Assembly (NCBI GenBank): GCA_945869475.1
Contig: CAMBOV010000001.1
Coordinates: 124,001-188,000, forward strand
DNA: 64,000 nt
DNA from: Singulisphaera sp. GP187
GTDB taxonomy: Bacteria > Planctomycetota > Phycisphaerae > Phycisphaerales > SM1A02
Direction of reading: 5' to 3'
Shown in pieces: positions 1 to 64,000 of the stretch. Position 1 is the stretch's first letter. Every line of letters begins with the position of its first letter. A program made the position numbers and the translations under genes. The notes beneath the pieces were generated by a model, which saw only the letters and a list, made by a program, of their open reading frames with translations, was not told the DNA's origin and did no database searches.

Positions 1-274
1 GCTCGCACTGATGCCCAGCGACAAGTCGCAGCGTGCGCTGATGGATGCCGCGCTCGCTGCAGGTCCAGAGACCCAAGAGATGCTGCTTGCACAGGTCGCC
101 ACGAGTGCGCGAAAGTTTGGAAACCTCTTGCAGCCGCGACAACTCGACGCTCTCCGCTCGCTCATTGCGTCGAGCGAAGGATCAGTCGCCGATGCCGCGG
201 GACAAGCGTTCGGTGCACTTGGACTCCCAAGCGCAGAGGTCGTGAAACTCATCGTTCTGCCAGCGGCGAAGTGA
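1..274 (+). CDS. C-terminal end of a HEAT-like repeat protein (partial)
   Basis: The reading frame is open from the left edge and stops at 272-274, so the start lies outside the window. The visible ~90 residues are alanine- and leucine-rich and look alpha-helical, with a pattern like HEAT repeats (short helix pairs ending in A-G-Q-A-F-G-A-L-G-L). No catalytic motif is visible. A HEAT-like secreted protein also lies at 1528-3063 on the other strand, so such proteins may be common in this genome. A methionine codon at 11 is internal to the frame and is not taken as the start. The function is unknown; helical repeat proteins of this kind usually serve as binding scaffolds. Confidence 0.6.
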   Translation, partial: LALMPSDKSQRALMDAALAAGPETQEMLLAQVATSARKFGNLLQPRQLDALRSLIASSEGSVADAAGQAFGALGLPSAEVVKLIVLPAAK

Positions 275-282
275 TCGGTGAC

Positions 283-354
283 GCCACCCTAGCTCAGTGG
301 TAGAGCAATGCTTTCGTAAAGCATAGGTCGTGGGTTCGAGTCCCATGGGTGGCT
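283..354 (+). tRNA. tRNA-Thr (anticodon CGT)
   Basis: A complete cloverleaf can be folded. The acceptor stem is GCCACCC (283-289) pairing with GGGTGGC (347-353), with discriminator T at 354. The D arm reads GCTC-AGTGGTA-GAGC. The anticodon stem is ATGCT/AGCAT around the loop TTCGTAA, giving anticodon CGT. The T arm carries TTCGAGT. No CCA end is encoded, which fits the cca gene at 23858. A run of six T bases (354-359) follows immediately and may terminate transcription. Confidence 0.95.
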
Positions 355-361
355 TTTTTCT

Positions 362-1531
362 TCACGCGCGTTCGAGACCGATGCGCGAGAGAACGACTTC
401 GAGTGCTTGGCAGACAAGCGCAACTTCTGAAATCTTCATCGAGGTAAACATCGGCAGCGTGATCATGCGGTCGCCGATGGATTCAGCTGCGGGGCAATCG
501 CCGACCTTCGTTCCATACTTTTCGCGAACATGCGGCAGCAAATGGGCAGGGGGATAGTGATTCGCAGCGCCAACGTCGTGGCGGTGCAATCCAGAGATCA
601 CCGCATCGCGATCTTCGAGACCGAAGCGATCCGAGAGTCGCACCCAGAAGAGTGGCCAGCAGATCTGGGAGTTCTCAAGAACGTTTGGCAGGATGAGGTC
701 GCGGTGGCCCGCGAGGTGGCGCGTGTACGCCGCGGCAATTTCGATTCGATGTGCGCGAATCTCGTCGAGTCTGCGCAGTTGGCTCGACGCGAGCGCTGCG
801 AGCGGCTCGGCCAGTCGAGCGTCGTAACCCATTCCCGCGAACGCCATCAGCATTCCAAGATCAGGCGATTGATCTGGAAAACTCTGCCGATCGATCCGCC
901 CCTGATTGCGCATCGCTCGGCACGCCGCGGCAAGTCGATCATCATGCGTCACAATCGCGCCGCCTTCGCCCGCTGCGATCGGGCGATTGGGACCAAATCC
1001 AAACACGCTGAGCCGTCCAAATTTTCCGACGTTGTCATTGCCAATGGTCGATCCAAGCCCCTCTGAGGCATGCTCGACCATCGGAATCTCGGAGCGAGAA
1101 CAAAAGGCGATGAGCTCAGGAAGTCCCGCAGGGTTTCCAAGCACAGGCACGCCGATGACGGCGCGCGTCTTGGGGGTGACGCGGCACTCGGCGTCGATCA
1201 CCCGCATGTTGAGCGTGCGCGGATCGCAATCGACAAAGATGGGCGTCGCACCCACCGCAATCACCGCGTTCACGTTCGATGCGAACGAGAGCGATGGCAC
1301 AAGGACCTCATCTCCCGGTCCGATTCGAAGCGCGCGCAGGCAGATCTCGAGCCCCGTGCCAGCGCTTGAGACGCCGATGGCGAATGGACGGCGTACCACC
1401 GACGCGAGGTGTGCTTCGAACTCGAGCAGTGCGCTGCCCATCGTCAATCGTGTGCCGCGAAGGGTCGCAACCACCGCGTCGCGGTCCTCATCGGTGATGT
1501 CGGGCTTACTCAGCGGGATGTCGTACTTCAT
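362..1531 (-). CDS. DegT/DnrJ/EryC1/StrS-fold protein lacking PLP-binding residues
   Basis: This 389-residue protein has the full layout of the DegT/DnrJ/EryC1/StrS family of sugar aminotransferases: an N-terminal P-L-S-K-P segment, S-S-A-G-T-G near 55-60, and G-E-G-G at 188-191. The family normally holds pyridoxal phosphate through a lysine in a P-N-K motif and an aspartate in an E-D-A-A motif. Here these positions are Arg183 (P-N-R, codon CGC) and His154 (E-H-A-S, codon CAT). Ordinary transaminase chemistry is therefore doubtful, and it may be a pseudoenzyme or use another mechanism. The ATG at 1531 is chosen because it overlaps the upstream stop codon (ATGA), implying coupling with the gene at 1528-3063. 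A longer frame to 1591 would run into that gene. Confidence 0.85.
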   Translation of the reverse strand: MKYDIPLSKPDITDEDRDAVVATLRGTRLTMGSALLEFEAHLASVVRRPFAIGVSSAGTGLEICLRALRIGPGDEVLVPSLSFASNVNAVIAVGATPIFVDCDPRTLNMRVIDAECRVTPKTRAVIGVPVLGNPAGLPELIAFCSRSEIPMVEHASEGLGSTIGNDNVGKFGRLSVFGFGPNRPIAAGEGGAIVTHDDRLAAACRAMRNQGRIDRQSFPDQSPDLGMLMAFAGMGYDARLAEPLAALASSQLRRLDEIRAHRIEIAAAYTRHLAGHRDLILPNVLENSQICWPLFWVRLSDRFGLEDRDAVISGLHRHDVGAANHYPPAHLLPHVREKYGTKVGDCPAAESIGDRMITLPMFTSMKISEVALVCQALEVVLSRIGLERA

Positions 1532-3063
1532 TGGGGTTGGATCTGCGCGAGCGCTTGGTCGGCGCGGCCGCTGTGGCGCGCGAAAAGCCACGCCGCTTGC
1601 ACAAGCATTGTGGGATCGAGATCGCCGCCGCCTGCAGCGACAACTCCGAGCGCTTTGAGTGAATCTGAGTCAAGCGTCTCGAGCCCACGCGCGATGGCGA
1701 GAATCGCCAGCGCATCCCCTCGCCTCGTGAGCGAGCCGCGAACCGCTTGTGCAACCTGCGCCGACTGCGGGGTCGCCGCGTTACAGAGCGAGAGAATCAG
1801 AATCTCCTGAAGTTGAATCTCCTGCGACGCTGCGGCGATCAGCGCTCCGATCGCTGCGGGATCAACCAGCGCAAGCCGGGTTGCACAATCGAGCACCGAC
1901 GCTGAGAGTGCTGGCGCATTCGCCGGAGCGGCGAGAAAACGCACGAGCAAGTGGCGCCACACTTCAGCACTGAGCGCGGGCGGCAATGCACTCGCCCTTC
2001 GAACGGCCCACTCGCCACTCGAGCGATTAGCGACATCGATGACTCCCATAAGTGCCTGAGCCAGAAGTGCAGGGTCGGAAGATCCATTGGCATCGACGGC
2101 CGTAGCGAGTGCTTCAACGAGTGCATCGCCGTTGCGAAGAGACGCGCCCATCCCAGCAGCGATTGTTCTCTCCTGCGCGATCAACTGAAGTCCAGCTCGC
2201 ACGAGGGTTGGTTGGCTTCGGTCGCTTTCGACGAGCTTCTTCCATGCGCTATAGCCACGTTCAGGTTCGAGTGCGAGTGCCGTGCCGATGATCATCATCC
2301 GAGTCGGCGTGGTGTACGACGCATCGTCACTGAGCGTCAGGAGTGGCGAGATGATCGCCTTGATCGAGTAGAGCAACGCCGCGCGTGCGAGTTCTTGAAC
2401 GACCATGTTTCGAACCTCCACCGTGCGGGTTGCGAGTCGCACGGTGAATGCATCCCAGGGGGCACTCGTTCCGCGCTGCAACATCAGTGCGGCCGAGAGT
2501 CCAGCGATTTCGTCCGATGGATCGGACGCGGCCTCACGCAATCCAACGCTGTCGAAGGTCTCTCCCTGTCGGTGCAGATCTCCGCTCAAGATCACTCGGT
2601 CGAGCGTCGGCAAGTCGGCGGTTTCGAGCAGTTCGCGAATCGTGTCGGGACGAATGAGACGCAGTCCGATCGCGTTGCGGATGGCCGTCGAGCGATCCTC
2701 AGATGCTGAGAGTCGATTGATGAGGGCGAGGTCGACGTCGCGATCTTTCGAGAGTTCCGCGAGTCCCAAGATGCCATCGACGCGAGAACTCCAATTGTTC
2801 GATCGCGTGAGTGCCTCAAAGAGCGGGCGAAGCGTTGGATCACTGAGCGCGCGAAGCGAGACGATGAGCGCGTGGTGTTCGCCCGTCGGCGAGGGCGATG
2901 CGCAGCGCTGCAGCGTTGCGACGGCGCCGTCGAAGTGATCCGTGCGCGCGTACTGCGCGGCGACTGTCGGTGCGAGCGCCGCGCTCAGCGCGAGTGCGCA
3001 ACACAACGCACGACACCGATCCACGACGGTGAGGTGGATGGCTGGTGAATCGTTGCGGAGCAC
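1528..3063 (-). CDS. Secreted HEAT-like repeat protein, function unknown
   Basis: About 511 residues if the GTG at 3063 is used. An N-terminal hydrophobic segment ending A-P-T-V-A-A-Q looks like a signal peptide with an A-x-A-type cleavage site. The rest is made of repeated helical units rich in Ala, Leu, Arg and Asp (for example A-L-I-N-R-L-S-A-S-E-D-R-S-T-A-I-R-N-A), which resembles HEAT/ARM scaffolds. No enzyme motif is visible. It lies 30 bases downstream of dnaA and overlaps the DegT-like gene by 4 bases, so the three may be co-transcribed. The start is uncertain: an in-frame GTG at 3024 would still keep the hydrophobic segment. Confidence 0.75.
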   Translation of the reverse strand: MLRNDSPAIHLTVVDRCRALCCALALSAALAPTVAAQYARTDHFDGAVATLQRCASPSPTGEHHALIVSLRALSDPTLRPLFEALTRSNNWSSRVDGILGLAELSKDRDVDLALINRLSASEDRSTAIRNAIGLRLIRPDTIRELLETADLPTLDRVILSGDLHRQGETFDSVGLREAASDPSDEIAGLSAALMLQRGTSAPWDAFTVRLATRTVEVRNMVVQELARAALLYSIKAIISPLLTLSDDASYTTPTRMMIIGTALALEPERGYSAWKKLVESDRSQPTLVRAGLQLIAQERTIAAGMGASLRNGDALVEALATAVDANGSSDPALLAQALMGVIDVANRSSGEWAVRRASALPPALSAEVWRHLLVRFLAAPANAPALSASVLDCATRLALVDPAAIGALIAAASQEIQLQEILILSLCNAATPQSAQVAQAVRGSLTRRGDALAILAIARGLETLDSDSLKALGVVAAGGGDLDPTMLVQAAWLFARHSGRADQALAQIQPQ

Positions 3064-3093
3064 AGGTCGAAGTGTAACGAAATCGCTCGAGCG

Positions 3094-4656
3094 TCAGGGC
3101 GAATTCTGCACACGAAACACCTCGCGTCGGGTGCGTTCGATCGCTTCCGCGACGGTCATGTTCTCGGCTCGAGTTGCGAGCACCTCGCATCGATCCAACA
3201 TGGCTGCAAAGCGGGTGGTCGCCGCGTGAACCGTCGAGTGACTCGATCGACCGAGCGCGCGGGCAATCTCTGGGAATGAGAGTGTCGTCATCTCTCGTGC
3301 AAGATGCGCGGCGAGTCCCCGCGCGCTGACGACGCGACGGTGGCGGCCGACTCCGAGCAGTTCATCTCGCTCGAGCCCCATGATCGTGCAGACCGCTTGC
3401 ACGATCTCGGCGATACGCACCGGTCGACCGGCGTGCGAATTGAGCCCTCGACCGAGTGCTCGCTCGACGAGAATCCGTCCCGTGCCGTCGCCGGTCGAAT
3501 CGAGCGTGCGAAGTGCCGCGACGGTCATGACCGATCCTTCGAGCTCGCGGATACTCGTGCCTGAACGGTCGACGAGGGTCTCGAGAGCGATGGGCGCGAG
3601 GTCGAGCCCTCGACGAATCGCAAACCGATGCGCCAAGGCGAGTCTCGTCGCGCGGTCAGGATCATCGACTTTGACGACCATGCCTGAGAGAAAGCGACTC
3701 ACGAGTGCGGCGCTGCACTTTGCGATCTGGCGAGGATGGGCGTCCGAGGCGAGCACGACGCGCGACCCCTGAAACCCGATGGCGTCGATCGTGTGCAAGC
3801 ATTCGGACTGCGTCGCAGTCTTATTTCCAAGAAAGTGCACATCGTCGATGACGAGCAACTCAAGTTTGCGAGTGCGTCGGCGAAAGCCTTCGATCGATCC
3901 CTCGCGGATCGCCGCGATGTAGTCGTTGGTGAATTGTTCGCCCGTGACATATCGCACACGCGCGGTTGGATGCAGTTCACGGTAGCGCCTGCAGATCGAT
4001 TGCAGCAGGTGTGTCTTGCCGACGCCGCAGGAGCCGTGCAGATAGAGCAGCCGCATCGGATCGCGCTCTGCCTCGGCCATCAGCCGACTGCTCTCGTACG
4101 CGAGGCGGTTGGGGCTTCCCACGAGGAAGTCGTCGAAGCGCTTCCAACCTCCCTCGGTCTCCTCTCGATGCGAGCGCGCTGGTCGTGCGTCTCTCTGGGG
4201 GCTTACAGCGAGAGCCCCGCTCGCAACCATTCGCACTCCGCGCGGTGAAGAGGGTGCGAGGTGCGGCTCGTGAGCGATCTGCTCGAACTGCGTTGGAAGT
4301 CTCGTGGGTCGTTCCTCTGGCGGCGCGCCTTCCGCGGTGCGACCAGCTGTCGCGCGCCCAGTCAGGATGGTGACGGGCGTCTCGACCGCGAAGGCACTCG
4401 CGGCACTCTCGACCATCGCGAGACGAAAATTGCGCTCGATCCACTCTGCCGCGAAAGCACTCGGTGCCACCACCTGAACTTCAACTCGACCACCCTGCGC
4501 ATCCTCGCGTTCGATCAGCTGCGTCTGCGAATTTTCCTCAAACCAGAGTTCATACTTGCGCCGTCCGATGCGAGTTGCGAGTGCACTTTGAAAAGTCGCC
4601 AGGGTCGCCGCCGCTGGCTGCGTGCGTTGATCAGAGTTGCAAAGCGTTTCGAGCAT
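3094..4656 (-). CDS. dnaA: Chromosomal replication initiator protein DnaA
   Basis: A 520-residue DnaA, which binds DnaA boxes at oriC and opens the origin. Domain I (about 18-90) is followed by a long Pro/Ala/Arg-rich linker (about 100-170). The AAA+ domain III has Walker A G-S-C-G-V-G-K-T (208-215), Walker B L-L-V-I-D-D (267-272) and a V-S-R-F arginine-finger region (319-322). Domain IV carries the box-recognition helix with S-H-S-T-V in place of the common D-H-T-T-V. The start at 4656 is supported by GGAG five bases upstream. The frame stays open to 5292, but that part overlaps the GNAT gene and is not DnaA-like. Neither dnaN, recF nor gyrB is adjacent, unlike the classical cluster. Confidence 0.95.
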   Translation of the reverse strand: MLETLCNSDQRTQPAAATLATFQSALATRIGRRKYELWFEENSQTQLIEREDAQGGRVEVQVVAPSAFAAEWIERNFRLAMVESAASAFAVETPVTILTGRATAGRTAEGAPPEERPTRLPTQFEQIAHEPHLAPSSPRGVRMVASGALAVSPQRDARPARSHREETEGGWKRFDDFLVGSPNRLAYESSRLMAEAERDPMRLLYLHGSCGVGKTHLLQSICRRYRELHPTARVRYVTGEQFTNDYIAAIREGSIEGFRRRTRKLELLVIDDVHFLGNKTATQSECLHTIDAIGFQGSRVVLASDAHPRQIAKCSAALVSRFLSGMVVKVDDPDRATRLALAHRFAIRRGLDLAPIALETLVDRSGTSIRELEGSVMTVAALRTLDSTGDGTGRILVERALGRGLNSHAGRPVRIAEIVQAVCTIMGLERDELLGVGRHRRVVSARGLAAHLAREMTTLSFPEIARALGRSSHSTVHAATTRFAAMLDRCEVLATRAENMTVAEAIERTRREVFRVQNSP

Positions 4657-5020
4657 CAAGACTCCCACATGCAGACTGGCTGTGATCCAAACTCTGGTCC
4701 AGAGCGATCGCGTGCACCAGCAGCGCTGGTGATCGATCCCCGAAGGAACACTAATAGTCAAACGAATCCGTTCACGAGTGCGTGCCTCACGATCCAGCCC
4801 AAGCTGAATCGGCGAAGTCGCTCGCACACTCGTCCGTGAAGTGCGTCCGAAAAAGATAGTGCGAGTCGTGCCACTTTCGGCCAGCTCGGCGCGAACTTTT
4901 TCGGCGTCCGTCGCTAAGTCGCTCTGAACACGATCTGTACATCCCGCAACTTTCTTTTTCGGATCGGTCACACAGCAGATGTCCACGAGGCGTGGATAAC
5001 TCGTGAACTGCCCGATTGCG
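4657..5020. other. 364-base intergenic region upstream of dnaA, possible origin or promoter region
   Basis: No convincing gene is present, although the dnaA frame stays open across it. It holds the Shine-Dalgarno sequence of dnaA, one near-perfect DnaA box at 4991-4999, and short T/A-rich stretches (for example TTTCTTTTTC around 4951-4960). Most of it is of ordinary GC content, and I find no cluster of DnaA boxes. It could be a dnaA promoter with autoregulation or part of an origin; a single box does not establish oriC. Confidence 0.4.
4991..4999 (-). promoter_or_regulatory. Candidate DnaA box
   Basis: The plus strand reads CGTGGATAA, so the minus strand reads TTATCCACG, an 8-of-9 match to the consensus TTATCCACA. 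It lies 335 bases upstream of the dnaA start, where autoregulatory or origin boxes are often found. Only this one good match is visible in the region. Confidence 0.35.
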
Positions 5021-5980
5021 CTACGTGCTTGCAAGCGCGACGAGAGCAGTTCTGCGAAGTCGCGGCAAGAAACCTCGTGATTCATAGAGGCGAAGGGCGG
5101 GAACATTCTTCTCGTCGCACGCCAATGCAAGAGAGAGCTCGCCAAGTCGCCCAACGTTGCTGCACGTGAAGTCGAGGAGATGCCCACCAAGTCCGTGCCC
5201 ACGTGCCGAGGGGGCGAGCCCGAAGTAGACGAGTTCCATGCACTGCACCGATGGAATCTCGCTCGCGAGCGAGACTCCACAGGGGCGCCCATCCAACTCG
5301 AGCACGTTCCACCAGCCCGGGTGGACGATCCCAGAGTTCAGATGGCCATCGAGAATCTCCTGGGTCGTTCGCATTCGCGCGAGGCCTGGGCAATCGAGCG
5401 AATCGACGTATGTCTCTTCAAGCAACCCCTCGAGCATGAGCCGTTCCTGTGGATCCCACGCTCGAATCGTGACGCCCGCGGGCAGGGGGCGCAGCGGCAC
5501 TGGACGGCGCCCCGCGCTCTTCTCGAGGTAGGCGAGTATCCCGATCGAACGCATGCCGCCGCGCAGGAGCATCTGCAGCGTGCGATCGTGTTCTGGCTCA
5601 ACGAGTGACTGCACCAACCGTGCGTCGAGTTGGTGAGCCGCCGCGATGGCGTGGCGTACGAGGGCCACTCCCGACTCATCGTCGCTTGTGCACCTCGGAG
5701 CCGTCACAGCGAGCATCGCGGTTCGTCCCGGTGAGCGGGTGAGGAGCGCTGCGTTGGAGAATCCTCCCCAACTATCGGCAACTGCAAATAGCAGTTCGCC
5801 ATCCTTGCGTGGACTCTGATCGATGTACCGCGCCGCGCGCGCGAGGGAACCGCCGAAGACGGCCGCGATGGCATCTGAGCGACGAGCAGCAGGAGGGGTG
5901 AAGACTTCAAACGAACCCTGCGCGAAGTGGTCCACTCGGCGCAGAGTAGCACTCAGAGAGTTCGCTACACTCGCTTGCAT
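5021..5980 (-). CDS. GNAT-family N-acetyltransferase
   Basis: About 319 residues. The C-terminal half has the GNAT acetyl-CoA-binding motif (Y-F-G-L-A-P-S-A-R-G-H-G-L-G-G-H-L-L, matching R/Q-x-x-G-x-G/A) and a typical closing segment N-V-P-A-L-R-L-Y-E-S-R-G-F. The N-terminal half may be a second, degenerate GNAT fold. The substrate cannot be read from the sequence. The ATG at 5980 overlaps the start codon of the divergent gene at 5979 and has no clear ribosome-binding site. The frame extends further upstream, but that part lies inside the divergent gene and is not protein-like. Confidence 0.8.
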   Translation of the reverse strand: MQASVANSLSATLRRVDHFAQGSFEVFTPPAARRSDAIAAVFGGSLARAARYIDQSPRKDGELLFAVADSWGGFSNAALLTRSPGRTAMLAVTAPRCTSDDESGVALVRHAIAAAHQLDARLVQSLVEPEHDRTLQMLLRGGMRSIGILAYLEKSAGRRPVPLRPLPAGVTIRAWDPQERLMLEGLLEETYVDSLDCPGLARMRTTQEILDGHLNSGIVHPGWWNVLELDGRPCGVSLASEIPSVQCMELVYFGLAPSARGHGLGGHLLDFTCSNVGRLGELSLALACDEKNVPALRLYESRGFLPRLRRTALVALAST

Positions 5981-6686
5981 GGTGAGTTTTCGCTTGACAA
6001 TTCGTGGATGCACCGCACTCCTGCTCGCGCTCATCTCGACGGCCCCCGCCACGTCGTTGCCGCAGGGTTCGAGTGAGCAGACTGCTCCAAAGTCACCGCC
6101 CCCGGCAGCCGCGCCCTCTCCATCTGAACCACTCCCAGTCGAAGCCGAGCGCACGCTTCCCGCTGAACCGGCGGAGGGTCAATGGCAGATCAACTTCGCT
6201 CCTGGAGAGTTGCGGCTCTATATCGATCCCGAGAGTGCAGAGAGTTACTGGTACCTCACCTACAAGGCCGTGAACAGAACGGGTCAGGACCGATGGTGGG
6301 CTCCAAAGATGGAACTGCTCGACGATCACGGTCGCCTTCAGCGCTCGGGCAAGGAGATCCCCGTCATCGTGGTGAAGCGAATTCAAGCGCTGATTGGTAA
6401 TCCACTGATCGAGGATCAGTATCAGATTCTGGGCGAGATTCACCAAGGTGAGTCAAACGCGAAAGAGGGATTTGTCGTCTGGAAGGCGGCTCCACTCGAC
6501 GCAACTGAATTGCACGTCTTCATTCGCGGACTCTCAAGCGAGTTCAAGCGAGTTCCCGATCCAAAGGGTGGGCCGGAAGTCGTGATGCATAAGACGATGA
6601 AGCGCGACTATCGCGTTCCGGGAGAACCCCAGGCGCGCGCATCGACTCCGCTGATCTGTGAGCAGACGCAGTGGATTCTTCGATAG
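5979..6686 (+). CDS. Secreted protein of unknown function
   Basis: A 235-residue protein. It begins with a signal peptide (basic R-L-T-I-R-G then A-L-L-L-A-L-I-S-T-A-P-A-T-S), followed by a Pro/Glu/Ser-rich linker to about residue 65. The compact domain after it has aromatic strands (E-S-Y-W-Y-L-T-Y-K and Q-D-R-W-W-A-P-K) and resembles immunoglobulin-like exported domains; I do not recognise a named family. A possible -10 element, TACACT, lies at 5966-5971, about seven bases before the ATG. There is no Shine-Dalgarno sequence, which would fit a leaderless transcript. It ends 23 bases before the thioesterase gene. Confidence 0.7.
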   Translation: MVSFRLTIRGCTALLLALISTAPATSLPQGSSEQTAPKSPPPAAAPSPSEPLPVEAERTLPAEPAEGQWQINFAPGELRLYIDPESAESYWYLTYKAVNRTGQDRWWAPKMELLDDHGRLQRSGKEIPVIVVKRIQALIGNPLIEDQYQILGEIHQGESNAKEGFVVWKAAPLDATELHVFIRGLSSEFKRVPDPKGGPEVVMHKTMKRDYRVPGEPQARASTPLICEQTQWILR

Positions 6687-6709
6687 CGGTTGCGGATCGC
6701 CAGCGATCG

Positions 6710-7123
6710 ATGACGACGACCTTTTCCATCACCCGCCACGTGCAGTTCAGCGAGACCGACATGGCCGGCGTCGTGCACTTCTCAAACTATTTTCGGTGGA
6801 TGGAAGAGACCGAACATGCGTTCTTTCGCTCGATCGGCGTCAGCATCGCGATGAGCCACGCTTCCGATGCTCTTGGATGGCCGCGCGTGAGCACGACCTG
6901 CCAGTACATGCGTCCAGTTCGGTTTGAGGATGAGGTGCTCTGCCAACTCGTCGTGCAACGGGTTGGAGCAGGGTCGCTGACCCACGAGGTGACGTTTCTG
7001 GTTCGTGGCGAACCCGTCGCGCGCGGATCAATGACGGTCGCATGTTGCACGCTGGTCCATGGCGAGCTTCGTTCGCAGCCCATTCCTGCGGCGGTTCGGG
7101 CTCGATTTCCAGTTCTCGATTAA
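6710..7123 (+). CDS. Hotdog-fold acyl-CoA thioesterase (4HBT/YbgC-like)
   Basis: About 137 residues. The N-terminal segment [15 protein letters not shown] matches the 4-hydroxybenzoyl-CoA thioesterase/YbgC motif (D-T-D-x-x-G-V-V-Y-H-x-N-Y), with the catalytic-type Asp present. Members hydrolyse acyl-CoA thioesters in the cytoplasm; the substrate here is unknown. The ATG at 6710 places the family motif at the usual distance from the N-terminus. An in-frame GTG at 6671 would overlap the preceding gene by 16 bases. In proteobacteria ybgC lies beside tol-pal, which is absent here. Confidence 0.85.
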
Positions 7124-7202
7124 CTGGCGAAGGCACTTGCCTCGCGGCGGTGATCCCATTAGTATCAGGCGCTCGATCAGTTCACCAGCGGAGCATCCAA
7201 CT

Positions 7203-7475
7203 ATGGCGCACAAAAAAGGTCAAGGTTCAACACAAAACGGTCGCGACTCCAAAGCGCAATTCCGTGGCATCAAGATTTCGGGCGGACAGCTCACCCAAGC
7301 TGGTGCAGTCTTGGTCACACAGTGCGGCACGAAGTGGAAGCCTGGATATCTCGTGCACCTCGGACGTGACTACACACTGACCGCTCTTGTCGATGGAACC
7401 GTTCGCTTTCGCGGTCGTTGCGTCGACATCATCCCGGCCGACCCGACGACGCCGCGCTTGGCGATCGATCGGTAA
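7203..7475 (+). CDS. rpmA: 50S ribosomal protein bL27
   Basis: A 90-residue protein starting [17 protein letters not shown], the hallmark N-terminus of bL27, which reaches into the peptidyl-transferase centre of the large subunit. The conserved G-G-Q-x-x-x-x-G-x-I/V-L-V-x-Q-x-G-T pattern follows. GGAG lies about ten bases upstream. obgE follows 74 bases downstream, as in most bacteria. The usual upstream partner rplU (bL21) is absent, and a thioesterase gene takes its place. Confidence 0.95.
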
Positions 7476-7549
7476 TTCGACTCTCGCACACGTGCTGTCG
7501 CAGTTGGACTGCTGCCACGCGCGTGAGGTGAGATCGCGAGGAATTCGAA

Positions 7550-8599
7550 ATGTTCGTTGACACTGCAATCATCTCGATCCGTTCGGGAAAAGGCGGTCGC
7601 GGATCGATGCACCTCTTGCGCCTCAAAGGAAACGCCAAGGGTGGACCCGATGGTGGCGATGGTGGCAAGGGTGGTGACATCATTGTTGTGGGCGATCCCC
7701 ACGTCGACACGCTCATTCAGTTTGGCTACCGCCCCCATTGGTTTGCAGAAGATGGAGAGGCAGGATCACGAAAGAGTTGCGCAGGCAAGGCAGGCACGGA
7801 CTGCGTGCTTCCAGTGCCGCTGGGATCGCAAATCTTTGACGCGGAGAGTGACGAACTTCTCGCAGACATCACCAAGGCGGGGCAGACGGCGCTCATCGCC
7901 CGCGGTGGTGGTGGTGGGATGGGCAATGAAAACTTCAAGACTGCAGTGCACCAGACTCCAACCGAGGCCACGCCAGGTGGACCATCGATCGAGCGGCGCA
8001 TTCGCATGGAGCTCTTGCTCATCGCCGACGTCGGGCTTGTGGGACTTCCAAATGCTGGCAAGAGCACGTTTCTAAAAGCCTCGACGCGCGCGCAACCCAA
8101 GATCGCGGACTATCCCTTTACGACCCTCGCCCCGCAACTCGGCATCGCAGACCTCACTGATGATCGACGCATCGTGCTGGCAGATCTTCCGGGACTCATC
8201 GAGGGGGCATCCCAAGGTGTTGGACTCGGCCATGACTTTCTCAAGCACATCGAACGGACGCGTGCCATCGTGCACGTGCTCGACTGTGCACCCTTGGATG
8301 GCAGCGATCCACTTGAGAATCATCGAACGATTCGTCGAGAGCTCGCCGAATTCAGTGAACACCTTGCGCAGACACAAGAGATCGTCGTGCTCAACAAGAT
8401 TGATTTGATTCCGCCCGAGCAGCGCGACGAGGTCGTGCGCACCATGGTCGGTCGATTTGAAAAGCAGCGGGGAGTTCGACCGCTCGTCGCGAGCGGAGCA
8501 AGTGGTGAAGGGGTGCGTGCAGTACTCGAAGCGGCGTGGGACCTGACCCGCCGAGTGCGCGAAGAATTCGCCTCTACTCCTCGTCAAATCCCCCACTGA
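7550..8599 (+). CDS. obgE: Obg-family GTPase (ribosome assembly)
   Basis: A 349-residue Obg/CgtA GTPase involved in 50S maturation and stress signalling. The N-terminal glycine-rich OBG domain (about 1-155) shows the G-G-x-G-G-x-G-G pattern. The G domain has G1 G-L-P-N-A-G-K-S, G2 P-F-T-T, G3 D-L-P-G-L-I-E-G, G4 N-K-I-D and a G5-like S-G-A-S-G-E-G. The C-terminal OCT domain of some homologues is missing; the protein ends soon after the G domain. It follows rpmA. Its last 26 bases overlap the 3' end of the opposing HPr gene. Confidence 0.95.
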   Translation: MFVDTAIISIRSGKGGRGSMHLLRLKGNAKGGPDGGDGGKGGDIIVVGDPHVDTLIQFGYRPHWFAEDGEAGSRKSCAGKAGTDCVLPVPLGSQIFDAESDELLADITKAGQTALIARGGGGGMGNENFKTAVHQTPTEATPGGPSIERRIRMELLLIADVGLVGLPNAGKSTFLKASTRAQPKIADYPFTTLAPQLGIADLTDDRRIVLADLPGLIEGASQGVGLGHDFLKHIERTRAIVHVLDCAPLDGSDPLENHRTIRRELAEFSEHLAQTQEIVVLNKIDLIPPEQRDEVVRTMVGRFEKQRGVRPLVASGASGEGVRAVLEAAWDLTRRVREEFASTPRQIPH

Positions 8600-8846
8600 C
8601 GAGTTTCAAAATATCCGCGAGCGCTTGACCGTCGTCGTCTCCGTCGCAGGAGATTTCGAGAAGTGTGTCCTGTGTTGCCGCGAGCAGAAGCATCTGCATG
8701 ATGCTCTTGCCATCGACCCATTCGTCGGTGTCGACGCGGCGAACGTGCACGCGTGCCGAGAATGTGTTCGCGAGTTGAACGAATGCCATTGCCGGTCGCG
8801 CGTGCAATCCAAGCCGATTGATGATCTTCGCATGACCGTTGACCAC
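8574..8846 (-). CDS. HPr-family phosphocarrier protein
   Basis: A 90-residue HPr-like protein. The phosphorylated histidine sits in N-R-L-G-L-H-A-R-P (His15 region). The second conserved site, G-K-S-I-M-Q-M-L-L-L-A-A, contains the serine that HPr kinase modifies in some bacteria. It begins with GTG at 8846, nine bases after the end of the EIIA gene, so the two are co-transcribed. No enzyme I or HPr kinase is visible in the window. It may serve a regulatory (nitrogen-type) rather than a sugar-transporting phosphotransferase system. The 3' end overlaps obgE by 26 bases. Confidence 0.9.
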   Translation of the reverse strand: MVNGHAKIINRLGLHARPAMAFVQLANTFSARVHVRRVDTDEWVDGKSIMQMLLLAATQDTLLEISCDGDDDGQALADILKLVSGGFDEE

Positions 8847-8855
8847 GAGAGTTCT

Positions 8856-9332
8856 TTAGTGCGTGACGACGGCCGTGTCTGTTTCGTCGAGCAGGGTGGT
8901 GACATCTTCGATCGTGCGCGCTTGTCGCAGGAAGCGGCGAAACGGTTCTTGGCTGAGTGCCCCGAAGACTGCTTCCATCGCGCTCAGGTGCGACTCGAGA
9001 TTTCCAAGTGGGCTGAGCATGAACACCACGGCAAAAACTGGCTGCCGATCGAGCGAGTTGAAGTCGATACCGGTGGTCGAGATTCCCACCGCCGCGAACG
9101 GTCTGCTCACGAGTGCGGTCTTTGCATGCGGAACGGCGACACCATGACCAAAGCCAGTTGATCCTTTGCGTTCCCGGGCTGCCGTTTCTTTGATGAGTGC
9201 GGCGCGCGCATCCTCGGGCACGGCTCCGGCGGCAATCAATCCATCAAGCAGTTCGCCAATCACCAAGTCGCGCTTTGAGGACTGAAGCGAAGGAAAAATC
9301 GCCTTCGTCACGATAATCTCGCGGAGCTTCAT
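8856..9332 (-). CDS. ptsN: PTS EIIA domain protein (PtsN/fructose type)
   Basis: A 158-residue EIIA protein of the mannitol/fructose/nitrogen class. The phosphorylated histidine is in H-G-V-A-V-P-H-A-K, matching the family motif H-x-x-x-x-P-H. There is no attached membrane (EIIC) or EIIB domain, which suggests regulation rather than transport. It lies between hpf and the HPr gene on the same strand, an arrangement that recalls the rpoN-hpf-ptsN-rapZ-npr operon of proteobacteria without rpoN and rapZ. ptsN is therefore the likeliest name. Confidence 0.85.
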   Translation of the reverse strand: MKLREIIVTKAIFPSLQSSKRDLVIGELLDGLIAAGAVPEDARAALIKETAARERKGSTGFGHGVAVPHAKTALVSRPFAAVGISTTGIDFNSLDRQPVFAVVFMLSPLGNLESHLSAMEAVFGALSQEPFRRFLRQARTIEDVTTLLDETDTAVVTH

Positions 9333-9411
9333 GGTTGTGCCATCCTACAGATCGCCGCGCGGGCGGGTTGCGAGGGGATCACAACCGACCTGCGCGGCGA
9401 GCGGCGATGCG

Positions 9412-9726
9412 TTACGAGCGATGATGATGGCGAAGTTTGTCTTTGTAACTCGAGAGCTGCCGTGTACCCCGCTCGACGGCGATATCCACGCACGCGTAGA
9501 GATCGTTGTGCTCGGAGTTACAGATGAAGTCTTGATGGCGCTCGACATCCGAGCGAATCTCGACGTGATATCCGTGTGGTGCGCGCTCGACGGTGACGGC
9601 GAGCTGCTGCAGTCCTTTGAAAAACCGCGGCAATTTTCCAACCTTGGCCTTGATGTACTTGGTGAGAGCTTCGGTCAGTTCCATGTGTTTTGCGCAGATA
9701 GTGATGAGCACGAGTGAATCCTCCAT
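9412..9726 (-). CDS. hpf: Ribosome hibernation promoting factor, short form (HPF/RaiA)
   Basis: About 104 residues with the sigma-54 modulation protein/S30EA fold: M-E-L-T-E-A-L-T-K-Y-I-K-A-K near the N-terminus and a basic, histidine-rich C-terminus. These proteins bind the 30S decoding centre and inactivate ribosomes in stationary phase. The long-form C-terminal dimerisation domain is absent. The ATG at 9726 gives the usual N-terminus (a beta strand with I-T-I-C-A-K-H-M-E-L). An in-frame ATG at 9756 would add ten atypical residues. It is the first gene of the hpf-ptsN-HPr cluster, 79 bases before ptsN. Confidence 0.9.
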   Translation of the reverse strand: MEDSLVLITICAKHMELTEALTKYIKAKVGKLPRFFKGLQQLAVTVERAPHGYHVEIRSDVERHQDFICNSEHNDLYACVDIAVERGTRQLSSYKDKLRHHHRS

Positions 9727-9920
9727 GTCGATGACGCCTGGCGAACCGTCAGCCATGCATCGGCAACCGCTGCCGCAGGGATCCCGTCAACGCGCGCCAA
9801 GACATCCAGCGCTCTACGCGACGACATCATGCACAACCTTGCACAAAGATGGTAGCCCCGCTCGTCGCACTCCACGCTTCCAGTTCAGAGGAATCCCCCA
9901 AAGGAAGTTGTGAGAATTGT

Positions 9921-11405
9921 TCAAGGGGGTAACGCATGTCCAGATGCCAGGGTCACCGCAACTATCGAATGCGTTGTGCCTCGCCGAGAGCGAACTTTCA
10001 GATTTTCTCCGGCGCGACGGTTCGCGGTGGCAAGCAGAAAGTCAGCGACCGACCGAATCTCTTGTCCTTGAATCTCAGTCAGCACATCGCCAACACGGAA
10101 TCCAGCCACCATCGCCGGACCTCCGGGCTGAAGTGAGTCGATTCGAACCCCATCGGGCATCCCTGAGATCCCAACGCCCATCACTCCATCGCCCTCATCG
10201 ATCGTCGCGTCGACCCGCCCGTTGGCGATGACCCACGCCTTCCACATCTTCTCGATTCTTCCCATTGGAGCGTCGAAAACGAGCTCGAGTGCTCGGCGCC
10301 CGGTCGAATCGTCGCGGTAGCCAGCGGTGTAGAGCTGGTACCAAGCTCCCAATTTCTGATGCGCCGCAACAAAGGTGAGCAGCGAGCGGGCTTGTGCGTA
10401 GTGGGAGTCTGGCTTCGCCAGAAACGAGTCGCTCGTGAGTGCGAAAAAGTCGATCAACGAGATCGAAGTGTTCGCGCGCACGAGATCGAGGATCGCATTG
10501 GACCGAAGGTTCGCGACGATCACTGTCTCTCCGTCGGGACCGACCTGCCACTCCTCGAAGAGCGTTGCGAGCCCCTCCTGAATCCAGAGTGGATGGTGCT
10601 GCATACGCCGCTGCATATCTCCAAAGTGCAGAACATGGGTGTATTCATGGCGCAGAGTCGCACCGGTCTCGCGCACAACGAGTCGGCGCGCTCCATGGTC
10701 GTAGAGTCCGCCGTGCTCGGGGTTGCGAAAGAACACTGCTGCATCCTTTGGAGTCGCCACAACGAGCAGCACGCGATCGCGCTGAATCTCGCCAAAGAGT
10801 GCTTTGCAGAGCGCCTGTGAAAGCGCGGTGACCGTTGCGACTGCATTGTCGAGTGCCTCTGGGTCGATCGCGCTCGCAATCGTCATGTTCAACACATCGC
10901 GCTGCTCAACTTGGTACCCGCCGCTGGGAAACCTTGCCATCCACTCGCGCAGCGACTGCGCAGCGGTGAACTCATCGCCCACTCGTAGGTCGGCTTCTTT
11001 CGCAGTCGCTCGAGCGAGCGCCGATTCTGCTCTCAGTTGCTCGCGCACGCGACGAACCTGCGCCCACGACTCGTGTGCTCGCAGACGCGCAAGTGCGGGA
11101 TCTTCATCGAGCGCCTTGTCATCGAGCCAGCCAGCGCGAAGGGATCGAATGGCGTACGCGGCGGCGGATCGTGCGTCCGAGCAGCTGCACGCGGTGCGCG
11201 CGCCATCAAAGAGCACCTGCGCATCATCGGGGTGAACCGCGAGGTAGGAATCAATCAACGCGAGCGCTTCGGGATGGCGCTGCGCCGCCGTGAGTCGAGC
11301 AAGTGAAAGTTCGAGTTGACTGCGCGTCGGCGCGGGAGCAACAGCAGGGGGTGGATCGTCCACCCACAACGCGAAGATGGTGAGAAGCAACCACCAGCAG
11401 TGCAT
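9921..11405 (-). CDS. Secreted TPR / HEXXH metallopeptidase with C-terminal PDZ domain
   Basis: A 494-residue protein in three parts. A hydrophobic N-terminus (about 1-15) looks like a signal or anchor, followed by a TPR-like helical region (about 30-160). The central gluzincin-type peptidase domain has H-E-Y-T-H at 253-257 and a downstream E-G-L-A-T-L-F-E-E with Glu277 as likely third zinc ligand, as in the peptidase MA/DUF1570 group. A C-terminal PDZ-like domain (about 415-490) contains V-R-I-D-S-L-Q-P-G-G-P-A and G-D-V-L-T-E-I-Q-G. It probably acts outside the cytoplasm; the substrate is unknown. The start at 11405 lies 10 bases after purN; a longer frame to 11477 would overlap purN. Confidence 0.8.
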   Translation of the reverse strand: MHCWWLLLTIFALWVDDPPPAVAPAPTRSQLELSLARLTAAQRHPEALALIDSYLAVHPDDAQVLFDGARTACSCSDARSAAAYAIRSLRAGWLDDKALDEDPALARLRAHESWAQVRRVREQLRAESALARATAKEADLRVGDEFTAAQSLREWMARFPSGGYQVEQRDVLNMTIASAIDPEALDNAVATVTALSQALCKALFGEIQRDRVLLVVATPKDAAVFFRNPEHGGLYDHGARRLVVRETGATLRHEYTHVLHFGDMQRRMQHHPLWIQEGLATLFEEWQVGPDGETVIVANLRSNAILDLVRANTSISLIDFFALTSDSFLAKPDSHYAQARSLLTFVAAHQKLGAWYQLYTAGYRDDSTGRRALELVFDAPMGRIEKMWKAWVIANGRVDATIDEGDGVMGVGISGMPDGVRIDSLQPGGPAMVAGFRVGDVLTEIQGQEIRSVADFLLATANRRAGENLKVRSRRGTTHSIVAVTLASGHALPP

Positions 11406-11415
11406 GCAATCGATG

Positions 11416-12003
11416 CTAGCTCTGCTGAGCGACCCAGAGCCCAATGGCCTGCGGATAGGCGATGCACTCTTCGACAAAGACGCGTGCGGCGAGCGAAGTG
11501 GGGGTCTCGCCTGCGTTCACAACCACGCGACGTTGCACCAGCGTCTCGCCGTGGTCGTACTCATCATCTACCAGGTGCACCGTGCATCCAGACTCGGAGG
11601 CTCCAGCGGCGATCACCGCCTCGTGAACGCGTGCGCCGTACATGCCCTTGCCGCCGAAGGCTGGGAGAAGTGCGGGATGAATGTTGAGGACTCGTCGAGC
11701 CCATCGTCCGACACGAAATGGACGCAGGTATCCCGCCAAGAGCACGAGATCGATCGATCGGTCGGTCAACAGCGCATCGAGCGCATCGCTGACCGATGCA
11801 GAGGGAGAGCCGTCCACAATGACGATCTCTCGATGCTCACCTGCACAGCGCGTCACGGCAGGAATGTCGCTTCGGTGGGCGACGACGAGGGCGATGTGCA
11901 CAGGCAATTCCCCGCGCATTTCTGCAGCGATCAGGTTGAACGCACTCGTTCCTGCGCCCGAAACAAGGATCGCAGCTCGAGGCAGATGCGGAGCCGAACT
12001 CAC
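11416..12003 (-). CDS. purN: Phosphoribosylglycinamide formyltransferase
   Basis: A 195-residue GART/PurN that transfers a formyl group from 10-formyl-THF to GAR in purine synthesis. The catalytic triad region is intact: N-I-H-P-A-L-L-P-A-F (Asn and His) and H-L-V-D-D-E-Y-D-H-G (Asp). S-G-A-G-T-S-A-F-N near the N-terminus is the phosphate-binding part. Its ATG overlaps the stop of the upstream thioesterase gene by four bases (ATGA). No other pur genes are in the window. Confidence 0.93.
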   Translation of the reverse strand: MSSAPHLPRAAILVSGAGTSAFNLIAAEMRGELPVHIALVVAHRSDIPAVTRCAGEHREIVIVDGSPSASVSDALDALLTDRSIDLVLLAGYLRPFRVGRWARRVLNIHPALLPAFGGKGMYGARVHEAVIAAGASESGCTVHLVDDEYDHGETLVQRRVVVNAGETPTSLAARVFVEECIAYPQAIGLWVAQQS

Positions 12004-12413
12004 GTGCGCCGTTCCACATCGTCGCTCGTGAGCGTCGCGGGGCTCGTGAACGCGATCGACTTGTGGTCTGCTCCCAGTGCGACCATCTTGACGATCGACT
12101 CGGTGACGCGCACCTGCTTTCCAGTTGAGTAGCGCTCTGCGTCAACGAGAATTCGAATCGTCACCGACGAGCGTCCTGTTGAAATGGTCGCTGCCCGAAG
12201 TGTGACGAGTTCTCCGACGTACACGGGAGCAACGAATTCAATTCGCTCGAGCATGACGGTCACCCAGCGGTGAAGCCCAAGCGATCGCGCGTGCACATAG
12301 GCGGCCTGATCGATGTAACTCATGATGACCCCGCCGAAAACCGTGCCGCTGTGATTGGTATCGCGTGGCATCGTCATCACGCGCAGAACAAGTTCGCCAT
12401 CGGGGTGCGTCAT
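12000..12413 (-). CDS. Acyl-CoA thioesterase, hotdog fold (YciA-like)
   Basis: A 137-residue protein with D-T-N-H-S-G-T-V-F-G-G-V-I-M-S-Y-I-D, which matches the YciA/ACOT signature (D-x-N-x-x-G-x-x-F-G-G-x-x-M). The family hydrolyses medium- to long-chain acyl-CoAs. The ATG at 12413 lies ten bases after the uvrA stop; the stop overlaps the purN start. The position between uvrA and purN looks like operon convenience rather than function. A longer frame to 12554 would lie inside uvrA. Confidence 0.88.
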   Translation of the reverse strand: MTHPDGELVLRVMTMPRDTNHSGTVFGGVIMSYIDQAAYVHARSLGLHRWVTVMLERIEFVAPVYVGELVTLRAATISTGRSSVTIRILVDAERYSTGKQVRVTESIVKMVALGADHKSIAFTSPATLTSDDVERRT

Positions 12414-12423
12414 CGAATGGATC

Positions 12424-15399
12424 CTAACCCTTCGAAGCAGAGCATTGCGGGCGCTTCGATTTCGGCTGCGCACGCTTCGCTCGCGACGCGTGCTCGCTCG
12501 TGAGAATGCGCCGCAAATAGTGACCAGTACTGCTCGTTGGGTGCATCGACACATCTTCGGGGGTGCCTACCGTGATGATCGATCCACCGCCCTCGCCTCC
12601 TTCAGGACCCAAGTCGATCAACCAATCGGCGCACTTGATGACATCGAGATTGTGTTCGATGACAACGAGCGTGTGACCGCCATCGCGCAACCGGTGCAGC
12701 ACGGTGAGCAGACGATGCACATCGGCGAAATGCAATCCTGTCGTCGGTTCGTCGAGCACATAGAGCGTGTGGGCAGTCGACTGATTTCCGAGCTCGGTTG
12801 CAAGTTTGATTCGCTGCGCCTCGCCTCCAGACATCGTCGTGGATGCCTGCCCGAGCTGCAGATAGCCCAATCCCACATCGCGCATGCAGGCGAGCATCCG
12901 TGTGATTTTCGTGTGGGCGTGAAAGAAGAGACAGGCATCGTCGATCGTCATTGCCAGCACATCGGCAATCGTCTTGTCTCGGTAGCGAATCTCGAGCGTC
13001 TCGCGGTTGTATCTCGTGCCGCGACACTCGTCGCATTGCACGAAGACATCGGGAAGAAAGTGCATCTCGATGCGGCGCACCCCCTGTCCTTGGCAGGCTT
13101 CGCAGCGGCCTCCCTTGACGTTGAACGAAAAGCGTCCAAGCGCATAGCCGCGAATCTTCGCTTCGGGAACACGCGCGAACGTCGTTCGCACATCATCAAA
13201 GATGCCCGTGTAGGTCGCCGGATTTGAGCGCGGAGTTCGCCCGATTGGGGTCTGGTCGACTTCGACGACCCGCTCGATCTGCCCGAGCCCAGTGATCTTC
13301 GTGTGCTTTCCAGGAATGATGCGGGCACCCATCACTTCGCGCTGCGCGGCCTTCAAGAGCACCTCTCCAACGAGCGTGCTCTTGCCACTTCCAGAGACTC
13401 CCGTGACGCAGATCATCCCTCCGAGGGGAAAGGTGACATCGATGTTCTTGAGATTGTTCTCGTGTGCTCCCTTGACGATCAACGCACGCTTGGACGTCAA
13501 TGGCGTGCGGGTCGTGGGCGTTTCGATTCGCACCGCGCCGCTGAGATATTTTCCGGTGAGGCTCGCGGGGTTGGCGCAGATGTCAGTGACCGATCCCTGT
13601 GCGACGATCATCCCGCCATGGCGACCGGGTCCTGGTCCGACATCGACGAGATGATCGGCAGCGCGAATCGTGTCTTCGTCATGCTCAACGATCAGCACCG
13701 TGTTGCCGATGGTTGTGAGATGGCGAAGCGTGGCAACGAGCCGATCATTGTCGCGTTGGTGCAGTCCGATCGTCGGTTCGTCGAGTACGTAGCAGACCCC
13801 CACGAGCCCCGAACCCACTTGCGTCGCAAGTCGAATTCGCTGCGCCTCTCCCCCCGAAAGCGTTGACGAACTTCGATCAAGCGTGAGGTAGTTCAGCCCA
13901 ACCGATGAGAGAAAGCCCAGCCGAGCATCGATCTCTTTGAGGATCGGTTGCGCGATGGTTGTCTGCGCCGCTGTCAGCGTGAGCGATGAAAGAAAGGTGC
14001 GCGAGCGCTCGATCGAAAGTGCAGTCACTGCTCCGATGTTGAGCGCGCCACTCGTGCCGTGCAGGATGACCGCACGCGCTTCGGCACGGAGTCGTTTTCC
14101 GCTGCACGTTGGGCAGGGTGCGGTGCTCGCGTAGGCGTGAAGTCGTTCCTTGATGAACTGGCTCTCAGTCTCTTTGAACCGTCGGCGTAGATTCGGCAGG
14201 ACCCCTTCGAAGAGTGGCTCGCCGGTCGACGAGTCGCTCGCGGTCGATCCATGAAGCACCACGGCTCGAACACTCGCTGGCAGCGCGCTCCACGCCAATG
14301 TCGCGTCGGTCTTGGTCGCGGCACAGAATTTCTTGATCGCGCGCGAGTACCAGATGTTCATCCGCCGGCCGTTCTTGCGCCAGGGTTCGATCGCTCCCTC
14401 ACTGAGCGACTTTGATGGGTCTGGGATAACAAGTTCTTCTGAGAACTCATCGACGCATCCGAGTCCCGCGCAGGATGGACAGGCTCCGTGCGGCGAGTTG
14501 AAAGAGAAGAGGCGAGGTTCCATCCCCTCGAGCGAACACTCTGGATGATCGGCGCAGGCGAATCGTTCGCTGTATCGATGCTCACTCCACGCGGCGCCCT
14601 CGCTTTCAACGAGCATCACAAGTGCTCCACCTCCTGCCTTCAGTGCCGTTTCAACACTCTCCGAAAGTCGCTGACGTTGCGGCTCACTTGGAACCAATCG
14701 ATCGACGATCGCTTCGATGTCGTGCGTTTCGTATCGGGCGAGTTTCAGCGGATTCTCTCCGCCGCCCTTGAGTGCGTCGCGCAGGTCAACGATCGCACCG
14801 TCAATTCGGGCGCGGATGAATCCACCCCGTTGAAGTTCTTCGGCGACCTCTTTGTGGTATCCCTTTTTCCCGCGGACGATGGGTGCGCAGACCATGACTT
14901 TCTTTTCGGAGAAAGTTTCGAGAATATTCTGGACGATTTGCGTGGCAGTCGTGGCAGTGATCGAGCATCCGCATTGTGCGCCTGCGTCATCGAGATGCCA
15001 ACAGCGGGGATCGCCGCAGCGGGCGTAGAGCAACCGCAAGTAGTCGTAGATTTCGGTCGTGGTCGCAACAGTTGAGCGGGGGGTATGACCGCCGGATCGT
15101 TGTTCGATCGCAATCGTGGGGGGAAGCCCCGTGACCGACTCAACGTCGGGCTTCTTCATCTGGTCGAGAAACTGCCGCGCGTAGGCAGAGAGGCTCTCCA
15201 TGTACTTGCGCTGGCCCTCGGCGAAAATCGTGTCGAACGCGAGCGAACTCTTGCCGCTTCCAGAGACTCCGGTAATAACCACCATCTGGTCGCGTGGAAT
15301 CTGCACGTCGATCCCGCGCAAGTTGTGCTCCCGCGCTCCTTTGACCGAGATATGGTGGCTTTCTGCACTTTCAGAACGGGATTTCGTACGCATCGTCAT
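12424..15399 (-). CDS. uvrA: UvrABC excinuclease subunit A
   Basis: A 991-residue UvrA, the damage-recognition ATPase of nucleotide excision repair. The first Walker A is G-V-S-G-S-G-K-S-S-L near 40, followed by Y-A-R-Q-F-L. A zinc module lies around the segment P-R-L-F-S-F-N-S-P-H-G-A-C-P-S-C. The first ABC signature is L-S-G-G-E-A-Q-R-I-R-L. The second Walker A is G-V-S-G-S-G-K-S-T-L, followed by a second zinc finger (C-E-A-C ... C-D-E-C) and a second signature (M-S-G-G-E-A-Q-R-I-K-L). It is slightly longer than the usual ~940-970 residues. It lies 368 bases downstream of uvrB in the same direction. No clear LexA box is seen upstream. Confidence 0.97.
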   Translation of the reverse strand: MTMRTKSRSESAESHHISVKGAREHNLRGIDVQIPRDQMVVITGVSGSGKSSLAFDTIFAEGQRKYMESLSAYARQFLDQMKKPDVESVTGLPPTIAIEQRSGGHTPRSTVATTTEIYDYLRLLYARCGDPRCWHLDDAGAQCGCSITATTATQIVQNILETFSEKKVMVCAPIVRGKKGYHKEVAEELQRGGFIRARIDGAIVDLRDALKGGGENPLKLARYETHDIEAIVDRLVPSEPQRQRLSESVETALKAGGGALVMLVESEGAAWSEHRYSERFACADHPECSLEGMEPRLFSFNSPHGACPSCAGLGCVDEFSEELVIPDPSKSLSEGAIEPWRKNGRRMNIWYSRAIKKFCAATKTDATLAWSALPASVRAVVLHGSTASDSSTGEPLFEGVLPNLRRRFKETESQFIKERLHAYASTAPCPTCSGKRLRAEARAVILHGTSGALNIGAVTALSIERSRTFLSSLTLTAAQTTIAQPILKEIDARLGFLSSVGLNYLTLDRSSSTLSGGEAQRIRLATQVGSGLVGVCYVLDEPTIGLHQRDNDRLVATLRHLTTIGNTVLIVEHDEDTIRAADHLVDVGPGPGRHGGMIVAQGSVTDICANPASLTGKYLSGAVRIETPTTRTPLTSKRALIVKGAHENNLKNIDVTFPLGGMICVTGVSGSGKSTLVGEVLLKAAQREVMGARIIPGKHTKITGLGQIERVVEVDQTPIGRTPRSNPATYTGIFDDVRTTFARVPEAKIRGYALGRFSFNVKGGRCEACQGQGVRRIEMHFLPDVFVQCDECRGTRYNRETLEIRYRDKTIADVLAMTIDDACLFFHAHTKITRMLACMRDVGLGYLQLGQASTTMSGGEAQRIKLATELGNQSTAHTLYVLDEPTTGLHFADVHRLLTVLHRLRDGGHTLVVIEHNLDVIKCADWLIDLGPEGGEGGGSIITVGTPEDVSMHPTSSTGHYLRRILTSEHASRAKRAQPKSKRPQCSASKG

Positions 15400-15767
15400 T
15401 TCGAAGGCTACTCACTCAACTGATTCGAGATTCGTTAAAAGAAAAATGGAAATTGTGAGCAAACGGTTCATAGTGCAGCAACGAATTGTGCATCCACTGG
15501 CCGTCTTTGACCGAATGGATGAAGACGAGCGTATTGCAATGATCACTACCACGAGCCCACACACTGAAACGGCAGCGACCCAACGAGCCCGCCTCGCAAA
15601 AGCGACGTGCGTTGCCTTGCCTACGGCGACCGCCAACCCCCGTGTGCGTCCATCCGCCGTCGCCTCCGACACGGTGAGTGTTGTTCGCGACCTCGATGCT
15701 GAACTGGTCGCGCGCACCTCGCGCATGCGACTTCGAAGTTCCGTTCGCGTCGACCGCTCCTAACACA
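15400..15767. other. Region between uvrB and uvrA with two mutually antisense small ORFs
   Basis: This 368-base stretch carries no recognised gene. On the minus strand a 116-codon frame runs from GTG 15766 (one base after the uvrB stop) to the stop at 15416. On the plus strand a 105-codon frame runs from ATG 15446 to the stop at 15763; its codons are the exact reverse complements of the minus frame. Both fit the gap neatly and neither resembles a family I know. Codon use favours neither clearly, so I do not call a gene. The uvrA promoter probably lies in the part near 15400-15450, which is more AT-rich. Confidence 0.35.
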
Positions 15768-17870
15768 TCAACTCTTGCGAGGATTCTTCTTCGGCGAGCC
15801 CGTCGACGTTGGTGAGCCGGGCGCACGCTTGTTCTTCTTGCGTTCGCGAGGGTTCGGCTCTTCGCGTCGCGATTCACTTTTGTGTGGAGAGGCCCTGACC
15901 CGCGTGAGTTCGTCGCGCAGTTTTGCAGCCCGCTCGAATTCAAGGCGCTCTGCCGCTTCGAGCATCTCGACCTCGAGCTCTTCGATGAGCTCCTCGCGCG
16001 GCACGGCACGCACGTGTTTTCGACTCGAGTTGCTCGCTCGATCCGCTCCGACCTCATTCTCAAGCGCCCGTCGATTCTCTTTGATGATCGTCTGTGGAGT
16101 GATCCCATGCACCTCATTGTGCGCGAGTTGCAGTGCGCGGCGCCGGTCAACCTCATCGATGGCGCTGCGCATCTGTGGAGTGACCCGGTCGGCGTACAGG
16201 ATGCAGACCGAGTCAGCGTTGCGCGCCGCGCGCCCCATGGTCTGAATCAAGCTCGACTCGCTTCGAAGAAAGCCCTGCTTGTCAGCATCCAAGATTGCCA
16301 CGAGTGCGACCTCAGGAAGGTCGAGTCCCTCGCGCAAGAGGTTGACGCCGACGAGAACGTCGAACACTCCCTCTCGCAGGTCGCGCAGAATCTCGAGTCG
16401 CTCGAGCGTCTCGATGTCGCTGTGCAGATATCGCACGCGCACACCCGCTTCGTGCATGTAATTGGTGAGTTCTTCGCAGAGTCGCTTGGTCAACGCTGTG
16501 ACGAGCGTTCGCTGATTGCGCGCGGTCACGGGTTTGATCGCCTCAAGCAAGTCGGGAATCTGTCCGCGAGCGGGTCGAACCTCAACAGGTGGATCGACAA
16601 GCCCCGTTGGTCGCAAGATCTGCTGCGCCACGATCCCCTGCGAGTGTTCGAGTTCATACGCGGCTGGAGTTGCGCTGACAAAGACACGCTGTGGAATCAA
16701 ACTCTCCCACTCTTCGAAGGTCAACGGTCGATTATCGAGCGCGCTGGGAAGTCGAAAGCCATGTTCGATGAGCGTTTCCTTTCGACGCCGATCGCCGAAG
16801 TACATGCCGCGAATCTGTGGCACGCTTGCGTGACTCTCGTCAATGAAGAGCAGCCAATCGTCAACGCCGCCGCCGGGAACTTGCCGAAAATAGTCGAGCA
16901 AACACGAGCTGCGCGTGCCAGCGGCGCGCCCCTCCAACTGACGTGCGTAATTCTCGATGCCAGGGCAGACGCCAGTTTCAGCGAGCAGTTCGAGGTCGTA
17001 GCGGGTGCGTCCCAACAACCTCTGTGCTTCAAGCAATTTTCCAGCCGATTGCAGGATCGCCACCTGCTCTTTCATTTCGCCACGAATCGAATCGACCGCA
17101 CGCGCCATCTGGTCGTGCGCCATCATGTAATGCACCGCTGGAAAGATGAAGATGCGTTGGTCGCTCCCCAAGACTTCGCCCGTGAGTGCGTCGATCCGTT
17201 CAATGCGATCGACGCTGTCGCCACAAAGTTCGATTCGAATCGCGTGCTGTTCTGAGGCTGGCCAGACTTCGATGCAATCCCCACGCACTCGGTAACAACC
17301 TCTCTCGGGCGCAACATCGTTGCGGCGGTATTGCATCGCATGCAGCGAGAGCAAGAGTCCGCGCCGATCGATTGTCTCGCCGCGCGTGACCATCGCCGTC
17401 TTGCGCGCATACTCCTGCGGCGATCCAAGACCGTAGATGCATGAGACGCTCGCGACGACGATCGTGTCTCGCCGATGCAGCAAATGGCTCGTCGCCGCGA
17501 GGCGCAGTCGATCGAGATCTGCGTTTCGCGAGGCATCTTTTTCAATGTAAATGTCGCGCTGCGGGATGTACGCCTCGGGTTGGTAGAAGTCGTAATAAGA
17601 GACGAAATACGCCACGGCGTTGAGCGGAAAGAGCGCCTTCATCTCCTCATAGAGTTGCGCCGCAAGCGTCTTGTTGTGCGTCATGATGAGCGTCGGCCGC
17701 TGCGCCTGCTCGATCACGTTCGCCATCGTGAATGTCTTGCCCGTGCCGGTCGCACCAAGCAGGGTCTGAGATCTCTTTCCATCGCGAAGTCCCTGACACA
17801 ACTGCGCAATCGCTTGGGGCTGATCGCCCGCAGGAGCATAGGGAGCGTGCAGTTGAAATGGGATGTCCAT
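15768..17870 (-). CDS. uvrB: UvrABC excinuclease subunit B
   Basis: A 700-residue UvrB, the DNA-damage-verifying helicase-like subunit. Walker A is G-A-T-G-T-G-K-T near 40. The beta-hairpin region has Y-Y-D-F-Y-Q-P-E-A-Y. Helicase motifs include D-E-S-H and, near the C-terminal third, Q-T-M-G-R-A-A-R. A UVR domain (L-E-F-E-R-A-A-K-L-R-D-E-L) binds UvrC. The last ~35 residues are Lys/Pro/Ser-rich and not conserved. The ATG at 17870 overlaps the stop of the permease gene (TAATG), which suggests translational coupling to the ABC exporter. A frame extending to 18053 lies inside the permease gene. Confidence 0.97.
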   Translation of the reverse strand: MDIPFQLHAPYAPAGDQPQAIAQLCQGLRDGKRSQTLLGATGTGKTFTMANVIEQAQRPTLIMTHNKTLAAQLYEEMKALFPLNAVAYFVSYYDFYQPEAYIPQRDIYIEKDASRNADLDRLRLAATSHLLHRRDTIVVASVSCIYGLGSPQEYARKTAMVTRGETIDRRGLLLSLHAMQYRRNDVAPERGCYRVRGDCIEVWPASEQHAIRIELCGDSVDRIERIDALTGEVLGSDQRIFIFPAVHYMMAHDQMARAVDSIRGEMKEQVAILQSAGKLLEAQRLLGRTRYDLELLAETGVCPGIENYARQLEGRAAGTRSSCLLDYFRQVPGGGVDDWLLFIDESHASVPQIRGMYFGDRRRKETLIEHGFRLPSALDNRPLTFEEWESLIPQRVFVSATPAAYELEHSQGIVAQQILRPTGLVDPPVEVRPARGQIPDLLEAIKPVTARNQRTLVTALTKRLCEELTNYMHEAGVRVRYLHSDIETLERLEILRDLREGVFDVLVGVNLLREGLDLPEVALVAILDADKQGFLRSESSLIQTMGRAARNADSVCILYADRVTPQMRSAIDEVDRRRALQLAHNEVHGITPQTIIKENRRALENEVGADRASNSSRKHVRAVPREELIEELEVEMLEAAERLEFERAAKLRDELTRVRASPHKSESRREEPNPRERKKNKRAPGSPTSTGSPKKNPRKS

Positions 17871-20470
17871 TAGTTTCTCGCTGCAGTGAGCAGCGCGCGC
17901 GGCGACTGACGCGTTAAGCGTACGACCGTCGGCAGAGTCGCGACAAGCGCCGTTAAGCACACCGCACCGATCCCGGCAGCGATCACAAGCCACGGCACGT
18001 CGAGGGTGAGGATGAGCCCTACGAGATCTCGGTAGACATGTGTTCCCATCCACGCGAGGTGCACTCCAAAGAGAGAACCAACGATTCCCGCGGTCACTCC
18101 GATGATGATCGACTCGGCGATCACGAGCCTGCAGATCAAACCGCGACTCGCGCCGACCGCTTGAAGCACTCCAAACTCGTAGCCGCGTGTTGCGACGCCG
18201 GCGGCGATCACTCCACCTGCGGCGAATGACGCGAGCACGAGTGCCCCGATCGCGACAAGCGTCGACACCGTGAGCATGGTGCCCCCAATCTGCAAGATCT
18301 CGCTGCGAATTCCCCGTCCACTCGCGAAGATCGCCCCGAGTGCGAGGGTGTCCACCTGACGGGCGATCAACTCTTCGTCAGCGGGGGTTGCCTTCTCATC
18401 GAGAGCAAGTTGTATGAGGAACGCCTCGCGTGTTCCGAAGTGCCTCTCGACACTGTCAAAGTCCATAAAAACACATCCAGCGGCGTGCTCCATGTACATG
18501 CTGCGAATCCCGAAGAATTGCGTCGCCACGTCGAGTCCAGCTGCGCGCACGACTCCGACAACTTCGAAGGGATGGTTGTCGCGGTCGGTGCCGAGTTGAA
18601 GCCGTGAGCCGATGCCAATGCCGCGCGCGACGAGAAATTCCTCAGCGACGAGAATCGCATCGCCTTCGCGTAATCGTTTCGCGGCGTTCACGGGATCGCC
18701 TGCGATCCACTCGAGTCGGTTGAGTTCGAAGAAGGGGATCGAATCGAATCCGATGCAGACGATGTTTGGGGTGGACACCCCCTCGAGTCCGAAGGCCTGT
18801 TGTCCGATGACTTTCAGCGGCAGATAGCCCACCGCGGCCGCAGAGGTGACGCCCGTCATCGTTCGAAGGCGCGCCGTCTCTGCCGCGGTAAAGCCGCTCG
18901 ACTTCATCACGAATGCGTCTCCGAATCGCACACGCTGCGAAATGTTCTCAAGGATCGCGCTGCCGTTGCTCCACGTGCTGACGAGAATGGCGACGCCAAT
19001 CATGAGTGCGCCGGCGACGAGACCCATTCGCCACGAGTTCGCGGTGAGCGATCCACGTAGGATTCCTCGAGGAATTCGCAAGATTCGATCAAGCGGCGGC
19101 ACCGCGGCGTGACCGATCAGTGCGAGCGCGGGCATCGCGACGATGAACCAGCCGATGTGCAAGAGTGGAAGTCCAGCAAAGGCATACCACCAGAATCGTG
19201 TTTGCGGATCTTCAAACGTCGTGAGTGCCAGTTGCGTACTGATGCAGAGTGCGCTGACGACCAGCGCGATCCACATTGCCGAGGTGCGTGGCGAGTTCGC
19301 TCGTGGAGCAAGCGCGCGCAAGACCGAGACGCGTGATGCAGTCCACGCTGGCCAGAGCGCACCCACAATTCCAGCACCCACTGATCCGATGAGAGCGAGT
19401 GCGATCCCAAACCATGAGATCGAGAGACCTGCTGGCAAGAGGTGCGAATAGAGCGAGACGATCACCGCAGAGAGTGCGATTCCCAGCGGAACTCCAGCGG
19501 CTCCTGCGACGAATCCGATCGAAGCGCCTGCGAGAAGTTGACCAGCAAAGAGCTGCCCAGAAGACGCGCCGATACAACGCGCCATCGCGAAGGCTCGCTG
19601 TTGTTCGTTGAGTGCCGTCGTCATCGCTGTTGCGATGATGAACGCACAACACAGAAACGAGAGAATGGTTCCAAGCGAGAGTGCGATGCGACCCTCCTTG
19701 GCGACGTTCGAGAGCCCGCTCGTCGCGAGATCCGCGCTCTCAAGTTTCAGCGGTGTCGCGATTCGTCCTTTGTGCTCACTGATCCACGCGTCGGTCGAGA
19801 GATTCTTCTCGAGCACAATGGACACCGAGAGAATCGTCGCAGGATGGTCCGTCGCGGTTGCGAGCACTCGCCGCGAGAGCACGCCCGTTGGGCGTTGCAG
19901 CGCGCCGAGCAGCGGGCGCTCATAGATTCCTGTGACGGTGAGTTCAATGGGATCGCCAAACTGCACGATGCGCACGCGGGTTCCTGGTTGCGCACCGAGC
20001 CGCTCTTGAGCAACTGGATCGAGGCCGATTTCATCTTCGGCTGACGGCGCACGACCCGTGCGATACTTTTTCTGCGAGAATGGAGCGTCCTGCGCGAGGT
20101 CGACTCCGCGGCAGCTCACGGTCGTACGCGAGGGTCGCTGCGCGGGCTCTGGCGATTGGTCCACCCGTTCGAGAGTGATCGTTCCGCTGAGCCTTCCTGC
20201 TGCGGCGACGACGCCACTCCATCCCTGAACTTCTTCGACCAGCGACTCGTCAAACTCGCTGCCGTGCTCGTGCACGACGACGGCGTCTGCCTCACCGACA
20301 AGCCCCTTCACGCGGGCAGTGACGTTGGTGAGGGCAGTCGATAGCAAACAACTCACGGTCACGACGAGGATCGATGCGAGGGCCACCGAGACACCGACGA
20401 GTACCGTGCGACTAGGTCGTCCGAGCGAGCTCAGACGAGCGATGTGCCAACTGGGTGGGATCGAGTCCAT
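17870..20470 (-). CDS. FtsX/MacB-type ABC transporter permease
   Basis: About 866 residues with two FtsX-like halves and two large extracytoplasmic domains. An N-terminal membrane segment (R-T-V-L-V-G-V-S-V-A-L-A-S) and a periplasmic domain are followed by three to four membrane helices, then the second half with its own periplasmic domain and three C-terminal helices (G-Y-E-F-G-V-L-Q-A-V-G-A-S marks the coupling helix). Such permeases work with LolD/MacB-like ATPases in lipoprotein release or mechanotransmission. The start is uncertain: ATG 20470 has GGGAG upstream and overlaps the ATPase gene by 59 bases; ATG 20500 is the alternative. Confidence 0.85.
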   Translation of the reverse strand: MDSIPPSWHIARLSSLGRPSRTVLVGVSVALASILVVTVSCLLSTALTNVTARVKGLVGEADAVVVHEHGSEFDESLVEEVQGWSGVVAAAGRLSGTITLERVDQSPEPAQRPSRTTVSCRGVDLAQDAPFSQKKYRTGRAPSAEDEIGLDPVAQERLGAQPGTRVRIVQFGDPIELTVTGIYERPLLGALQRPTGVLSRRVLATATDHPATILSVSIVLEKNLSTDAWISEHKGRIATPLKLESADLATSGLSNVAKEGRIALSLGTILSFLCCAFIIATAMTTALNEQQRAFAMARCIGASSGQLFAGQLLAGASIGFVAGAAGVPLGIALSAVIVSLYSHLLPAGLSISWFGIALALIGSVGAGIVGALWPAWTASRVSVLRALAPRANSPRTSAMWIALVVSALCISTQLALTTFEDPQTRFWWYAFAGLPLLHIGWFIVAMPALALIGHAAVPPLDRILRIPRGILRGSLTANSWRMGLVAGALMIGVAILVSTWSNGSAILENISQRVRFGDAFVMKSSGFTAAETARLRTMTGVTSAAAVGYLPLKVIGQQAFGLEGVSTPNIVCIGFDSIPFFELNRLEWIAGDPVNAAKRLREGDAILVAEEFLVARGIGIGSRLQLGTDRDNHPFEVVGVVRAAGLDVATQFFGIRSMYMEHAAGCVFMDFDSVERHFGTREAFLIQLALDEKATPADEELIARQVDTLALGAIFASGRGIRSEILQIGGTMLTVSTLVAIGALVLASFAAGGVIAAGVATRGYEFGVLQAVGASRGLICRLVIAESIIIGVTAGIVGSLFGVHLAWMGTHVYRDLVGLILTLDVPWLVIAAGIGAVCLTALVATLPTVVRLTRQSPRALLTAARN

Positions 20471-21191
20471 GGCTTTCAAAATCTCCCGCGACGCGTCCAT
20501 CTTTCAGGACGAATGTTCGTCGACAATGTGCAGCAGCAACCGGTTCGTGCGTCACCATGAGCACGATGATTCCGCGCTGCGCCGCCGTTTCTTCGAGCAG
20601 TTGCCAGAGCACCTCACTGCTGTGCGAATCAAGACTGCCGGTCGGCTCATCTGCGAGCAGGAGCGTCGGAGAGAAGAGCAGCGCGCGTGCGATCGCGACC
20701 CGCTGTTGCTCGCCGCCAGAGAGCGCCTCTGGTCGGTGGTGCATGCGGTCGGCGAGACCGAGTTGTTCGAGAAGCTCTCGCCCGCGCTCGCGAAGTTGCG
20801 TGGTCGGACGACGATCGAGCAGACCAGGCAGAATCGTGTTGCCAAGCGCATCGAGCGTCGGCAAGAGATTGAACTGTTGAAAGATGATCCCAAGATCTCT
20901 GCGGCGATAGAGCACGAGCTCTGACTCGGTCATCGCGTGAACCCCTCGACCTGCAACCCAGATCTCGCCGCTGTCGGGACGATCGAGACCCGCCACAAGA
21001 TGAAGCAGCGTGCTCTTTCCACTTCCGGATCGACCCATGACGGCGTAGAAGCCCGGCTCGTCGATCACGAGGTCGACGCCCGCGAGTGCCTCGACAGGTC
21101 GGGCCGACTTCTGCGAGGACGCGATTGGATAACTCTTGCGAATCCCCCGCACAGCGAGCCGTGGATCAGCCGACGGGGTGCTTGGCGTCAT
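20412..21191 (-). CDS. ABC transporter ATPase (LolD/MacB type)
   Basis: A 259-residue ATPase: Walker A G-R-S-G-S-G-K-S-T-L, Q-loop region F-Q-Q-F-N-L-L, signature L-S-G-G-E-Q-Q-R-V-A-I-A-R-A, Walker B L-L-L-A-D-E-P-T-G-S-L-D, and an H-loop T-H-E. The L-P-T-L-D-A-L-G-N-T-I-L-P segment is typical of the MacB/LolD/FtsE group that pairs with FtsX-like permeases. Its 3' end overlaps the permease gene and its 5' end overlaps gcvH by 26 bases. Together with the permease it probably forms a mechanotransmission-type exporter; the cargo is unknown. Confidence 0.92.
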   Translation of the reverse strand: MTPSTPSADPRLAVRGIRKSYPIASSQKSARPVEALAGVDLVIDEPGFYAVMGRSGSGKSTLLHLVAGLDRPDSGEIWVAGRGVHAMTESELVLYRRRDLGIIFQQFNLLPTLDALGNTILPGLLDRRPTTQLRERGRELLEQLGLADRMHHRPEALSGGEQQRVAIARALLFSPTLLLADEPTGSLDSHSSEVLWQLLEETAAQRGIIVLMVTHEPVAAAHCRRTFVLKDGRVAGDFESHGLDPTQLAHRSSELARTT

Positions 21192-21561
21192 ACGTGGGGG
21201 CGTCCATCAATGTACTGAGTCCCGCGGTATCAGTCGCCTTCAGTTTGACGAGCCAGCCCTTACCAAACGGGTCACTGTTCACGAGTGAGGGGTCTTTCGA
21301 AACGACATCGTTGACTTCGACGATCGAACCGGCGAGCACGCTGTAGACATCGCTTGTGGTCTTCACGCTTTCGACCTCGCCGATGCTCGAGCCGGTCGCA
21401 ATCTCAGTGCCTTTGGGCTTGAGCCCGACATACGTCACGTCGGTCAATTCGTTCGCTGCATACTTGGTGATGCCGATGACAACGAGGTCTCCCTCGACGC
21501 GAAACCACTCGTGCGAGTCTGTGAATTTGCAATTGGGTGGGCTCATCATTGGGGTCGTCAT
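21166..21561 (-). CDS. gcvH: Glycine cleavage system H protein (lipoyl carrier)
   Basis: A 131-residue H protein that carries a lipoyl arm on the lysine in G-E-V-E-S-V-K-T-T-S-D-V-Y-S. The family N-terminus (S-H-E-W-F) and G-I-T-K-Y-A-A-N-E-L are present. AAGGA lies seven bases before the ATG at 21561. The glycine cleavage partners gcvT and gcvP are not in the window, and the gene overlaps an ABC ATPase gene instead, so it is either a dispersed pathway member or an H-like protein used as a lipoate carrier for another enzyme. The ATG lies 80 bases from the divergent gene at 21642. Confidence 0.92.
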   Translation of the reverse strand: MTTPMMSPPNCKFTDSHEWFRVEGDLVVIGITKYAANELTDVTYVGLKPKGTEIATGSSIGEVESVKTTSDVYSVLAGSIVEVNDVVSKDPSLVNSDPFGKGWLVKLKATDTAGLSTLMDAPTYDAKHPVG

Positions 21562-21641
21562 CAGGTGTTCCTTTGGTGGGGGTGGAAGCATAGCCGCGTG
21601 ATATCCTCCGTGGGTCACCGGTTCTGTCGCTGACGACTTCG

Positions 21642-22433
21642 ATGAGCAATCAGATTCTCCTTTCTCTTTCAGGAGCGTGTTTGGGTCGACCCCTTCCGCG
21701 CAAGGGAACCACGCTCGCGCTTCTTGACATGCCGCCCTTCGTCGCAGAAGAGCTCGAACTGCGCGGGCTGAACCTTCCCGTTGAACTCGTTCGAGGTCAG
21801 CCTGCGGCAACTCTTGAGCGTCTGCGGCACATTGCAGATCGGGCACATTGCCCTTGTTTAGTTCTCTATCAGGACGATCCGATGGACTTCACAGTCGAGA
21901 TCGAAGCCTCAATACAGAAACTGCGCGCTCTGGGTCGGGCCGCGAAACTGCTCGGATGCGGCGAGCTTGGCATCCGAATCGTCTGCCCACCAACGAATGT
22001 GCACACCGTCGCTGCAACCCTGAAGTCAGCGTTGCAGGTGCTGCAGCAATTCGACGTGAATCTGCTGATTCGACCCACGCTTGATCCGGTGGATGCTCCC
22101 GAGCATCTCATGGATCTGGTCAAGAGAATCGGCGGGTTTCACGTCGGTGCAATGCCGAGCTTCGCTTATGCACATGCGACCGGGGATGGCATCGGCGCAC
22201 TTCGAAAGCTCGCTCCCTACTCGTCGGCGATCGAAGCGACTTCCTCAGGATTCAACAAGGCGGGCGACCACGCCGGTTGGGATCTCAACGCGTATGTCGA
22301 AGCGCTCTTGTCCTTCGGCTATCTGAACAAGATCTCCATCGACTGGACGGGCACCGCGAATTGGGTGGTGGGGGTTCAGAAAACGCGCGAGCGGCTCATG
22401 GAGTTGATGGGTCGAGGAGATCCCGTGGCATGA
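21642..22433 (+). CDS. TIM-barrel protein (xylose isomerase-like/AP endonuclease 2 superfamily)
   Basis: About 263 residues with alternating strand-helix units (L-V-L-Y-Q-D-D, L-G-I-R-I-V-C, V-N-L-L-I-R-P-T-L-D, G-F-H-V-G-A-M-P, A-I-E-A-T-S-S-G-F) that resemble sugar-phosphate isomerase/epimerase TIM barrels. The full set of metal-binding residues expected for that superfamily cannot be assigned, so the reaction is unknown. It is divergent from gcvH. Its stop overlaps the cmk start by four bases (ATGA), so it leads the cmk-plsC-cca operon. Confidence 0.65.
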   Translation: MSNQILLSLSGACLGRPLPRKGTTLALLDMPPFVAEELELRGLNLPVELVRGQPAATLERLRHIADRAHCPCLVLYQDDPMDFTVEIEASIQKLRALGRAAKLLGCGELGIRIVCPPTNVHTVAATLKSALQVLQQFDVNLLIRPTLDPVDAPEHLMDLVKRIGGFHVGAMPSFAYAHATGDGIGALRKLAPYSSAIEATSSGFNKAGDHAGWDLNAYVEALLSFGYLNKISIDWTGTANWVVGVQKTRERLMELMGRGDPVA

Positions 22434-23143
22434 ATCTGCCAATCATCGTGACGATTGATGGTCCCGCGGGCACTGGCAAGTCTTCAGCGGCCAGCGAACT
22501 TGCGATGCGCCTCGGCTTCGACATGCTCGACACAGGGGCGATGTACCGAGCCGTTGCATTGCTCTCGATCGAGTCGGCAATCGATCCTGCCGACGAAGCG
22601 GCGCTCGCGGTTGCGATGGATCGCTCGCAACTTTCGGTCGATTTTTCCTCTCGGCCACCGGCGATCCAACTCAACGGTCGGAATCTGCACGAGCGCATTC
22701 GCGATGCAGATGTGACCCAGATCGTCTCGTTGATTGCCTCGCATCACGAGGTGCGCGTCCGACTCGTGCAGGCGCAGCGCGAGGTTGCAGCTCAACACGA
22801 ACGATTGGTGACCGAGGGTCGCGATCAGGGAAGTGTGGTTTTTCCAGATGCAACGGTGCGGATCTGGCTCGATGCTCGCGCTGAAGTGCGCGCCCATCGA
22901 CGCAGCGAAGAGTTGCGATTGCGTGGAGAGCAGGTCGATGAAGCGCGCGTGCTTGCAGAGATCATCGCGCGAGATGCATCTGATCGCGGTCGAAGCGAAG
23001 GACCTCTGCGCAAGCCCGTCGGCGCCGACTCGATCGACACGAGCAACCTGTCGTTTGCGGCAGTTGTCGATGACCTGGAGCGCCTCGTTCGCCGTCGATT
23101 GCACGAAGCCAACGTCGGATGTGGGTGCGGGGGCGGTGCGTGA
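22430..23143 (+). CDS. cmk: Cytidylate kinase
   Basis: A 237-residue CMP/dCMP kinase. It has the P-loop D-G-P-A-G-T-G-K-S-S, the nucleotide-binding L-D-T-G-A-M-Y-R-A, and T-E-G-R-D-Q-G-S-V-V-F-P-D-A, a variant of the usual E-G-R-D-I-G-T-V-V. The start at 22430 overlaps the preceding stop; GAGGAG lies a little upstream. The C-terminus ends in a short Gly/Cys run. It sits directly before plsC, a pairing seen in many bacteria. The final four bases overlap the plsC start (GTGA). Confidence 0.94.
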   Translation: MNLPIIVTIDGPAGTGKSSAASELAMRLGFDMLDTGAMYRAVALLSIESAIDPADEAALAVAMDRSQLSVDFSSRPPAIQLNGRNLHERIRDADVTQIVSLIASHHEVRVRLVQAQREVAAQHERLVTEGRDQGSVVFPDATVRIWLDARAEVRAHRRSEELRLRGEQVDEARVLAEIIARDASDRGRSEGPLRKPVGADSIDTSNLSFAAVVDDLERLVRRRLHEANVGCGCGGGA

Positions 23144-23871
23144 GAAACCCGCTGGCCCACCGGCGACGTGCGCCGGGTGCGGGCTTCTTGAAGACGGCAT
23201 TCTGGGATGCAGGGTCGCTGCTCTGTCAAACACTCGTCTCGTGGCAGTATCACTTTCGAGTCGAAGGGCAGTCGCACATTCCCCCCACGGGACCCGCAAT
23301 CTTCATCGCGAATCATCAGTCGCTTCTCGATCCAGTCATCCATGGACTCGCCGTCGGTGATCGCGCGCCGCGACCGATGGCCAAAGAAGAACTCTTTAAG
23401 AATCCACTCTTTGGCGCGGTCTTGCGTGGGTTGAATTGCATCTGCGTGCGTTCGGATGGCGGAAATCGTGAGGCAATTCGGGTCGCGCTCGACGAGCTCG
23501 CCGCGGGGCGAACAGTGATGCTCTACCCCGAAGGAACGCGATCGAGCGATGGCTCGGTCAAAGAGTTTCGCCGCGGCGTTGAATTGCTCGCGCGCAAGTC
23601 GCACGCGCCAATCGTGCCGATGGGCATTGATGGAGCGTTTGACATTTGGCCCGCGGGTCGATCACTACCTCGCTCGCATGGGCGCATCTGGGCTGCGATT
23701 GGCGCGCCAATCACTGCCGAGCAGCAGGTCGAGTTGTTCGCTGATTCAGCAGCTGGACTCACACACTTGCAGCGTCGGGTGACGGCCCTCATGCGCCATT
23801 GCCGGTGTCAGCTTCGCCGCGCGACTGGCGAGACATATCCAGCGGTTGGAGTCGCCGATGAGCAATTCTGA
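23140..23871 (+). CDS. plsC: 1-acyl-sn-glycerol-3-phosphate acyltransferase (PlsC family)
   Basis: About 243 residues. The acyltransferase motifs are present: N-H-Q-S-L-L-D (family N-H-x-x-x-x-D) and Y-P-E-G-T-R-S, with I-V-P-M-G-I downstream. It makes phosphatidic acid from lysophosphatidic acid at the inner membrane. The GTG at 23140 is preferred because it overlaps the cmk stop (GTGA) and has a G-rich sequence just upstream. An in-frame ATG at 23119 is the alternative. The 3' end overlaps the cca gene by 14 bases. Confidence 0.9.
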   Translation: MRNPLAHRRRAPGAGFLKTAFWDAGSLLCQTLVSWQYHFRVEGQSHIPPTGPAIFIANHQSLLDPVIHGLAVGDRAPRPMAKEELFKNPLFGAVLRGLNCICVRSDGGNREAIRVALDELAAGRTVMLYPEGTRSSDGSVKEFRRGVELLARKSHAPIVPMGIDGAFDIWPAGRSLPRSHGRIWAAIGAPITAEQQVELFADSAAGLTHLQRRVTALMRHCRCQLRRATGETYPAVGVADEQF

Positions 23872-25108
23872 ACGGCCCCGAGGCGATTCGAAGTCGCAGC
23901 GCCCACAATCGTCCGCGCGAGAAGCGGCAACAGATGTCGCGCGGCGACTCATCGCCGAGGGATTCACCGCGTACTTCGCTGGCGGGTGTGTGCGTGATGA
24001 TCTCTTGGGTCTCGAACCAATCGACTTCGATCTCGCGACGGACGCTCACCCGCACGACATCGCACGAATCTTTCGCTCAGCGCGAAGCGTGGGGGAGTCG
24101 TTTGGAGTGATGCTCGTTCGTTCGCTCGGTCGCGCCACCGAGGTCGCGACGTTTCGAACGGATGGAAAGTATGAGGATGGCCGCCGTCCCAGCGAGGTGC
24201 GGTTTGCATCGGCCGCGGAAGATGCGGGACGGAGAGACTTTACAATCAACGGTCTTTTTCAACATCCGCTCACCAAAGAAGTCGTCGACTTTGTCCAGGG
24301 ACAGAGCGATCTGAAGGCGGGGGTGCTTCGTGCCATTGGCGATCCCGGTGCGAGGTTGAACGAGGATCGTCTGCGCACACTTCGAGCGGCGCGGTTCGCT
24401 GCGAGGTTTTCGCTGCGTGTCGACCCGTCGACTGCCTCTGCTATCGCGAATGCAGCGTGCGATCTCACAGGTGTGAGTCGTGAACGCATTGGCGGCGAGT
24501 TGCGGCGAATGCTTTCGCACGAGACGCGCGCGCGGGCGATTGAGCTGATCGAAGAGTGGGGGCTGGATGCTCCGGCGCTTCGCGAGTCGAACTCAACGGG
24601 TCTGTTGACGAGGGTTGCGGCGCTTCCAAGTGATGCCTCGTTCGCAACGGCCCTCGCGGCGTGGCGATTCGATCGCGCTGCTCGACCAGGCGCGGGCGCG
24701 CCTTCGCAGTGGCGCGATCCCATCAATCTCTCGGCACGAGAGTCGAGTGACCTCGATGCCATTTGTGCGATCGTTGAGCGATTGCGCGGTGAGTGGTCGA
24801 CCCTCTCCGTCGCTGCGCAGAAACGGCTCGCAGCGCGGGCGACCTTCGCGCCAGCGCTTGCCGTCGTTGGGGGAGAGAACCCCGCGCAGTGCAAGGTGGT
24901 CAGTGAGCGAGTCGCCGTTCTCGCGGCAGAACATGGCGGTCTCGAGCCGATCCCGCTGGTCACCGGTGGCGATCTGATCGCACTGGGCTGCACTCCAGGA
25001 CCGCGATTCAAGGCGATTCTCGACGCGCTCTATGACAGGCAACTCGAGGGGGTGATTACTGAGCGCGAGCAGGCGCAGGGTGTTGCCCGTGCAGAGTGGT
25101 TTTCCTAG
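23858..25108 (+). CDS. cca: tRNA nucleotidyltransferase (CCA-adding enzyme / poly(A) polymerase family)
   Basis: About 416 residues. The class II nucleotidyltransferase head has G-G-C-V-R-D-D-L-L-G, the catalytic D-F-D-L pair (D-x-D) and R-R-D-F-T-I-N-G-L. The R-L-N-E-D-R-L-R-T-L-R-A-A-R-F-A neck is typical of CCA/PAP enzymes. The three tRNA genes here lack encoded CCA, so such an enzyme is needed. The ATG at 23858 has GGAG six bases upstream; an ATG at 23846 is also in frame. A poly(A) polymerase role cannot be excluded. Confidence 0.92.
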   Translation: MSNSERPRGDSKSQRPQSSAREAATDVARRLIAEGFTAYFAGGCVRDDLLGLEPIDFDLATDAHPHDIARIFRSARSVGESFGVMLVRSLGRATEVATFRTDGKYEDGRRPSEVRFASAAEDAGRRDFTINGLFQHPLTKEVVDFVQGQSDLKAGVLRAIGDPGARLNEDRLRTLRAARFAARFSLRVDPSTASAIANAACDLTGVSRERIGGELRRMLSHETRARAIELIEEWGLDAPALRESNSTGLLTRVAALPSDASFATALAAWRFDRAARPGAGAPSQWRDPINLSARESSDLDAICAIVERLRGEWSTLSVAAQKRLAARATFAPALAVVGGENPAQCKVVSERVAVLAAEHGGLEPIPLVTGGDLIALGCTPGPRFKAILDALYDRQLEGVITEREQAQGVARAEWFS

Positions 25109-25156
25109 AAGGGCATCGAGCGCTTTTCGACCATCCCAAGCTATGCTTCTTCGACG

Positions 25157-26464
25157 ATGAATCACTGCAAACTCTCGTGGTCACTTGCGCTTGCAACGGC
25201 CGTCGCGCTCACTGGAAACGCGCTGGGTCAATCGAAGTCGCCGCCCACGACGCCGCCAACGACGACGAAGCCTGCGACTGGGCAAAAGTCTCCAGCAACT
25301 GGCAAGGCGAGTGCGAAGCCAGCCGCAGCGGCGAAGACCACCGCACCAGCCGCTCCACCCCCAGCCGCTGTGTCCGCTGAACAAGTCAAGACGGTGTACG
25401 TCGTACCGATGGGATTTCGCGGCACTGGCCAGTTCGGACTCGACATCCATCCATCTGTGTATGAGAAAGTCGCCGCGGATGTCGCAGCGAAGAAACCCGA
25501 TCTCGTCGTCTTCGTGCTGAACTCTGCCGATGTCGACACGGTTGCGTACATGGGTGATGATCCGCGCGAGCAAGGCGTCTTTGATGACGATTCGATTCGC
25601 AAGATGACCCGTGATCTCAAGGCTTCCATCAACGCCACCGGCGCAGAGCAGGTGATGGTTGTGCGCGATGCTGTGGGATACAGCGCGCTTCTGGGTCTTT
25701 CGTGGCCCGACATGTACATGACCGAGAACGCCCGACTCATGGGACTCAGCCGAATTCAAGAGCGCACGCAAGTTGAAGATCCAGAAGTCTTCGCGAAGTT
25801 TCGCGAAGCGTTCGTTGGAATCTGCAACGGCTTTCTCGTCTCAGGCGGCTACAACCCATCAATCGGCTTGGCGATGATGCGTCCAGAGAAGATGCTCAGC
25901 GCGAGTTTCAAGGGTCGTGAGATCACCTGGCGCGAGGATGACAAGGGCACCTGGATCGTCGACAACAGCGATAAAAAGTTTGCCGGATTTTCAGCGCAGT
26001 CGGCCGAAGAGTTGGGACTCTCCGACGGCACCGTCGCGGATGAACTTCCTGCGATGCTCGAAGACTTGATGTATCAGCGTGGATTCCGCGAGTTTCAGCG
26101 GATGCCCGAGGATGGCGAACTGCTCGTTCAGGAATACGTCGATGGATGGCGCAAGGCCTATGAGTCGTGCAAGAAGTCATTCGAGACCTATCGAGAAGCG
26201 ATCGGAAACGCATCTGGCAAGGACGAACTCAAGTACCTCAACCAGGCGAAGAGCACGATCGACAAGGTGCTGGCGCTCATGAAGAAGTACCCCGCGGTCG
26301 CGATTCGTTTGAACCGAGAGTTTGGTGCGTCACGCGTTCAACTCGAGACCGAAGCGTTGCAGATTCAGGAGCGCATCCGTGGGCTTCGCAAGGCTCCGCC
26401 GAGTGGTGGTTCAGGATCGAAGGGCTCGTCGCCGACTGGCCCCGGGCTCGGTTCGGGTGGATGA
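25157..26464 (+). CDS. Secreted ClpP/SppA-like protein lacking the catalytic serine
   Basis: A 435-residue protein. It has a signal peptide (cleavage near A-L-G-Q, about residue 25), an Ala/Pro/Lys/Thr-rich linker to about 75, a ClpP/crotonase-like domain (about 78-290), and a helical Lys/Glu-rich region ending in a Gly/Ser-rich tail. It is paralogous to the next gene. Where that protein has I-S-G-G-A (Ser143), this one has V-G-Y-S-A (Gly174), while a lysine 40 residues further on (Lys214) is kept. It is therefore probably an inactive partner or regulator. The two genes overlap by four bases (ATGA). Confidence 0.75.
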   Translation: MNHCKLSWSLALATAVALTGNALGQSKSPPTTPPTTTKPATGQKSPATGKASAKPAAAAKTTAPAAPPPAAVSAEQVKTVYVVPMGFRGTGQFGLDIHPSVYEKVAADVAAKKPDLVVFVLNSADVDTVAYMGDDPREQGVFDDDSIRKMTRDLKASINATGAEQVMVVRDAVGYSALLGLSWPDMYMTENARLMGLSRIQERTQVEDPEVFAKFREAFVGICNGFLVSGGYNPSIGLAMMRPEKMLSASFKGREITWREDDKGTWIVDNSDKKFAGFSAQSAEELGLSDGTVADELPAMLEDLMYQRGFREFQRMPEDGELLVQEYVDGWRKAYESCKKSFETYREAIGNASGKDELKYLNQAKSTIDKVLALMKKYPAVAIRLNREFGASRVQLETEALQIQERIRGLRKAPPSGGSGSKGSSPTGPGLGSGG

Positions 26465-27588
26465 TTGACACAACGACGACCATGAAACATATGACACGAC
26501 GACCACTTTTCTATGCGACCCTTTTGCTTGCAGTTCTGAGCACGTCACCTGCACTGGCGCAGAAGGCTGCACCAGCAGCGAAGACTCCGCCGGCCAAGGC
26601 TCCCAGTGGCAAGGCAGGCGCAACGACCGCCTCGCAAGAGGGTGTGACCGCGCCGACCAAGAAGCAAGTCTTCATTCTTCCACTCGACGGCATGGTCGGC
26701 GTGGGATTGCGCCACGATGAAATGGAAGAGATGGAGAAGGTCGCCGACAAGTTCGGTCCCGGTCAGATCTTCATCATTCGCATCAATTCCAACGGTGGAC
26801 TCGTCATCGAAGGTGACAAGATCGCCACGACACTCTCACGAATCAAGAACAAGCATCGTCTCGTCGCGTGGATCGAAAAGGCTATTTCGGGCGGCGCCTT
26901 CACCGCGCTCTATGCAGACGAGATCTACTTCATGCCAGAAGCGGCGCTCGGATCGATCACGATGTTGAGTGGTCGCACCGAAGTCACTGCCGTGCGTGAA
27001 GATTGGAAGAGTCGCGTCGCAGAAGCATGCGCCAGCGGCGGGCGCGATCCGCTCATCGGTCCAGCGATGGTGCACTCCGAAGTCGAACTCTCGTACGACA
27101 AAGATCCCAAGACTGGCAAGGTCACTTTTTATCCCGACGTCAAGCACGCGTTTGTGCTTTCGACGCGCACCGAAAACCTCGACTTTAGCGCGACCTCGGC
27201 CGAGCACTCTGGATTTTCTGAAGGCACTGCAGCGACCGAAGCAGATCTCTTTCGTGAACTCGGCGTCGACGACTCAAGTCGATTCGAGGTGAACGATGCA
27301 GGACGAAAGATCGCAACGAAGTGGCAGAAACTCATCAAGGGTGCGAACGAAGAGGTTCCGCTGTTGCTGCGCAAGCGCGACATCGAAGGATCGTCCGAAG
27401 GTGGCATCGCCTTCCTTCAGGCGCGCATTCGCAACACTCAGAAAATCGTCGACTGGTTCAAGAAGTGTCCGCCAGCGATGATGTACGAGCTGAACATTCC
27501 CGAGCGCGCCATCGATCAGATGGAGCAAGAGATCAAAGAGATGCGCAAGCAGATCAAAGAGATGCAGAGCGCCGGCAGCGCGCAGTAA
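26461..27588 (+). CDS. Secreted ClpP/SppA-class serine protease-like protein
   Basis: A 375-residue protein. A signal peptide (…A-L-A-Q) and an Ala/Lys-rich linker are followed by a ClpP/NfeD/SppA-like domain beginning V-F-I-L-P-L-D-G near 70. I-I-R-I-N-S-N-G-G resembles the oxyanion strand (…N-x-x-G-G). A-I-S-G-G-A supplies a candidate nucleophile (Ser143), with Lys183 forty residues later, close to the Ser-Lys spacing of NfeD/SppA proteases. A coiled-coil Met/Glu/Lys-rich C-terminus follows. Starts at 26482 and 26491 are possible; 26461 overlaps the preceding stop. Substrate unknown. Confidence 0.78.
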   Translation: MIDTTTTMKHMTRRPLFYATLLLAVLSTSPALAQKAAPAAKTPPAKAPSGKAGATTASQEGVTAPTKKQVFILPLDGMVGVGLRHDEMEEMEKVADKFGPGQIFIIRINSNGGLVIEGDKIATTLSRIKNKHRLVAWIEKAISGGAFTALYADEIYFMPEAALGSITMLSGRTEVTAVREDWKSRVAEACASGGRDPLIGPAMVHSEVELSYDKDPKTGKVTFYPDVKHAFVLSTRTENLDFSATSAEHSGFSEGTAATEADLFRELGVDDSSRFEVNDAGRKIATKWQKLIKGANEEVPLLLRKRDIEGSSEGGIAFLQARIRNTQKIVDWFKKCPPAMMYELNIPERAIDQMEQEIKEMRKQIKEMQSAGSAQ

Positions 27589-27595
27589 AGAGGGC

Positions 27596-28633
27596 TTACC
27601 CCACTTCGCGTCGCTGAAAGAGTGCGATCGCGAGGGCAAGAGTGCCAGCGATCATGAGCGCGCCGTAGGGCACGACGTATCCGAGGTAGTCGAGGGGAAT
27701 CATCTGATTCTGATTCACCGCATCAACCACCCAGAAGACCTGAAAGTTCGGGGTGATCGCGTAGGCGGCCTTGCATCCCCACAGCGCGAGCGTGTCTGCA
27801 TTCAATGCGCTCTCATGCGCCGCGTCGCGCAGAGCGACAAGTTGCTCGAGCGTCGCGATGCGCCGTCCAAAGACCCAGTCCGAAAGGAGCCCGATGACGA
27901 GCACACCGAGCGTGACTCCGATCGTCAGCACTTGACCCAGCCGCGTACTCGCCGCGATCGCGATCGCTGAGAGCACGCAGAGCGCGAGAAACATCAATCC
28001 AAGTGATGTCACGAGCTCAAGCCGAAACTCGTCGCTCGCCGGAATCGACGTCCACGCATGGTCAAAGAACAGACTCAAGACATAGGCAACCAGCAGCAGT
28101 GGACCGCCCATCGAAATCACGACCGCCGCAAAGGACTTTCCATAAAAGAAGTTGCACCACGTCGCGGTGAAGAGCGTGATGAGGAGCGCACTCACGCCCA
28201 AGACGACAACTGGCCAACGCACTGGGGTCGCGACGGTCTGCATCACACCGTGCACTTCGATCAGCATGAATGCCATCGCCGGAACGGCAATCGACGCAAG
28301 CAGGGCGAGCGTCACGCCGAGGTACTTTCCGAGCACGAATGTGGCGCGTGCAACGGGCTTCGACACGACCATCAAGACAGTCTTGTTGGTGATCTCTTGG
28401 TCGACGACGCTCGTGGCAAGAAACGCCGCGAGCAGCGCTCCGCCCATGAAGACCGTCGAAAGCCCCAGATCGACGTACATCCGCTGGTCGTCGGTCATCG
28501 TGAAGGCTGAGAATTGGTTGCTCAGCACGACGAGCAGCAACGCGGCGAGCACAACCACGAGCGTCAGCGGTTGCCGAATGCACTCAAGAAATGTGTTGCG
28601 CGCGATCGCGAGGAGTTGTTCAAAGAATGCCAT
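27596..28633 (-). CDS. ABC-2-type transporter permease
   Basis: A 345-residue membrane protein with about six to seven transmembrane segments. An N-terminal cytosolic start (A-R-N-T-F-L-E-C-I-R-Q-P) is typical of NosY/ABC-2 permeases, and V-V-D-Q-E-I-T-N-K-T-V-L-M-V-V-S-K-P-V matches the conserved intracellular loop of that family. A related loop occurs in the large permease at 34548. It has no adjacent ATPase; it might be served by the ATPase at 33349, but it faces the other way. The start lies 191 bases from the SPFH operon, so the two share a divergent promoter region. It ends seven bases from the convergent protease-like gene. Confidence 0.85.
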   Translation of the reverse strand: MAFFEQLLAIARNTFLECIRQPLTLVVVLAALLLVVLSNQFSAFTMTDDQRMYVDLGLSTVFMGGALLAAFLATSVVDQEITNKTVLMVVSKPVARATFVLGKYLGVTLALLASIAVPAMAFMLIEVHGVMQTVATPVRWPVVVLGVSALLITLFTATWCNFFYGKSFAAVVISMGGPLLLVAYVLSLFFDHAWTSIPASDEFRLELVTSLGLMFLALCVLSAIAIAASTRLGQVLTIGVTLGVLVIGLLSDWVFGRRIATLEQLVALRDAAHESALNADTLALWGCKAAYAITPNFQVFWVVDAVNQNQMIPLDYLGYVVPYGALMIAGTLALAIALFQRREVG

Positions 28634-28824
28634 GCGGTGGGGCTCGAAGTCTCAAGCCACGAGGATAGGCGATCGCGTCGAGGCGGGGCGCACACTCTGG
28701 CGATTGAACCGAGTTCACCGCAACTGCGTACGATCAGCGATCCCAATCCAACGAGAATTTCGTAGGATTGTGACTCTGTGTTGGCTTCGTCGTTCGCGTG
28801 CGCTCCTCTTGTGATGCTCCATAC

Positions 28825-30960
28825 ATGATGCATGATCAATTTGTCTATCGGCAGGCGACGCGGGTCTCGGGAAGTGGACTTTTGCTCCAAGGTGCGCTCG
28901 CGCTGCTGCTGCTGATTTTCGGCAATATCGCAGGCGATTCTGCCCTTGTGCTCGCCGGGCTCTATGTCACGACCGGCATCGTGAGTTGGGCGACGCTGGC
29001 TGTGCTCTTTCATCAACACAAACTCGAACGGGTCGAGTCACTCGAAAATGAAGAGGTCGCCCTCGCGCGCGGCACCGGCAGCAGCGTCTTTGAGGGAGAA
29101 CGGGTCGAAAATCAGGCGGCCGCCCGTCGACTGCGCCTCATGCATCAGTGGCTCGCGCCCATCGCGAGTCTTTGCGTCGCGACCCTGCTCGGCCTGCTCT
29201 GCTACTTCACCCTCACCTGGCTCGCGCGCCTCGACGACTCTGCAGGCAACGCGACGACTTTTCGAGTCGGTTCGCATCTTGGATGGCAACTCGCGATCTG
29301 TACCGCGCTGGCGCTGGTCACATTCATCTTCTCGCGTTTCGTCGCGGGGATGGCGAAGAAGTCGGCGTGGCAAAACTTGCGCGGCGGTGCAGGAGCGATG
29401 GTTGGGAACGCCTTGGTGCTTCTGGCCATCGCCGTTGGGATGGTCTTTCAAGTTTTCAAGAAGGGTGAGGTGCTCGAGGCAATCGCCTACGGCATCGCGA
29501 TCTACACCGGAGTGATCGCCGCAGAGATTCTGCTCAACCTGATCCTGAATCTCTACCGACCACGCCGAGTGACCGAGACTCCGCGTCCGGCATTCGATTC
29601 GAAGTTGCTCGGACTCGCCGCCGCTCCAGATTCAATCGTGCGATCGATCAATGAAGCGGTGAACTATCAATTCGGCTTCGACATCACGAGCTCGTGGGGA
29701 TACCAATTGCTCTTGCGCAGCGTGCTGCGACTCTGCACGCTTGGAGTCGTCGTGTTGCTCATCATGTCGATGATCGTCGTCGTGCAACCGAGCGAACAAG
29801 CCGTGCGCCTGCGCGGTGGACGAGTGATCGGCGAGGTTGCTCAAGGATCGCTGCTCTTGAAGTGGCCCTGGCCGTTCGAGTCGATCGAGCGCTATGACAT
29901 CGGTCAGATTCGAACGCTTGTGCTCGGCGCGAAGTTGATGCCGACGTCGATGGTGAATCTCTGGCCGGTCGAAGGTGAGCCCGATCCAGATCGGTTGCCA
30001 TTCATTGTCTTGGCGAGTTCGCTGCAAAGCGCAGCGATGACACCGAGCAACGATGGCGCAGCGACGCAACCGACGCAAGCAACCGCAATCTCAGGAGCCG
30101 ATGCCGCGCGCGTCTCGAATCAGTTTGCTCTTATTGATGCGGACATCGTGCTCGAGTATCGCGTTCGCGCCGATGGTTTGCTCGACTACCTGCAATTCTG
30201 CGGCGATGCTCGTACGCGCGGCAGCGCACTCGACATGCGCGAACGAACGCTCAAGGCGATCGCTCTTCGTGAAGCGAGCCAGTTGTTTTCAACCCGCTCG
30301 ATCGATCAAGTGCTCTCGCCCACAGGGGACTCGTTTGTGAGCCAATTGAAGCAGCGGGTGCAAGGTGCCTTCGACCGAAGCCGAAGCGGCGTCGAAGTTG
30401 TTGGAATTTTGCTCCCCGTCCTTCGCCCGCCAGCGGGTGAGGCGGCTGGGATGTTCGAAGAGCTCTCGATTGATGTGCAGAATGCACGCAAGATCGTTGA
30501 TGAAGCAAATCGGATGCGCAACGTCACGCTCTCGACGCTCGTGGGCAGCCCCGACCGCGCGCGGACGATTGTCGCTGCGATTGAAGAACTTCAACGGACC
30601 GAGAAGACGGCTGGCTCGAGTTCGCCTCAAGCGCGTGAGCAGCGGGCGGCAGTCGAGCAGATGCTGCTCGATGCACGTGCGCAAGCTGCCAGTGTGATCA
30701 GCGCGGCACGTGCCCGTCGCTGGGACATCGTTATGCGCGCGCGGTCGACGGCGAGCGAAGTGCTCGGGCAGGCTGCGGCCTATCACACGGCTCCTGAGAT
30801 CTATCGAGAGCGTGCGATCATGTCCGTGCTGACGCGGGCTCTCGCGGCTGTGCGAATCAAGTATGTCTTAGCGGTCGACCCTTCGCGGGTCGAGTTTGAT
30901 GTCCAGATGGAACAACCCGAACCGGGGCTCAACCTCGCAGATTACATCGAGAAGAAATAG
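28825..30960 (+). CDS. SPFH/Band 7 protein with an N-terminal multi-pass membrane domain (HflK-like)
   Basis: About 711 residues. The N-terminal ~250 residues hold roughly six hydrophobic segments (about 18-38, 40-63, 113-133, 152-172, 192-212, 218-244). A further segment at 300-322 then leads into an SPFH domain (E-Q-A-V-R-L-R-G-G-R-V-I-G-E-V), followed by a long Ala/Arg/Glu-rich helical region. HflK and HflC normally have one anchor, so the multi-pass part is extra. HflK/C form cages around FtsH; no ftsH is here. The GTG at 28798 is an alternative start. It is the first gene of a six-gene unit with the two SPFH genes, ABC ATPase, permease and membrane protein that follow. Confidence 0.85.
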   Translation: MMHDQFVYRQATRVSGSGLLLQGALALLLLIFGNIAGDSALVLAGLYVTTGIVSWATLAVLFHQHKLERVESLENEEVALARGTGSSVFEGERVENQAAARRLRLMHQWLAPIASLCVATLLGLLCYFTLTWLARLDDSAGNATTFRVGSHLGWQLAICTALALVTFIFSRFVAGMAKKSAWQNLRGGAGAMVGNALVLLAIAVGMVFQVFKKGEVLEAIAYGIAIYTGVIAAEILLNLILNLYRPRRVTETPRPAFDSKLLGLAAAPDSIVRSINEAVNYQFGFDITSSWGYQLLLRSVLRLCTLGVVVLLIMSMIVVVQPSEQAVRLRGGRVIGEVAQGSLLLKWPWPFESIERYDIGQIRTLVLGAKLMPTSMVNLWPVEGEPDPDRLPFIVLASSLQSAAMTPSNDGAATQPTQATAISGADAARVSNQFALIDADIVLEYRVRADGLLDYLQFCGDARTRGSALDMRERTLKAIALREASQLFSTRSIDQVLSPTGDSFVSQLKQRVQGAFDRSRSGVEVVGILLPVLRPPAGEAAGMFEELSIDVQNARKIVDEANRMRNVTLSTLVGSPDRARTIVAAIEELQRTEKTAGSSSPQAREQRAAVEQMLLDARAQAASVISAARARRWDIVMRARSTASEVLGQAAAYHTAPEIYRERAIMSVLTRALAAVRIKYVLAVDPSRVEFDVQMEQPEPGLNLADYIEKK

Positions 30961-30962
30961 CA

Positions 30963-31904
30963 ATGACACGAAAAATCCCCATCATCGTTGCGTGCATCAT
31001 CGTTGCAGTCTTGGTGCTTTTTAATACCACCTACACCGTCAACTTTCATGAGGTCGCAGTGCTCACGCGATTTGGGAAGCCCGCTGGCGTGCAACGCGAC
31101 GCGGGTCTTCACTTCAAGGCGCCACTCTTTATCGATCAGGTCTCACGGCTCGATACAAGACTGCAGTTGATCGAGAGTTCGCTCGAGACGGTCCTGACAA
31201 AGGATGGACAGCAAGTGCTCGTCAAGGCCTATCTCTTGTGGCGAGTCGATAGCGCGGGGGATGCACCTCTGCAATTCTTTATCTCCTACGGTTCGATCGA
31301 AGCCGCCGGCAAAGACCTCATGACCCAATTGCAAGGTGCAGTGCGCGCGGTCGGCGGTTACACATTCGCGCAACTCATCGGTCAAGAGAGCAAGATCGCT
31401 GAGGCTGAGAGTTCGATCTTGGCCGACCTTCGATCGACGAAGTTGGCTGGGGTTGACCCCGTCACAGTGGGCATCTCGCAAGTTGTCTTGCCGCCAAAGA
31501 CCACGGTCGCGGTGCTGCGCCGAATGGCGGCTGTCCAAGAAACACTCGCAAACCTTGAGGAATCAAAGGGAAATTCAGAGGCCGAGGCGATCAAGAGCCA
31601 AGCGGCAAGCACGGGCGACACGATTCGTCGCTTCGCAGATAGTTGGGCGGCGGATATCGAGGCGCTTGGAAATGAAGAGGCGACCCGCTACTACGAACTC
31701 ATGAAGGCTGAATCAGAGCTCGCGATTTTTCTCGCATGGCTCGACACGCTCAAGGGATCGCTCTCGGGCAGCACCACGTTCGTGACCGATCTCAACCGAG
31801 CTCCCTTCCATCTGCTCGATCTCTCGACGACGTCGGGTGCGAACAATATTCCCCAGCCAGTGAAGCCATACGGCATGGATGCCGCACCGACTGGAACTCC
31901 TTGA
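30963..31904 (+). CDS. SPFH/Band 7 protein (HflC-like)
   Basis: A 313-residue protein with one N-terminal anchor (I-P-I-I-V-A-C-I-I-V-A-V-L-V-L-F), then the SPFH domain starting V-N-F-H-E-V-A-V-L-T-R-F-G-K-P, and a helical C-terminal half. Length and layout fit HflC. It begins two bases after the preceding stop and ends just before the third SPFH gene, so it is co-transcribed. The expected role is a membrane-scaffold oligomer with the preceding HflK-like protein. Confidence 0.88.
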   Translation: MTRKIPIIVACIIVAVLVLFNTTYTVNFHEVAVLTRFGKPAGVQRDAGLHFKAPLFIDQVSRLDTRLQLIESSLETVLTKDGQQVLVKAYLLWRVDSAGDAPLQFFISYGSIEAAGKDLMTQLQGAVRAVGGYTFAQLIGQESKIAEAESSILADLRSTKLAGVDPVTVGISQVVLPPKTTVAVLRRMAAVQETLANLEESKGNSEAEAIKSQAASTGDTIRRFADSWAADIEALGNEEATRYYELMKAESELAIFLAWLDTLKGSLSGSTTFVTDLNRAPFHLLDLSTTSGANNIPQPVKPYGMDAAPTGTP

Positions 31905-31905
31905 G

Positions 31906-33336
31906 ATGAGCTCGGCGCACCCTTCACCCGACGATCCAGCCACGCCTGCGGCAGACAGCCACGCGGTTCGCGCTGGAAAGCGCGCTGAACTGAATGTCTC
32001 AGCGTCGGCCGTTGATCGCGCATCGATGCGCGAGGCGATGGACCCCGCCAACGAGTCTCTCGCCGAGGCGCTTCGCCTCTCGTATCGACTGCTTCAAGTT
32101 GCGATGTGCGGTCTCGTGATCACCTTTCTCTTCTCAGGATTCCAATCCGTTCCAGAAGGAGTGACCGGACTTCGAACGATCTTCGGGCGCGTTACAGGCG
32201 AAGCGGGTGACGAGTCGATCGTCCCAGGATTAAAGCCGTTTTGGCCCTATCCCGTTGGTGAAACGCTCACGATGCCACTGCGCCGCACCGTCGAAGTGCG
32301 CGATGCCTTCTGGCCAACACTTGGAGCCAAGGACGTGACGCTCGAGCAAGCGACAGATGCAGCGGATGCGAACAACCCGATCCGTCCAGGTCGCGATGGA
32401 TCCGTCATCACCGCCGATGGTGATCTCGCACACCTTCAACTCGCAGTCGAATACTCGGTGCTCGATCCCGTTGCCGCGCTTGCGCAGATCAATCCTGAAC
32501 AGGTCGATCGATTGATTGAAAAAGTTCTTGAGGGCGCGGTGGTGCAGGTCGCTTCGCAGTTCACACTCGCAGACCTTCTTGAACAACGCGACCTTCCGGG
32601 AGCGGAGATTCGCATGAAGATGCAGTCGAGGCTCGACGGATTGCGCAGTGGCATCCATGTCACTTCGGTCACGCTGACCGAGCGCTCGGCACCGCTGGCC
32701 GTTCGCAACGCACTTCGCCGAGTTCAAATCGCCCGCGAGGATATGAAGACAGCGCTCGAGCGGGCTCGACAGGATGCCAACTCAAAACTCGTCGGTGCCG
32801 CCGGTCCCAACTACGCAGAGGTGCTCGCACTCATTGCGACCTACGAGTCGCATCTCACCGCTGGACACCAATTGCAAGCCGATGAGACGTTGCATGCGAT
32901 TGGTCTGCGTCTCGAACAGCCTGATATCGGCGGCGAAGCAGCGCGCATCATCTTGCGCGCGAAGGCGTCAGGATCGACGCTCGAAGCGACCCTCGCGACC
33001 GAGACGCGCCGACTCGCAGGGCTCACCCCCTCGTACCGCGAGAATCCAAGGCAACTCATTCAGCAACTCTGGCTTGAAGGGGTGCGCGAGGTGATGAGCA
33101 AGCAAGAGGTCGAGGTCTTTGCACTTCCGCCGGGCATCGGGCACTACGTCATCCATGTCAAGAGTTCCCCAGACGTCATGCAGACCCGTCGTGACGTTGA
33201 GCTTGCGCGCAAGAAGCAAGCTGCGGCCATGATGAACTTCGATATGCAATCTTTCCAACTCGGAAGCAAGCAAATCATGATCGACAAGCCAGGTCGCAGG
33301 CTCGATAAGAGTGGCGATAAGGGATTCGGCCAGTAG
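31906..33336 (+). CDS. Third SPFH/Band 7 protein (HflK-like)
   Basis: About 476 residues. An acidic, disordered N-terminal segment precedes a single membrane anchor (about 62-82). The SPFH domain begins S-V-P-E-G-V-T-G-L-R-T-I-F-G-R-V and is followed by a region rich in Glu, Ala and Arg predicted to be helical. The C-terminus is Lys-rich. P-G-L-K-P-F-W-P-Y-P-V-G resembles the HflK loop after the first strand. The start at 31906 lies one base after the preceding stop. Three SPFH genes in a row is unusual; normally there are two. Confidence 0.85.
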   Translation: MSSAHPSPDDPATPAADSHAVRAGKRAELNVSASAVDRASMREAMDPANESLAEALRLSYRLLQVAMCGLVITFLFSGFQSVPEGVTGLRTIFGRVTGEAGDESIVPGLKPFWPYPVGETLTMPLRRTVEVRDAFWPTLGAKDVTLEQATDAADANNPIRPGRDGSVITADGDLAHLQLAVEYSVLDPVAALAQINPEQVDRLIEKVLEGAVVQVASQFTLADLLEQRDLPGAEIRMKMQSRLDGLRSGIHVTSVTLTERSAPLAVRNALRRVQIAREDMKTALERARQDANSKLVGAAGPNYAEVLALIATYESHLTAGHQLQADETLHAIGLRLEQPDIGGEAARIILRAKASGSTLEATLATETRRLAGLTPSYRENPRQLIQQLWLEGVREVMSKQEVEVFALPPGIGHYVIHVKSSPDVMQTRRDVELARKKQAAAMMNFDMQSFQLGSKQIMIDKPGRRLDKSGDKGFGQ

Positions 33337-33348
33337 AGGAGTTCCAGC

Positions 33349-34551
33349 ATGAGTCAGCAACCCATCGTCGAAGCGGCTGGTTTGTTCAAAGTGTTTGATG
33401 ACTTTTGGATGCGTGCCACAGCTCGCGCGGTTGACGGCATTGACTTTGAGATTCGTCCAAACGAAATCTTTGGTCTGCTCGGTCCCAACGGTTCTGGAAA
33501 GAGCACGACCATCAAGATGATTCTTGGGCTGCTTCGAAAATCCAAGGGACGGCTCTCAGTCTTCGGTCGCGATCCAGGAGATGTCTCGGTCAAAGCGCGC
33601 ATCGGCTACCTGCCCGAAGAGTCGTACATGTATCGCTTCTTGAATCCGATTGAGACGCTCGATTATTACGGCAAGCTCTTCGGCATCGGGCGCACGATCC
33701 GCCGTCGCCGCACGCTTGAACTGCTCGAAATGGTTGGACTCGAAGGCGCCTCGCACCGCGCGGTCGGCGAGTTTTCAAAGGGGATGAGCCGCCGACTTGG
33801 CATCGCGCAAGCACTGATCAACGATCCCGAGTTTCTCATCCTCGATGAGCCGACTTCTGGTCTCGACCCGATCGGAACGCGTCAAGTGAAAGATCTTCTG
33901 CTCGATCTCGGCCGGCGAGGCAAAACGATTCTGCTCTCGTCTCATTTGCTGGCAGATGTTGAAGATGTCTGTGACCGGATGGTCGTGCTCTACGGCGGAA
34001 AGATTCGAGCATCGGGAACGACCGACGAATTGCTCTGCGATACGAATCGCACGATGATCTGCTTGCCGCGACTGAAAGCCGAGACGATCAAGAAAATTGA
34101 CGAACTGGTGCGACTTGAAGAGGGCACTGCGATCGAGCGTGTCGAAGCCCCTCGCCAACGACTCGAAGAACTCTTCGTGCAAATCGTCGAGCGCGCCCGC
34201 GTTGAACAGACCTCGACGAGCGGCGCGCTGCAGGGTGGCAAGACTGCAGCATTCTTGTTGGGTGAACAGGCGGTTGAAAAAGAATCGGCAGCAGGGGATC
34301 GCCTGATCACCGCGCTCGAGCAGCAACAACCTGCAAAGGCAGTCGTGGCTCAAGCGGCGCGCGAGCCGATCGCAGCCAAGCCAGCCAAAGATGCGGTGCT
34401 CGATGAACTGCTCTCGCCCAAGGCTGCGCCGACGCGAGCGGTTCTCACGCCGACCACTTCGACGCCAACGGGTTCACCGTCGGTCAAGGCAACCGTCGAT
34501 CGCTCGGTGATCGACGACCTTCTCGAGAAACCTCCGGAGCCTCGCGAGTGA
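33349..34551 (+). CDS. ABC-2-type transporter ATPase with a long C-terminal extension
   Basis: A 400-residue ATPase. The nucleotide-binding domain covers about 1-235: Walker A G-P-N-G-S-G-K-S-T, signature F-S-K-G-M-S-R-R-L-G-I-A-Q-A, Walker B F-L-I-L-D-E-P-T-S-G-L-D and H-loop S-S-H. This is the CcmA/NatA class that drives ABC-2 permeases. The ~165-residue tail is Ala/Pro/Thr-rich and contains a repeated acidic motif (A-V-L-D-E-L-L-S and S-V-I-D-D-L-L-E), which could be a docking peptide. The stop overlaps the permease start (GTGA). Confidence 0.9.
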   Translation: MSQQPIVEAAGLFKVFDDFWMRATARAVDGIDFEIRPNEIFGLLGPNGSGKSTTIKMILGLLRKSKGRLSVFGRDPGDVSVKARIGYLPEESYMYRFLNPIETLDYYGKLFGIGRTIRRRRTLELLEMVGLEGASHRAVGEFSKGMSRRLGIAQALINDPEFLILDEPTSGLDPIGTRQVKDLLLDLGRRGKTILLSSHLLADVEDVCDRMVVLYGGKIRASGTTDELLCDTNRTMICLPRLKAETIKKIDELVRLEEGTAIERVEAPRQRLEELFVQIVERARVEQTSTSGALQGGKTAAFLLGEQAVEKESAAGDRLITALEQQQPAKAVVAQAAREPIAAKPAKDAVLDELLSPKAAPTRAVLTPTTSTPTGSPSVKATVDRSVIDDLLEKPPEPRE

Positions 34552-36581
34552 TTTGGATTCGACGCGCGGCTGAGCGGCTTGATCGTTGGCAAGAGGCGAC
34601 GCGATCGCGAATCGTCTTGACGGTCGCCATCCTTGTATTCGGAGCGCTGCTCTTCTCACCACTCATTTGGACTTCGTGGACCTTCGCGAGCACCGTCAAC
34701 GACATCACACTGGTCTTGCGCGAAGCGAACGCAGTCGATCGCAATCCAATTGCGATCCAACTGCTCGAGCGCGGTAGCGTGACGATCGATGGTCGAGAGA
34801 TCGGCTCGGTTCGAGTGCAGGCACTCGCGCCACAATTTTTCGATGAGCGGGGCGCAATTCCTGAGGTCGAGGCCGTCGCGTCACTCATCGCCTCGGTCAT
34901 CGCTCCGCAGTGGGCGCCGCAGCGACTCATCGAGAGTCCCTGGCTCATCGTGTCGATCGCGTGCGCAGTGATCGGGCTTGCAGTCATCGCCGTCTGGGTC
35001 GGATTGGTGGTCCATCTCATAGGTCTGCTGCTCGTGGGAGGATGCTTCCTCGTTCCTCTGTGGATGTGGGGACAACTTGGACCGATGGTCGCCGTGGGGG
35101 GGATCATCTTTCTCTTCTTCGTTTTCTTCCTGCTCTGCCGACTTGCGCTCGCACTCTTGTCACGCGCATCACCGATCAACGGCGTCGCACACACGCTGCT
35201 GCTCGAAGCGGTTCGGCAGCGCATTTCACTGGGATTCATCGGCACATTGCTCGTCATCTTGCCGCTGATTCCACTCTGGATCGACGCACGTGAACCGCTG
35301 CGGTACCAAGTGCAGACGTTTCTCTCGCGCGGCACGAGCCTCGTCTTCATCTTCGCGGCAGCGTTGACGCTCTTTCTCTCGTGCGCAACGGTCGCCTTTG
35401 AGATTCGTGACCGGCAGATCTGGCACGTGCTCACTAAGCCAGTCTCGCGGCTGCAGTACCTCACGGGCAAACTGCTGGGGCTCTCGATTCTTAACGCGAT
35501 TGTGCTCTTCGTTGGTGGAACGGCGGTCTTCGTGTACGTCGAATACCTCTCGACCCGTCAAGCCGCCGACATCGCCGACGCCGCGGCACTCCGCGACCAA
35601 GTGCTCGTTGCCCGCGAGGTCGCTTACCCGGTCTACGAGCAACTGCAACCCGACCAACTGCGCGGCATGATCGACCGAACGATCGAGCGCGACTCGGTGC
35701 TGCAGGGGGACATCGCCGATGGCCGCCGCGCCGAAAGTGAAGTGCGACGCGAACTTCAAGCAACGAAGAACCAAGAGTTCTTGATGCAGCAGCGCACGAT
35801 CGAAGCTGGAAAGGCGCGCAAGTATGTCTTTTCTGGACTCCACGAAGCGGTGCGCACGGGCGCCGATCCGGTGTTGCGTTACAAGTTCCACATCGGTCGC
35901 GACGATTCGCATGAGACCTTTCCGGCGCTCTTCGTTTTCGGCGAGACTCCACCCGCGATGGTGAACTACGTTCCCGTTCAGCGCAACGTCTTCGCGATTC
36001 CAGTCGACGCCATCGGCAGTGACGGATCGTTGACGATCGAACTCGTCAACGGTGGGCTCACGCCCGATCGACAGTTTTATCCTGGCACCTGGTCGCTCAA
36101 CTTTGACTACGACGGCTTTGAAGTGCTCCACCGCGTTGGCGGATTCGAAGCCAACTACATGCGCGCGCTTCTCATCGATTGGTCGAAGCTCATTTTTATT
36201 GCTGCGCTGGGCATCGCCGCGGGCAGTGTGCTTTCCTTTCCAGTGGCGGTCTTGCTCGCGTTCACGGTGTTCATCTCGTGCGCCCTTTCGTCGTATCTCG
36301 GCATCGCGCTCGAGAATTACTACGTCGACGAAAAGTCTGACATCGTGACGAAGATGTTTCAGTACACGATTCGCGGGATCGCTGGAACTGTGCGCGTGAC
36401 CTTCGCACCCTTCGCGCACGCGGGCGGCACCGACGACCTCGTCAATGGTCAGATGATCACGTGGTTCAGCGTGTTCAAGACCTTTGGCTTAGTGGGAATG
36501 CTCTGGAGCATGATCGCTTTCGGATTCGGTTTCTTCACCTTTCGGCGAAAGGAGATTGCCGTGTACAGCGGAAACAACTGA
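34548..36581 (+). CDS. Large ABC-2-type transporter permease
   Basis: A 677-residue protein, about twice the usual permease size. The N-terminal part has a membrane anchor, a short exported domain and three or four hydrophobic helices. The middle has the permease-type loop (F-E-I-R-D-R-Q-I-W-H-V-L-T-K-P-V-S-R), two helices, then a soluble region of about 200 residues (roughly 330-540) with a beta-rich part near F-P-A-L-F-V-F-G-E-T. Helices return at the C-terminus. The GTG at 34548 overlaps the ATPase stop. The large soluble insert is probably extracytoplasmic and may bind cargo. Confidence 0.87.
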   Translation: MIWIRRAAERLDRWQEATRSRIVLTVAILVFGALLFSPLIWTSWTFASTVNDITLVLREANAVDRNPIAIQLLERGSVTIDGREIGSVRVQALAPQFFDERGAIPEVEAVASLIASVIAPQWAPQRLIESPWLIVSIACAVIGLAVIAVWVGLVVHLIGLLLVGGCFLVPLWMWGQLGPMVAVGGIIFLFFVFFLLCRLALALLSRASPINGVAHTLLLEAVRQRISLGFIGTLLVILPLIPLWIDAREPLRYQVQTFLSRGTSLVFIFAAALTLFLSCATVAFEIRDRQIWHVLTKPVSRLQYLTGKLLGLSILNAIVLFVGGTAVFVYVEYLSTRQAADIADAAALRDQVLVAREVAYPVYEQLQPDQLRGMIDRTIERDSVLQGDIADGRRAESEVRRELQATKNQEFLMQQRTIEAGKARKYVFSGLHEAVRTGADPVLRYKFHIGRDDSHETFPALFVFGETPPAMVNYVPVQRNVFAIPVDAIGSDGSLTIELVNGGLTPDRQFYPGTWSLNFDYDGFEVLHRVGGFEANYMRALLIDWSKLIFIAALGIAAGSVLSFPVAVLLAFTVFISCALSSYLGIALENYYVDEKSDIVTKMFQYTIRGIAGTVRVTFAPFAHAGGTDDLVNGQMITWFSVFKTFGLVGMLWSMIAFGFGFFTFRRKEIAVYSGNN

Positions 36582-36583
36582 CC

Positions 36584-38539
36584 GTGCGCGATCGACTCAT
36601 TCAACTTGCAGCAGTTCTCACGGCGATCATCGCCTTTATCTGTGCGGGCACCTTGCTGCCGGGAGTGCTGCGGATCAGCGACGAAAAGGGGCTTCGCTAC
36701 ACCGACGTCTCGCTCGAAGGCGCTCCGCCAATTGTTGCGCTCGGCACTGCAATCGGAGCGTTTCGCGGAATCATCGTCGACTATCTCTGGATCAAGGCAG
36801 GAATACAGAAGGAGAAGGGACTCTTCTACGAAGCGATGACCGATGCGCGGCTCATCACAAAGTTGCAGCCACGATTCGGTGAAGTGTGGAGTTTTCAAGG
36901 TCACAACATGGCCTACAACATCTCAGTTCTCACCGACACTCCGAGTGAACGATGGGAGTGGGTGCGAGCTGGCATCGATCTCGTGCGCGATGAGGGACTT
37001 CGCTACAACCCCAACGATCTCATCCTGCACAAAGAACTCGCTTTCTGGCTTTCGCACAAGATTGATGGCGTCGCGGACGACGCGCATCTCTACTACAAGC
37101 GTGAATTCGCACGCGAGTGGCAGTATCTGCTGGGAATTCCACCAGGATCCCATCAAGACCGAATCGCCTGGATCGAGAAAATCAAAAATGCGCCAGATTC
37201 GATCGAAGAACTTGAACTCAAGAACCCTGCGGTGCACGTGATGGTCGAGCAACTCAAGAGTGGACTCTCCGGCTTCGATCAGCGATTTCAGTTCCAGCTC
37301 GATGACAAGTTTCTCACCAACCTCGGGCGATGGAAGTCTGTGCAGACAAGTCGTTACGCGAAGTTACTGGGACTTGATGAATCCTTTCGCGCAAACGATC
37401 CGATCTATTCAACCTTCGACACGGTGCTGAAGACTCTTGCGAGCGAGGCAGCACTCGTTGACTTTCTGCCCTTCTTGCAGAAGAAGGTGCTGCTCGAGAG
37501 TTACAACATGGATCCCGCGCTCATGTGGGAGTACACGCGCGACTTCGGTCCATTCGATTGGCGCCATCCACAGTCGCACGCCTTTTACTGGGCACGCAAG
37601 GGAGCGACGACTGCCGCGAAACGCTCGTCGAACGTTGAAGAGATCTACAAGGTGCTCAACAACGATCGCATCAACATCCAGGCGATGCAGGCGCTTTCGC
37701 GCACGGGGATGATGCAGTACGACCCGTTCAGCAATGACAATCCAGGACGGCTCAACGACCCCCGATGGATCAAATCGATCGATCGCTACTTCGGCGAGCT
37801 CTACCGCAAGCACTTTGGCACGCGCGGCGGCGGCGGCGATTCGTTCTGCGACTTCTATCAAAACTTTATGTCGCAGGCCGTGCGCGAGCTCTACCGAATG
37901 GCAGACTATGAAGGGGCGCAGTCGATCCTGACGAAACTCGATTCACTCTTCGGTCGCGGCGGGCTCATTCCAAACAACAAGTATGAAGCGCCGCTCGCGA
38001 CGTTCGTGCACAACGTGACCTTCGGCGAATACGAGGGTTCTCCTGACGTCGCGCGCAGCGATGTCTACGCGGCACTCGAGCGCGGATTTCGCGAAGGTCT
38101 GCTCTTCGATCGCCCACAAGTGCTTAAAGAGGCGCTCGAGTTTGCCAAGGGACTCACGACCTACTTCCAGGGAAATCAGTACATGGACTTCGTGAATAAG
38201 TTTGGCGAGCGACGGATGGCCGATCTCATCGGAAGTCTGCGCACGAGCGTGCAAGATGTCTTTGCGAGCGTGGTGATGGATCCCACTCAGCCATTGATGG
38301 ATCGACTCACGATTTACAACCGCGCTGGAGAAGCAGAGCGCCGGATGATTTACGACCAGGTGAAGGGCGTGCTCGAGCAGGAGTACGGCGTCGACCCGCT
38401 TTCGAACGTCATCCCCTTTGCGCAACTCTTTCCAGAGCCTCCCGAGATGGATCCCTACCGTCAGGCGCAAGCTGCAGAGGCTGCTCGGCGAGGGGCTGAA
38501 GTTGAATCATCAAAGCGATCGATCGCGGAGACGAAGTAA
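36584..38539 (+). CDS. Membrane-anchored protein of unknown function, last gene of the SPFH-ABC unit
   Basis: A 651-residue protein starting with GTG two bases after the permease stop. A single hydrophobic segment (about 6-27) is followed by a large, mostly helical region rich in Tyr, Trp and charged residues, with TPR-like stretches (K-L-Q-P-R-F-G-E-V-W-S-F-Q-G-H-N-M-A-Y-N near 105-125). No enzyme motif is recognised. The N-terminal anchor with the bulk outside the cytoplasm would suit a substrate- or scaffold-binding partner of the transporter. Its stop overlaps the next start (TAATG). Confidence 0.75.
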   Translation: MRDRLIQLAAVLTAIIAFICAGTLLPGVLRISDEKGLRYTDVSLEGAPPIVALGTAIGAFRGIIVDYLWIKAGIQKEKGLFYEAMTDARLITKLQPRFGEVWSFQGHNMAYNISVLTDTPSERWEWVRAGIDLVRDEGLRYNPNDLILHKELAFWLSHKIDGVADDAHLYYKREFAREWQYLLGIPPGSHQDRIAWIEKIKNAPDSIEELELKNPAVHVMVEQLKSGLSGFDQRFQFQLDDKFLTNLGRWKSVQTSRYAKLLGLDESFRANDPIYSTFDTVLKTLASEAALVDFLPFLQKKVLLESYNMDPALMWEYTRDFGPFDWRHPQSHAFYWARKGATTAAKRSSNVEEIYKVLNNDRINIQAMQALSRTGMMQYDPFSNDNPGRLNDPRWIKSIDRYFGELYRKHFGTRGGGGDSFCDFYQNFMSQAVRELYRMADYEGAQSILTKLDSLFGRGGLIPNNKYEAPLATFVHNVTFGEYEGSPDVARSDVYAALERGFREGLLFDRPQVLKEALEFAKGLTTYFQGNQYMDFVNKFGERRMADLIGSLRTSVQDVFASVVMDPTQPLMDRLTIYNRAGEAERRMIYDQVKGVLEQEYGVDPLSNVIPFAQLFPEPPEMDPYRQAQAAEAARRGAEVESSKRSIAETK

Positions 38540-39204
38540 TGACGCGCGCCTATCCACCTGCAATCATCGGGATTGGCCGCAACTACGCAGACCACGCGAA
38601 AGAGATGGGTGGGGCAGTCCCAACGCGACCACTCGTCTTCATGAAGAACCCTGCGTGCATTATCGGTGATGGCGAAACAATCGTGATTCCACTCATCTGC
38701 ACAGAAGGTGGACCGCAAGTCGACTTCGAGGGTGAACTGGCAGTCATTCTTGACCGCGATTGTCGCGATGTGGCCGAAGAGTGCGCGCTCGAGATGGTGC
38801 GTGGATACGCAGTCGCCAACGATGTCAGCGCTCGTTGGTGGCAAAACGAGGGAGCTGGAGGGCAATTTTCTCGCGGCAAGAGCTTCGACACCTTCTGCCC
38901 GATGAGCGCGCTCGTGCGAGCGAGCCAGGTCGCTGATCCTCAGAACCTGCGCATTCAGACGCGCGTCAGCGGAGAGTTGATGCAAGACGCATCGACGTCG
39001 CAGATGATTTTTCCGGTGCGGCGACTCATCAGCGATCTCTCGCGAGGCATGACTCTTCTTGCTGGAACGATCATCCTCACCGGGTCGCCCTCAGGAGTCG
39101 GACACGCACGAAAACCGCCTCGATATCTGCGTGGCGGTGACTGCGTCGAGATTTCGATCGAGGGTGTTGGATCGCTCACCAACCGGGTCATCGAAGCGAA
39201 GTGA
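38539..39204 (+). CDS. Fumarylacetoacetate hydrolase-family protein
   Basis: A 221-residue protein of the FAH superfamily. The metal ligands Glu64, Glu66 (D-F-E-G-E-L) and Asp95 (N-D-V-S) are present, as are Lys114/Asp117 in G-K-S-F-D-T-F and the closing L-T-G-S-P-S-G-V-G. Members hydrolyse or decarboxylate acylpyruvate-type compounds; the substrate cannot be told from sequence. It begins at the last base of the preceding stop and overlaps the yidD start (GTGA), so it is in the same transcription unit. Confidence 0.9.
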   Translation: MTRAYPPAIIGIGRNYADHAKEMGGAVPTRPLVFMKNPACIIGDGETIVIPLICTEGGPQVDFEGELAVILDRDCRDVAEECALEMVRGYAVANDVSARWWQNEGAGGQFSRGKSFDTFCPMSALVRASQVADPQNLRIQTRVSGELMQDASTSQMIFPVRRLISDLSRGMTLLAGTIILTGSPSGVGHARKPPRYLRGGDCVEISIEGVGSLTNRVIEAK

Positions 39205-39440
39205 CCACGCGAGTGCCATCCGCTCCCGCACGACTCTGTATCGCAGTGATTCGCTGCTACCAACTTCTGCTCAGTAGATTCTTCGGAGGTCGATGTCGCT
39301 TTGAGCCATCTTGTTCGGTGTATGGCATTGAAGCATTCACTCGCCATGGCACCGCGCGGGGGTTTTTGCTGACCCTTCGTCGCATCGCGCGCTGCCACCC
39401 GTGGGGTGGATGCGGGCACGATCCCGTTCCAGACGCATGA
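39201..39440 (+). CDS. yidD: Membrane protein insertion efficiency factor YidD
   Basis: A 79-residue protein with the family features: I-R-C-Y-Q-L-L-L-S near the N-terminus, C-R-F-E-P-S-C-S-V-Y-G-I-E-A and C-H-P-W-G-G-C-G-H-D-P-V-P. YidD assists insertion of proteins by YidC. The GTG at 39201 overlaps the preceding stop. It normally sits between rnpA and yidC on one strand; here it faces rnpA tail to tail with seven bases between them. Confidence 0.93.
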   Translation: MTTRVPSAPARLCIAVIRCYQLLLSRFFGGRCRFEPSCSVYGIEAFTRHGTARGFLLTLRRIARCHPWGGCGHDPVPDA

Positions 39441-39447
39441 CCTCACC

Positions 39448-39810
39448 TCACGCGCGGCGAAGGTTCGTGTTGAGTTGCGTCGCGCACTCAACGAGCGCCG
39501 CCTGATAGTCCGCAAGTGGACGGTCATCGTGCGGTCGCGCCGAGACCACCAGATCGATGCCAACGGGCAGTTGCGGATAGCTCAGCCGAAATGCCTCGCG
39601 AACGAGGCGTTTCACGCGATTTCGCCGCACCGCATTTCCAACGCGACTTCCGATCGAGAGCCCAAGACGCGCGCGAGGCACATCGTTGAGCGCCGCATGA
39701 ATCGTGATGAAGCCAAGGTCCGTTCGCATCCGCCTGGCAAAGATGCGTTCGTACTCTTTCGCACCCGAGAGTCGGCTCGCTCGGTCGGTACCAGAAGGGG
39801 GACGGCTCAT
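39448..39810 (-). CDS. rnpA: Ribonuclease P protein component
   Basis: A 120-residue RNase P protein. The signature R-V-G-N-A-V-R-R-N-R-V-K-R-L-V-R-E is exact for the family (R-N-R-x-K-R). It binds the catalytic RNA that trims tRNA 5' ends. It follows the ClC gene with a four-base overlap (ATGA) instead of rpmH, its usual partner, and is convergent with yidD. Confidence 0.93.
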   Translation of the reverse strand: MSRPPSGTDRASRLSGAKEYERIFARRMRTDLGFITIHAALNDVPRARLGLSIGSRVGNAVRRNRVKRLVREAFRLSYPQLPVGIDLVVSARPHDDRPLADYQAALVECATQLNTNLRRA

Positions 39811-41609
39811 GCATCCTCCGTCGCGCGGTTGTAGAGCGCCATGAGTTGGCTTCGGCTGATGAGTCCCACGGGCGCGCCACTGATTGGATCGACCACCGGA
39901 AGCACTTGTGTCTCATGTCGACCGAATCGATGAAGAGCCGTCTCAAGTGTGTCGTGCGGATCGAGCGGCAAGAAGTCTGTTCGCTCAAGTTCAGCAACAG
40001 AGAGCAGTCGAAGCGCATCGCGATAAATCAGTGCCGAGCGAAGATCGCTTCCACAGACGAGTCCGGTGTAGACGCCGTGAGCGTCGACTACAGGAAAATC
40101 GTGCACGCCGTGTGTCTCGCCCAGCGTGATGAGGCTCTCTGCCGAGTCGTTACGGCCGACAGCAATCGCGGGCAGAAGTGGGGTGTCACGTATGAACGTC
40201 CCTCGAAGTACCGACGCAGCAGAGACACTCGCGATGCGAATGTTGAATGCCGCGAGCTCTGCTGTGTAAATGCTCGGCGAGTACACGAAGCGTGCGGCAA
40301 CGGTCGCGATCACCGCGGCAAGCAGGAGTGGAAGCAAGATCGCGTAGGAATGGCTCAATTCGTAGACAAGAAATGCTCCCGCAAGCGGAGCGTGCGAACT
40401 CGCCGCGACAAACGCTCCCATTCCAACGAGCACACCGTGAACGGGTTCGACATCGGGCAGCAGTGGGATCGCCTTCGTCAGTGCGCTGAACAGTGCGCCG
40501 AGCAGCGCACCAAGCACGAGCCCAGGTGCGAACAAGCCTCCAGCGCCGCCCGATCCGAGCGTGCATCCCGTCGCGAGAACTTTGAGAACGACGATCACTG
40601 CGAGTGATCCAAGCAGCAGAAACGCGCTCGATCCTGGAGCAACGGTGAGTTGCAGAAGTTCTCGCACGAGTGAGTAGCCCATTCCATAAAACGGAGGCAG
40701 TTCACGCTCTCCATCCCCCTCAAAGGTCACCCACACTGCGCCCAACACAACGAGCGCGGCCGCTCCAATGATCGGTCGAGTCATCACGCGAGCGGGCAAT
40801 CGGTCGAAGAGTCGATGGGCACTCTTCATCCCGACCGAGAATCCAGCAGCAGCGAATCCAACGATGAGTCCCAGCAGTGCATACTGCGGTGTCTGCACAA
40901 GCGAGAGCGGCGATTGATCAAACGTCGCCGCTGAGATGCCAAAGATTGGCTCTGAGCTATGCAGAATCGTTTGGGCCGTTGCCGCGGCAGTGACCGACGC
41001 GATGACGATTGGTGTAAAAGTTCGCGGCGTGAAATCTCGCAGGATCACTTCGAGCACGAAGAAGACCCCCGCGATCGGCGCGTTGAAGACCGCTGCGAGC
41101 CCCGCGGCAGCACCGCATCCAAGCAGGGTCGTTCGTCGACTCGTGTCGAGTTCGAGCCACGACGAAAAGAAAGATCCGATCGCTGCGCCCACCGCGACGA
41201 TCGGTCCTTCGGGTCCCGCCGAACCGCCTGAGGCGATCGTCGCCGTCGCACCGAGCAACTGTCGAGGGGCAAGTTGCAAGGGCAGAACCGATTTCTGCTT
41301 GGCCACGGCGAGGATCACCCGCGAGACTCCGTGCCCCTTGAAAGTACTTGGAAAGAGCCAAAACACGAACACAGTTACGAGAGCCCCAACCACCGGGAGC
41401 CCCACACCGATCCAGAGTTCAGCCGAACCGCGCCGCGCGAACTGTGCGATGTGGTGGTGCAACCAGTCGATCGATCCGATGAACGCGAGCGCGACGCCCG
41501 CCATGAACACCCCGCAGACTCCCGCGAGCAGCAACATATGCCAATCCTGGCTCAGGCTGAGCGAACTGCCGATGCGGCGAAAGAGGTTGCGGGTTGTTCG
41601 AACTGGCAT
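39807..41609 (-). CDS. ClC-family chloride channel/transporter with CBS domains
   Basis: A 600-residue ClC protein with about 18 membrane helices and two C-terminal CBS domains (about 460-590). The gating glutamate is present in G-P-E-G-P (Glu134, corresponding to E148 of E. coli ClC-ec1), and G-G-L-F-A-P-G matches the second anion-binding loop. The internal proton glutamate E203 of ClC-ec1 is replaced by Val188 (F-F-V-L-E-V), as in ClC channels. The serine of the G-S-G-I-P filter is His (G-H-G-V-S). It may therefore work as an anion channel or an uncoupled transporter. Divergent from rpoZ. Confidence 0.92.
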   Translation of the reverse strand: MPVRTTRNLFRRIGSSLSLSQDWHMLLLAGVCGVFMAGVALAFIGSIDWLHHHIAQFARRGSAELWIGVGLPVVGALVTVFVFWLFPSTFKGHGVSRVILAVAKQKSVLPLQLAPRQLLGATATIASGGSAGPEGPIVAVGAAIGSFFSSWLELDTSRRTTLLGCGAAAGLAAVFNAPIAGVFFVLEVILRDFTPRTFTPIVIASVTAAATAQTILHSSEPIFGISAATFDQSPLSLVQTPQYALLGLIVGFAAAGFSVGMKSAHRLFDRLPARVMTRPIIGAAALVVLGAVWVTFEGDGERELPPFYGMGYSLVRELLQLTVAPGSSAFLLLGSLAVIVVLKVLATGCTLGSGGAGGLFAPGLVLGALLGALFSALTKAIPLLPDVEPVHGVLVGMGAFVAASSHAPLAGAFLVYELSHSYAILLPLLLAAVIATVAARFVYSPSIYTAELAAFNIRIASVSAASVLRGTFIRDTPLLPAIAVGRNDSAESLITLGETHGVHDFPVVDAHGVYTGLVCGSDLRSALIYRDALRLLSVAELERTDFLPLDPHDTLETALHRFGRHETQVLPVVDPISGAPVGLISRSQLMALYNRATEDA

Positions 41610-41617
41610 CAGAGTGC

Positions 41618-41646
41618 TTGCCTGCGAGTGGGGGCTGTGCTATCCT
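41618..41646 (+). promoter_or_regulatory. Candidate sigma-70-type promoter of rpoZ
   Basis: TTGCCT (41618-41623) and TATCCT (41641-41646) are separated by 17 bases; each matches four of six consensus positions. Transcription would start near 41653, giving a leader of about 23 bases with the Shine-Dalgarno sequence GGAG before the rpoZ ATG at 41676. It lies in the divergent gap with the ClC gene. Confidence 0.4.
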
Positions 41647-41675
41647 AATTGGCTACCCAAGATTGGAGATACGCC

Positions 41676-41894
41676 ATGAATGAAGCTCTCAAAAGTGATG
41701 ACATCGTTGCGAAAGTTGGAGGACGGTTCAAACTGACCGCGCTGATTCAGCGGAGGATTTTTGAGCTGCTCAATGGCGCCCGCCCACTGGTCGAGCGCGA
41801 TGGTCGCAGTGACTTCGAGGTTGTGATCGAAGAGATCGCGACCGACAAACTTACCATCGACTGGGAAAAATCGGGACTTACGAAGCCTTCGTAA
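41676..41894 (+). CDS. rpoZ: RNA polymerase omega subunit
   Basis: A 72-residue protein resembling RpoZ: an N-terminal helix (S-D-D-I-V-A-K-V-G-G-R-F-K-L-T) and the conserved R-R-I-F-E-L-L-N-G-A-R-P region. Omega binds and stabilises the beta-prime subunit. GGAG lies seven bases before the ATG at 41676; an in-frame TTG at 41649 is less likely. The usual neighbours gmk and spoT are not adjacent. Confidence 0.85.
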   Translation: MNEALKSDDIVAKVGGRFKLTALIQRRIFELLNGARPLVERDGRSDFEVVIEEIATDKLTIDWEKSGLTKPS

Positions 41895-41896
41895 GT
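41876..41896. other. Perfect 10-base inverted repeat over the rpoZ stop codon
   Basis: ACTTACGAAG (41876-41885) and CTTCGTAAGT (41887-41896) are exact reverse complements around a single central base. The repeat overlaps the rpoZ stop codon. No T run follows, so it is not a canonical terminator. It could be a protein-binding site or an mRNA 3' hairpin with a small loop opened from the innermost pairs. Confidence 0.4.
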
Positions 41897-42051
41897 TCGC
41901 GCAGACACACAATTGAGTCCCGTGGGGTCCATTTCGCCTCTGAAAAAAGTGGGTGATTTGCGATTTCATTTCGCTTCGCCCTGATCTGGTGGTACGTTCC
42001 TTACACCCAGAGTCGTCCCTTGGTATCGCCTCATCAACTCGGAGCTGCCAA

Positions 42052-43614
42052 TTGAAGAAACAGAGCGCACAGCGAATCACAACTCGTCTGATGGTTGCCC
42101 TCGTCACGTTGGGAGTTTTGGGATCACTCGGCGCTGGCGCAGCCGCGGCCTCCACGACCGATCGCGACGGCGTGCTCGATGACCTTGCCGTTTCCGCTGG
42201 ACGCCAATGGCCAATCTGGTCGGCATACCGCGACGTGCCAACGATGCGAGTTGTCGTTGGAGGAGCAGGGCAATCCGATGGCGGAATCGCCGGCACCTGC
42301 CCAACGCAAGTGGTCGCACACACCGATGCGAATTTTTCTGGTGGTTCGTTCATCGTGCAAGCTGGTTTCGCTGAACTCGAGTCGGCAGCCTGCTCGTATC
42401 TCTTGCCTGCGGCGGCATTCCCACTTCGCCTCGATCTCACCGAGATGATTTTCGCGACGAGCGCAGCGACCGTTCAAACTACGACGAAGTGGTCGATCAT
42501 GGTGTGGGAGGGAACTCCCGCCACTGGAACGTTGAAATACACCTACTCGTCGGACGCAAAGATCATTCCGCACATCGTCTTGCCACCAGGCACCACGGGC
42601 GTGAACGTGCAATTCATGATCGATCCGAGCGATCCCGATCAGATGTACCTCAATGACAACGGAAGTCGCACGTTTTCGATCGGCTACCGAATCGACGATC
42701 ACAACAATCAAACGTCCAATCCATGCTTCGTCGCTCCGCCGAGTTCGAGCAACGCATTTCCGACCACCGATGTGAGCGGACTCGCGCAGGGAACTCAGAA
42801 CTGGATCAACGCCGTCAACTGCGGCGCGCTCGGTTGCCCAGCAGGTTGGAAAACATTCGCATCGTGGCCGACTGCCTGCCGTCCAACAGGTGACTGGGTC
42901 ATGCGTGCGACCTACACCCCAATCAACTGCGCCGCACTGCAGGGTGCCTGCTGCATCGGAACAAACTGCGCAATTGCGACCCAATCGGACTGCGCCTCGG
43001 TCGGCGGTCTTTACCGCGGCGATGGAAGCGTCTGCAGTTCGTCGATCTGTCTGCCACAGGGCAACAACGCCTGCTGCTTCGTATCGACCGGCGGATGCGT
43101 CAACCTCTCGTATTCAGCGTGCCTCGGAGCGGGCGGAGCACCAGGTCCCGAGGGAAGCCAGTGCGCGACCTATCTCTGCTTTCCGCAAGGGGCGTGCTGC
43201 CTGCCAACAGGGGCGTGTGCTGGGCCAATCAGTCCAGCGGCGTGCGCTGCTCAGGGTGGCAACTACCAAGGCAACGGCACCTCATGTGCCGCGACGAACT
43301 GTCCGCTCCCTCAAGGTGCTTCATGTTTTCCAAATGGATTCTGCCTCGTGATGAGTCAAGCGGATGCGATTGCGTCCGGCGCCAGCTGGAAGGGCGCAGG
43401 AACGACCTGCGGTGACTCCAATGGCAACGGCACCGCCGACGCGTGCGAGAACCAGCACCCTGGAGACATCAATGGCGACGGTTCAGTGAACGGCCAAGAC
43501 CTTGCGACACTTCTCGCGGCGTGGGGAGCGACATCGGGTCCTGCCGATATCAACAACGATGGGATCGTCAACGGAAGCGATCTTGCAACGGTGCTGAGCG
43601 ACTGGACAGGTTGA
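42052..43614 (+). CDS. Secreted protein with cysteine-rich GACC repeats and dockerin-like C-terminus
   Basis: About 520 residues. TTG 42052 has GGAG seven bases upstream and gives an L-K-K… start leading into a signal peptide (L-M-V-A-L-V-T-L-G-V-L-G…A-A-A-A-S). A beta-rich N-terminal domain to about 285 is followed by about four cysteine-rich repeats of ~35-40 residues (starting G-A-C-C or variants, with six or so cysteines each). The tail has two Ca-binding dockerin-type loops, D-I-N-G-D-G-S-V-N-G-Q-D and D-I-N-N-D-G-I-V-N-G-S-D. I know such architecture from secreted proteins of Phycisphaerae; the function is unknown. Confidence 0.85.
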   Translation: MKKQSAQRITTRLMVALVTLGVLGSLGAGAAAASTTDRDGVLDDLAVSAGRQWPIWSAYRDVPTMRVVVGGAGQSDGGIAGTCPTQVVAHTDANFSGGSFIVQAGFAELESAACSYLLPAAAFPLRLDLTEMIFATSAATVQTTTKWSIMVWEGTPATGTLKYTYSSDAKIIPHIVLPPGTTGVNVQFMIDPSDPDQMYLNDNGSRTFSIGYRIDDHNNQTSNPCFVAPPSSSNAFPTTDVSGLAQGTQNWINAVNCGALGCPAGWKTFASWPTACRPTGDWVMRATYTPINCAALQGACCIGTNCAIATQSDCASVGGLYRGDGSVCSSSICLPQGNNACCFVSTGGCVNLSYSACLGAGGAPGPEGSQCATYLCFPQGACCLPTGACAGPISPAACAAQGGNYQGNGTSCAATNCPLPQGASCFPNGFCLVMSQADAIASGASWKGAGTTCGDSNGNGTADACENQHPGDINGDGSVNGQDLATLLAAWGATSGPADINNDGIVNGSDLATVLSDWTG

Positions 43615-43641
43615 CGCCGCGCGGCGATACTTGAGTTCCCT

Positions 43642-43729
43642 GGAGAGGTGTCCGAGCGGTTGAAGGAGCCAGTCTCGAAAACTGGTGTGGGCCTCGTGCT
43701 CACCGTGAGTTCGAATCTCACCCTCTCCG
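43642..43729 (+). tRNA. tRNA-Ser (anticodon CGA)
   Basis: A class II tRNA of 88 bases. The acceptor stem is GGAGAGG (43642-43648) with CCTCTCC (43722-43728), discriminator G at 43729. The anticodon stem CAGT/ACTG encloses CTCGAAA, giving CGA. The long variable arm between 43689 and 43708 is typical of serine tRNAs, and the T loop reads TTCGAAT. No CCA is encoded. It is convergent with the last gene of the Bat operon. Confidence 0.94.
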
Positions 43730-43739
43730 TTTGTTCGCC

Positions 43740-44663
43740 TCAGCCGCCCGCCGGTTGTGGGCGTTGCTGCCCAGTGACGTGAGCGTCCGCACTGTTGATC
43801 CACGCAGACTCGCCATCGCGAAGTTCGATGCGATACCAACCCGGACGCGACTCCACAAGCCTGAACTCGACTCCCTGATCAAGTGGATCGGTAAACGCAG
43901 GTGCGAAACCATCGCCGTTTCCTTTTCGCGCGATCACGCCATCATGAAGGACCACGCCAAGCGGATCCATCTGCTCGCGCATGAGGTCGATAGAGACCGT
44001 TGCAGCGACGAGCAGACAGAGCGCACTCGTTGCGCCGATGGCTGCTCTCCAGGGCACGCGACGGTGCCAGCCAGTGGCGACTCCGGCAGCGATGACGAGC
44101 CAGAGTGCGCCCCAGAGCACGGCGGATGCCCACACGCGCGTGCTGAGCGAACTCCACTGCGAACCGCTCCACAGAGAGGCGACGCGATCGATCGGCGTGA
44201 GTGGGGCAGACAACAGCGCACTGGTTGAAATGAGTGAACGCGCGTGAGCGAGATTTGTCGTGACGCGCTGATCACCAGGAAGCAATCGCTGCGCATCGAG
44301 CAGGGCGCCGATCCCCGCGCCGCGCTCTCCCGATTGAATGCGCGCGCTGGCGAGATTGAAAAAGAGTTCGCCGTTGTGAATACCCATGTCAACGAGCCGT
44401 TGATACTCGCCCGCGGACTCGCGAAAAAATTGTTGCGCCTTCACAGGATCGCTCGAGAGCAGCGCCATCCCGTCGTCAAATTTTGCCTGGGCCTGCTGTG
44501 CGATCACGAGGCGCGCGTCGTCGTCTGGTGCGTCGACGCTCGCACTGGCGGTCTCACCCACGCCCGCACTCTGCGCGCGCGCGTGGTCGGCGGCACAAAG
44601 CAGCATGAGCAACCCGCAGAGCAGACCGAGCCGGCGCGTGCCGTCGCACGGTTTCACGTTCAT
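43740..44663 (-). CDS. batE: BatE-like TPR/SH3 protein
   Basis: About 307 residues. A signal peptide (L-L-C-G-L-L-M-L-L-C-A-A) is followed by TPR-like helices (about 50-150), a membrane segment or two (about 185-245), and a C-terminal SH3-like domain (F-R-L-V-E-S-R-P-G-W-Y-R-I-E-L-R-D-G-E-S-A-W). This matches BatE of the Bacteroides aerotolerance operon. The ATG at 44663 overlaps the batD stop by four bases. It is the last gene of the operon. Confidence 0.8.
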   Translation of the reverse strand: MNVKPCDGTRRLGLLCGLLMLLCAADHARAQSAGVGETASASVDAPDDDARLVIAQQAQAKFDDGMALLSSDPVKAQQFFRESAGEYQRLVDMGIHNGELFFNLASARIQSGERGAGIGALLDAQRLLPGDQRVTTNLAHARSLISTSALLSAPLTPIDRVASLWSGSQWSSLSTRVWASAVLWGALWLVIAAGVATGWHRRVPWRAAIGATSALCLLVAATVSIDLMREQMDPLGVVLHDGVIARKGNGDGFAPAFTDPLDQGVEFRLVESRPGWYRIELRDGESAWINSADAHVTGQQRPQPAGG

Positions 44664-46522
44664 GACGGCTCCTTGCGGGCGTTTCGCGCGGATCGCCACT
44701 CGAGTCGCTCGAGCGCTCGAATGCAATTGCGTGCCTCGTCGCGCTCGCTCGCGGTCGTCGCCTTCGCTGAGACCGTCGGACCGGCGGTGTCGAAACGGGC
44801 GCGCTCTGCCGCGACGAGCAGTGAGTCGATCTCCTCTCGAAGGTCGTCGCACGCCCCGGCCTGCTGCAGGGCAGTCGCTGCCTCACGTCGTGTCAGGCTC
44901 AGACCGGGCAATCGCATTCGATCGGCGATGTAGCCAGCGATCGCAAGCGCGCACTCGCCGCGCGCGAGGCGTTGCGAGGCGGTCGCGCTTGCCGCCGACT
45001 CTCTCGCCGCACCCGCGTCACCCGCAAAGCGCCTTGCGCGTCGTCGTGCGAGCAATACCCCGCCGCACAACAGTGGTGGAACGATGAGCGCGCCCGTCGC
45101 GACCGCCCATCCAAACGCGGATGATTGGCTTCGCACCATCGACAGGGATGGATTGACGTTGGCCAGGAAGCCCTCGGCAGTGGCAGTGCGTTTCTTTCGC
45201 GAAGAATCTGCGAGCGTGTCCACCCCGAGAATCGCGTCGGTCGAGATGTGATCCGATGCTGTGACGTCAATTGAAATTGGATCGGTCTGTGCCGTTCGGT
45301 AGGTGCCCGTGGTCGTGTCGAACCACGAGAACGGGATCGGTGGAATTGCGGTGATGCCAGGGCGCGTTGGCCGAAGTGTCTGTGTGAAGACCTTCTGATT
45401 GCCCGTGACCGTTCCTGCGAGCGGCGCAGAAGGCATTCGAAAATGTGCGAGAAGTTCAGGCGTCGTCAGGAGTGGTGGATGCAACTGCGCGAGACCCTCA
45501 CCTTTGTTCGCATCGGTGCTCGCGTCAGTGATCGCGAGCGTGAGAGTGATCGGATCGCCCACCGCAACGCGCAGCGGCTTCGCGGTTGCGCTCAGCGTGA
45601 ATGAGCCGACCGCTCCCTGAAAACTCGCGGGCTGTCCCTCGAGTGGCAGGGGAGTGACCGAAAACGTCACGGTGGGAGGCACAGCAGAGATCGGTTTCGT
45701 TGCCGAGACTGAGAGTCCATTGCCACCGAAGAGTCCGCGCGTTACGCTGAGTTGCGTCGGATAGTTCCATGCGATGCGCACATCGTCGAACGTTGGAACG
45801 CCGCTCTTCGCAGGCAGAATCGATCCACGAAGGTCGAAGGTGAAGTACGAGACGCCGTCCACAAGTTCTTCATGACCAAGCGGTCGCTGTCCGCGTTGCG
45901 CGAGTTCGCGAATTGCCGCGGTGAATGGACCAAAGTCGCATCGCTCTTGGTCGATGAACTGCCACATATCTGCCTCGCCGAGGGTGACTTTGTGTTCGGT
46001 GCTTCGAAAGGGCTTGACGAAGATCTTGAGCGTGATGCCCAGAGGTTGACCGATCCAGACCTCCGGCCGATCGCCGGTGACTTCAACGCGAAGCAAGTCA
46101 CCGGTTGTTGAGAGTGCGGATGAAAGCGTGGTTGCCGCGCTCGAATAGGTCTGTCCATCGACGTCGATCGAAATTGGCGGCACGGTGAAGAGACCGGCGA
46201 CCGATGGCGTGATCAGCACCGAAATCGTCGTCATGCTCTCGCGCGTGATCGTGCCGTTGACGATGTTCATCGAGTTCCTCGAACTTCGACCCGGCTGCAC
46301 TTCGAAATCCAACCCCTGCACGCGCGGAAGTGTGGGTTGCGAAATCGTTGCACCGTCGCGCACAACGATGCGCATGACCGACGGACTACCGATCCAGGTC
46401 TCTCGGGGCGTGAGCGTGAATTGAACGTCGGTCGCCCATCCTGAGAGTGAGGCTACGAGTGCGAGCGCACTGCCGCAGAGGATGTGTGCGAGGCGTGGCG
46501 AGGTGTGTTTGATCATGCGCAT
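44660..46522 (-). CDS. batD: BatD-like protein
   Basis: About 620 residues: a signal peptide (about 1-30), several Ig-like beta domains (D-V-Q-F-T-L-T-P-R-E-T-W-I-G-S-P near the N-terminus), a membrane segment near 500 (A-V-A-T-G-A-L-I-V-P-P-L-L-C-G-G-V-L-L-A), and a cytoplasmic helical C-terminus. This is the BatD layout (oxygen tolerance domain). In the operon it lies between the TPR protein and BatE. Confidence 0.85.
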   Translation of the reverse strand: MRMIKHTSPRLAHILCGSALALVASLSGWATDVQFTLTPRETWIGSPSVMRIVVRDGATISQPTLPRVQGLDFEVQPGRSSRNSMNIVNGTITRESMTTISVLITPSVAGLFTVPPISIDVDGQTYSSAATTLSSALSTTGDLLRVEVTGDRPEVWIGQPLGITLKIFVKPFRSTEHKVTLGEADMWQFIDQERCDFGPFTAAIRELAQRGQRPLGHEELVDGVSYFTFDLRGSILPAKSGVPTFDDVRIAWNYPTQLSVTRGLFGGNGLSVSATKPISAVPPTVTFSVTPLPLEGQPASFQGAVGSFTLSATAKPLRVAVGDPITLTLAITDASTDANKGEGLAQLHPPLLTTPELLAHFRMPSAPLAGTVTGNQKVFTQTLRPTRPGITAIPPIPFSWFDTTTGTYRTAQTDPISIDVTASDHISTDAILGVDTLADSSRKKRTATAEGFLANVNPSLSMVRSQSSAFGWAVATGALIVPPLLCGGVLLARRRARRFAGDAGAARESAASATASQRLARGECALAIAGYIADRMRLPGLSLTRREAATALQQAGACDDLREEIDSLLVAAERARFDTAGPTVSAKATTASERDEARNCIRALERLEWRSARNARKEPS

Positions 46523-46537
46523 GTCACTCTCATCGTT

Positions 46538-47581
46538 CTACCAGTCCCGAGCCGCGGGGACTTGCTTGGCCCGTTGCGCTTGTTGCTTTGACTCTCGACG
46601 CGTCTTCTCTCGATCGCGCACTGTTTGAAGGAGGCGCTCGGCCTGCTCCTTGGTGAGCGGTGAATCCTTCACGATTTCGCCTTGAGCTTGCTCGTGTGGT
46701 TGCCCTTGAGACTGCTCTTTGCTTGGATCTTCGCGTGGCTCTTTGCTTGGCTCCTCTGTCGGAGTGGGCGACTCTTTCGACTCGGGTTGAGACGCTGGTT
46801 CCTGCGATTTGTCACCCTCGCTGGGCTTCGTTTGTTTCTCTTGCTCGCCTTGCTCGCCTTTCTCGCCTTGCTCGCCTTGCTCGCCCTCTTGCTTCTGTTG
46901 CTCCTGTTTCTCGTCGTTCTTCTCTTCTTGCTCCTTCTTCTCTTGCTCCTTCTGCATCTCCTCGAGTTGCTTCAACAACCGCGCGGCGGTCTCAGCGTTC
47001 ACACGAGCGTCACGATCATTCTTGTCAGCAGTCGCGGCATCTTTGAAATGTGTGAAGGCGCTGCGAGTCGCTTCGATCGCCTCTTTGATCGCGGGTGCTT
47101 GCGGGTTCGCAGCCTCACCGTTGCTCACTTCCTGCGAGTCGAGTCGAGCGAGTGCGTCGGCGTAGATCGCGTTGCCCTGGTTGAACATCGCTTGCGCGGC
47201 GAGAGCCGCATCTCCAACCTGCGAGGCGCCAGCAAAGGAATCCGCGGCAGCCTTCAGATGTCCACCTCGATACTGCGCAACTCCCTGATTGAAGAGTGCC
47301 GGAGCACTCGTCGGATCGGCAGCCACAGCTCGACCGTACGCCGCTTCGGCTGCCGCAAAGTCTTCGCGCGCCATCGCTGCACTGGCCTCAACGATCGCCG
47401 ATCGAAATGCCTTCGAATCGATCGGCGCAGTCGCGTGGGGTGTCGCGTGGGGTGTCGCGTGGGGTGTAGCGTGGGGTTCAACGTGTGGCGAAACCTGTTG
47501 TGCATGCGTTCCAGCCACGCACAGGAGCACCAGAGCCACTCCAGCCAACCGGGCGAACGATTCGGCAACAGCATGCTTCAT
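46538..47581 (-). CDS. batC: BatC-like TPR protein with low-complexity tail
   Basis: About 347 residues. A signal peptide is followed by a His-Ala-Thr-Pro repeat (encoded by the 12-base repeat at 47430-47477), then TPR repeats (A-A-Y-G-R-A-V-A-A-D-P-T-S-A-P-A-L-F-N near 95-115). The C-terminal half is extremely rich in Glu, Lys and Gln (about 205-320). The ATG at 47581 overlaps the batB stop. It corresponds to the TPR-only BatC of other operons. Confidence 0.8.
   Translation of the reverse strand: MKHAVAESFARLAGVALVLLCVAGTHAQQVSPHVEPHATPHATPHATPHATAPIDSKAFRSAIVEASAAMAREDFAAAEAAYGRAVAADPTSAPALFNQGVAQYRGGHLKAAADSFAGASQVGDAALAAQAMFNQGNAIYADALARLDSQEVSNGEAANPQAPAIKEAIEATRSAFTHFKDAATADKNDRDARVNAETAARLLKQLEEMQKEQEKKEQEEKNDEKQEQQKQEGEQGEQGEKGEQGEQEKQTKPSEGDKSQEPASQPESKESPTPTEEPSKEPREDPSKEQSQGQPHEQAQGEIVKDSPLTKEQAERLLQTVRDREKTRRESKQQAQRAKQVPAARDW
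47430..47477 (-). repeat. Four 12-base tandem repeats inside batC
   Basis: The unit GTCGCGTGGGGT repeats four times on the plus strand (the last copy GTAGCGTGGGGT). On the coding strand it gives His-Ala-Thr-Pro units after the signal peptide. The copies are almost identical, so unit number may vary between strains. Confidence 0.85.
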
Positions 47582-48663
47582 ACGCGCACTCCTCGCACTG
47601 CCACGCCCTCGACGATCGGTGTGCGAACGACTGCGGCAGTTTTGCGGTCTTGGATGAGAGTCTCGATCACGAGCAGAAGCAGCGCAATCCCTGCAGGCCA
47701 TTGAAATCGTGGGATCGTCTTCTGAATCGTTGAAGTCTCGAACTCGCCTCGCTGCAGATCAGCGAGCGACCTCTGAAGAATTTCGCCTAGGTCAACCTGC
47801 GCGGTGCCAGCTGGAACGAAGACTCCGCCGCCGCTCGCAGCGACATCGCGCAGCGTTGCGGCGTCCATCTTCGTCCACACCTCCTGACCATCATGCACAA
47901 TCCACGTGCGATCACTGGTCGAGTCGGCCACTCCGCCGCCGCTGGGCCCCACCGGAATGCGTGCTCCGTCTGCGGAGTCTCCAAGCCCCACAGTGAAAAT
48001 TCGAATGCCTTGCGAGTCGAAAATAGATTTGGCGATGGCGACCGGATCACTGCCCATGTCTTCCCCATCCGAGAGCACAACGATTGCGCGCCCGGCAATC
48101 GAATCGCTCGAGAAACTCTCCGACGCCTTCGTCAGAGCGTCCCCAAGCATCGAGCCACCGCGAAGCGACGATTTGGGTTGCAGTTCATCAATGGCGGTGA
48201 GTGCCGCTGCGTAGTTCAGCGTGAGCGGCGTCCGAAGTGCAGCGACGCCCGCAAAGTCAACGACTCCAACACGATCGCCTGCCATCTGAGAAACGGCATC
48301 CTCGACGAACGCTTTGGCACGGCTCAATCGATTTGGGGTCGCATCCTCAGCGAGCATCGAGCGACTCACATCGATGACGAACATCACGTCGGCACCGCGG
48401 CGCTTCACCTCTTCGCTCTGCACTCCCCACCGAGGATCCATGAGCGCGACGATCAACCAGACAATCGCACAGAGCACGAGGCACGACCGCACCGCGGGGC
48501 GCCAGAGTGACATCGTCGGCGCGATGCGTGCGACAAGCGGACCATCGAGAAACGCACGCAGGGCGCGCCCTCTCCAGAATGCCGTGTGAACCGCGAGCGC
48601 GGCGAGAATCGCCGCGAACCAGAGCCAGTGCAGTGCGGAGAAGTTGTTGAATTCGATCTGCAT
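47578..48663 (-). CDS. batB: BatB-like vWA-domain membrane protein
   Basis: About 361 residues: two N-terminal membrane segments, a von Willebrand A domain with an intact MIDAS (D-V-S-R-S, matching D-x-S-x-S, and S-D-G-E-D), and a C-terminal membrane helix. The start at 48663 directly abuts the batA stop, and the stop overlaps batC, so translation is coupled. Bat vWA proteins are thought to form a membrane complex with MoxR and DUF58. Confidence 0.88.
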   Translation of the reverse strand: MQIEFNNFSALHWLWFAAILAALAVHTAFWRGRALRAFLDGPLVARIAPTMSLWRPAVRSCLVLCAIVWLIVALMDPRWGVQSEEVKRRGADVMFVIDVSRSMLAEDATPNRLSRAKAFVEDAVSQMAGDRVGVVDFAGVAALRTPLTLNYAAALTAIDELQPKSSLRGGSMLGDALTKASESFSSDSIAGRAIVVLSDGEDMGSDPVAIAKSIFDSQGIRIFTVGLGDSADGARIPVGPSGGGVADSTSDRTWIVHDGQEVWTKMDAATLRDVAASGGGVFVPAGTAQVDLGEILQRSLADLQRGEFETSTIQKTIPRFQWPAGIALLLLVIETLIQDRKTAAVVRTPIVEGVAVRGVRV

Positions 48664-49761
48664 CTAGTTCACACTCCGAAGACGTGTGCAGACGAGCAAC
48701 AGTTCGATGCCGAGCAGGACCACAACTCCAACAAGGAGTGGTGGCACCGAAACTCCTCGGACGCGAAAAGACGCAACCGCAAGATCGGTGAAGTGCAAGG
48801 ATTGCCGCTGCTCCGTCGTGGTCTTCTCCATCTGATCAATCTGTTCATAGATCGACTGCAGACTCTCAGTATCCGTCGCACGAAAGTACGCGCCGCCTGT
48901 GCGCTTGGCCATGTCGGTGAGCAGTTCTTCGTCAATCGACACGGGCACATTTCGGATGATCTGCCGTCCAAATGGATCGACCCCCATCGGAAAGGGTGCC
49001 ATCCCGCGCGTGCCGACACCGATCGCATAGATCTTGATGCCGAAAGACGCAGCGAGATCAGCGGCGACGCGCGGGTCGACATCCCCGGCGTTGTTCTCGC
49101 CATCGGTCATCAGAATGATCGCGGCACTGCGAATCGGTTGGCGACCATCGCCCGTCTTCGCATTGGACATCGCATCTTTGAGTCGATCGACGCCAAGTGC
49201 GACCCCGTCGCCGATCGCCGTCCCATCTTCTGTTTGATCGCTCGAAGGTGCAAGCTGATTGAGTGCATCCACCAAGTATCCATGGTCGAGAGTCAACGGC
49301 GAGAGGCTGTCAGCAAAGCGTGCGAAGACGACGAGCCCGATGAGGTCATCAGGTCGTCCGAGCAGTCCCTCGCCACCGCGAATGAACGCCCCACCCACAC
49401 GCTTGATCGCCTCGATCCGATTCGATTTGGTTCCTGCGAATTCAAAGTCGAGTGCGCGCATCGACCCAGAACGATCGACAACGAATTGGATCGCCGCACC
49501 CTCGACGAAGACCTTCGTCTGCGAGTTCGCGATCACGGGTCTCGCGAGGCAGATCGCAAGAAGCGCGATCGCACAACAACGCAGAGCCGCGGGCAACCAG
49601 CGCACTCGCACGAAGATCGTCGTCCCTGCAGCTGCGGCGAGCGCCGTTGAAGAAAACCCGATGCGCACCCGGCGGCGAAGCGCGACGAATCGCCACGCGC
49701 CCAGCGGCGCAAGGATGACCAGTGGCAGCAACCACCATGCGAGCAGTTGAAAGCTCGTCAC
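48664..49761 (-). CDS. batA: BatA-like vWA-domain membrane protein
   Basis: About 365 residues with two N-terminal membrane segments, a vWA domain with MIDAS D-R-S-G-S and M-T-D-G-E-N, and a C-terminal membrane helix (L-L-V-G-V-V-V-L-L-G-I-E-L-L-L-V). The GTG at 49761 overlaps the preceding stop (GTGA) and gives a normal Bat N-terminus. The frame further upstream lies inside the neighbouring gene. Confidence 0.88.
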   Translation of the reverse strand: MTSFQLLAWWLLPLVILAPLGAWRFVALRRRVRIGFSSTALAAAAGTTIFVRVRWLPAALRCCAIALLAICLARPVIANSQTKVFVEGAAIQFVVDRSGSMRALDFEFAGTKSNRIEAIKRVGGAFIRGGEGLLGRPDDLIGLVVFARFADSLSPLTLDHGYLVDALNQLAPSSDQTEDGTAIGDGVALGVDRLKDAMSNAKTGDGRQPIRSAAIILMTDGENNAGDVDPRVAADLAASFGIKIYAIGVGTRGMAPFPMGVDPFGRQIIRNVPVSIDEELLTDMAKRTGGAYFRATDTESLQSIYEQIDQMEKTTTEQRQSLHFTDLAVASFRVRGVSVPPLLVGVVVLLGIELLLVCTRLRSVN

Positions 49762-50783
49762 GGTGTCGCTCCCATCGGCGCTGTTTCGTCGCTCTGTGAC
49801 GGAGTGGTCTCGCGCACGAAGGCGTGCGCAGAGGCAAGACCGGTGAGGCATTCATCCTGCCGAGGTTCGTGGGCCGCAAATTTCACACCGTCGGCGGCAC
49901 GCAGAAACCGTTCGAGCATTTGGCGATGGGACGCATCGATGGCGTGATGCGCTGAAGCATGTGCCAGAAACTCGTTGGTGGTTTGGTCGGGCGCCGCAAT
50001 CGAAAACTGTCGCTCCACATACTCACGAACTGTTCCCGAGAGGCGCACCCAGAACCGATGCACTTCACCCCGCTCGATGAGCCCATCACGCTCGAGAAGT
50101 TCGAGTTCTTGGTGGGCCCATGCAGCGGCACTCATCGGAATCGCCGCGGTTGCCTTGCGCCGTCGGTCGAGCGCAATGAGAAGTGCTGCGAGCACACACA
50201 CCCCGACTCCTGCAAACACCCGCGTCATCCATCCGCCGTCGTCGATGTCGATGGCGCCTTTGATGTCTCGGTAGACACTCGGATCAAACTCGCCTCCAAC
50301 GAGGCTGACGACCTCCAGAGGAATCGGACCAATCGAAAGCGTGTGCGCGTTGCCGTCACGACCCTTGAAGTCGACTTCGAGCGCAGGAAACTCGACCTGT
50401 CCCGCGGCATAGGTCGTCGCGACGAACTGCACTGTGAAGATGCGTGCTTCGCCGTCGCGCCGTGAGTCGCGCTCGACTTCGCGCACGTCGAAGGGTCCAC
50501 GCGATGAGCCAAGATCCGGTTGTGAAATCGTCGTCGCCGCATCCGCAGTCAGCGTGAGCGTGAACGGAAGTTCGCTGCCAACTTCGATCACATCAGCTGG
50601 CGCGGTGAGCAGTGCGGTGAGCCCATCTCCTTCAGCACGAACGGCAATCGCGCTCGACGGGCGTGACGCAACGGTCGATGGGGGAGTGACCGCAGGAGTC
50701 GCGGGGGCACTCTGCGCGCTCGACGAAGAGGTGATCGCGACAGCGGCGAGAAGGGCACATACTCTCAGCGCGCGCGAGTTCAT
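49758..50783 (-). CDS. Bat-operon membrane protein with an Ig-like exported domain
   Basis: About 341 residues: a signal peptide (A-L-L-A-A-V-A-I-T-S), an Ala/Ser/Pro-rich linker, a beta-rich domain (about 55-165), one membrane helix near 190-210, and a cytoplasmic helical region. The position between the DUF58 gene and batA is where DUF4381/BatD-like proteins occur in related operons; I cannot name the family with certainty. Start and stop both overlap their neighbours by four bases. Confidence 0.75.
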   Translation of the reverse strand: MNSRALRVCALLAAVAITSSSSAQSAPATPAVTPPSTVASRPSSAIAVRAEGDGLTALLTAPADVIEVGSELPFTLTLTADAATTISQPDLGSSRGPFDVREVERDSRRDGEARIFTVQFVATTYAAGQVEFPALEVDFKGRDGNAHTLSIGPIPLEVVSLVGGEFDPSVYRDIKGAIDIDDGGWMTRVFAGVGVCVLAALLIALDRRRKATAAIPMSAAAWAHQELELLERDGLIERGEVHRFWVRLSGTVREYVERQFSIAAPDQTTNEFLAHASAHHAIDASHRQMLERFLRAADGVKFAAHEPRQDECLTGLASAHAFVRETTPSQSDETAPMGATP

Positions 50784-51661
50784 CGGCTTCTTCGCGCCTC
50801 CCGTTTTCGAAAGTAGGCGGTAATCGGTTCGACATAGTCGACGCCAGTCTCGAGCATCAGCGGTTCAATCTTCAGTCGGCGCACTGCCCCTTCGAACTGT
50901 GCAACGCGCTGCGTCGCGCGCGCAGCGAACGCGTCGCGCACTCGGCGACTCGAACTGTCGACCACGAGACGTGTGCCACTCTCTTCATCTTCGAGTTCGA
51001 TCAATCCGACGCTCGGCAAGAGTCGCTCGCGTCGATCCGAAATCGAAACGGGAATCACGTCGTGACGCCGCCGTGCGATCGCCATCGGTCGTTCCCATCC
51101 CTGATCGAGAAAGTCGCTGATCACGAAGACCACCGCGCGTCGCCGCTGGATGCGATTCAATTCATCGAGCGCGGATGCAAGGTCGGTCCCCGCGCCAGTG
51201 GGCGTGTGCGCGAGAAGATCGCGCACGATGCGCAGCACATGGCGGCGCCCCTTGCGTGGTGGCACGTAGCGCTCGATCTGGTCGGTGAAGAGCAGCAATC
51301 CAACCTTGTCGTTGTTGCGCGTCGCGCTGAATGCAAGTGTCGCAGCAACTTCGGCAACAAGTTCTCGTTTCAATTGCCCCTGCGATCCGAAGCGAAGTGA
51401 TCCCGAGAGATCAATCGCAAGCATCACCGTCAGTTCGCGCTCTTCGCGAAAGAGCTTGATGTGTGGAGAGCCTGCGCGCGCCGAGACATTCCAATCGATC
51501 GCGCGCACATCGTCGCCGATCTCATAGGGGCGAACCTCTTCGAATTCCATTCCTCGCCCCTTGAACGCAGAGAGATACCGCCCGGCAACGGCTTCCTGAA
51601 CAACGCGCGAGGTTCGAATCTCAATGCGACGGATTTTGCGGATGGTCTCGGCGGTGAGCAT
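50780..51661 (-). CDS. DUF58 domain protein
   Basis: About 293 residues. The DUF58 signature region is present: G-R-Y-L-S-A-F-K-G-R-G-M-E-F, R-P-Y-E-I-G-D-D-V-R-A-I-D-W-N-V-S-A-R, followed by a vWA-like domain with A-I-D-L-S-G-S-L. It lies between moxR and the Bat genes, the usual place. The ATG at 51661 has AAGGG upstream; an ATG at 51676 is also in frame. Confidence 0.9.
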   Translation of the reverse strand: MLTAETIRKIRRIEIRTSRVVQEAVAGRYLSAFKGRGMEFEEVRPYEIGDDVRAIDWNVSARAGSPHIKLFREERELTVMLAIDLSGSLRFGSQGQLKRELVAEVAATLAFSATRNNDKVGLLLFTDQIERYVPPRKGRRHVLRIVRDLLAHTPTGAGTDLASALDELNRIQRRRAVVFVISDFLDQGWERPMAIARRRHDVIPVSISDRRERLLPSVGLIELEDEESGTRLVVDSSSRRVRDAFAARATQRVAQFEGAVRRLKIEPLMLETGVDYVEPITAYFRKREARRSR

Positions 51662-51701
51662 GGTGCACCCTTCCATTCATTCGAGCTGAATTGCAGCGCG
51701 C

Positions 51702-52712
51702 TCAAGGAACCGGAACATGATCGAGCAACGCGCGCACGATGTCATCGGCGCTTTTCTCCTCGGCTTCGGCCTCGTACGAGAGACCCAGCCGGTGGCGCAA
51801 GACGTTCGGTGCGATGTCCTTGACGTCTTGGGGAACGACATAGCCGCGACCATCGAGAAATGCCTTCGACTTCGCGGCAAGCGTCAGTGCGATCGTTGCG
51901 CGGGGCGAACATCCATACTGCACGAGACCTTCGATTGGGACGTTGTGCGTCTTTGGATTGCGCGTTGAAACCACCAAGTCGACGATGTAATCCTTCATTC
52001 GATCGTCCATGAAAATCTGATCGACCAAGAGTCGCGCGGCCGCAATGTCGCTTGGGTTGAGCACCGGGTCGATGATGATCTTGCTCTGAGTCGTTGCCAT
52101 TCGATCGAGAATGAGCCGTTCTTCTTTCGGTGTCGGATAGGTCACGACGAGTTTCATCGCGAATCGATCCACCTGTGCTTCTGGAAGGGGATAGGTGCCT
52201 TCTTGCTCGATTGGATTCTGAGTCGCAAGCACCAGAAACGGATCTGGAAGTGGATACGTCGTATCGCCGATGGTGACCTGACGCTCCTGCATCGCTTCGA
52301 GCAGTGCCGACTGCACCTTCGCCGGCGCACGATTGATTTCATCGGCGAGCACGATGTTCGAGAAGATCGGTCCTTGCTTGACCGTGAATTCGCCCGTGTT
52401 GGGTCGATAGATCAGCGTGCCAATGAGATCGGCGGGCAAGAGATCAGGCGTGAATTGAATGCGGCGAAACCCCGTGTTGATTCCCTTCGCGAGGCAACTC
52501 ACAGCGGTTGTCTTGGCGAGACCGGGAACACCCTCGATCAGCACATGACCATTCATCAAGAGACTGCAGAGCAAACCCTCGAGCAACGAATCTTGTCCGA
52601 CGATGACCCGTTGAATCTGATCAACGAGGTGTCGAAAAGGCTTGCTCGCTGCGTCAACCTGCCGTTCGAGGTTCGCGATGTCTCGCTGGGGAGTCGTCAT
52701 AATTGGATGCAT
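51702..52712 (-). CDS. MoxR-family AAA+ ATPase
   Basis: A 336-residue MoxR ATPase, thought to act as a chaperone for vWA proteins. Walker A is G-V-P-G-L-A-K-T, Walker B L-A-D-E-I-N-R-A-P-A-K, and Q-N-P-I-E-Q-E-G-T-Y-P-L-P-E-A-Q-V-D-R-F is the family signature. It is the first gene of the Bat operon, divergent from the dehydrogenase gene at 52786. ATGs at 52712 and 52700 are both possible. Confidence 0.93.
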   Translation of the reverse strand: MHPIMTTPQRDIANLERQVDAASKPFRHLVDQIQRVIVGQDSLLEGLLCSLLMNGHVLIEGVPGLAKTTAVSCLAKGINTGFRRIQFTPDLLPADLIGTLIYRPNTGEFTVKQGPIFSNIVLADEINRAPAKVQSALLEAMQERQVTIGDTTYPLPDPFLVLATQNPIEQEGTYPLPEAQVDRFAMKLVVTYPTPKEERLILDRMATTQSKIIIDPVLNPSDIAAARLLVDQIFMDDRMKDYIVDLVVSTRNPKTHNVPIEGLVQYGCSPRATIALTLAAKSKAFLDGRGYVVPQDVKDIAPNVLRHRLGLSYEAEAEEKSADDIVRALLDHVPVP

Positions 52713-52785
52713 CCCGTTCGTACGTTTTCCAAATCAAGAGGTTCGGTCATCCACTTGAGGATAATTCAATCGTATTCTCGCGTCG

Positions 52786-53667
52786 ATGCAGACCCCTCAG
52801 CGCATTGGATGGATCGGAACTGGAGTCATGGGTCTCCCGATGGCGGGCCACCTCATGGACGCTGGACATCAGCTGACCGTGCACTCACGGACGCGTACTC
52901 GCGCACAGCCACTCCTTGATCGGGGGGCGGCGTGGGGGGAGAGTCCAGCCGAGACCGCCCACGCGAAGGACGTCGTCTTTTCGATGGTCAGCATGCCAGC
53001 GGATGTTGAAGAGGTCCACCTCGGCAAGCGCGGAACCTTGAGCGCGACGACGCCTCCGTCGTTGTTGATTGACATGACGAGTAGCCGTCCATTGCTTGCC
53101 CGAACAATCAGTGAGGTTGCGCACGACCGTGGAGTCGCTGCCCTCGATGCACCGGTCACCGGAGGCGATGTCGGCGCTCGCAATGCGACGCTCTCGATTC
53201 TGGTGGGTGGGTCGGTCGAGGCGTTCGAGCGAGCACTCCCGCTCTTGCAGTTGCTTGGAAAGACGATTGTCCGCCAAGGTGGTGCCGGCTGCGGTCAGCA
53301 AGCGAAAGTTGCAAATCAGATCCTGATCGCATCGACGATGATCGGCGTCTGCGAGGCCCTCCAATTCGCCAAAGCGGCCGGACTCGACGAAACGACGCTG
53401 CTCGAATCTGTCTCGGCCGGCGCCGCTGGAAGTTGGTCACTCGCGAATCTTGCACCGCGAATCGTTCGCGGCGAGTTTGGTCCAGGATTCTTTGTTGATC
53501 ACTTCGTCAAAGATCTTGCGATCGCCCTTGAAGAGTGTCGCGCGAGCGGTTTGCAACTTCCAGGGCTCGCGCTTGCCGAAAAACTCTATCGAATGGCTCA
53601 GGATGGCGGTCTGGGCGATCGAGGGACGCACGGCTTGTATCTGCTCTATGAGCGAGGTTGCGTCTGA
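52786..53667 (+). CDS. Beta-hydroxyacid dehydrogenase family (3-hydroxyisobutyrate dehydrogenase-like)
   Basis: A 293-residue NAD(P)-dependent dehydrogenase. The N-terminal motif G-W-I-G-T-G-V-M-G-L-P-M-A matches the family, as do D-A-P-V-T-G-G-D-V-G-A and the catalytic lysine region G-C-G-Q-Q-A-K-V-A-N-Q. Substrates in this family include 3-hydroxyisobutyrate, tartronate semialdehyde and succinic semialdehyde; which one applies is not visible. It stands alone, divergent from moxR. Confidence 0.9.
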   Translation: MQTPQRIGWIGTGVMGLPMAGHLMDAGHQLTVHSRTRTRAQPLLDRGAAWGESPAETAHAKDVVFSMVSMPADVEEVHLGKRGTLSATTPPSLLIDMTSSRPLLARTISEVAHDRGVAALDAPVTGGDVGARNATLSILVGGSVEAFERALPLLQLLGKTIVRQGGAGCGQQAKVANQILIASTMIGVCEALQFAKAAGLDETTLLESVSAGAAGSWSLANLAPRIVRGEFGPGFFVDHFVKDLAIALEECRASGLQLPGLALAEKLYRMAQDGGLGDRGTHGLYLLYERGCV

Positions 53668-53710
53668 CGGTGGTTCTGTGTACTCTTCGCCCTCTCTTTT
53701 GGAGCCCAAC

Positions 53711-54019
53711 ATGACCGCATTGATCGCTGGAACAACCGTAACGATTTCTGTAAAAAAAGTGCCGCTCGAACCTCGTCATCGCAAGACGATTGAGCGACTG
53801 ATGCGCCTCCAGCCAGCCATCCAGCGCACCCTCACGCGCGTTGCCCGTCGTCGCGGTCGAGCCAATCCAGTGAATCAGCGTGGTGGTCGAATGTGGATCT
53901 CTCGCATTCCAGCAACGCGTTGCGTTGGTGCTGAACTTGGTGCGAAGTTCACACTGCGCGTGACCCCAAAGATCATCCCTGACGTCCTGGCAGTTGAGCG
54001 CTTTCTCGACATCGCCTAA
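53711..54019 (+). CDS. Small basic protein of unknown function
   Basis: A 102-residue protein with ATG at 53711 and GGAG six bases upstream. It is strongly basic in the middle (R-V-A-R-R-R-G-R-A-N-P-V-N-Q-R-G-G-R) with a hydrophobic start and an ordered C-terminus (F-T-L-R-V-T-P-K-I-I-P-D-V). The composition suits a nucleic-acid- or ribosome-binding protein, but I recognise no family. It is convergent with the HAD gene, five bases from its end. Confidence 0.65.
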   Translation: MTALIAGTTVTISVKKVPLEPRHRKTIERLMRLQPAIQRTLTRVARRRGRANPVNQRGGRMWISRIPATRCVGAELGAKFTLRVTPKIIPDVLAVERFLDIA

Positions 54020-54024
54020 GACGC

Positions 54025-54744
54025 TTAGCTTGAAGCGTGGTTTGAAGCGTGGTTTGAAGCCTGGTCCGCGATCCACTGCGCGACTGATTCCCATTCACTG
54101 AAGTCTTTCACCAGAAGGTCGGGCGCGTGCGCTTGCAGTTCATCCACACCATGAGCCCCAGTCGCCACAGCGATGGCTTTGCATCCGTTGAAGTGAGCGC
54201 AATCAATGTCGAGCGGGGTATCGCCGATGATCACGGTGTTCGCCGCACTCATGGAGCGCTCCGTCGCTGCGCAATAACGCGCCAGAGCGATCGGCGGGAG
54301 ATCGCGGCGGTGCCATCCATCATCGGCCCACGCATTGAACTGAAATGGTTCGAGTGAAAATCCAGCATTCGCAACTTTCATCCGCCCAGTGTGTTCGTAG
54401 TTTCCAGTGAGCAATCCCACGCCGCTGTGAGAACGTTGATGCAACGCATCGACAAGCGCGCGCGCACCGTCGAGTGGGATCGCTTGTGCGCCTGAGCGAA
54501 AAGCCTCTGCAAGGTGGTGACCATACCGAGCGCGAAAGGTCTCGTGGTGATCGCCGCCAGTCTCGACCCGCGCGTTCGCCATCAAATCGCGCCAGATCAA
54601 TCGATCGAGTCGACCCGAGATTGCCACGTTGTCGAATGAAAAGGAGTGTGCTGGAAAGAGCTCGCGCGCCGTGGCGAGCATCGCGTTCATGCCTGCCCCA
54701 GCCGTGCGCAGAAGCGTTCCGTCGATGTCGAACAGCACGAGCAT
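54025..54744 (-). CDS. HAD-superfamily hydrolase (phosphatase-like)
   Basis: About 239 residues. HAD motifs: D-I-D-G-T (near 6-10), L-L-T-G-N, and I-I-G-D-T-P-L-D-I-D-C-A, consistent with phosphoglycolate-phosphatase-type enzymes. The last residues, S-N-H-A-S-N-H-A-S-S, are encoded by a 12-base tandem repeat. It ends five bases from the opposing small-protein gene and begins six bases after sucC, so it is co-transcribed with sucC. Confidence 0.87.
   Translation of the reverse strand: MLVLFDIDGTLLRTAGAGMNAMLATARELFPAHSFSFDNVAISGRLDRLIWRDLMANARVETGGDHHETFRARYGHHLAEAFRSGAQAIPLDGARALVDALHQRSHSGVGLLTGNYEHTGRMKVANAGFSLEPFQFNAWADDGWHRRDLPPIALARYCAATERSMSAANTVIIGDTPLDIDCAHFNGCKAIAVATGAHGVDELQAHAPDLLVKDFSEWESVAQWIADQASNHASNHASS
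54030..54065 (-). repeat. Three 12-base tandem repeats at the 3' end of the HAD gene
   Basis: TTGAAGCGTGGT occurs twice exactly (54030-54041, 54042-54053) and once with one change (54054-54065, TTGAAGCCTGGT). It encodes A-S-N-H units at the protein's C-terminus. Confidence 0.85.
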
Positions 54745-54750
54745 CGTGAC

Positions 54751-55956
54751 TCACACAGCGACGGCCACGGCCGCGACAATCTTGGATGCCGCGTCCGTGA
54801 GATCGGTCGCCGTTTGCATCGTCGGGATCTCTTCTCGAGCTGCTTCGAGGATGGCTCGCGCCTGCGCAACGTTCGTTCCTTCAAGTCGAACGACGAGCGG
54901 CACCTGAAAGCCGATGGTCTTCGCTGCGCCGACGATCGCACGCGCAATTCGGTCGCACTGCATGATGCCGCCGAAGATGTTGACGAGCACGCCCTGCACA
55001 CGATCGTCGCTCAAGATGATGCGAAACGCTTCGGTGACCGCCTCTTCGGTCGCACTGCCGCCGACATCGAGAAAATTCGCTGGCTCGCCGCCGTGCAACT
55101 TGATGATGTCCATCGTGCTCATCGCGAGACCAGCGCCGTTCACGAGGCATCCGATGTTGCCGTCGAGTGCCACGTAGGAGAGCCCGAACGATTCGGCTCG
55201 AAGCTCCGCAGGATTCTCTTCCGTCGGATCCTTCATCGCACGAATCAATGGATGGCGAAAGAGTGCGTTGTCATCGAAATCGAACTTCGCATCGATGGCG
55301 AGAACCTGTCCATCGGGATGGGCTGCAGTCGCAGGCGTCAACACGAGCGGATTGACCTCGACCAAGGACGCATCGGTTGACCGCTGCAGTGCGCAGAGTT
55401 TCGTGAAGACGTGAACCGCCTGGCCGATCGCCTTGCCTTTGAATCCCAACGCCAGCGCAACTGAACGTGCTTGAAAAGGCTGCAATCCCACGAGTGGGTC
55501 AAGCGCGAGCTTGATGAGCGCGTCAGGACGCTCGTGTGCAACCTTCTCGATGTCAACGCCGCCCTCAGCGCATGCGATCAGCGTGTTGGTACGCCGTGCT
55601 CGGTCGACGAGCACCGCAACGTAATACTCATGCGCAATCTCGACCGCATCGGCGACAAGCAAGCGACTGACTTCGAGTCCCTCGGGTGGAGTCTGAGCGC
55701 TGATCATTCGGTTGCCGAGCATAAACTCAGCGGCGACGCGCGCCTCGCTTGCACTCTTCACGAGCCGAACAAATCCAGCCTTCCCTCGTCCTCCCGCGTG
55801 CACCTGGGCCTTGACGACAACCATCTTCGAACCGCTGTCGCAGAGCGCACGCGCCGCCGCCTCTGCCGCGTCGGCGGACTGCACCATCGTGCTCTTTGGA
55901 ACAGGAATGCCAGCAGTGTCGAGCAGTTCGCGCGCTTGAAATTCGTGGATTTTCAT
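54751..55956 (-). CDS. sucC: Succinate-CoA ligase (ADP-forming) beta subunit
   Basis: A 401-residue beta subunit with an ATP-grasp N-terminal domain (M-K-I-H-E-F-Q-A-R-E-L-L, K-A-Q-V-H-A-G-G-R-G-K-A-G) and the CoA-ligase C-terminal domain with G-G-I-M-Q-C-D-R-I-A. It makes succinate and ATP (or the reverse) in the TCA cycle with SucD. No sucD is adjacent; a HAD hydrolase follows instead. The ATG at 55956 overlaps the DedA stop by four bases. Confidence 0.93.
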   Translation of the reverse strand: MKIHEFQARELLDTAGIPVPKSTMVQSADAAEAAARALCDSGSKMVVVKAQVHAGGRGKAGFVRLVKSASEARVAAEFMLGNRMISAQTPPEGLEVSRLLVADAVEIAHEYYVAVLVDRARRTNTLIACAEGGVDIEKVAHERPDALIKLALDPLVGLQPFQARSVALALGFKGKAIGQAVHVFTKLCALQRSTDASLVEVNPLVLTPATAAHPDGQVLAIDAKFDFDDNALFRHPLIRAMKDPTEENPAELRAESFGLSYVALDGNIGCLVNGAGLAMSTMDIIKLHGGEPANFLDVGGSATEEAVTEAFRIILSDDRVQGVLVNIFGGIMQCDRIARAIVGAAKTIGFQVPLVVRLEGTNVAQARAILEAAREEIPTMQTATDLTDAASKIVAAVAVAV

Positions 55957-56618
55957 GGGTTTCGAATGCTACCGCGCAGGGTCTGTCGCCGAATGCGCCA
56001 CCACTCAATGGCGATGGGAAGCACCGAGATCACGACCACCGCAATCACGACGACCTCGAAGTTGCGCTTCACGATGGGAATCTCGCCGAGCAGGAAACCT
56101 GCACCGACGAGCAGCACGACCCACAGCACTGCTCCACCGAGGCAGTAGGCAAGAAAGGTGCGAAATCGCATTGCGCCAACCCCCGCAAAAAATGGCGCAA
56201 AGGTTCGAACGATCGGAACAAATCGAGCGAGCACAATGGCCTTAGGTCCATGCTTCTCAAAAAATGTTCGCGTTCGCTCGAGATGTGCCACGCGCAGCAG
56301 AGGGATTTTTCCAGAGAAGGCGCGCGGGCCAATCCACTTCCCGATGTGGTAGTTCACGATGTCTCCACAGATGGCCGCGACGACGATGACCGCGCCGCAG
56401 AGCCACGGGTCAAGCCCCATATCTCTCGCGCAGACAGCACCGATGGCGAAGAGCAGACTGTCACCAGGCAGAAAGGGTGTGACGACGAGACCAGTCTCAC
56501 AGAAGATGATCAAGAAGAGGATCGCATACGTCCATCCCCCGGACGCGCGCACTAGATCTCCCAAGAAACCATCGAGTTCAGTGAAGAGCCGAGGAATCTG
56601 TTCGATCAAACCATCCAT
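55953..56618 (-). CDS. DedA/VTT-family membrane protein
   Basis: About 221 residues with four or five hydrophobic stretches. The family motif F-L-P-G-D-S-L-L-F and the downstream R-F-V-P-I-V-R-T-F-A-P-F-F-A-G are present. DedA proteins take part in lipid flipping and membrane homeostasis. The ATG at 56618 is preferred; a frame extending to 56675 runs into the tRNA-Ser gene. It precedes sucC with an ATGA overlap. Confidence 0.92.
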   Translation of the reverse strand: MDGLIEQIPRLFTELDGFLGDLVRASGGWTYAILFLIIFCETGLVVTPFLPGDSLLFAIGAVCARDMGLDPWLCGAVIVVAAICGDIVNYHIGKWIGPRAFSGKIPLLRVAHLERTRTFFEKHGPKAIVLARFVPIVRTFAPFFAGVGAMRFRTFLAYCLGGAVLWVVLLVGAGFLLGEIPIVKRNFEVVVIAVVVISVLPIAIEWWRIRRQTLRGSIRNP

Positions 56619-56650
56619 GGAATCGACTCTTGCGCGCGCAAACAAAGCAA

Positions 56651-56741
56651 CGGACAGGGCGGGATTCGAACCCACGGTAGGGGTATAAGCCCCTACATCG
56701 GTTTAGCAAACCGACGCCTTCAACCGCTCGGCCACCTGTCC
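56651..56741 (-). tRNA. tRNA-Ser (anticodon GCT)
   Basis: A class II tRNA of 91 bases on the minus strand. The acceptor stem GGACAGG pairs with CCTGTCC (plus-strand ends 56652-56658 and 56735-56741); discriminator G. The anticodon stem TCGGT/ACCGA encloses TTGCTAA, giving GCT. The long variable arm holds TAGGGGCTTATACCCCTA. The T arm carries TTCGAAT. No CCA is encoded. Confidence 0.95.
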
Positions 56742-56799
56742 AGTGGATCCCGAGTGTAGCAATCGTCGCGCGGTCGACTCGTCCAACGAGCGTAGAAAA

Positions 56800-57489
56800 T
56801 CACTCGCCGAGCGAGATGCCCGCGCGCATGCGGTTCGTGTTCGCAGGTTCGCGGCGGTGACTTGCAAATCGCTCATCAGTGATCGAGCAGGGTGGATCGA
56901 TGTCGACCGACGTCGATGCGATTCCTTCGCGCTCAAGCAGGATTCGCACTGCCAGCGGACAATCGGCCAGAGCCTTCCCGGGCGTGGACGTCGGGCGCAG
57001 GGCGCTCGAGAGACCGAGCGCTGTCCATGTGCGGATGACGTCTTCTGCGACCTCGTACGCGCTCCTCCCAGCGCATGGCCCCATCGCCGCACTCATCGAC
57101 GCGGGCTCTGCGCCGAACTTCTCGCGCATCATCTCGATCGTCGCCCGCACGATGTCAGAGCCAATCCCGCGCCAGCCAGCGTGGATTGCAGCGCAGGTGC
57201 GTGAAGCTTTGCAGATGACGAGAAGTGGAACGCAATCGGCAGTCAAGATCACCGGTACAAGCATGGGATCAGCGCAGACGATCGCATCTGCATCGATCAC
57301 TGCTCCATCGACGCATTCGCGGGCAACCACGCATCGACCACCATGCACTTGTCGCGTCTGCGCCGGTCGGGCTGCGTCACCAGCGAGATGCTGGGCGATC
57401 CACAGAGCCGTCGGGGCCTCGCGTGATGAAAACCAGTGTGAGACTCGCCGCTCCCGAAAGAGCGGGGAGACCCATCCAGGTGCAACCAT
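56800..57489 (-). CDS. YfiH-family (laccase-domain) protein
   Basis: About 229 residues. The conserved zinc/active-site segments are R-Q-V-H-G-G, L-T-A-D-C-V-P-L-L and A-A-I-H-A-G-W-R-G, which carry the family's His-Cys-His set, plus G-P-C-A-G. Members are called polyphenol oxidase or purine nucleoside phosphorylase. The ATG at 57489 gives a normal N-terminus (V-A-P-G-W-V-S-P); one at 57531 would overlap the preceding gene. Confidence 0.88.
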   Translation of the reverse strand: MVAPGWVSPLFRERRVSHWFSSREAPTALWIAQHLAGDAARPAQTRQVHGGRCVVARECVDGAVIDADAIVCADPMLVPVILTADCVPLLVICKASRTCAAIHAGWRGIGSDIVRATIEMMREKFGAEPASMSAAMGPCAGRSAYEVAEDVIRTWTALGLSSALRPTSTPGKALADCPLAVRILLEREGIASTSVDIDPPCSITDERFASHRREPANTNRMRAGISLGE

Positions 57490-57496
57490 CAGCGAC

Positions 57497-59293
57497 TCAG
57501 GGTTGTGGTGCGTCCCATCCAAGCGAGTCAAGCACCTTGAGTTCGGTCGGGGAGAAGAAATCCGGATACGCAGTGAAACCCGAGGGGATTGCTCTGCCGC
57601 CCATCACGAAGGGAATCGTCGCTGGGAAAACAGGCGATGGATTCAACAGAAATCCAGACTCAGCGTTGGTGTCGTCCATGAGCGAAACTTCGAGGTCGAC
57701 GCCGGTGGCAGAGTCATCCGTCGTCGATCCATTCAGCCCCGTGACATAATTGAGAATCGTCTCTCCGTCTGGGAGGTTGAGTCCTCGTGCAGCCATACGA
57801 CCGTAGTAGCCAGGGAACGTCGAGTTGTAGTCGATGAGAAAGCAGAAGCCATCCGCGGTGACATACTCGGGCATGTTGCAATCGATGTACCGGGTGCGCT
57901 GCGGGAACGACGGAGGTGGAACCAATTGCGCATCATCGATGATGCCGCTTCCACCGAATTGGTTTCGGATGGCGGTGCCGTAGGCAGAAAACCCGGCGAG
58001 TGGCGGGCCGAAAAATGTTGAAACAAACGTTGCCTGCTCGTCAATGGTCACGAAGGGGCTGTTCAGCGCGCGATCGGTCCGAAACTTTCGATATCCACCC
58101 GGGTTGTAATCCGGGGCGAACAATCCAATATTGGGATCGGTGAACGTCGCGGCGTTGGCAATGGTGAGTTCAAGCGCGAGCGTGACATCGCCGCAATTGA
58201 TGTGAAAGATCGAATTGAATGCGACAGGCTGCTGTGTGAGATATCCAAAGTCTGTTGGAATCGAGGAACCTGGCTGCAGCCCGTTGGTGTTCTCTGCAAG
58301 GATGTCATTTCGGAATCGGTAGAGATCGAACACAGCAATATCGCCGACGAGGCTGGTCTGAATCGTTGAAATCCAACCCATCGTGATCGCTGTTGAGCGG
58401 ATGAGCCAGTCTTGATACGAGATTCCGGCGGGTGGAAAGGGCACAACCGACGGTTCGAAGATGTAGTTTTCGAAGATCCCAGCACCCGTCGCGAACGTGA
58501 TGGTTCCATCGAACGCTGAAAGGGCTGGCAGCGAGTAGATCCACGCGGCTCTCAAGTTCGCGGCCGTCCAGTAGACGCGATCCTCAGATGTGTAGCGATT
58601 GTTTCCGTTGGTCTGAAGCGCCGAATAAAAGATTCGAAGTCGAGAATTCGCTGCTGGACCACTCCCGTAGGGGGCGGGCGGGTTTGGAAGGAAGCGCGCG
58701 TCATCGAGACTCGTCCCCGACAATCCTGAGTCGATCAGACTTGCGAGCGTTGGAGCGACGGATTGGCTTGCGATGCGTGTTGTCGCAACCGCGATCGTCC
58801 CCGGGACGAGCGGTTGAAATTGCAACTTGATGTTGATTGTCGTTGTTGTCTGAATGACCCTGCTGAGATAGTTCGCAACTTGCTGCGTTGCGGCAATCAC
58901 GGGCATCACGACGTTTGAAGGGACCGACCCGATCGTGAAGATGACTTGCGATCCACCCGCGAGTCCGCCATCTCCGCCACTCCTGACGACGATCTCCTTT
59001 GCTTCAAGTTCATCGCGATCCTGCGTGCGCGCAATCTGTGCGACGCACTCCTCGAACTGCGCTTGGCTGAGTTGTGGAGCACCCGGTGCCATCAGCGGAA
59101 TCGACACTGAGCCCGCCTCTCCAAAGCGCTCGCCGCGTGCTGGAACATCCCACTCATGCACAGCGGGCGCAGGGGGCGCGCTCGCACCCGCGACCCAAGC
59201 GGTCGGCGGGGCAGAGGTCGGCGGGGCAGCGGTCGCCGCGACACAGAGAGTTCCAATCGTTGGGAGAAACGTCGCGAAAGAAATCAGCATCAC
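57497..59293 (-). CDS. Secreted protein, degenerate NF038122-like metalloprotease paralog 1
   Basis: A 598-residue exported protein with a signal peptide and an Ala/Pro-rich start. It shares a body plan with the gene at 59426: an N-terminal helical part, then a region ending D-L-Y-R-F and a C-terminal L-K-V-L-D-S-L-G-W. I recall these landmarks from an NF038122-type secreted metalloprotease family of planctomycetes. At the place of the zinc motif this protein reads R-S-T-A-I-T-M-G-W (299-307) instead of H-E-x-x-H-x-x-G. No zinc ligands remain, so it should be catalytically inactive. Family assignment is by memory and pattern only. Confidence 0.7.
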   Translation of the reverse strand: MMLISFATFLPTIGTLCVAATAAPPTSAPPTAWVAGASAPPAPAVHEWDVPARGERFGEAGSVSIPLMAPGAPQLSQAQFEECVAQIARTQDRDELEAKEIVVRSGGDGGLAGGSQVIFTIGSVPSNVVMPVIAATQQVANYLSRVIQTTTTINIKLQFQPLVPGTIAVATTRIASQSVAPTLASLIDSGLSGTSLDDARFLPNPPAPYGSGPAANSRLRIFYSALQTNGNNRYTSEDRVYWTAANLRAAWIYSLPALSAFDGTITFATGAGIFENYIFEPSVVPFPPAGISYQDWLIRSTAITMGWISTIQTSLVGDIAVFDLYRFRNDILAENTNGLQPGSSIPTDFGYLTQQPVAFNSIFHINCGDVTLALELTIANAATFTDPNIGLFAPDYNPGGYRKFRTDRALNSPFVTIDEQATFVSTFFGPPLAGFSAYGTAIRNQFGGSGIIDDAQLVPPPSFPQRTRYIDCNMPEYVTADGFCFLIDYNSTFPGYYGRMAARGLNLPDGETILNYVTGLNGSTTDDSATGVDLEVSLMDDTNAESGFLLNPSPVFPATIPFVMGGRAIPSGFTAYPDFFSPTELKVLDSLGWDAPQP

Positions 59294-59425
59294 GGCAGGC
59301 TAACAAAAAACGATTGCGTCCGAACTGGTCACCGCAAAAACACCGAAGCCGCAAGCGATGAAGTCGGCTGCGGCTTTGGCGAGAGGCAAGAAGCGCCTCT
59401 GCGGGTACCTCATTTCAGGAGTGAC

Positions 59426-61276
59426 TCACGGGCTCGTGTCGCCCTCGTCGGTCACGTCAAGCACATCGGACGTCATCTTCCACCCTAACGTGTCAAGCAA
59501 CAGAAATTCGCGCGCCGTTACGAAATCGGGTTGCAATCCAAGGGGAGCGGCATAGAAGCCAAGGATGTCTCGGCTGTAATAGGTGACGCCCTTACCGATC
59601 GACTTCCCCATGATGCAACGGGTGCCCAGAGCGGCGAGTTCGTTCTGCAACACGAAGCAACCACGAACGGGTGAGCCGTCATACATCTCCATCTCGAAGT
59701 CAGCAGGCAACCGTGCGGTGTCCTGCAGAAAGTTCATGATCGATGCATCCGACTGTGTGTTGCGCGCGACCGTTCGCGGCATTGCGCCTCGAAACTCGAC
59801 CGTGGCAACTCCTGTTGTGAGTGTGTAAGACTTTTCGCGGTAATCGACCGCGACGCAACGGGTCGTTGCGGCCACGGCACCGATGGTCACGGTCGTGAGT
59901 GACTGGGTCGCGCCATCTGGGTACACAGTCTTCTGATTTGCTGGAGCTGCCGCAACAGGGAGTCTTGAATCGTCGAAGACGTTGCCGTTCGTTTCGCTCT
60001 CTGGGATCCCCGTGAACAGATTGAGCTTTCCACGCATCTGGTCGGTGATGTAGCGAACTGGAAGCGGTCCGCCTGCATCTGCGAGCATTTCGGCGCTCGC
60101 GAGCAAACGCGCGGCATCCATGGTGGCTCCCTGACCTGCAGCGAAAATGACGCTCGCATACTCGTCAATCGTCGCGCGGTTGAGACCTGGGTTGTAATCG
60201 AGCGCCCATCCGGGGAACTGTTGTCCACTTTCGATGAAGCCGAGCACAATCGTCGAGAAACCTGCGCACGTCACCGCAGCTGGAGGGTTGGGAGGTCCAA
60301 AGACGTTGGTGTTGCTATTGACGAGCCACTGCTCGTCCATCACATCCCGCTGAAAGCGAATGAGATCCATCATCGTGCAATCGCGTACGAGAAAGTCCCC
60401 TCCTGCGACGAATCCAAATGCCTGCAGGATTTCGCGAATCAGATGATCTTGGAATGAGTAGAGAACCGTGGTGCCAAGAGTCAGACCATCCGACGGGTCG
60501 AAATCCCATTGGACCGCTGAGTTCATTGTGATTCGTCCGTCCGTTGTTGGAACGCCCAGCCCGCCGCCGTCTGGGATGTCAAGTGCCTTCTTGAGCGCAC
60601 GCACGACGTAGACGCGATTCTCAGGAGTCACCGCGACAGAGACGCCGCTGTAACGCACCGGAACTGTTGTCGCCACCGGCATCGATTGCACGTCGTCGAG
60701 ATCGGCGACGTCGACGATCGCAGACGAGATCGTCGAGAAGTTCTCAACCGAATAACGGCACGTTGTGACTCCAAGCCTTCCAGGGGTGAGTTGCACGTAT
60801 CCAATCTCGAGGATGACGGTCACGTTGTTCGACTGAATCTGAGACTCGAGATACGCCTCGACATCGGCGAGTGCCTGTGTGAACTGCTCGAGCTGCGCCG
60901 AAGGAATTACCGACCCGGCGGTCACCGCGAATTGAATGTCGAACGGAAGGTCGGCACCAGCGATTCCTCCATCGCCATCGTTGCCCTTCTTCTGCTTCGG
61001 TTCGCCGCCGATGGTCTCATCAACGACAAACGAGACCGCAGGGTGATCTGCAACGGACTGCGAGGTCTGCACCATCGCTCGAAGTTCGGTCAGGCCCACA
61101 GGAGGCATCCCAGTGACTGAGAACGGAGTGCTGACGGTGAGCCGAGGGCTCTCCCCGACGTCGACGCTCTCGCGAACGACCAAGACTGCGTCCTGTTTCA
61201 GCTGCGAGATAACAGCATCGCCAGACCCTTTTTGGAGAAGGAAGAGTTCCGTTGCGAGAAAAAGTGAGGTAAGCAT
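59426..61276 (-). CDS. Secreted protein, degenerate NF038122-like metalloprotease paralog 2
   Basis: A 616-residue exported protein with a hydrophobic N-terminus. The stretch W-D-F-D-P-S-D-G (257-264) precedes the motif site, which reads R-E-I-L-Q-A-F-G-F (281-289). Compared with H-E-x-x-H-x-x-G, the Glu and Gly are kept but both histidines are replaced (Arg281, Gln285). M-D-L-I-R-F and a C-terminal L-L-L-D-T-L-G-W follow. It is probably an inactive relative of the same family as its neighbour at 57497, from which it is separated by 132 bases. Confidence 0.72.
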   Translation of the reverse strand: MLTSLFLATELFLLQKGSGDAVISQLKQDAVLVVRESVDVGESPRLTVSTPFSVTGMPPVGLTELRAMVQTSQSVADHPAVSFVVDETIGGEPKQKKGNDGDGGIAGADLPFDIQFAVTAGSVIPSAQLEQFTQALADVEAYLESQIQSNNVTVILEIGYVQLTPGRLGVTTCRYSVENFSTISSAIVDVADLDDVQSMPVATTVPVRYSGVSVAVTPENRVYVVRALKKALDIPDGGGLGVPTTDGRITMNSAVQWDFDPSDGLTLGTTVLYSFQDHLIREILQAFGFVAGGDFLVRDCTMMDLIRFQRDVMDEQWLVNSNTNVFGPPNPPAAVTCAGFSTIVLGFIESGQQFPGWALDYNPGLNRATIDEYASVIFAAGQGATMDAARLLASAEMLADAGGPLPVRYITDQMRGKLNLFTGIPESETNGNVFDDSRLPVAAAPANQKTVYPDGATQSLTTVTIGAVAATTRCVAVDYREKSYTLTTGVATVEFRGAMPRTVARNTQSDASIMNFLQDTARLPADFEMEMYDGSPVRGCFVLQNELAALGTRCIMGKSIGKGVTYYSRDILGFYAAPLGLQPDFVTAREFLLLDTLGWKMTSDVLDVTDEGDTSP

Positions 61277-61309
61277 TGTGTGGTTCTTTGTGGGAGGGGT
61301 TTAGGAGGG

Positions 61310-64000
61310 TTACGGACCTGCAACGCCGCCTGGGCAGTTGCCAAAGCTTGAGAGAACTTCGAGCAGGTCCATCGCATCGACGAAACCGTCGTCGTTGATG
61401 TCCGCGAGCATGGCAAGCGGATCGGTTGGATCGACCGGATTTGCCGGATCGAATGTCGCAAGAATCAGCAGAAGATCTTCTGCGCTGACGCGGCCGTCGG
61501 GGGTTGGCAGTCCTGCCACTGGGATGCCACCAGCGATGTCGGAAATGCACTCCGCAAAGATCTGCCCGCGATCGAACGAGATGTTGTCCAGTGTCACGAA
61601 CGCACCCGTGATGGCGACCTTGTCAAAGACGATCGCTGGATCACCAATCGCAGCGGCGATTCGCACGAATTGAAGGCCGCTCGCAACGGCAGGGGTCTCG
61701 ACCGCACGGAGATCGAAATGCTGCTCGAAGACGACCACGTCGGCACCCGTCACGTCGTCGATGTCGATTCCTTGGACAGTCACGATGTTTTCCTCGAGGT
61801 ATCCGAAGTTCGCGAGTTGCGGCAGCGCAGGGTCGGCGGCAAAATAGTCCGTGAAATCAGCAGCGTTGAAGTAGAACCGGCACTCGGTGATTGGCCGCGC
61901 GCAGAGAACCGTGGTGAAGCCGTTTCCCGATGGAAAGTCGCCGGTGATCGAATTGAAACTCAATCGCTGTCCATAGCCACGCGATCCGAATGCAAGAGCG
62001 AATCCTTGCCGGAGCACGCCATTAAATGAGAGGTTTCCGTTGCGACCGAGGCCATACTGGTAGAGCGATGGAACGATGTCGCTGAGAATGAAGTTCGTAT
62101 CGGTTGGATCGGGTCCAAGATCGGTCGTTTCAATCGTCGCGAAGTACTCAGGAAAGTCAGGATCGGTCAGGCGAATCTGAGCAAGTGCGACTGCAGAGAC
62201 CTTGGCAATAGGCAGTGCGCCATCGTGCGTTCCGAGAGCGATCGTCTCAAAATTTTCACGAAAGAGCAGGCTTTGATCTTCGCACTCATCGGGAATGCTG
62301 TTCGAATTGATGTCTTGACTCTCACCGTTTGCGATGTCACACGCATCTGGAATCTGATTCTGATTGCAGTCGATGGGGCTTGGAATTCCAGGATCTTCCT
62401 GGGCAGTTTCGCACTCGTCCGGAATGCCGTTGGCATCGCAATCATCATTGGTGCCATCGAGCGCTTCGACAAAGTCGTCGATGAGATTGTTGTTGCAGTC
62501 ATTGACGGGAAAGATGCTGCAGCGAAAGCGGGCGAAGTCGAACTTGACTTGAGAGATCGAGCGGGAGTTGTTCGCGCTGTCTTGCCCCGCATCGTCGATG
62601 GTGACATCCGACGCGACCACCATCGCTGCAGGCGAACTCGGATCGTCATCTGCCTCTTGATCGCAGTCGCCCGGACCAACGCCACTTCCCGGAACGTATT
62701 GAGCATCGGTGCCCAGACCATCTGGAGAAATCGCACTGCAGTCAAAGTCGAATTCGAGACCGGCTGGAGTGTCGTCGTCGTCCGGTCCCTCGTAGTCCGC
62801 CCACGTCTTCTCAGGGTTCGAGAATCCAGGCAAACGCGCGTTACCTCCAGCTGCATAGGCCATCACGGTTCGAAAGTTGTCGTCGCCGAATCCGAACGAA
62901 TCGGGAAAGAGTGCATCCTGTGGCGCAGCGCTTGGCGCATCATGATCGTGTTGGCAACCAAAGTTGTGACCGAGTTCATGCGCATAGACGAGGTCGCCCA
63001 GAATCGTCTGATCGAGCAGGCAATAGGGCGACTCTGAAAACGCGCGCAGCGTCGAGACGTTCGATGGACCCAACGCGCCCGCGGTCGTATCGACAATGGG
63101 ATGAGGATTCGCTGGAATCGAAAGCCCAGCCATTGCTTGTGCGCCGTTGTTCGCATCATTCATGACGCTTGCGAGTCCGACGAACGCGCTATCTGAGCCG
63201 TAGTCCATGCCGACGAGAGCGACCGAGTCTGCGCCGAGGGCGTCACGCCACGTCTGCACGTAGTCGAGGATTCCATCGTTGTAGTTCTGGAGACGGGACA
63301 GATCGACTCCTTGTCCAGTGCTCACGAATGGTTCTTCTTGACCGAAGAAACCGTCCGCGACGAGTGCGCCGACGAGTCGAAGGCGCGGCGTGCAGACGTC
63401 CGTTTCGGCTGGGGTCACACCGGCGCGTGCTTCATGCGCTGAGGCTGTCGGTGGAGGATCGAGCCCGTCGCCACAGGAAACCGGGCTTGTAAAGGGAATC
63501 GTCAATGCTGCAGTGCCGGGCGCGGGGTACTCGCCGTAGCCGCACTGGGTGTTGAGTTGGTTGTCTGCATCCTGTCCGTTGAAGGATGTCGCTCCCTGAC
63601 CTGCCGAGTTCTTCAGCGCGAGGTTCGCTTGAGCAACCGTCAGCACCGCTTGGTCGTAGGCCGTTGAACCAGAGGCCACGATCGCCTCATTCGCATCGAC
63701 CGAGAAGACAAAGAGCACATCGATGATGATTCCGCCGTCCTTCACGAGACCAGGTGGAATCTCGAAGGGAATCACTTCGGGTGGGCAGGGAGTGAGTGTG
63801 CCGGCGATGCCGCCCTCGACGAGCAGAGGTTCACGGGTCGAATTGGGGTTCTCAGAGCGCACGCGACCCACACCACATTCAAGCGCTCCGTAGTTCGGGC
63901 GTACGGTCAGTTTGTAGCCACCCAGCGCCATCGCCGAGAGCGCGTACGCGACGCCATCACGTCGGAGGAAATAGCCTGTGAGGCGCGGTCCAACCTGCGA
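61310..64000 (-). CDS. Secreted reprolysin-like metalloprotease with thrombospondin-3 and dockerin-like repeats (5' end beyond the window)
   Basis: The frame is open to the right edge, so the N-terminus is missing; about 896 residues are visible. The zinc motif H-E-L-G-H-N-F-G-C-Q-H-D-H (around 62945-62982) matches H-E-x-x-H-x-x-G-x-x-H-D of adamalysin/reprolysin-type metzincins and is intact. After it come calcium-binding D-x-N-x-x-x-x-P-D-x-C units like thrombospondin type 3 (about 62280-62510), a jelly-roll-like region, and a dockerin-like tail with two loops (D-G-R-V-S-A-E-D and D-I-N-D-D-G-F-V-D-A-M-D). The likely role is extracellular proteolysis. Confidence 0.85.
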   Translation of the reverse strand, partial: SQVGPRLTGYFLRRDGVAYALSAMALGGYKLTVRPNYGALECGVGRVRSENPNSTREPLLVEGGIAGTLTPCPPEVIPFEIPPGLVKDGGIIIDVLFVFSVDANEAIVASGSTAYDQAVLTVAQANLALKNSAGQGATSFNGQDADNQLNTQCGYGEYPAPGTAALTIPFTSPVSCGDGLDPPPTASAHEARAGVTPAETDVCTPRLRLVGALVADGFFGQEEPFVSTGQGVDLSRLQNYNDGILDYVQTWRDALGADSVALVGMDYGSDSAFVGLASVMNDANNGAQAMAGLSIPANPHPIVDTTAGALGPSNVSTLRAFSESPYCLLDQTILGDLVYAHELGHNFGCQHDHDAPSAAPQDALFPDSFGFGDDNFRTVMAYAAGGNARLPGFSNPEKTWADYEGPDDDDTPAGLEFDFDCSAISPDGLGTDAQYVPGSGVGPGDCDQEADDDPSSPAAMVVASDVTIDDAGQDSANNSRSISQVKFDFARFRCSIFPVNDCNNNLIDDFVEALDGTNDDCDANGIPDECETAQEDPGIPSPIDCNQNQIPDACDIANGESQDINSNSIPDECEDQSLLFRENFETIALGTHDGALPIAKVSAVALAQIRLTDPDFPEYFATIETTDLGPDPTDTNFILSDIVPSLYQYGLGRNGNLSFNGVLRQGFALAFGSRGYGQRLSFNSITGDFPSGNGFTTVLCARPITECRFYFNAADFTDYFAADPALPQLANFGYLEENIVTVQGIDIDDVTGADVVVFEQHFDLRAVETPAVASGLQFVRIAAAIGDPAIVFDKVAITGAFVTLDNISFDRGQIFAECISDIAGGIPVAGLPTPDGRVSAEDLLLILATFDPANPVDPTDPLAMLADINDDGFVDAMDLLEVLSSFGNCPGGVAGP

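Follow-up and report, generated by a model that had tools for sequence, protein, structure and literature searches.

Two tandem genes of the window (the whole stretch of DNA that was analysed, 64,000 nucleotides), referred to as A and B, probably encode the two subunits of a heteromeric protease with a Ser-Lys dyad formed in trans, the Lys being supplied by A and the Ser by B. Neither subunit was found to hold a complete catalytic set. It also seems fairly likely that the trans-dyad heteromer is obligate, that it originated through complementary loss after a gene duplication, and that it is kept across much of one planctomycete order, with each partner appearing dead when considered individually. 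If this is true, the pair would show cleanly how, in nature, the complementary loss of two catalytic residues after duplication can turn an enzyme into an obligate heteromer, and the Phycisphaerales-type planctomycetes would gain a widely kept and so far unnamed protease. Moreover, the term 'pseudo-protease' would have to be used with caution, as a protein of this appearance may contribute one half of a working site.

The gene pair and its neighbours

The pair was carried by an assembly of 2.55 Mb in 32 contigs. Its genes, with the proteins P1 and P2, and the gene upstream of them were as follows:

23846..25108, forward strand: cca, head of a tRNA nucleotidyltransferase/poly(A) polymerase (PF01743, E 7e-33), just upstream of gene A
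25157..26464, forward strand: gene A (P1), 435 aa; ClpP/NfeD-fold subunit with the Lys of the catalytic position kept and the Ser absent
25157..25231, forward strand: probable signal peptide of P1, MNHCKLSWSLALATAVALTGNALGQ, assigned by eye; a Pro/Ala/Thr-rich linker comes next
26461..27588 (start possibly 26482), forward strand: gene B (P2), 375 aa from 26461; Ser and SxGG loop kept, Lys absent

P1 and P2 were homologous according to BLASTP (E 7e-8), and their profile-profile alignment had a probability of 100 (E 6.3e-51, 303 columns). In total, 68 tandem pairs were counted, namely the pair of the window and those at 67 loci of relatives. The labels A and B were assigned by gene order and not by residues, and the gene order agreed with the profile scores in 68/68 pairs.

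An earlier sequence-only reading of this DNA had described an overlap of four bases between the genes. The end of P1 and the start of P2 share the letters ATGA (26461-26464) if P2 begins with the ATG at 26461, which agrees with that description. However, the start of P2 may be 26482 and the overlap perhaps not real, since the column of Met8 (26482) was Met in 61 of the 68 B proteins.

In the case of export, a hydrophobic segment N-terminal of the core was flagged by a 19-residue hydropathy scan in 50/68 A and 53/68 B. The same scan flagged no such segment in the P1 and P2 of the window itself, the N-termini of which read by eye like cleavable signal peptides. A and B are probably exported subunits, as judged by eye for the window's own pair.

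A homologue of cca was located upstream on the same strand at 61 of the 67 pair loci of relatives, within approximately 0.5 kb at 60 of them. On the other side of the pair, three genes on the same strand were observed at 28798-33336 of the window, two of which encode SPFH/Band_7 proteins (E 1e-21 and 2e-20); the 720-aa protein preceding these two had no Pfam match and was HflK-like by eye. The gene of an ABC-2-type membrane protein sits on the opposite strand between the pair and the SPFH genes, which are at least 3.4 kb downstream of the pair. Homologues of the three downstream genes were found near the pair at 21, 19, and 18 of the 67 loci, many of which were too short to tell. The 19 and the 18 refer to the Band_7 homologues, and the SPFH genes were rejected as general partners of the pair.

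Residues at the catalytic positions

The positions of the catalytic residues were determined by comparison with PH1510-N, using hhalign. The profile alignments to PH1510 were weak (probabilities of 78.5 and 86.7); Gly174 and Lys214 of A were placed opposite Ser97 and Lys138 of PH1510, Ser143 of B was placed opposite Ser97, a gap in B was opposite Lys138, and Lys183 of B fell on an Ile. The corresponding sites in the window were as follows:

25676..25678, forward strand: Gly174 of P1; nucleophile site, opposite Ser97 of PH1510; Ser in 0/68 A
25796..25798, forward strand: Lys214 of P1; opposite Lys138 of PH1510; in 68/68 A; proposed general base in trans
26788..26799, forward strand: S110-N-G112-G113 of P2; the fold's SxGG loop, which probably is the oxyanion loop; lost in A
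26887..26889, forward strand: Ser143 of P2; nucleophile, opposite Ser97 of PH1510; in 68/68 B
26992..26994, forward strand: Val178 of P2; column of Lys138/Lys214 in relatives; Lys lost
27007..27009, forward strand: Lys183 of P2; Lys in 19/68 B; opposite Ile of PH1510, off the catalytic position

The sequence-only reading had noted A-I-S-G-G-A in the second protein with a Lys 40 residues later, and A-V-G-Y-S-A in the first with Gly at the site of the Ser and a Lys at the same distance. These letters were confirmed, with Lys183 being exactly 40 residues past the Ser of A-I-S143-G-G-A in P2 and Lys214 exactly 40 residues past the Gly of D-A-V-G174-Y-S-A in P1. The Ser of the second protein had also been placed at the nucleophile position, and the first protein had been described as lacking a Ser there; both assignments held throughout the pairs. 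The nucleophile column was Ser in every B, and it was Gly in 62, Ala in 4, Val in 1, and Phe in 1 of the 68 A proteins. When the halves at contig ends and the extra copies were included, A had Lys in 71/71 and Ser in 0/71, and B had Ser in 75/75 and Lys at the Lys214 column in 2/75 (L057 and L067). Outside these totals, five further A proteins (L135-L139) all had Lys, with Gly in four and Ser in one (L135, genome G052), and Ser was present in one further partial B (L139).

The conservation of the Lys differed between the two groups in the same manner. The Lys214 column, invariant in A, was occupied by Glu, Val, Ala, and other residues in B. In a separate alignment of A (44 rows), Lys214 was one of two invariant columns and ranked first of 343 columns by entropy. 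In a separate alignment of B (39 rows), six columns were invariant, including the Ser and no Lys; the column matching Lys214 ranked 259 and that of Lys183 ranked 157 of 303. The Ser of B, its absence from A, and the Lys214 of A were thus retained beyond chance, unlike Lys183. Consequently, Lys183 was rejected as the catalytic Lys owing to its presence in only 19/68 B, its rank, and its position opposite an Ile, and the proposal that it is the dyad partner of the Ser had to be abandoned. The apparent split of the dyad had been overlooked because Lys183 was mis-assigned as the catalytic Lys. Ser176 of P1, two residues past the nucleophile site, was considered as a relocated nucleophile, and it was rejected since this position was Ser in only 34/68 A.

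Similar to the Lys, the SxGG loop was distributed unevenly. Its GG was present in 75/75 B and was shared by 28 of the 29 other family members, and A was without GG, the first position of the loop being Asp in most rows. In P1, the loop of residues 123-144 (approximately 25523-25588) has an insertion of approximately 17 residues in place of the SxGG loop; the insertion was observed in most A and was absent from B.

In P2, E117, R133, and T167 were near-invariant among B (66, 64, and 66 of 68) and less so in single-chain members of the family. These residues may shape the trans site or, as they are specifically conserved in B, offer Ser143 a different catalytic partner within its own chain. Accordingly, B could be active alone by means of a base that is not the Lys138 equivalent, helped for example by E117, R133, or T167, and A could be a catalytically dead subunit with a regulatory or structural role, comparable to the inactive ClpP-type subunits. 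The Ser and the SxGG loop in every B would fit this arrangement, as would the known heteromeric ClpP complexes, of which solved ClpP1/P2 entries appeared among the structural matches. It is nevertheless unlikely, because B has no invariant Lys and because Lys214, kept in all A and first in conservation, would be needless in a dead subunit; with such a rank, A is not expected to be merely structural.

A second alternative is that both proteins are pseudo-proteases, forming an extracytoplasmic heteromer that binds peptides or acts as a scaffold, and in which the Lys of A binds a ligand or forms a salt bridge. The lack of a full dyad in either chain agrees with this, and there are family members in which one residue or both are missing (L107, L131, the third gene of L083, and the second genes of L116-L118 and L120). 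However, exactly the two catalytic positions showed opposite retention, with the Ser and the GG loop in 75/75 B and the Lys in 71/71 A, and this makes a pair of pseudo-proteases quite improbable. Regarding the heteromer with one inactive subunit that had been suggested from the letters, a heteromer probably is formed, but the division into an active and an inactive subunit did not stand, as the Lys138 equivalent was invariant in A and lost in B.

Structural models and known proteases

The relationship to ClpP, NfeD, and SppA proposed in the sequence-only reading was supported. By sequence, B belonged to NfeD1b_N of Pfam (E 5e-20, 72.3 bits, cut-off 40), and the models of A and B both showed the ClpP/crotonase fold of NfeD/SppA-type Ser proteases and matched PH1510-N. 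In the case of A, P1 gave no Pfam or NCBIfam match up to E 1 and P1 alone had no sequence relative in the PDB; the best matches of the A profile to PDB sequences were coiled-coil-like and due to chance, with PH1510 at E 0.43. The model of the A core had a pLDDT of 89.9 and a pTM of 0.85. Its best match by VIA was PH1510-N (6m4b; Z 16.0, rmsd 3.1, 184 aligned), and the top ranks by Foldseek were crotonase-family enzymes (PaaG, E 1.7e-5).

A fused A-B chain was modelled with AlphaFold2 using the chain of the relative L032 and 18 further fused rows, resulting in a pLDDT of 81.3 and a pTM of 0.76. The B half of this model was again matched best by PH1510-N using VIA (6m4b; Z 21.7, rmsd 1.9, 181 aligned). 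Both halves together were matched to E. coli SppA (VIA, 3bf0_C; Z 14.8, rmsd 6.8, 352 residues), although this match was loose (rmsd 6.8-7.0) and the Foldseek superposition on E. coli SppA was poor (rmsd 23.9). With moderate confidence, the fused model suggests a side-by-side placement of the halves as in SppA or NfeD, which is no proof of a composite site. No natural A-B fusion gene was noticed in passing among the ORFs examined.

Among known proteases, PH1510-N, the stomatin-specific Ser-Lys protease of the NfeD1b type from Pyrococcus horikoshii, was the best structural match of both A and B, and both catalytic columns mapped onto it. Ser97 and Lys138 of PH1510 are located in one chain, whereas their counterparts in A and B are split over two proteins. 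Unlike NfeD1b with its membrane part, no TM-like segment was seen by hydropathy past the start of the core in 68/68 A and 67/68 B, and neither A nor B had a Pfam match to the C-terminal domain of NfeD. A passage of PMC2636767 places NfeD1b in an operon with an SPFH1b/stomatin gene, whereas no SPFH gene directly adjoins the pair in the window.

In the case of SppA (S49), B scored 40.7 bits against TIGR00706, for which the cut-off is 155.45, and A had no match, so that both are below the SppA model. SppA is one polypeptide or a homo-oligomer, whereas two genes are involved here. In E. coli SppA, as Kim et al. reportedly described in 2008, the Lys lies in the N-terminal half and the Ser in the C-terminal half; this is also the order of A and B. 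The Lys of SppA is presumably located elsewhere in the chain, as we take the K199A position of 3rst to be in an SGAHA stretch beyond the Lys138 stretch.

Arrangements of neighbouring protomers that bear on such a site have been described for both known types. For the SppA octamer of B. subtilis, PMC7568657 describes active sites built from two adjacent monomers. For PH1510-N, PMC3795559 places Lys138 at the foot of the flexible L2 loop, where it was not observed in position. In the dimer described there, a single peptide lies between the protomers under both L2 loops, and the two residues at position 138 are very close. By analogy with these two-monomer sites and this dimer geometry, the single Ser and the single Lys of an A-B pair could form exactly one site at the junction.

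From the residues, the models, and these analogies, we infer a complex of A and B that has protease activity through a trans dyad. A and B would be paralogous subunits of one ClpP-fold Ser-Lys protease, with the NfeD protease PH1510-N as the nearest known one. After the duplication, the general base would have remained in A, which gave up its nucleophile and SxGG loop, and the nucleophile and the loop would have remained in B, which gave up the base. The two would assemble face to face, like the protomers of PH1510-N or SppA, such that Lys214 reaches Ser143. Each A-B pair would have a single active site, and neither protein would be active alone. If there is only one junction site, as proposed, A would be expected to keep its Lys above nearly all else while losing the Ser and the loop, and B would be free to drop its Lys. 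The substrates would probably be extracytoplasmic peptides or unfolded proteins. With this pair, it could readily be tested whether the NfeD/SppA dyad acts across subunits, a question left open by the PH1510 structures.

Heteromeric ClpP (ClpP1P2 and ClpP/ClpR) likewise consists of duplicated ClpP-fold subunits, one of which is without the nucleophile. The ClpR-type subunits have lost catalytic residues and are not known to supply one in trans. AccA/AccD, the carboxyltransferase of acetyl-CoA carboxylase, is a crotonase-fold heteromer with its active site between two paralogous subunits; unlike the proposed complex, it is not a protease and has no catalytic dyad. In the titles and abstracts of the open-access papers searched, no protease with a Ser-Lys dyad split between two genes was found to be described.

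Distribution, co-variation, and ancestry

When the genomes of 101 relatives were searched with P2, matches were obtained in 92 at E 0.001. The 80 regions together with the window comprised 68 tandem pairs, 12 single copies, and one triplet, and several of the single copies were halves at contig ends. At E 1e-45, A was detected in 74/101, B in 74/101, and both in 73/101 genomes; hence, 73 of the 75 genomes with either gene held both. A was found alone in G054, and B was found alone in G028, where the contig ends. Two families of the same order, f5 and f6, had neither A nor B at E 1e-45. Among 294 genomes sampled over the phylum, full-strength matches of A and B were confined to the order, and the best match outside it was at one place in G377 (B 1.4e-45, A 2.1e-24). 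A scan of genome contigs yielded three close relatives only; the close relatives were MAGs labelled as Phycisphaerales or 'Planctomycetia', and two came from deep Lake Baikal.

Two genomes, G054 and G052, broke the common pattern, and a third held a triplet. G054, which was 97% complete, had an A with Gly and Lys, and no B was found, only a distant relative elsewhere; either this speaks against A depending strictly on B, or the assembly lacks its B. In G052, the A behind cca had both Ser and Lys (L135, 6810-8522) and B was located on another contig (L140); the dyad of this A is complete, either retained or regained. The triplet of G062 (L083, 6524-10359) consisted of an A-like gene (Gln, Lys), a B-like gene (Ser, Glu), and a third, B-derived gene (Gly, Glu).

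The evolutionary distances at 62 loci were compared among A, B, and cca. The correlation was 0.89 for A-B, 0.56 for A-cca, and 0.58 for B-cca, and the partial correlation of A-B given cca was 0.84, compared with 0.12 for A-cca and 0.21 for B-cca. In a Mantel test, the residual A-B correlation was reached in 0/2000 permutations, which ignore phylogeny. Shared selection without contact can also yield such rate co-variation. It might further be supposed that A and B are not partners, that each acts with another family member or alone, and that their adjacency is an inherited order behind cca. The unlinked genes of G052, the A without a detected B in G054, and the stability of cca as a neighbour are in line with this. 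However, both the co-occurrence in 73/75 genomes and an A-B co-variation far above that with cca speak against it, and A and B acting apart is highly improbable.

The complementary arrangement in A and B was compared with the state in 29 other family members, which were best matches and not a random draw. Ser and Lys were present in one chain in 21 of these 29; outside the A and B groups, a single chain thus commonly carries the entire dyad. The remaining eight were L105 (Ser, Arg) and L115 (Ser; Lys one column off), the second genes of L116, L117, and L120 (Ser, Asp) and of L118 (Ala, Asp), and L107 and L131 (both Gly, Glu). L107 was counted here although it grouped with A in the tree, and the third gene of L083 was in no counted group.

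The tree was constructed from 107 rows with every second pair (34 A and 34 B) and a midpoint root; the window's own rows were represented by the nearest relative, L032, and L130 was excluded because of its short length. A (98/90) and B (99/95) were sister groups, and A+B split from the rest at 100/91. On these sequences, the simplest history would be a single duplication, followed by the loss of the Ser in A and of the Lys in B. Tandem pairs of NfeD-like genes were also observed in family f9 of the same class (L116, L117, L118, and L120). Ser and Lys were both present in the first genes. In the second genes, the Lys column held Asp, and the nucleophile site held Ser at three of the loci and Ala at the fourth; in the tree, these pairs represented a separate duplication.
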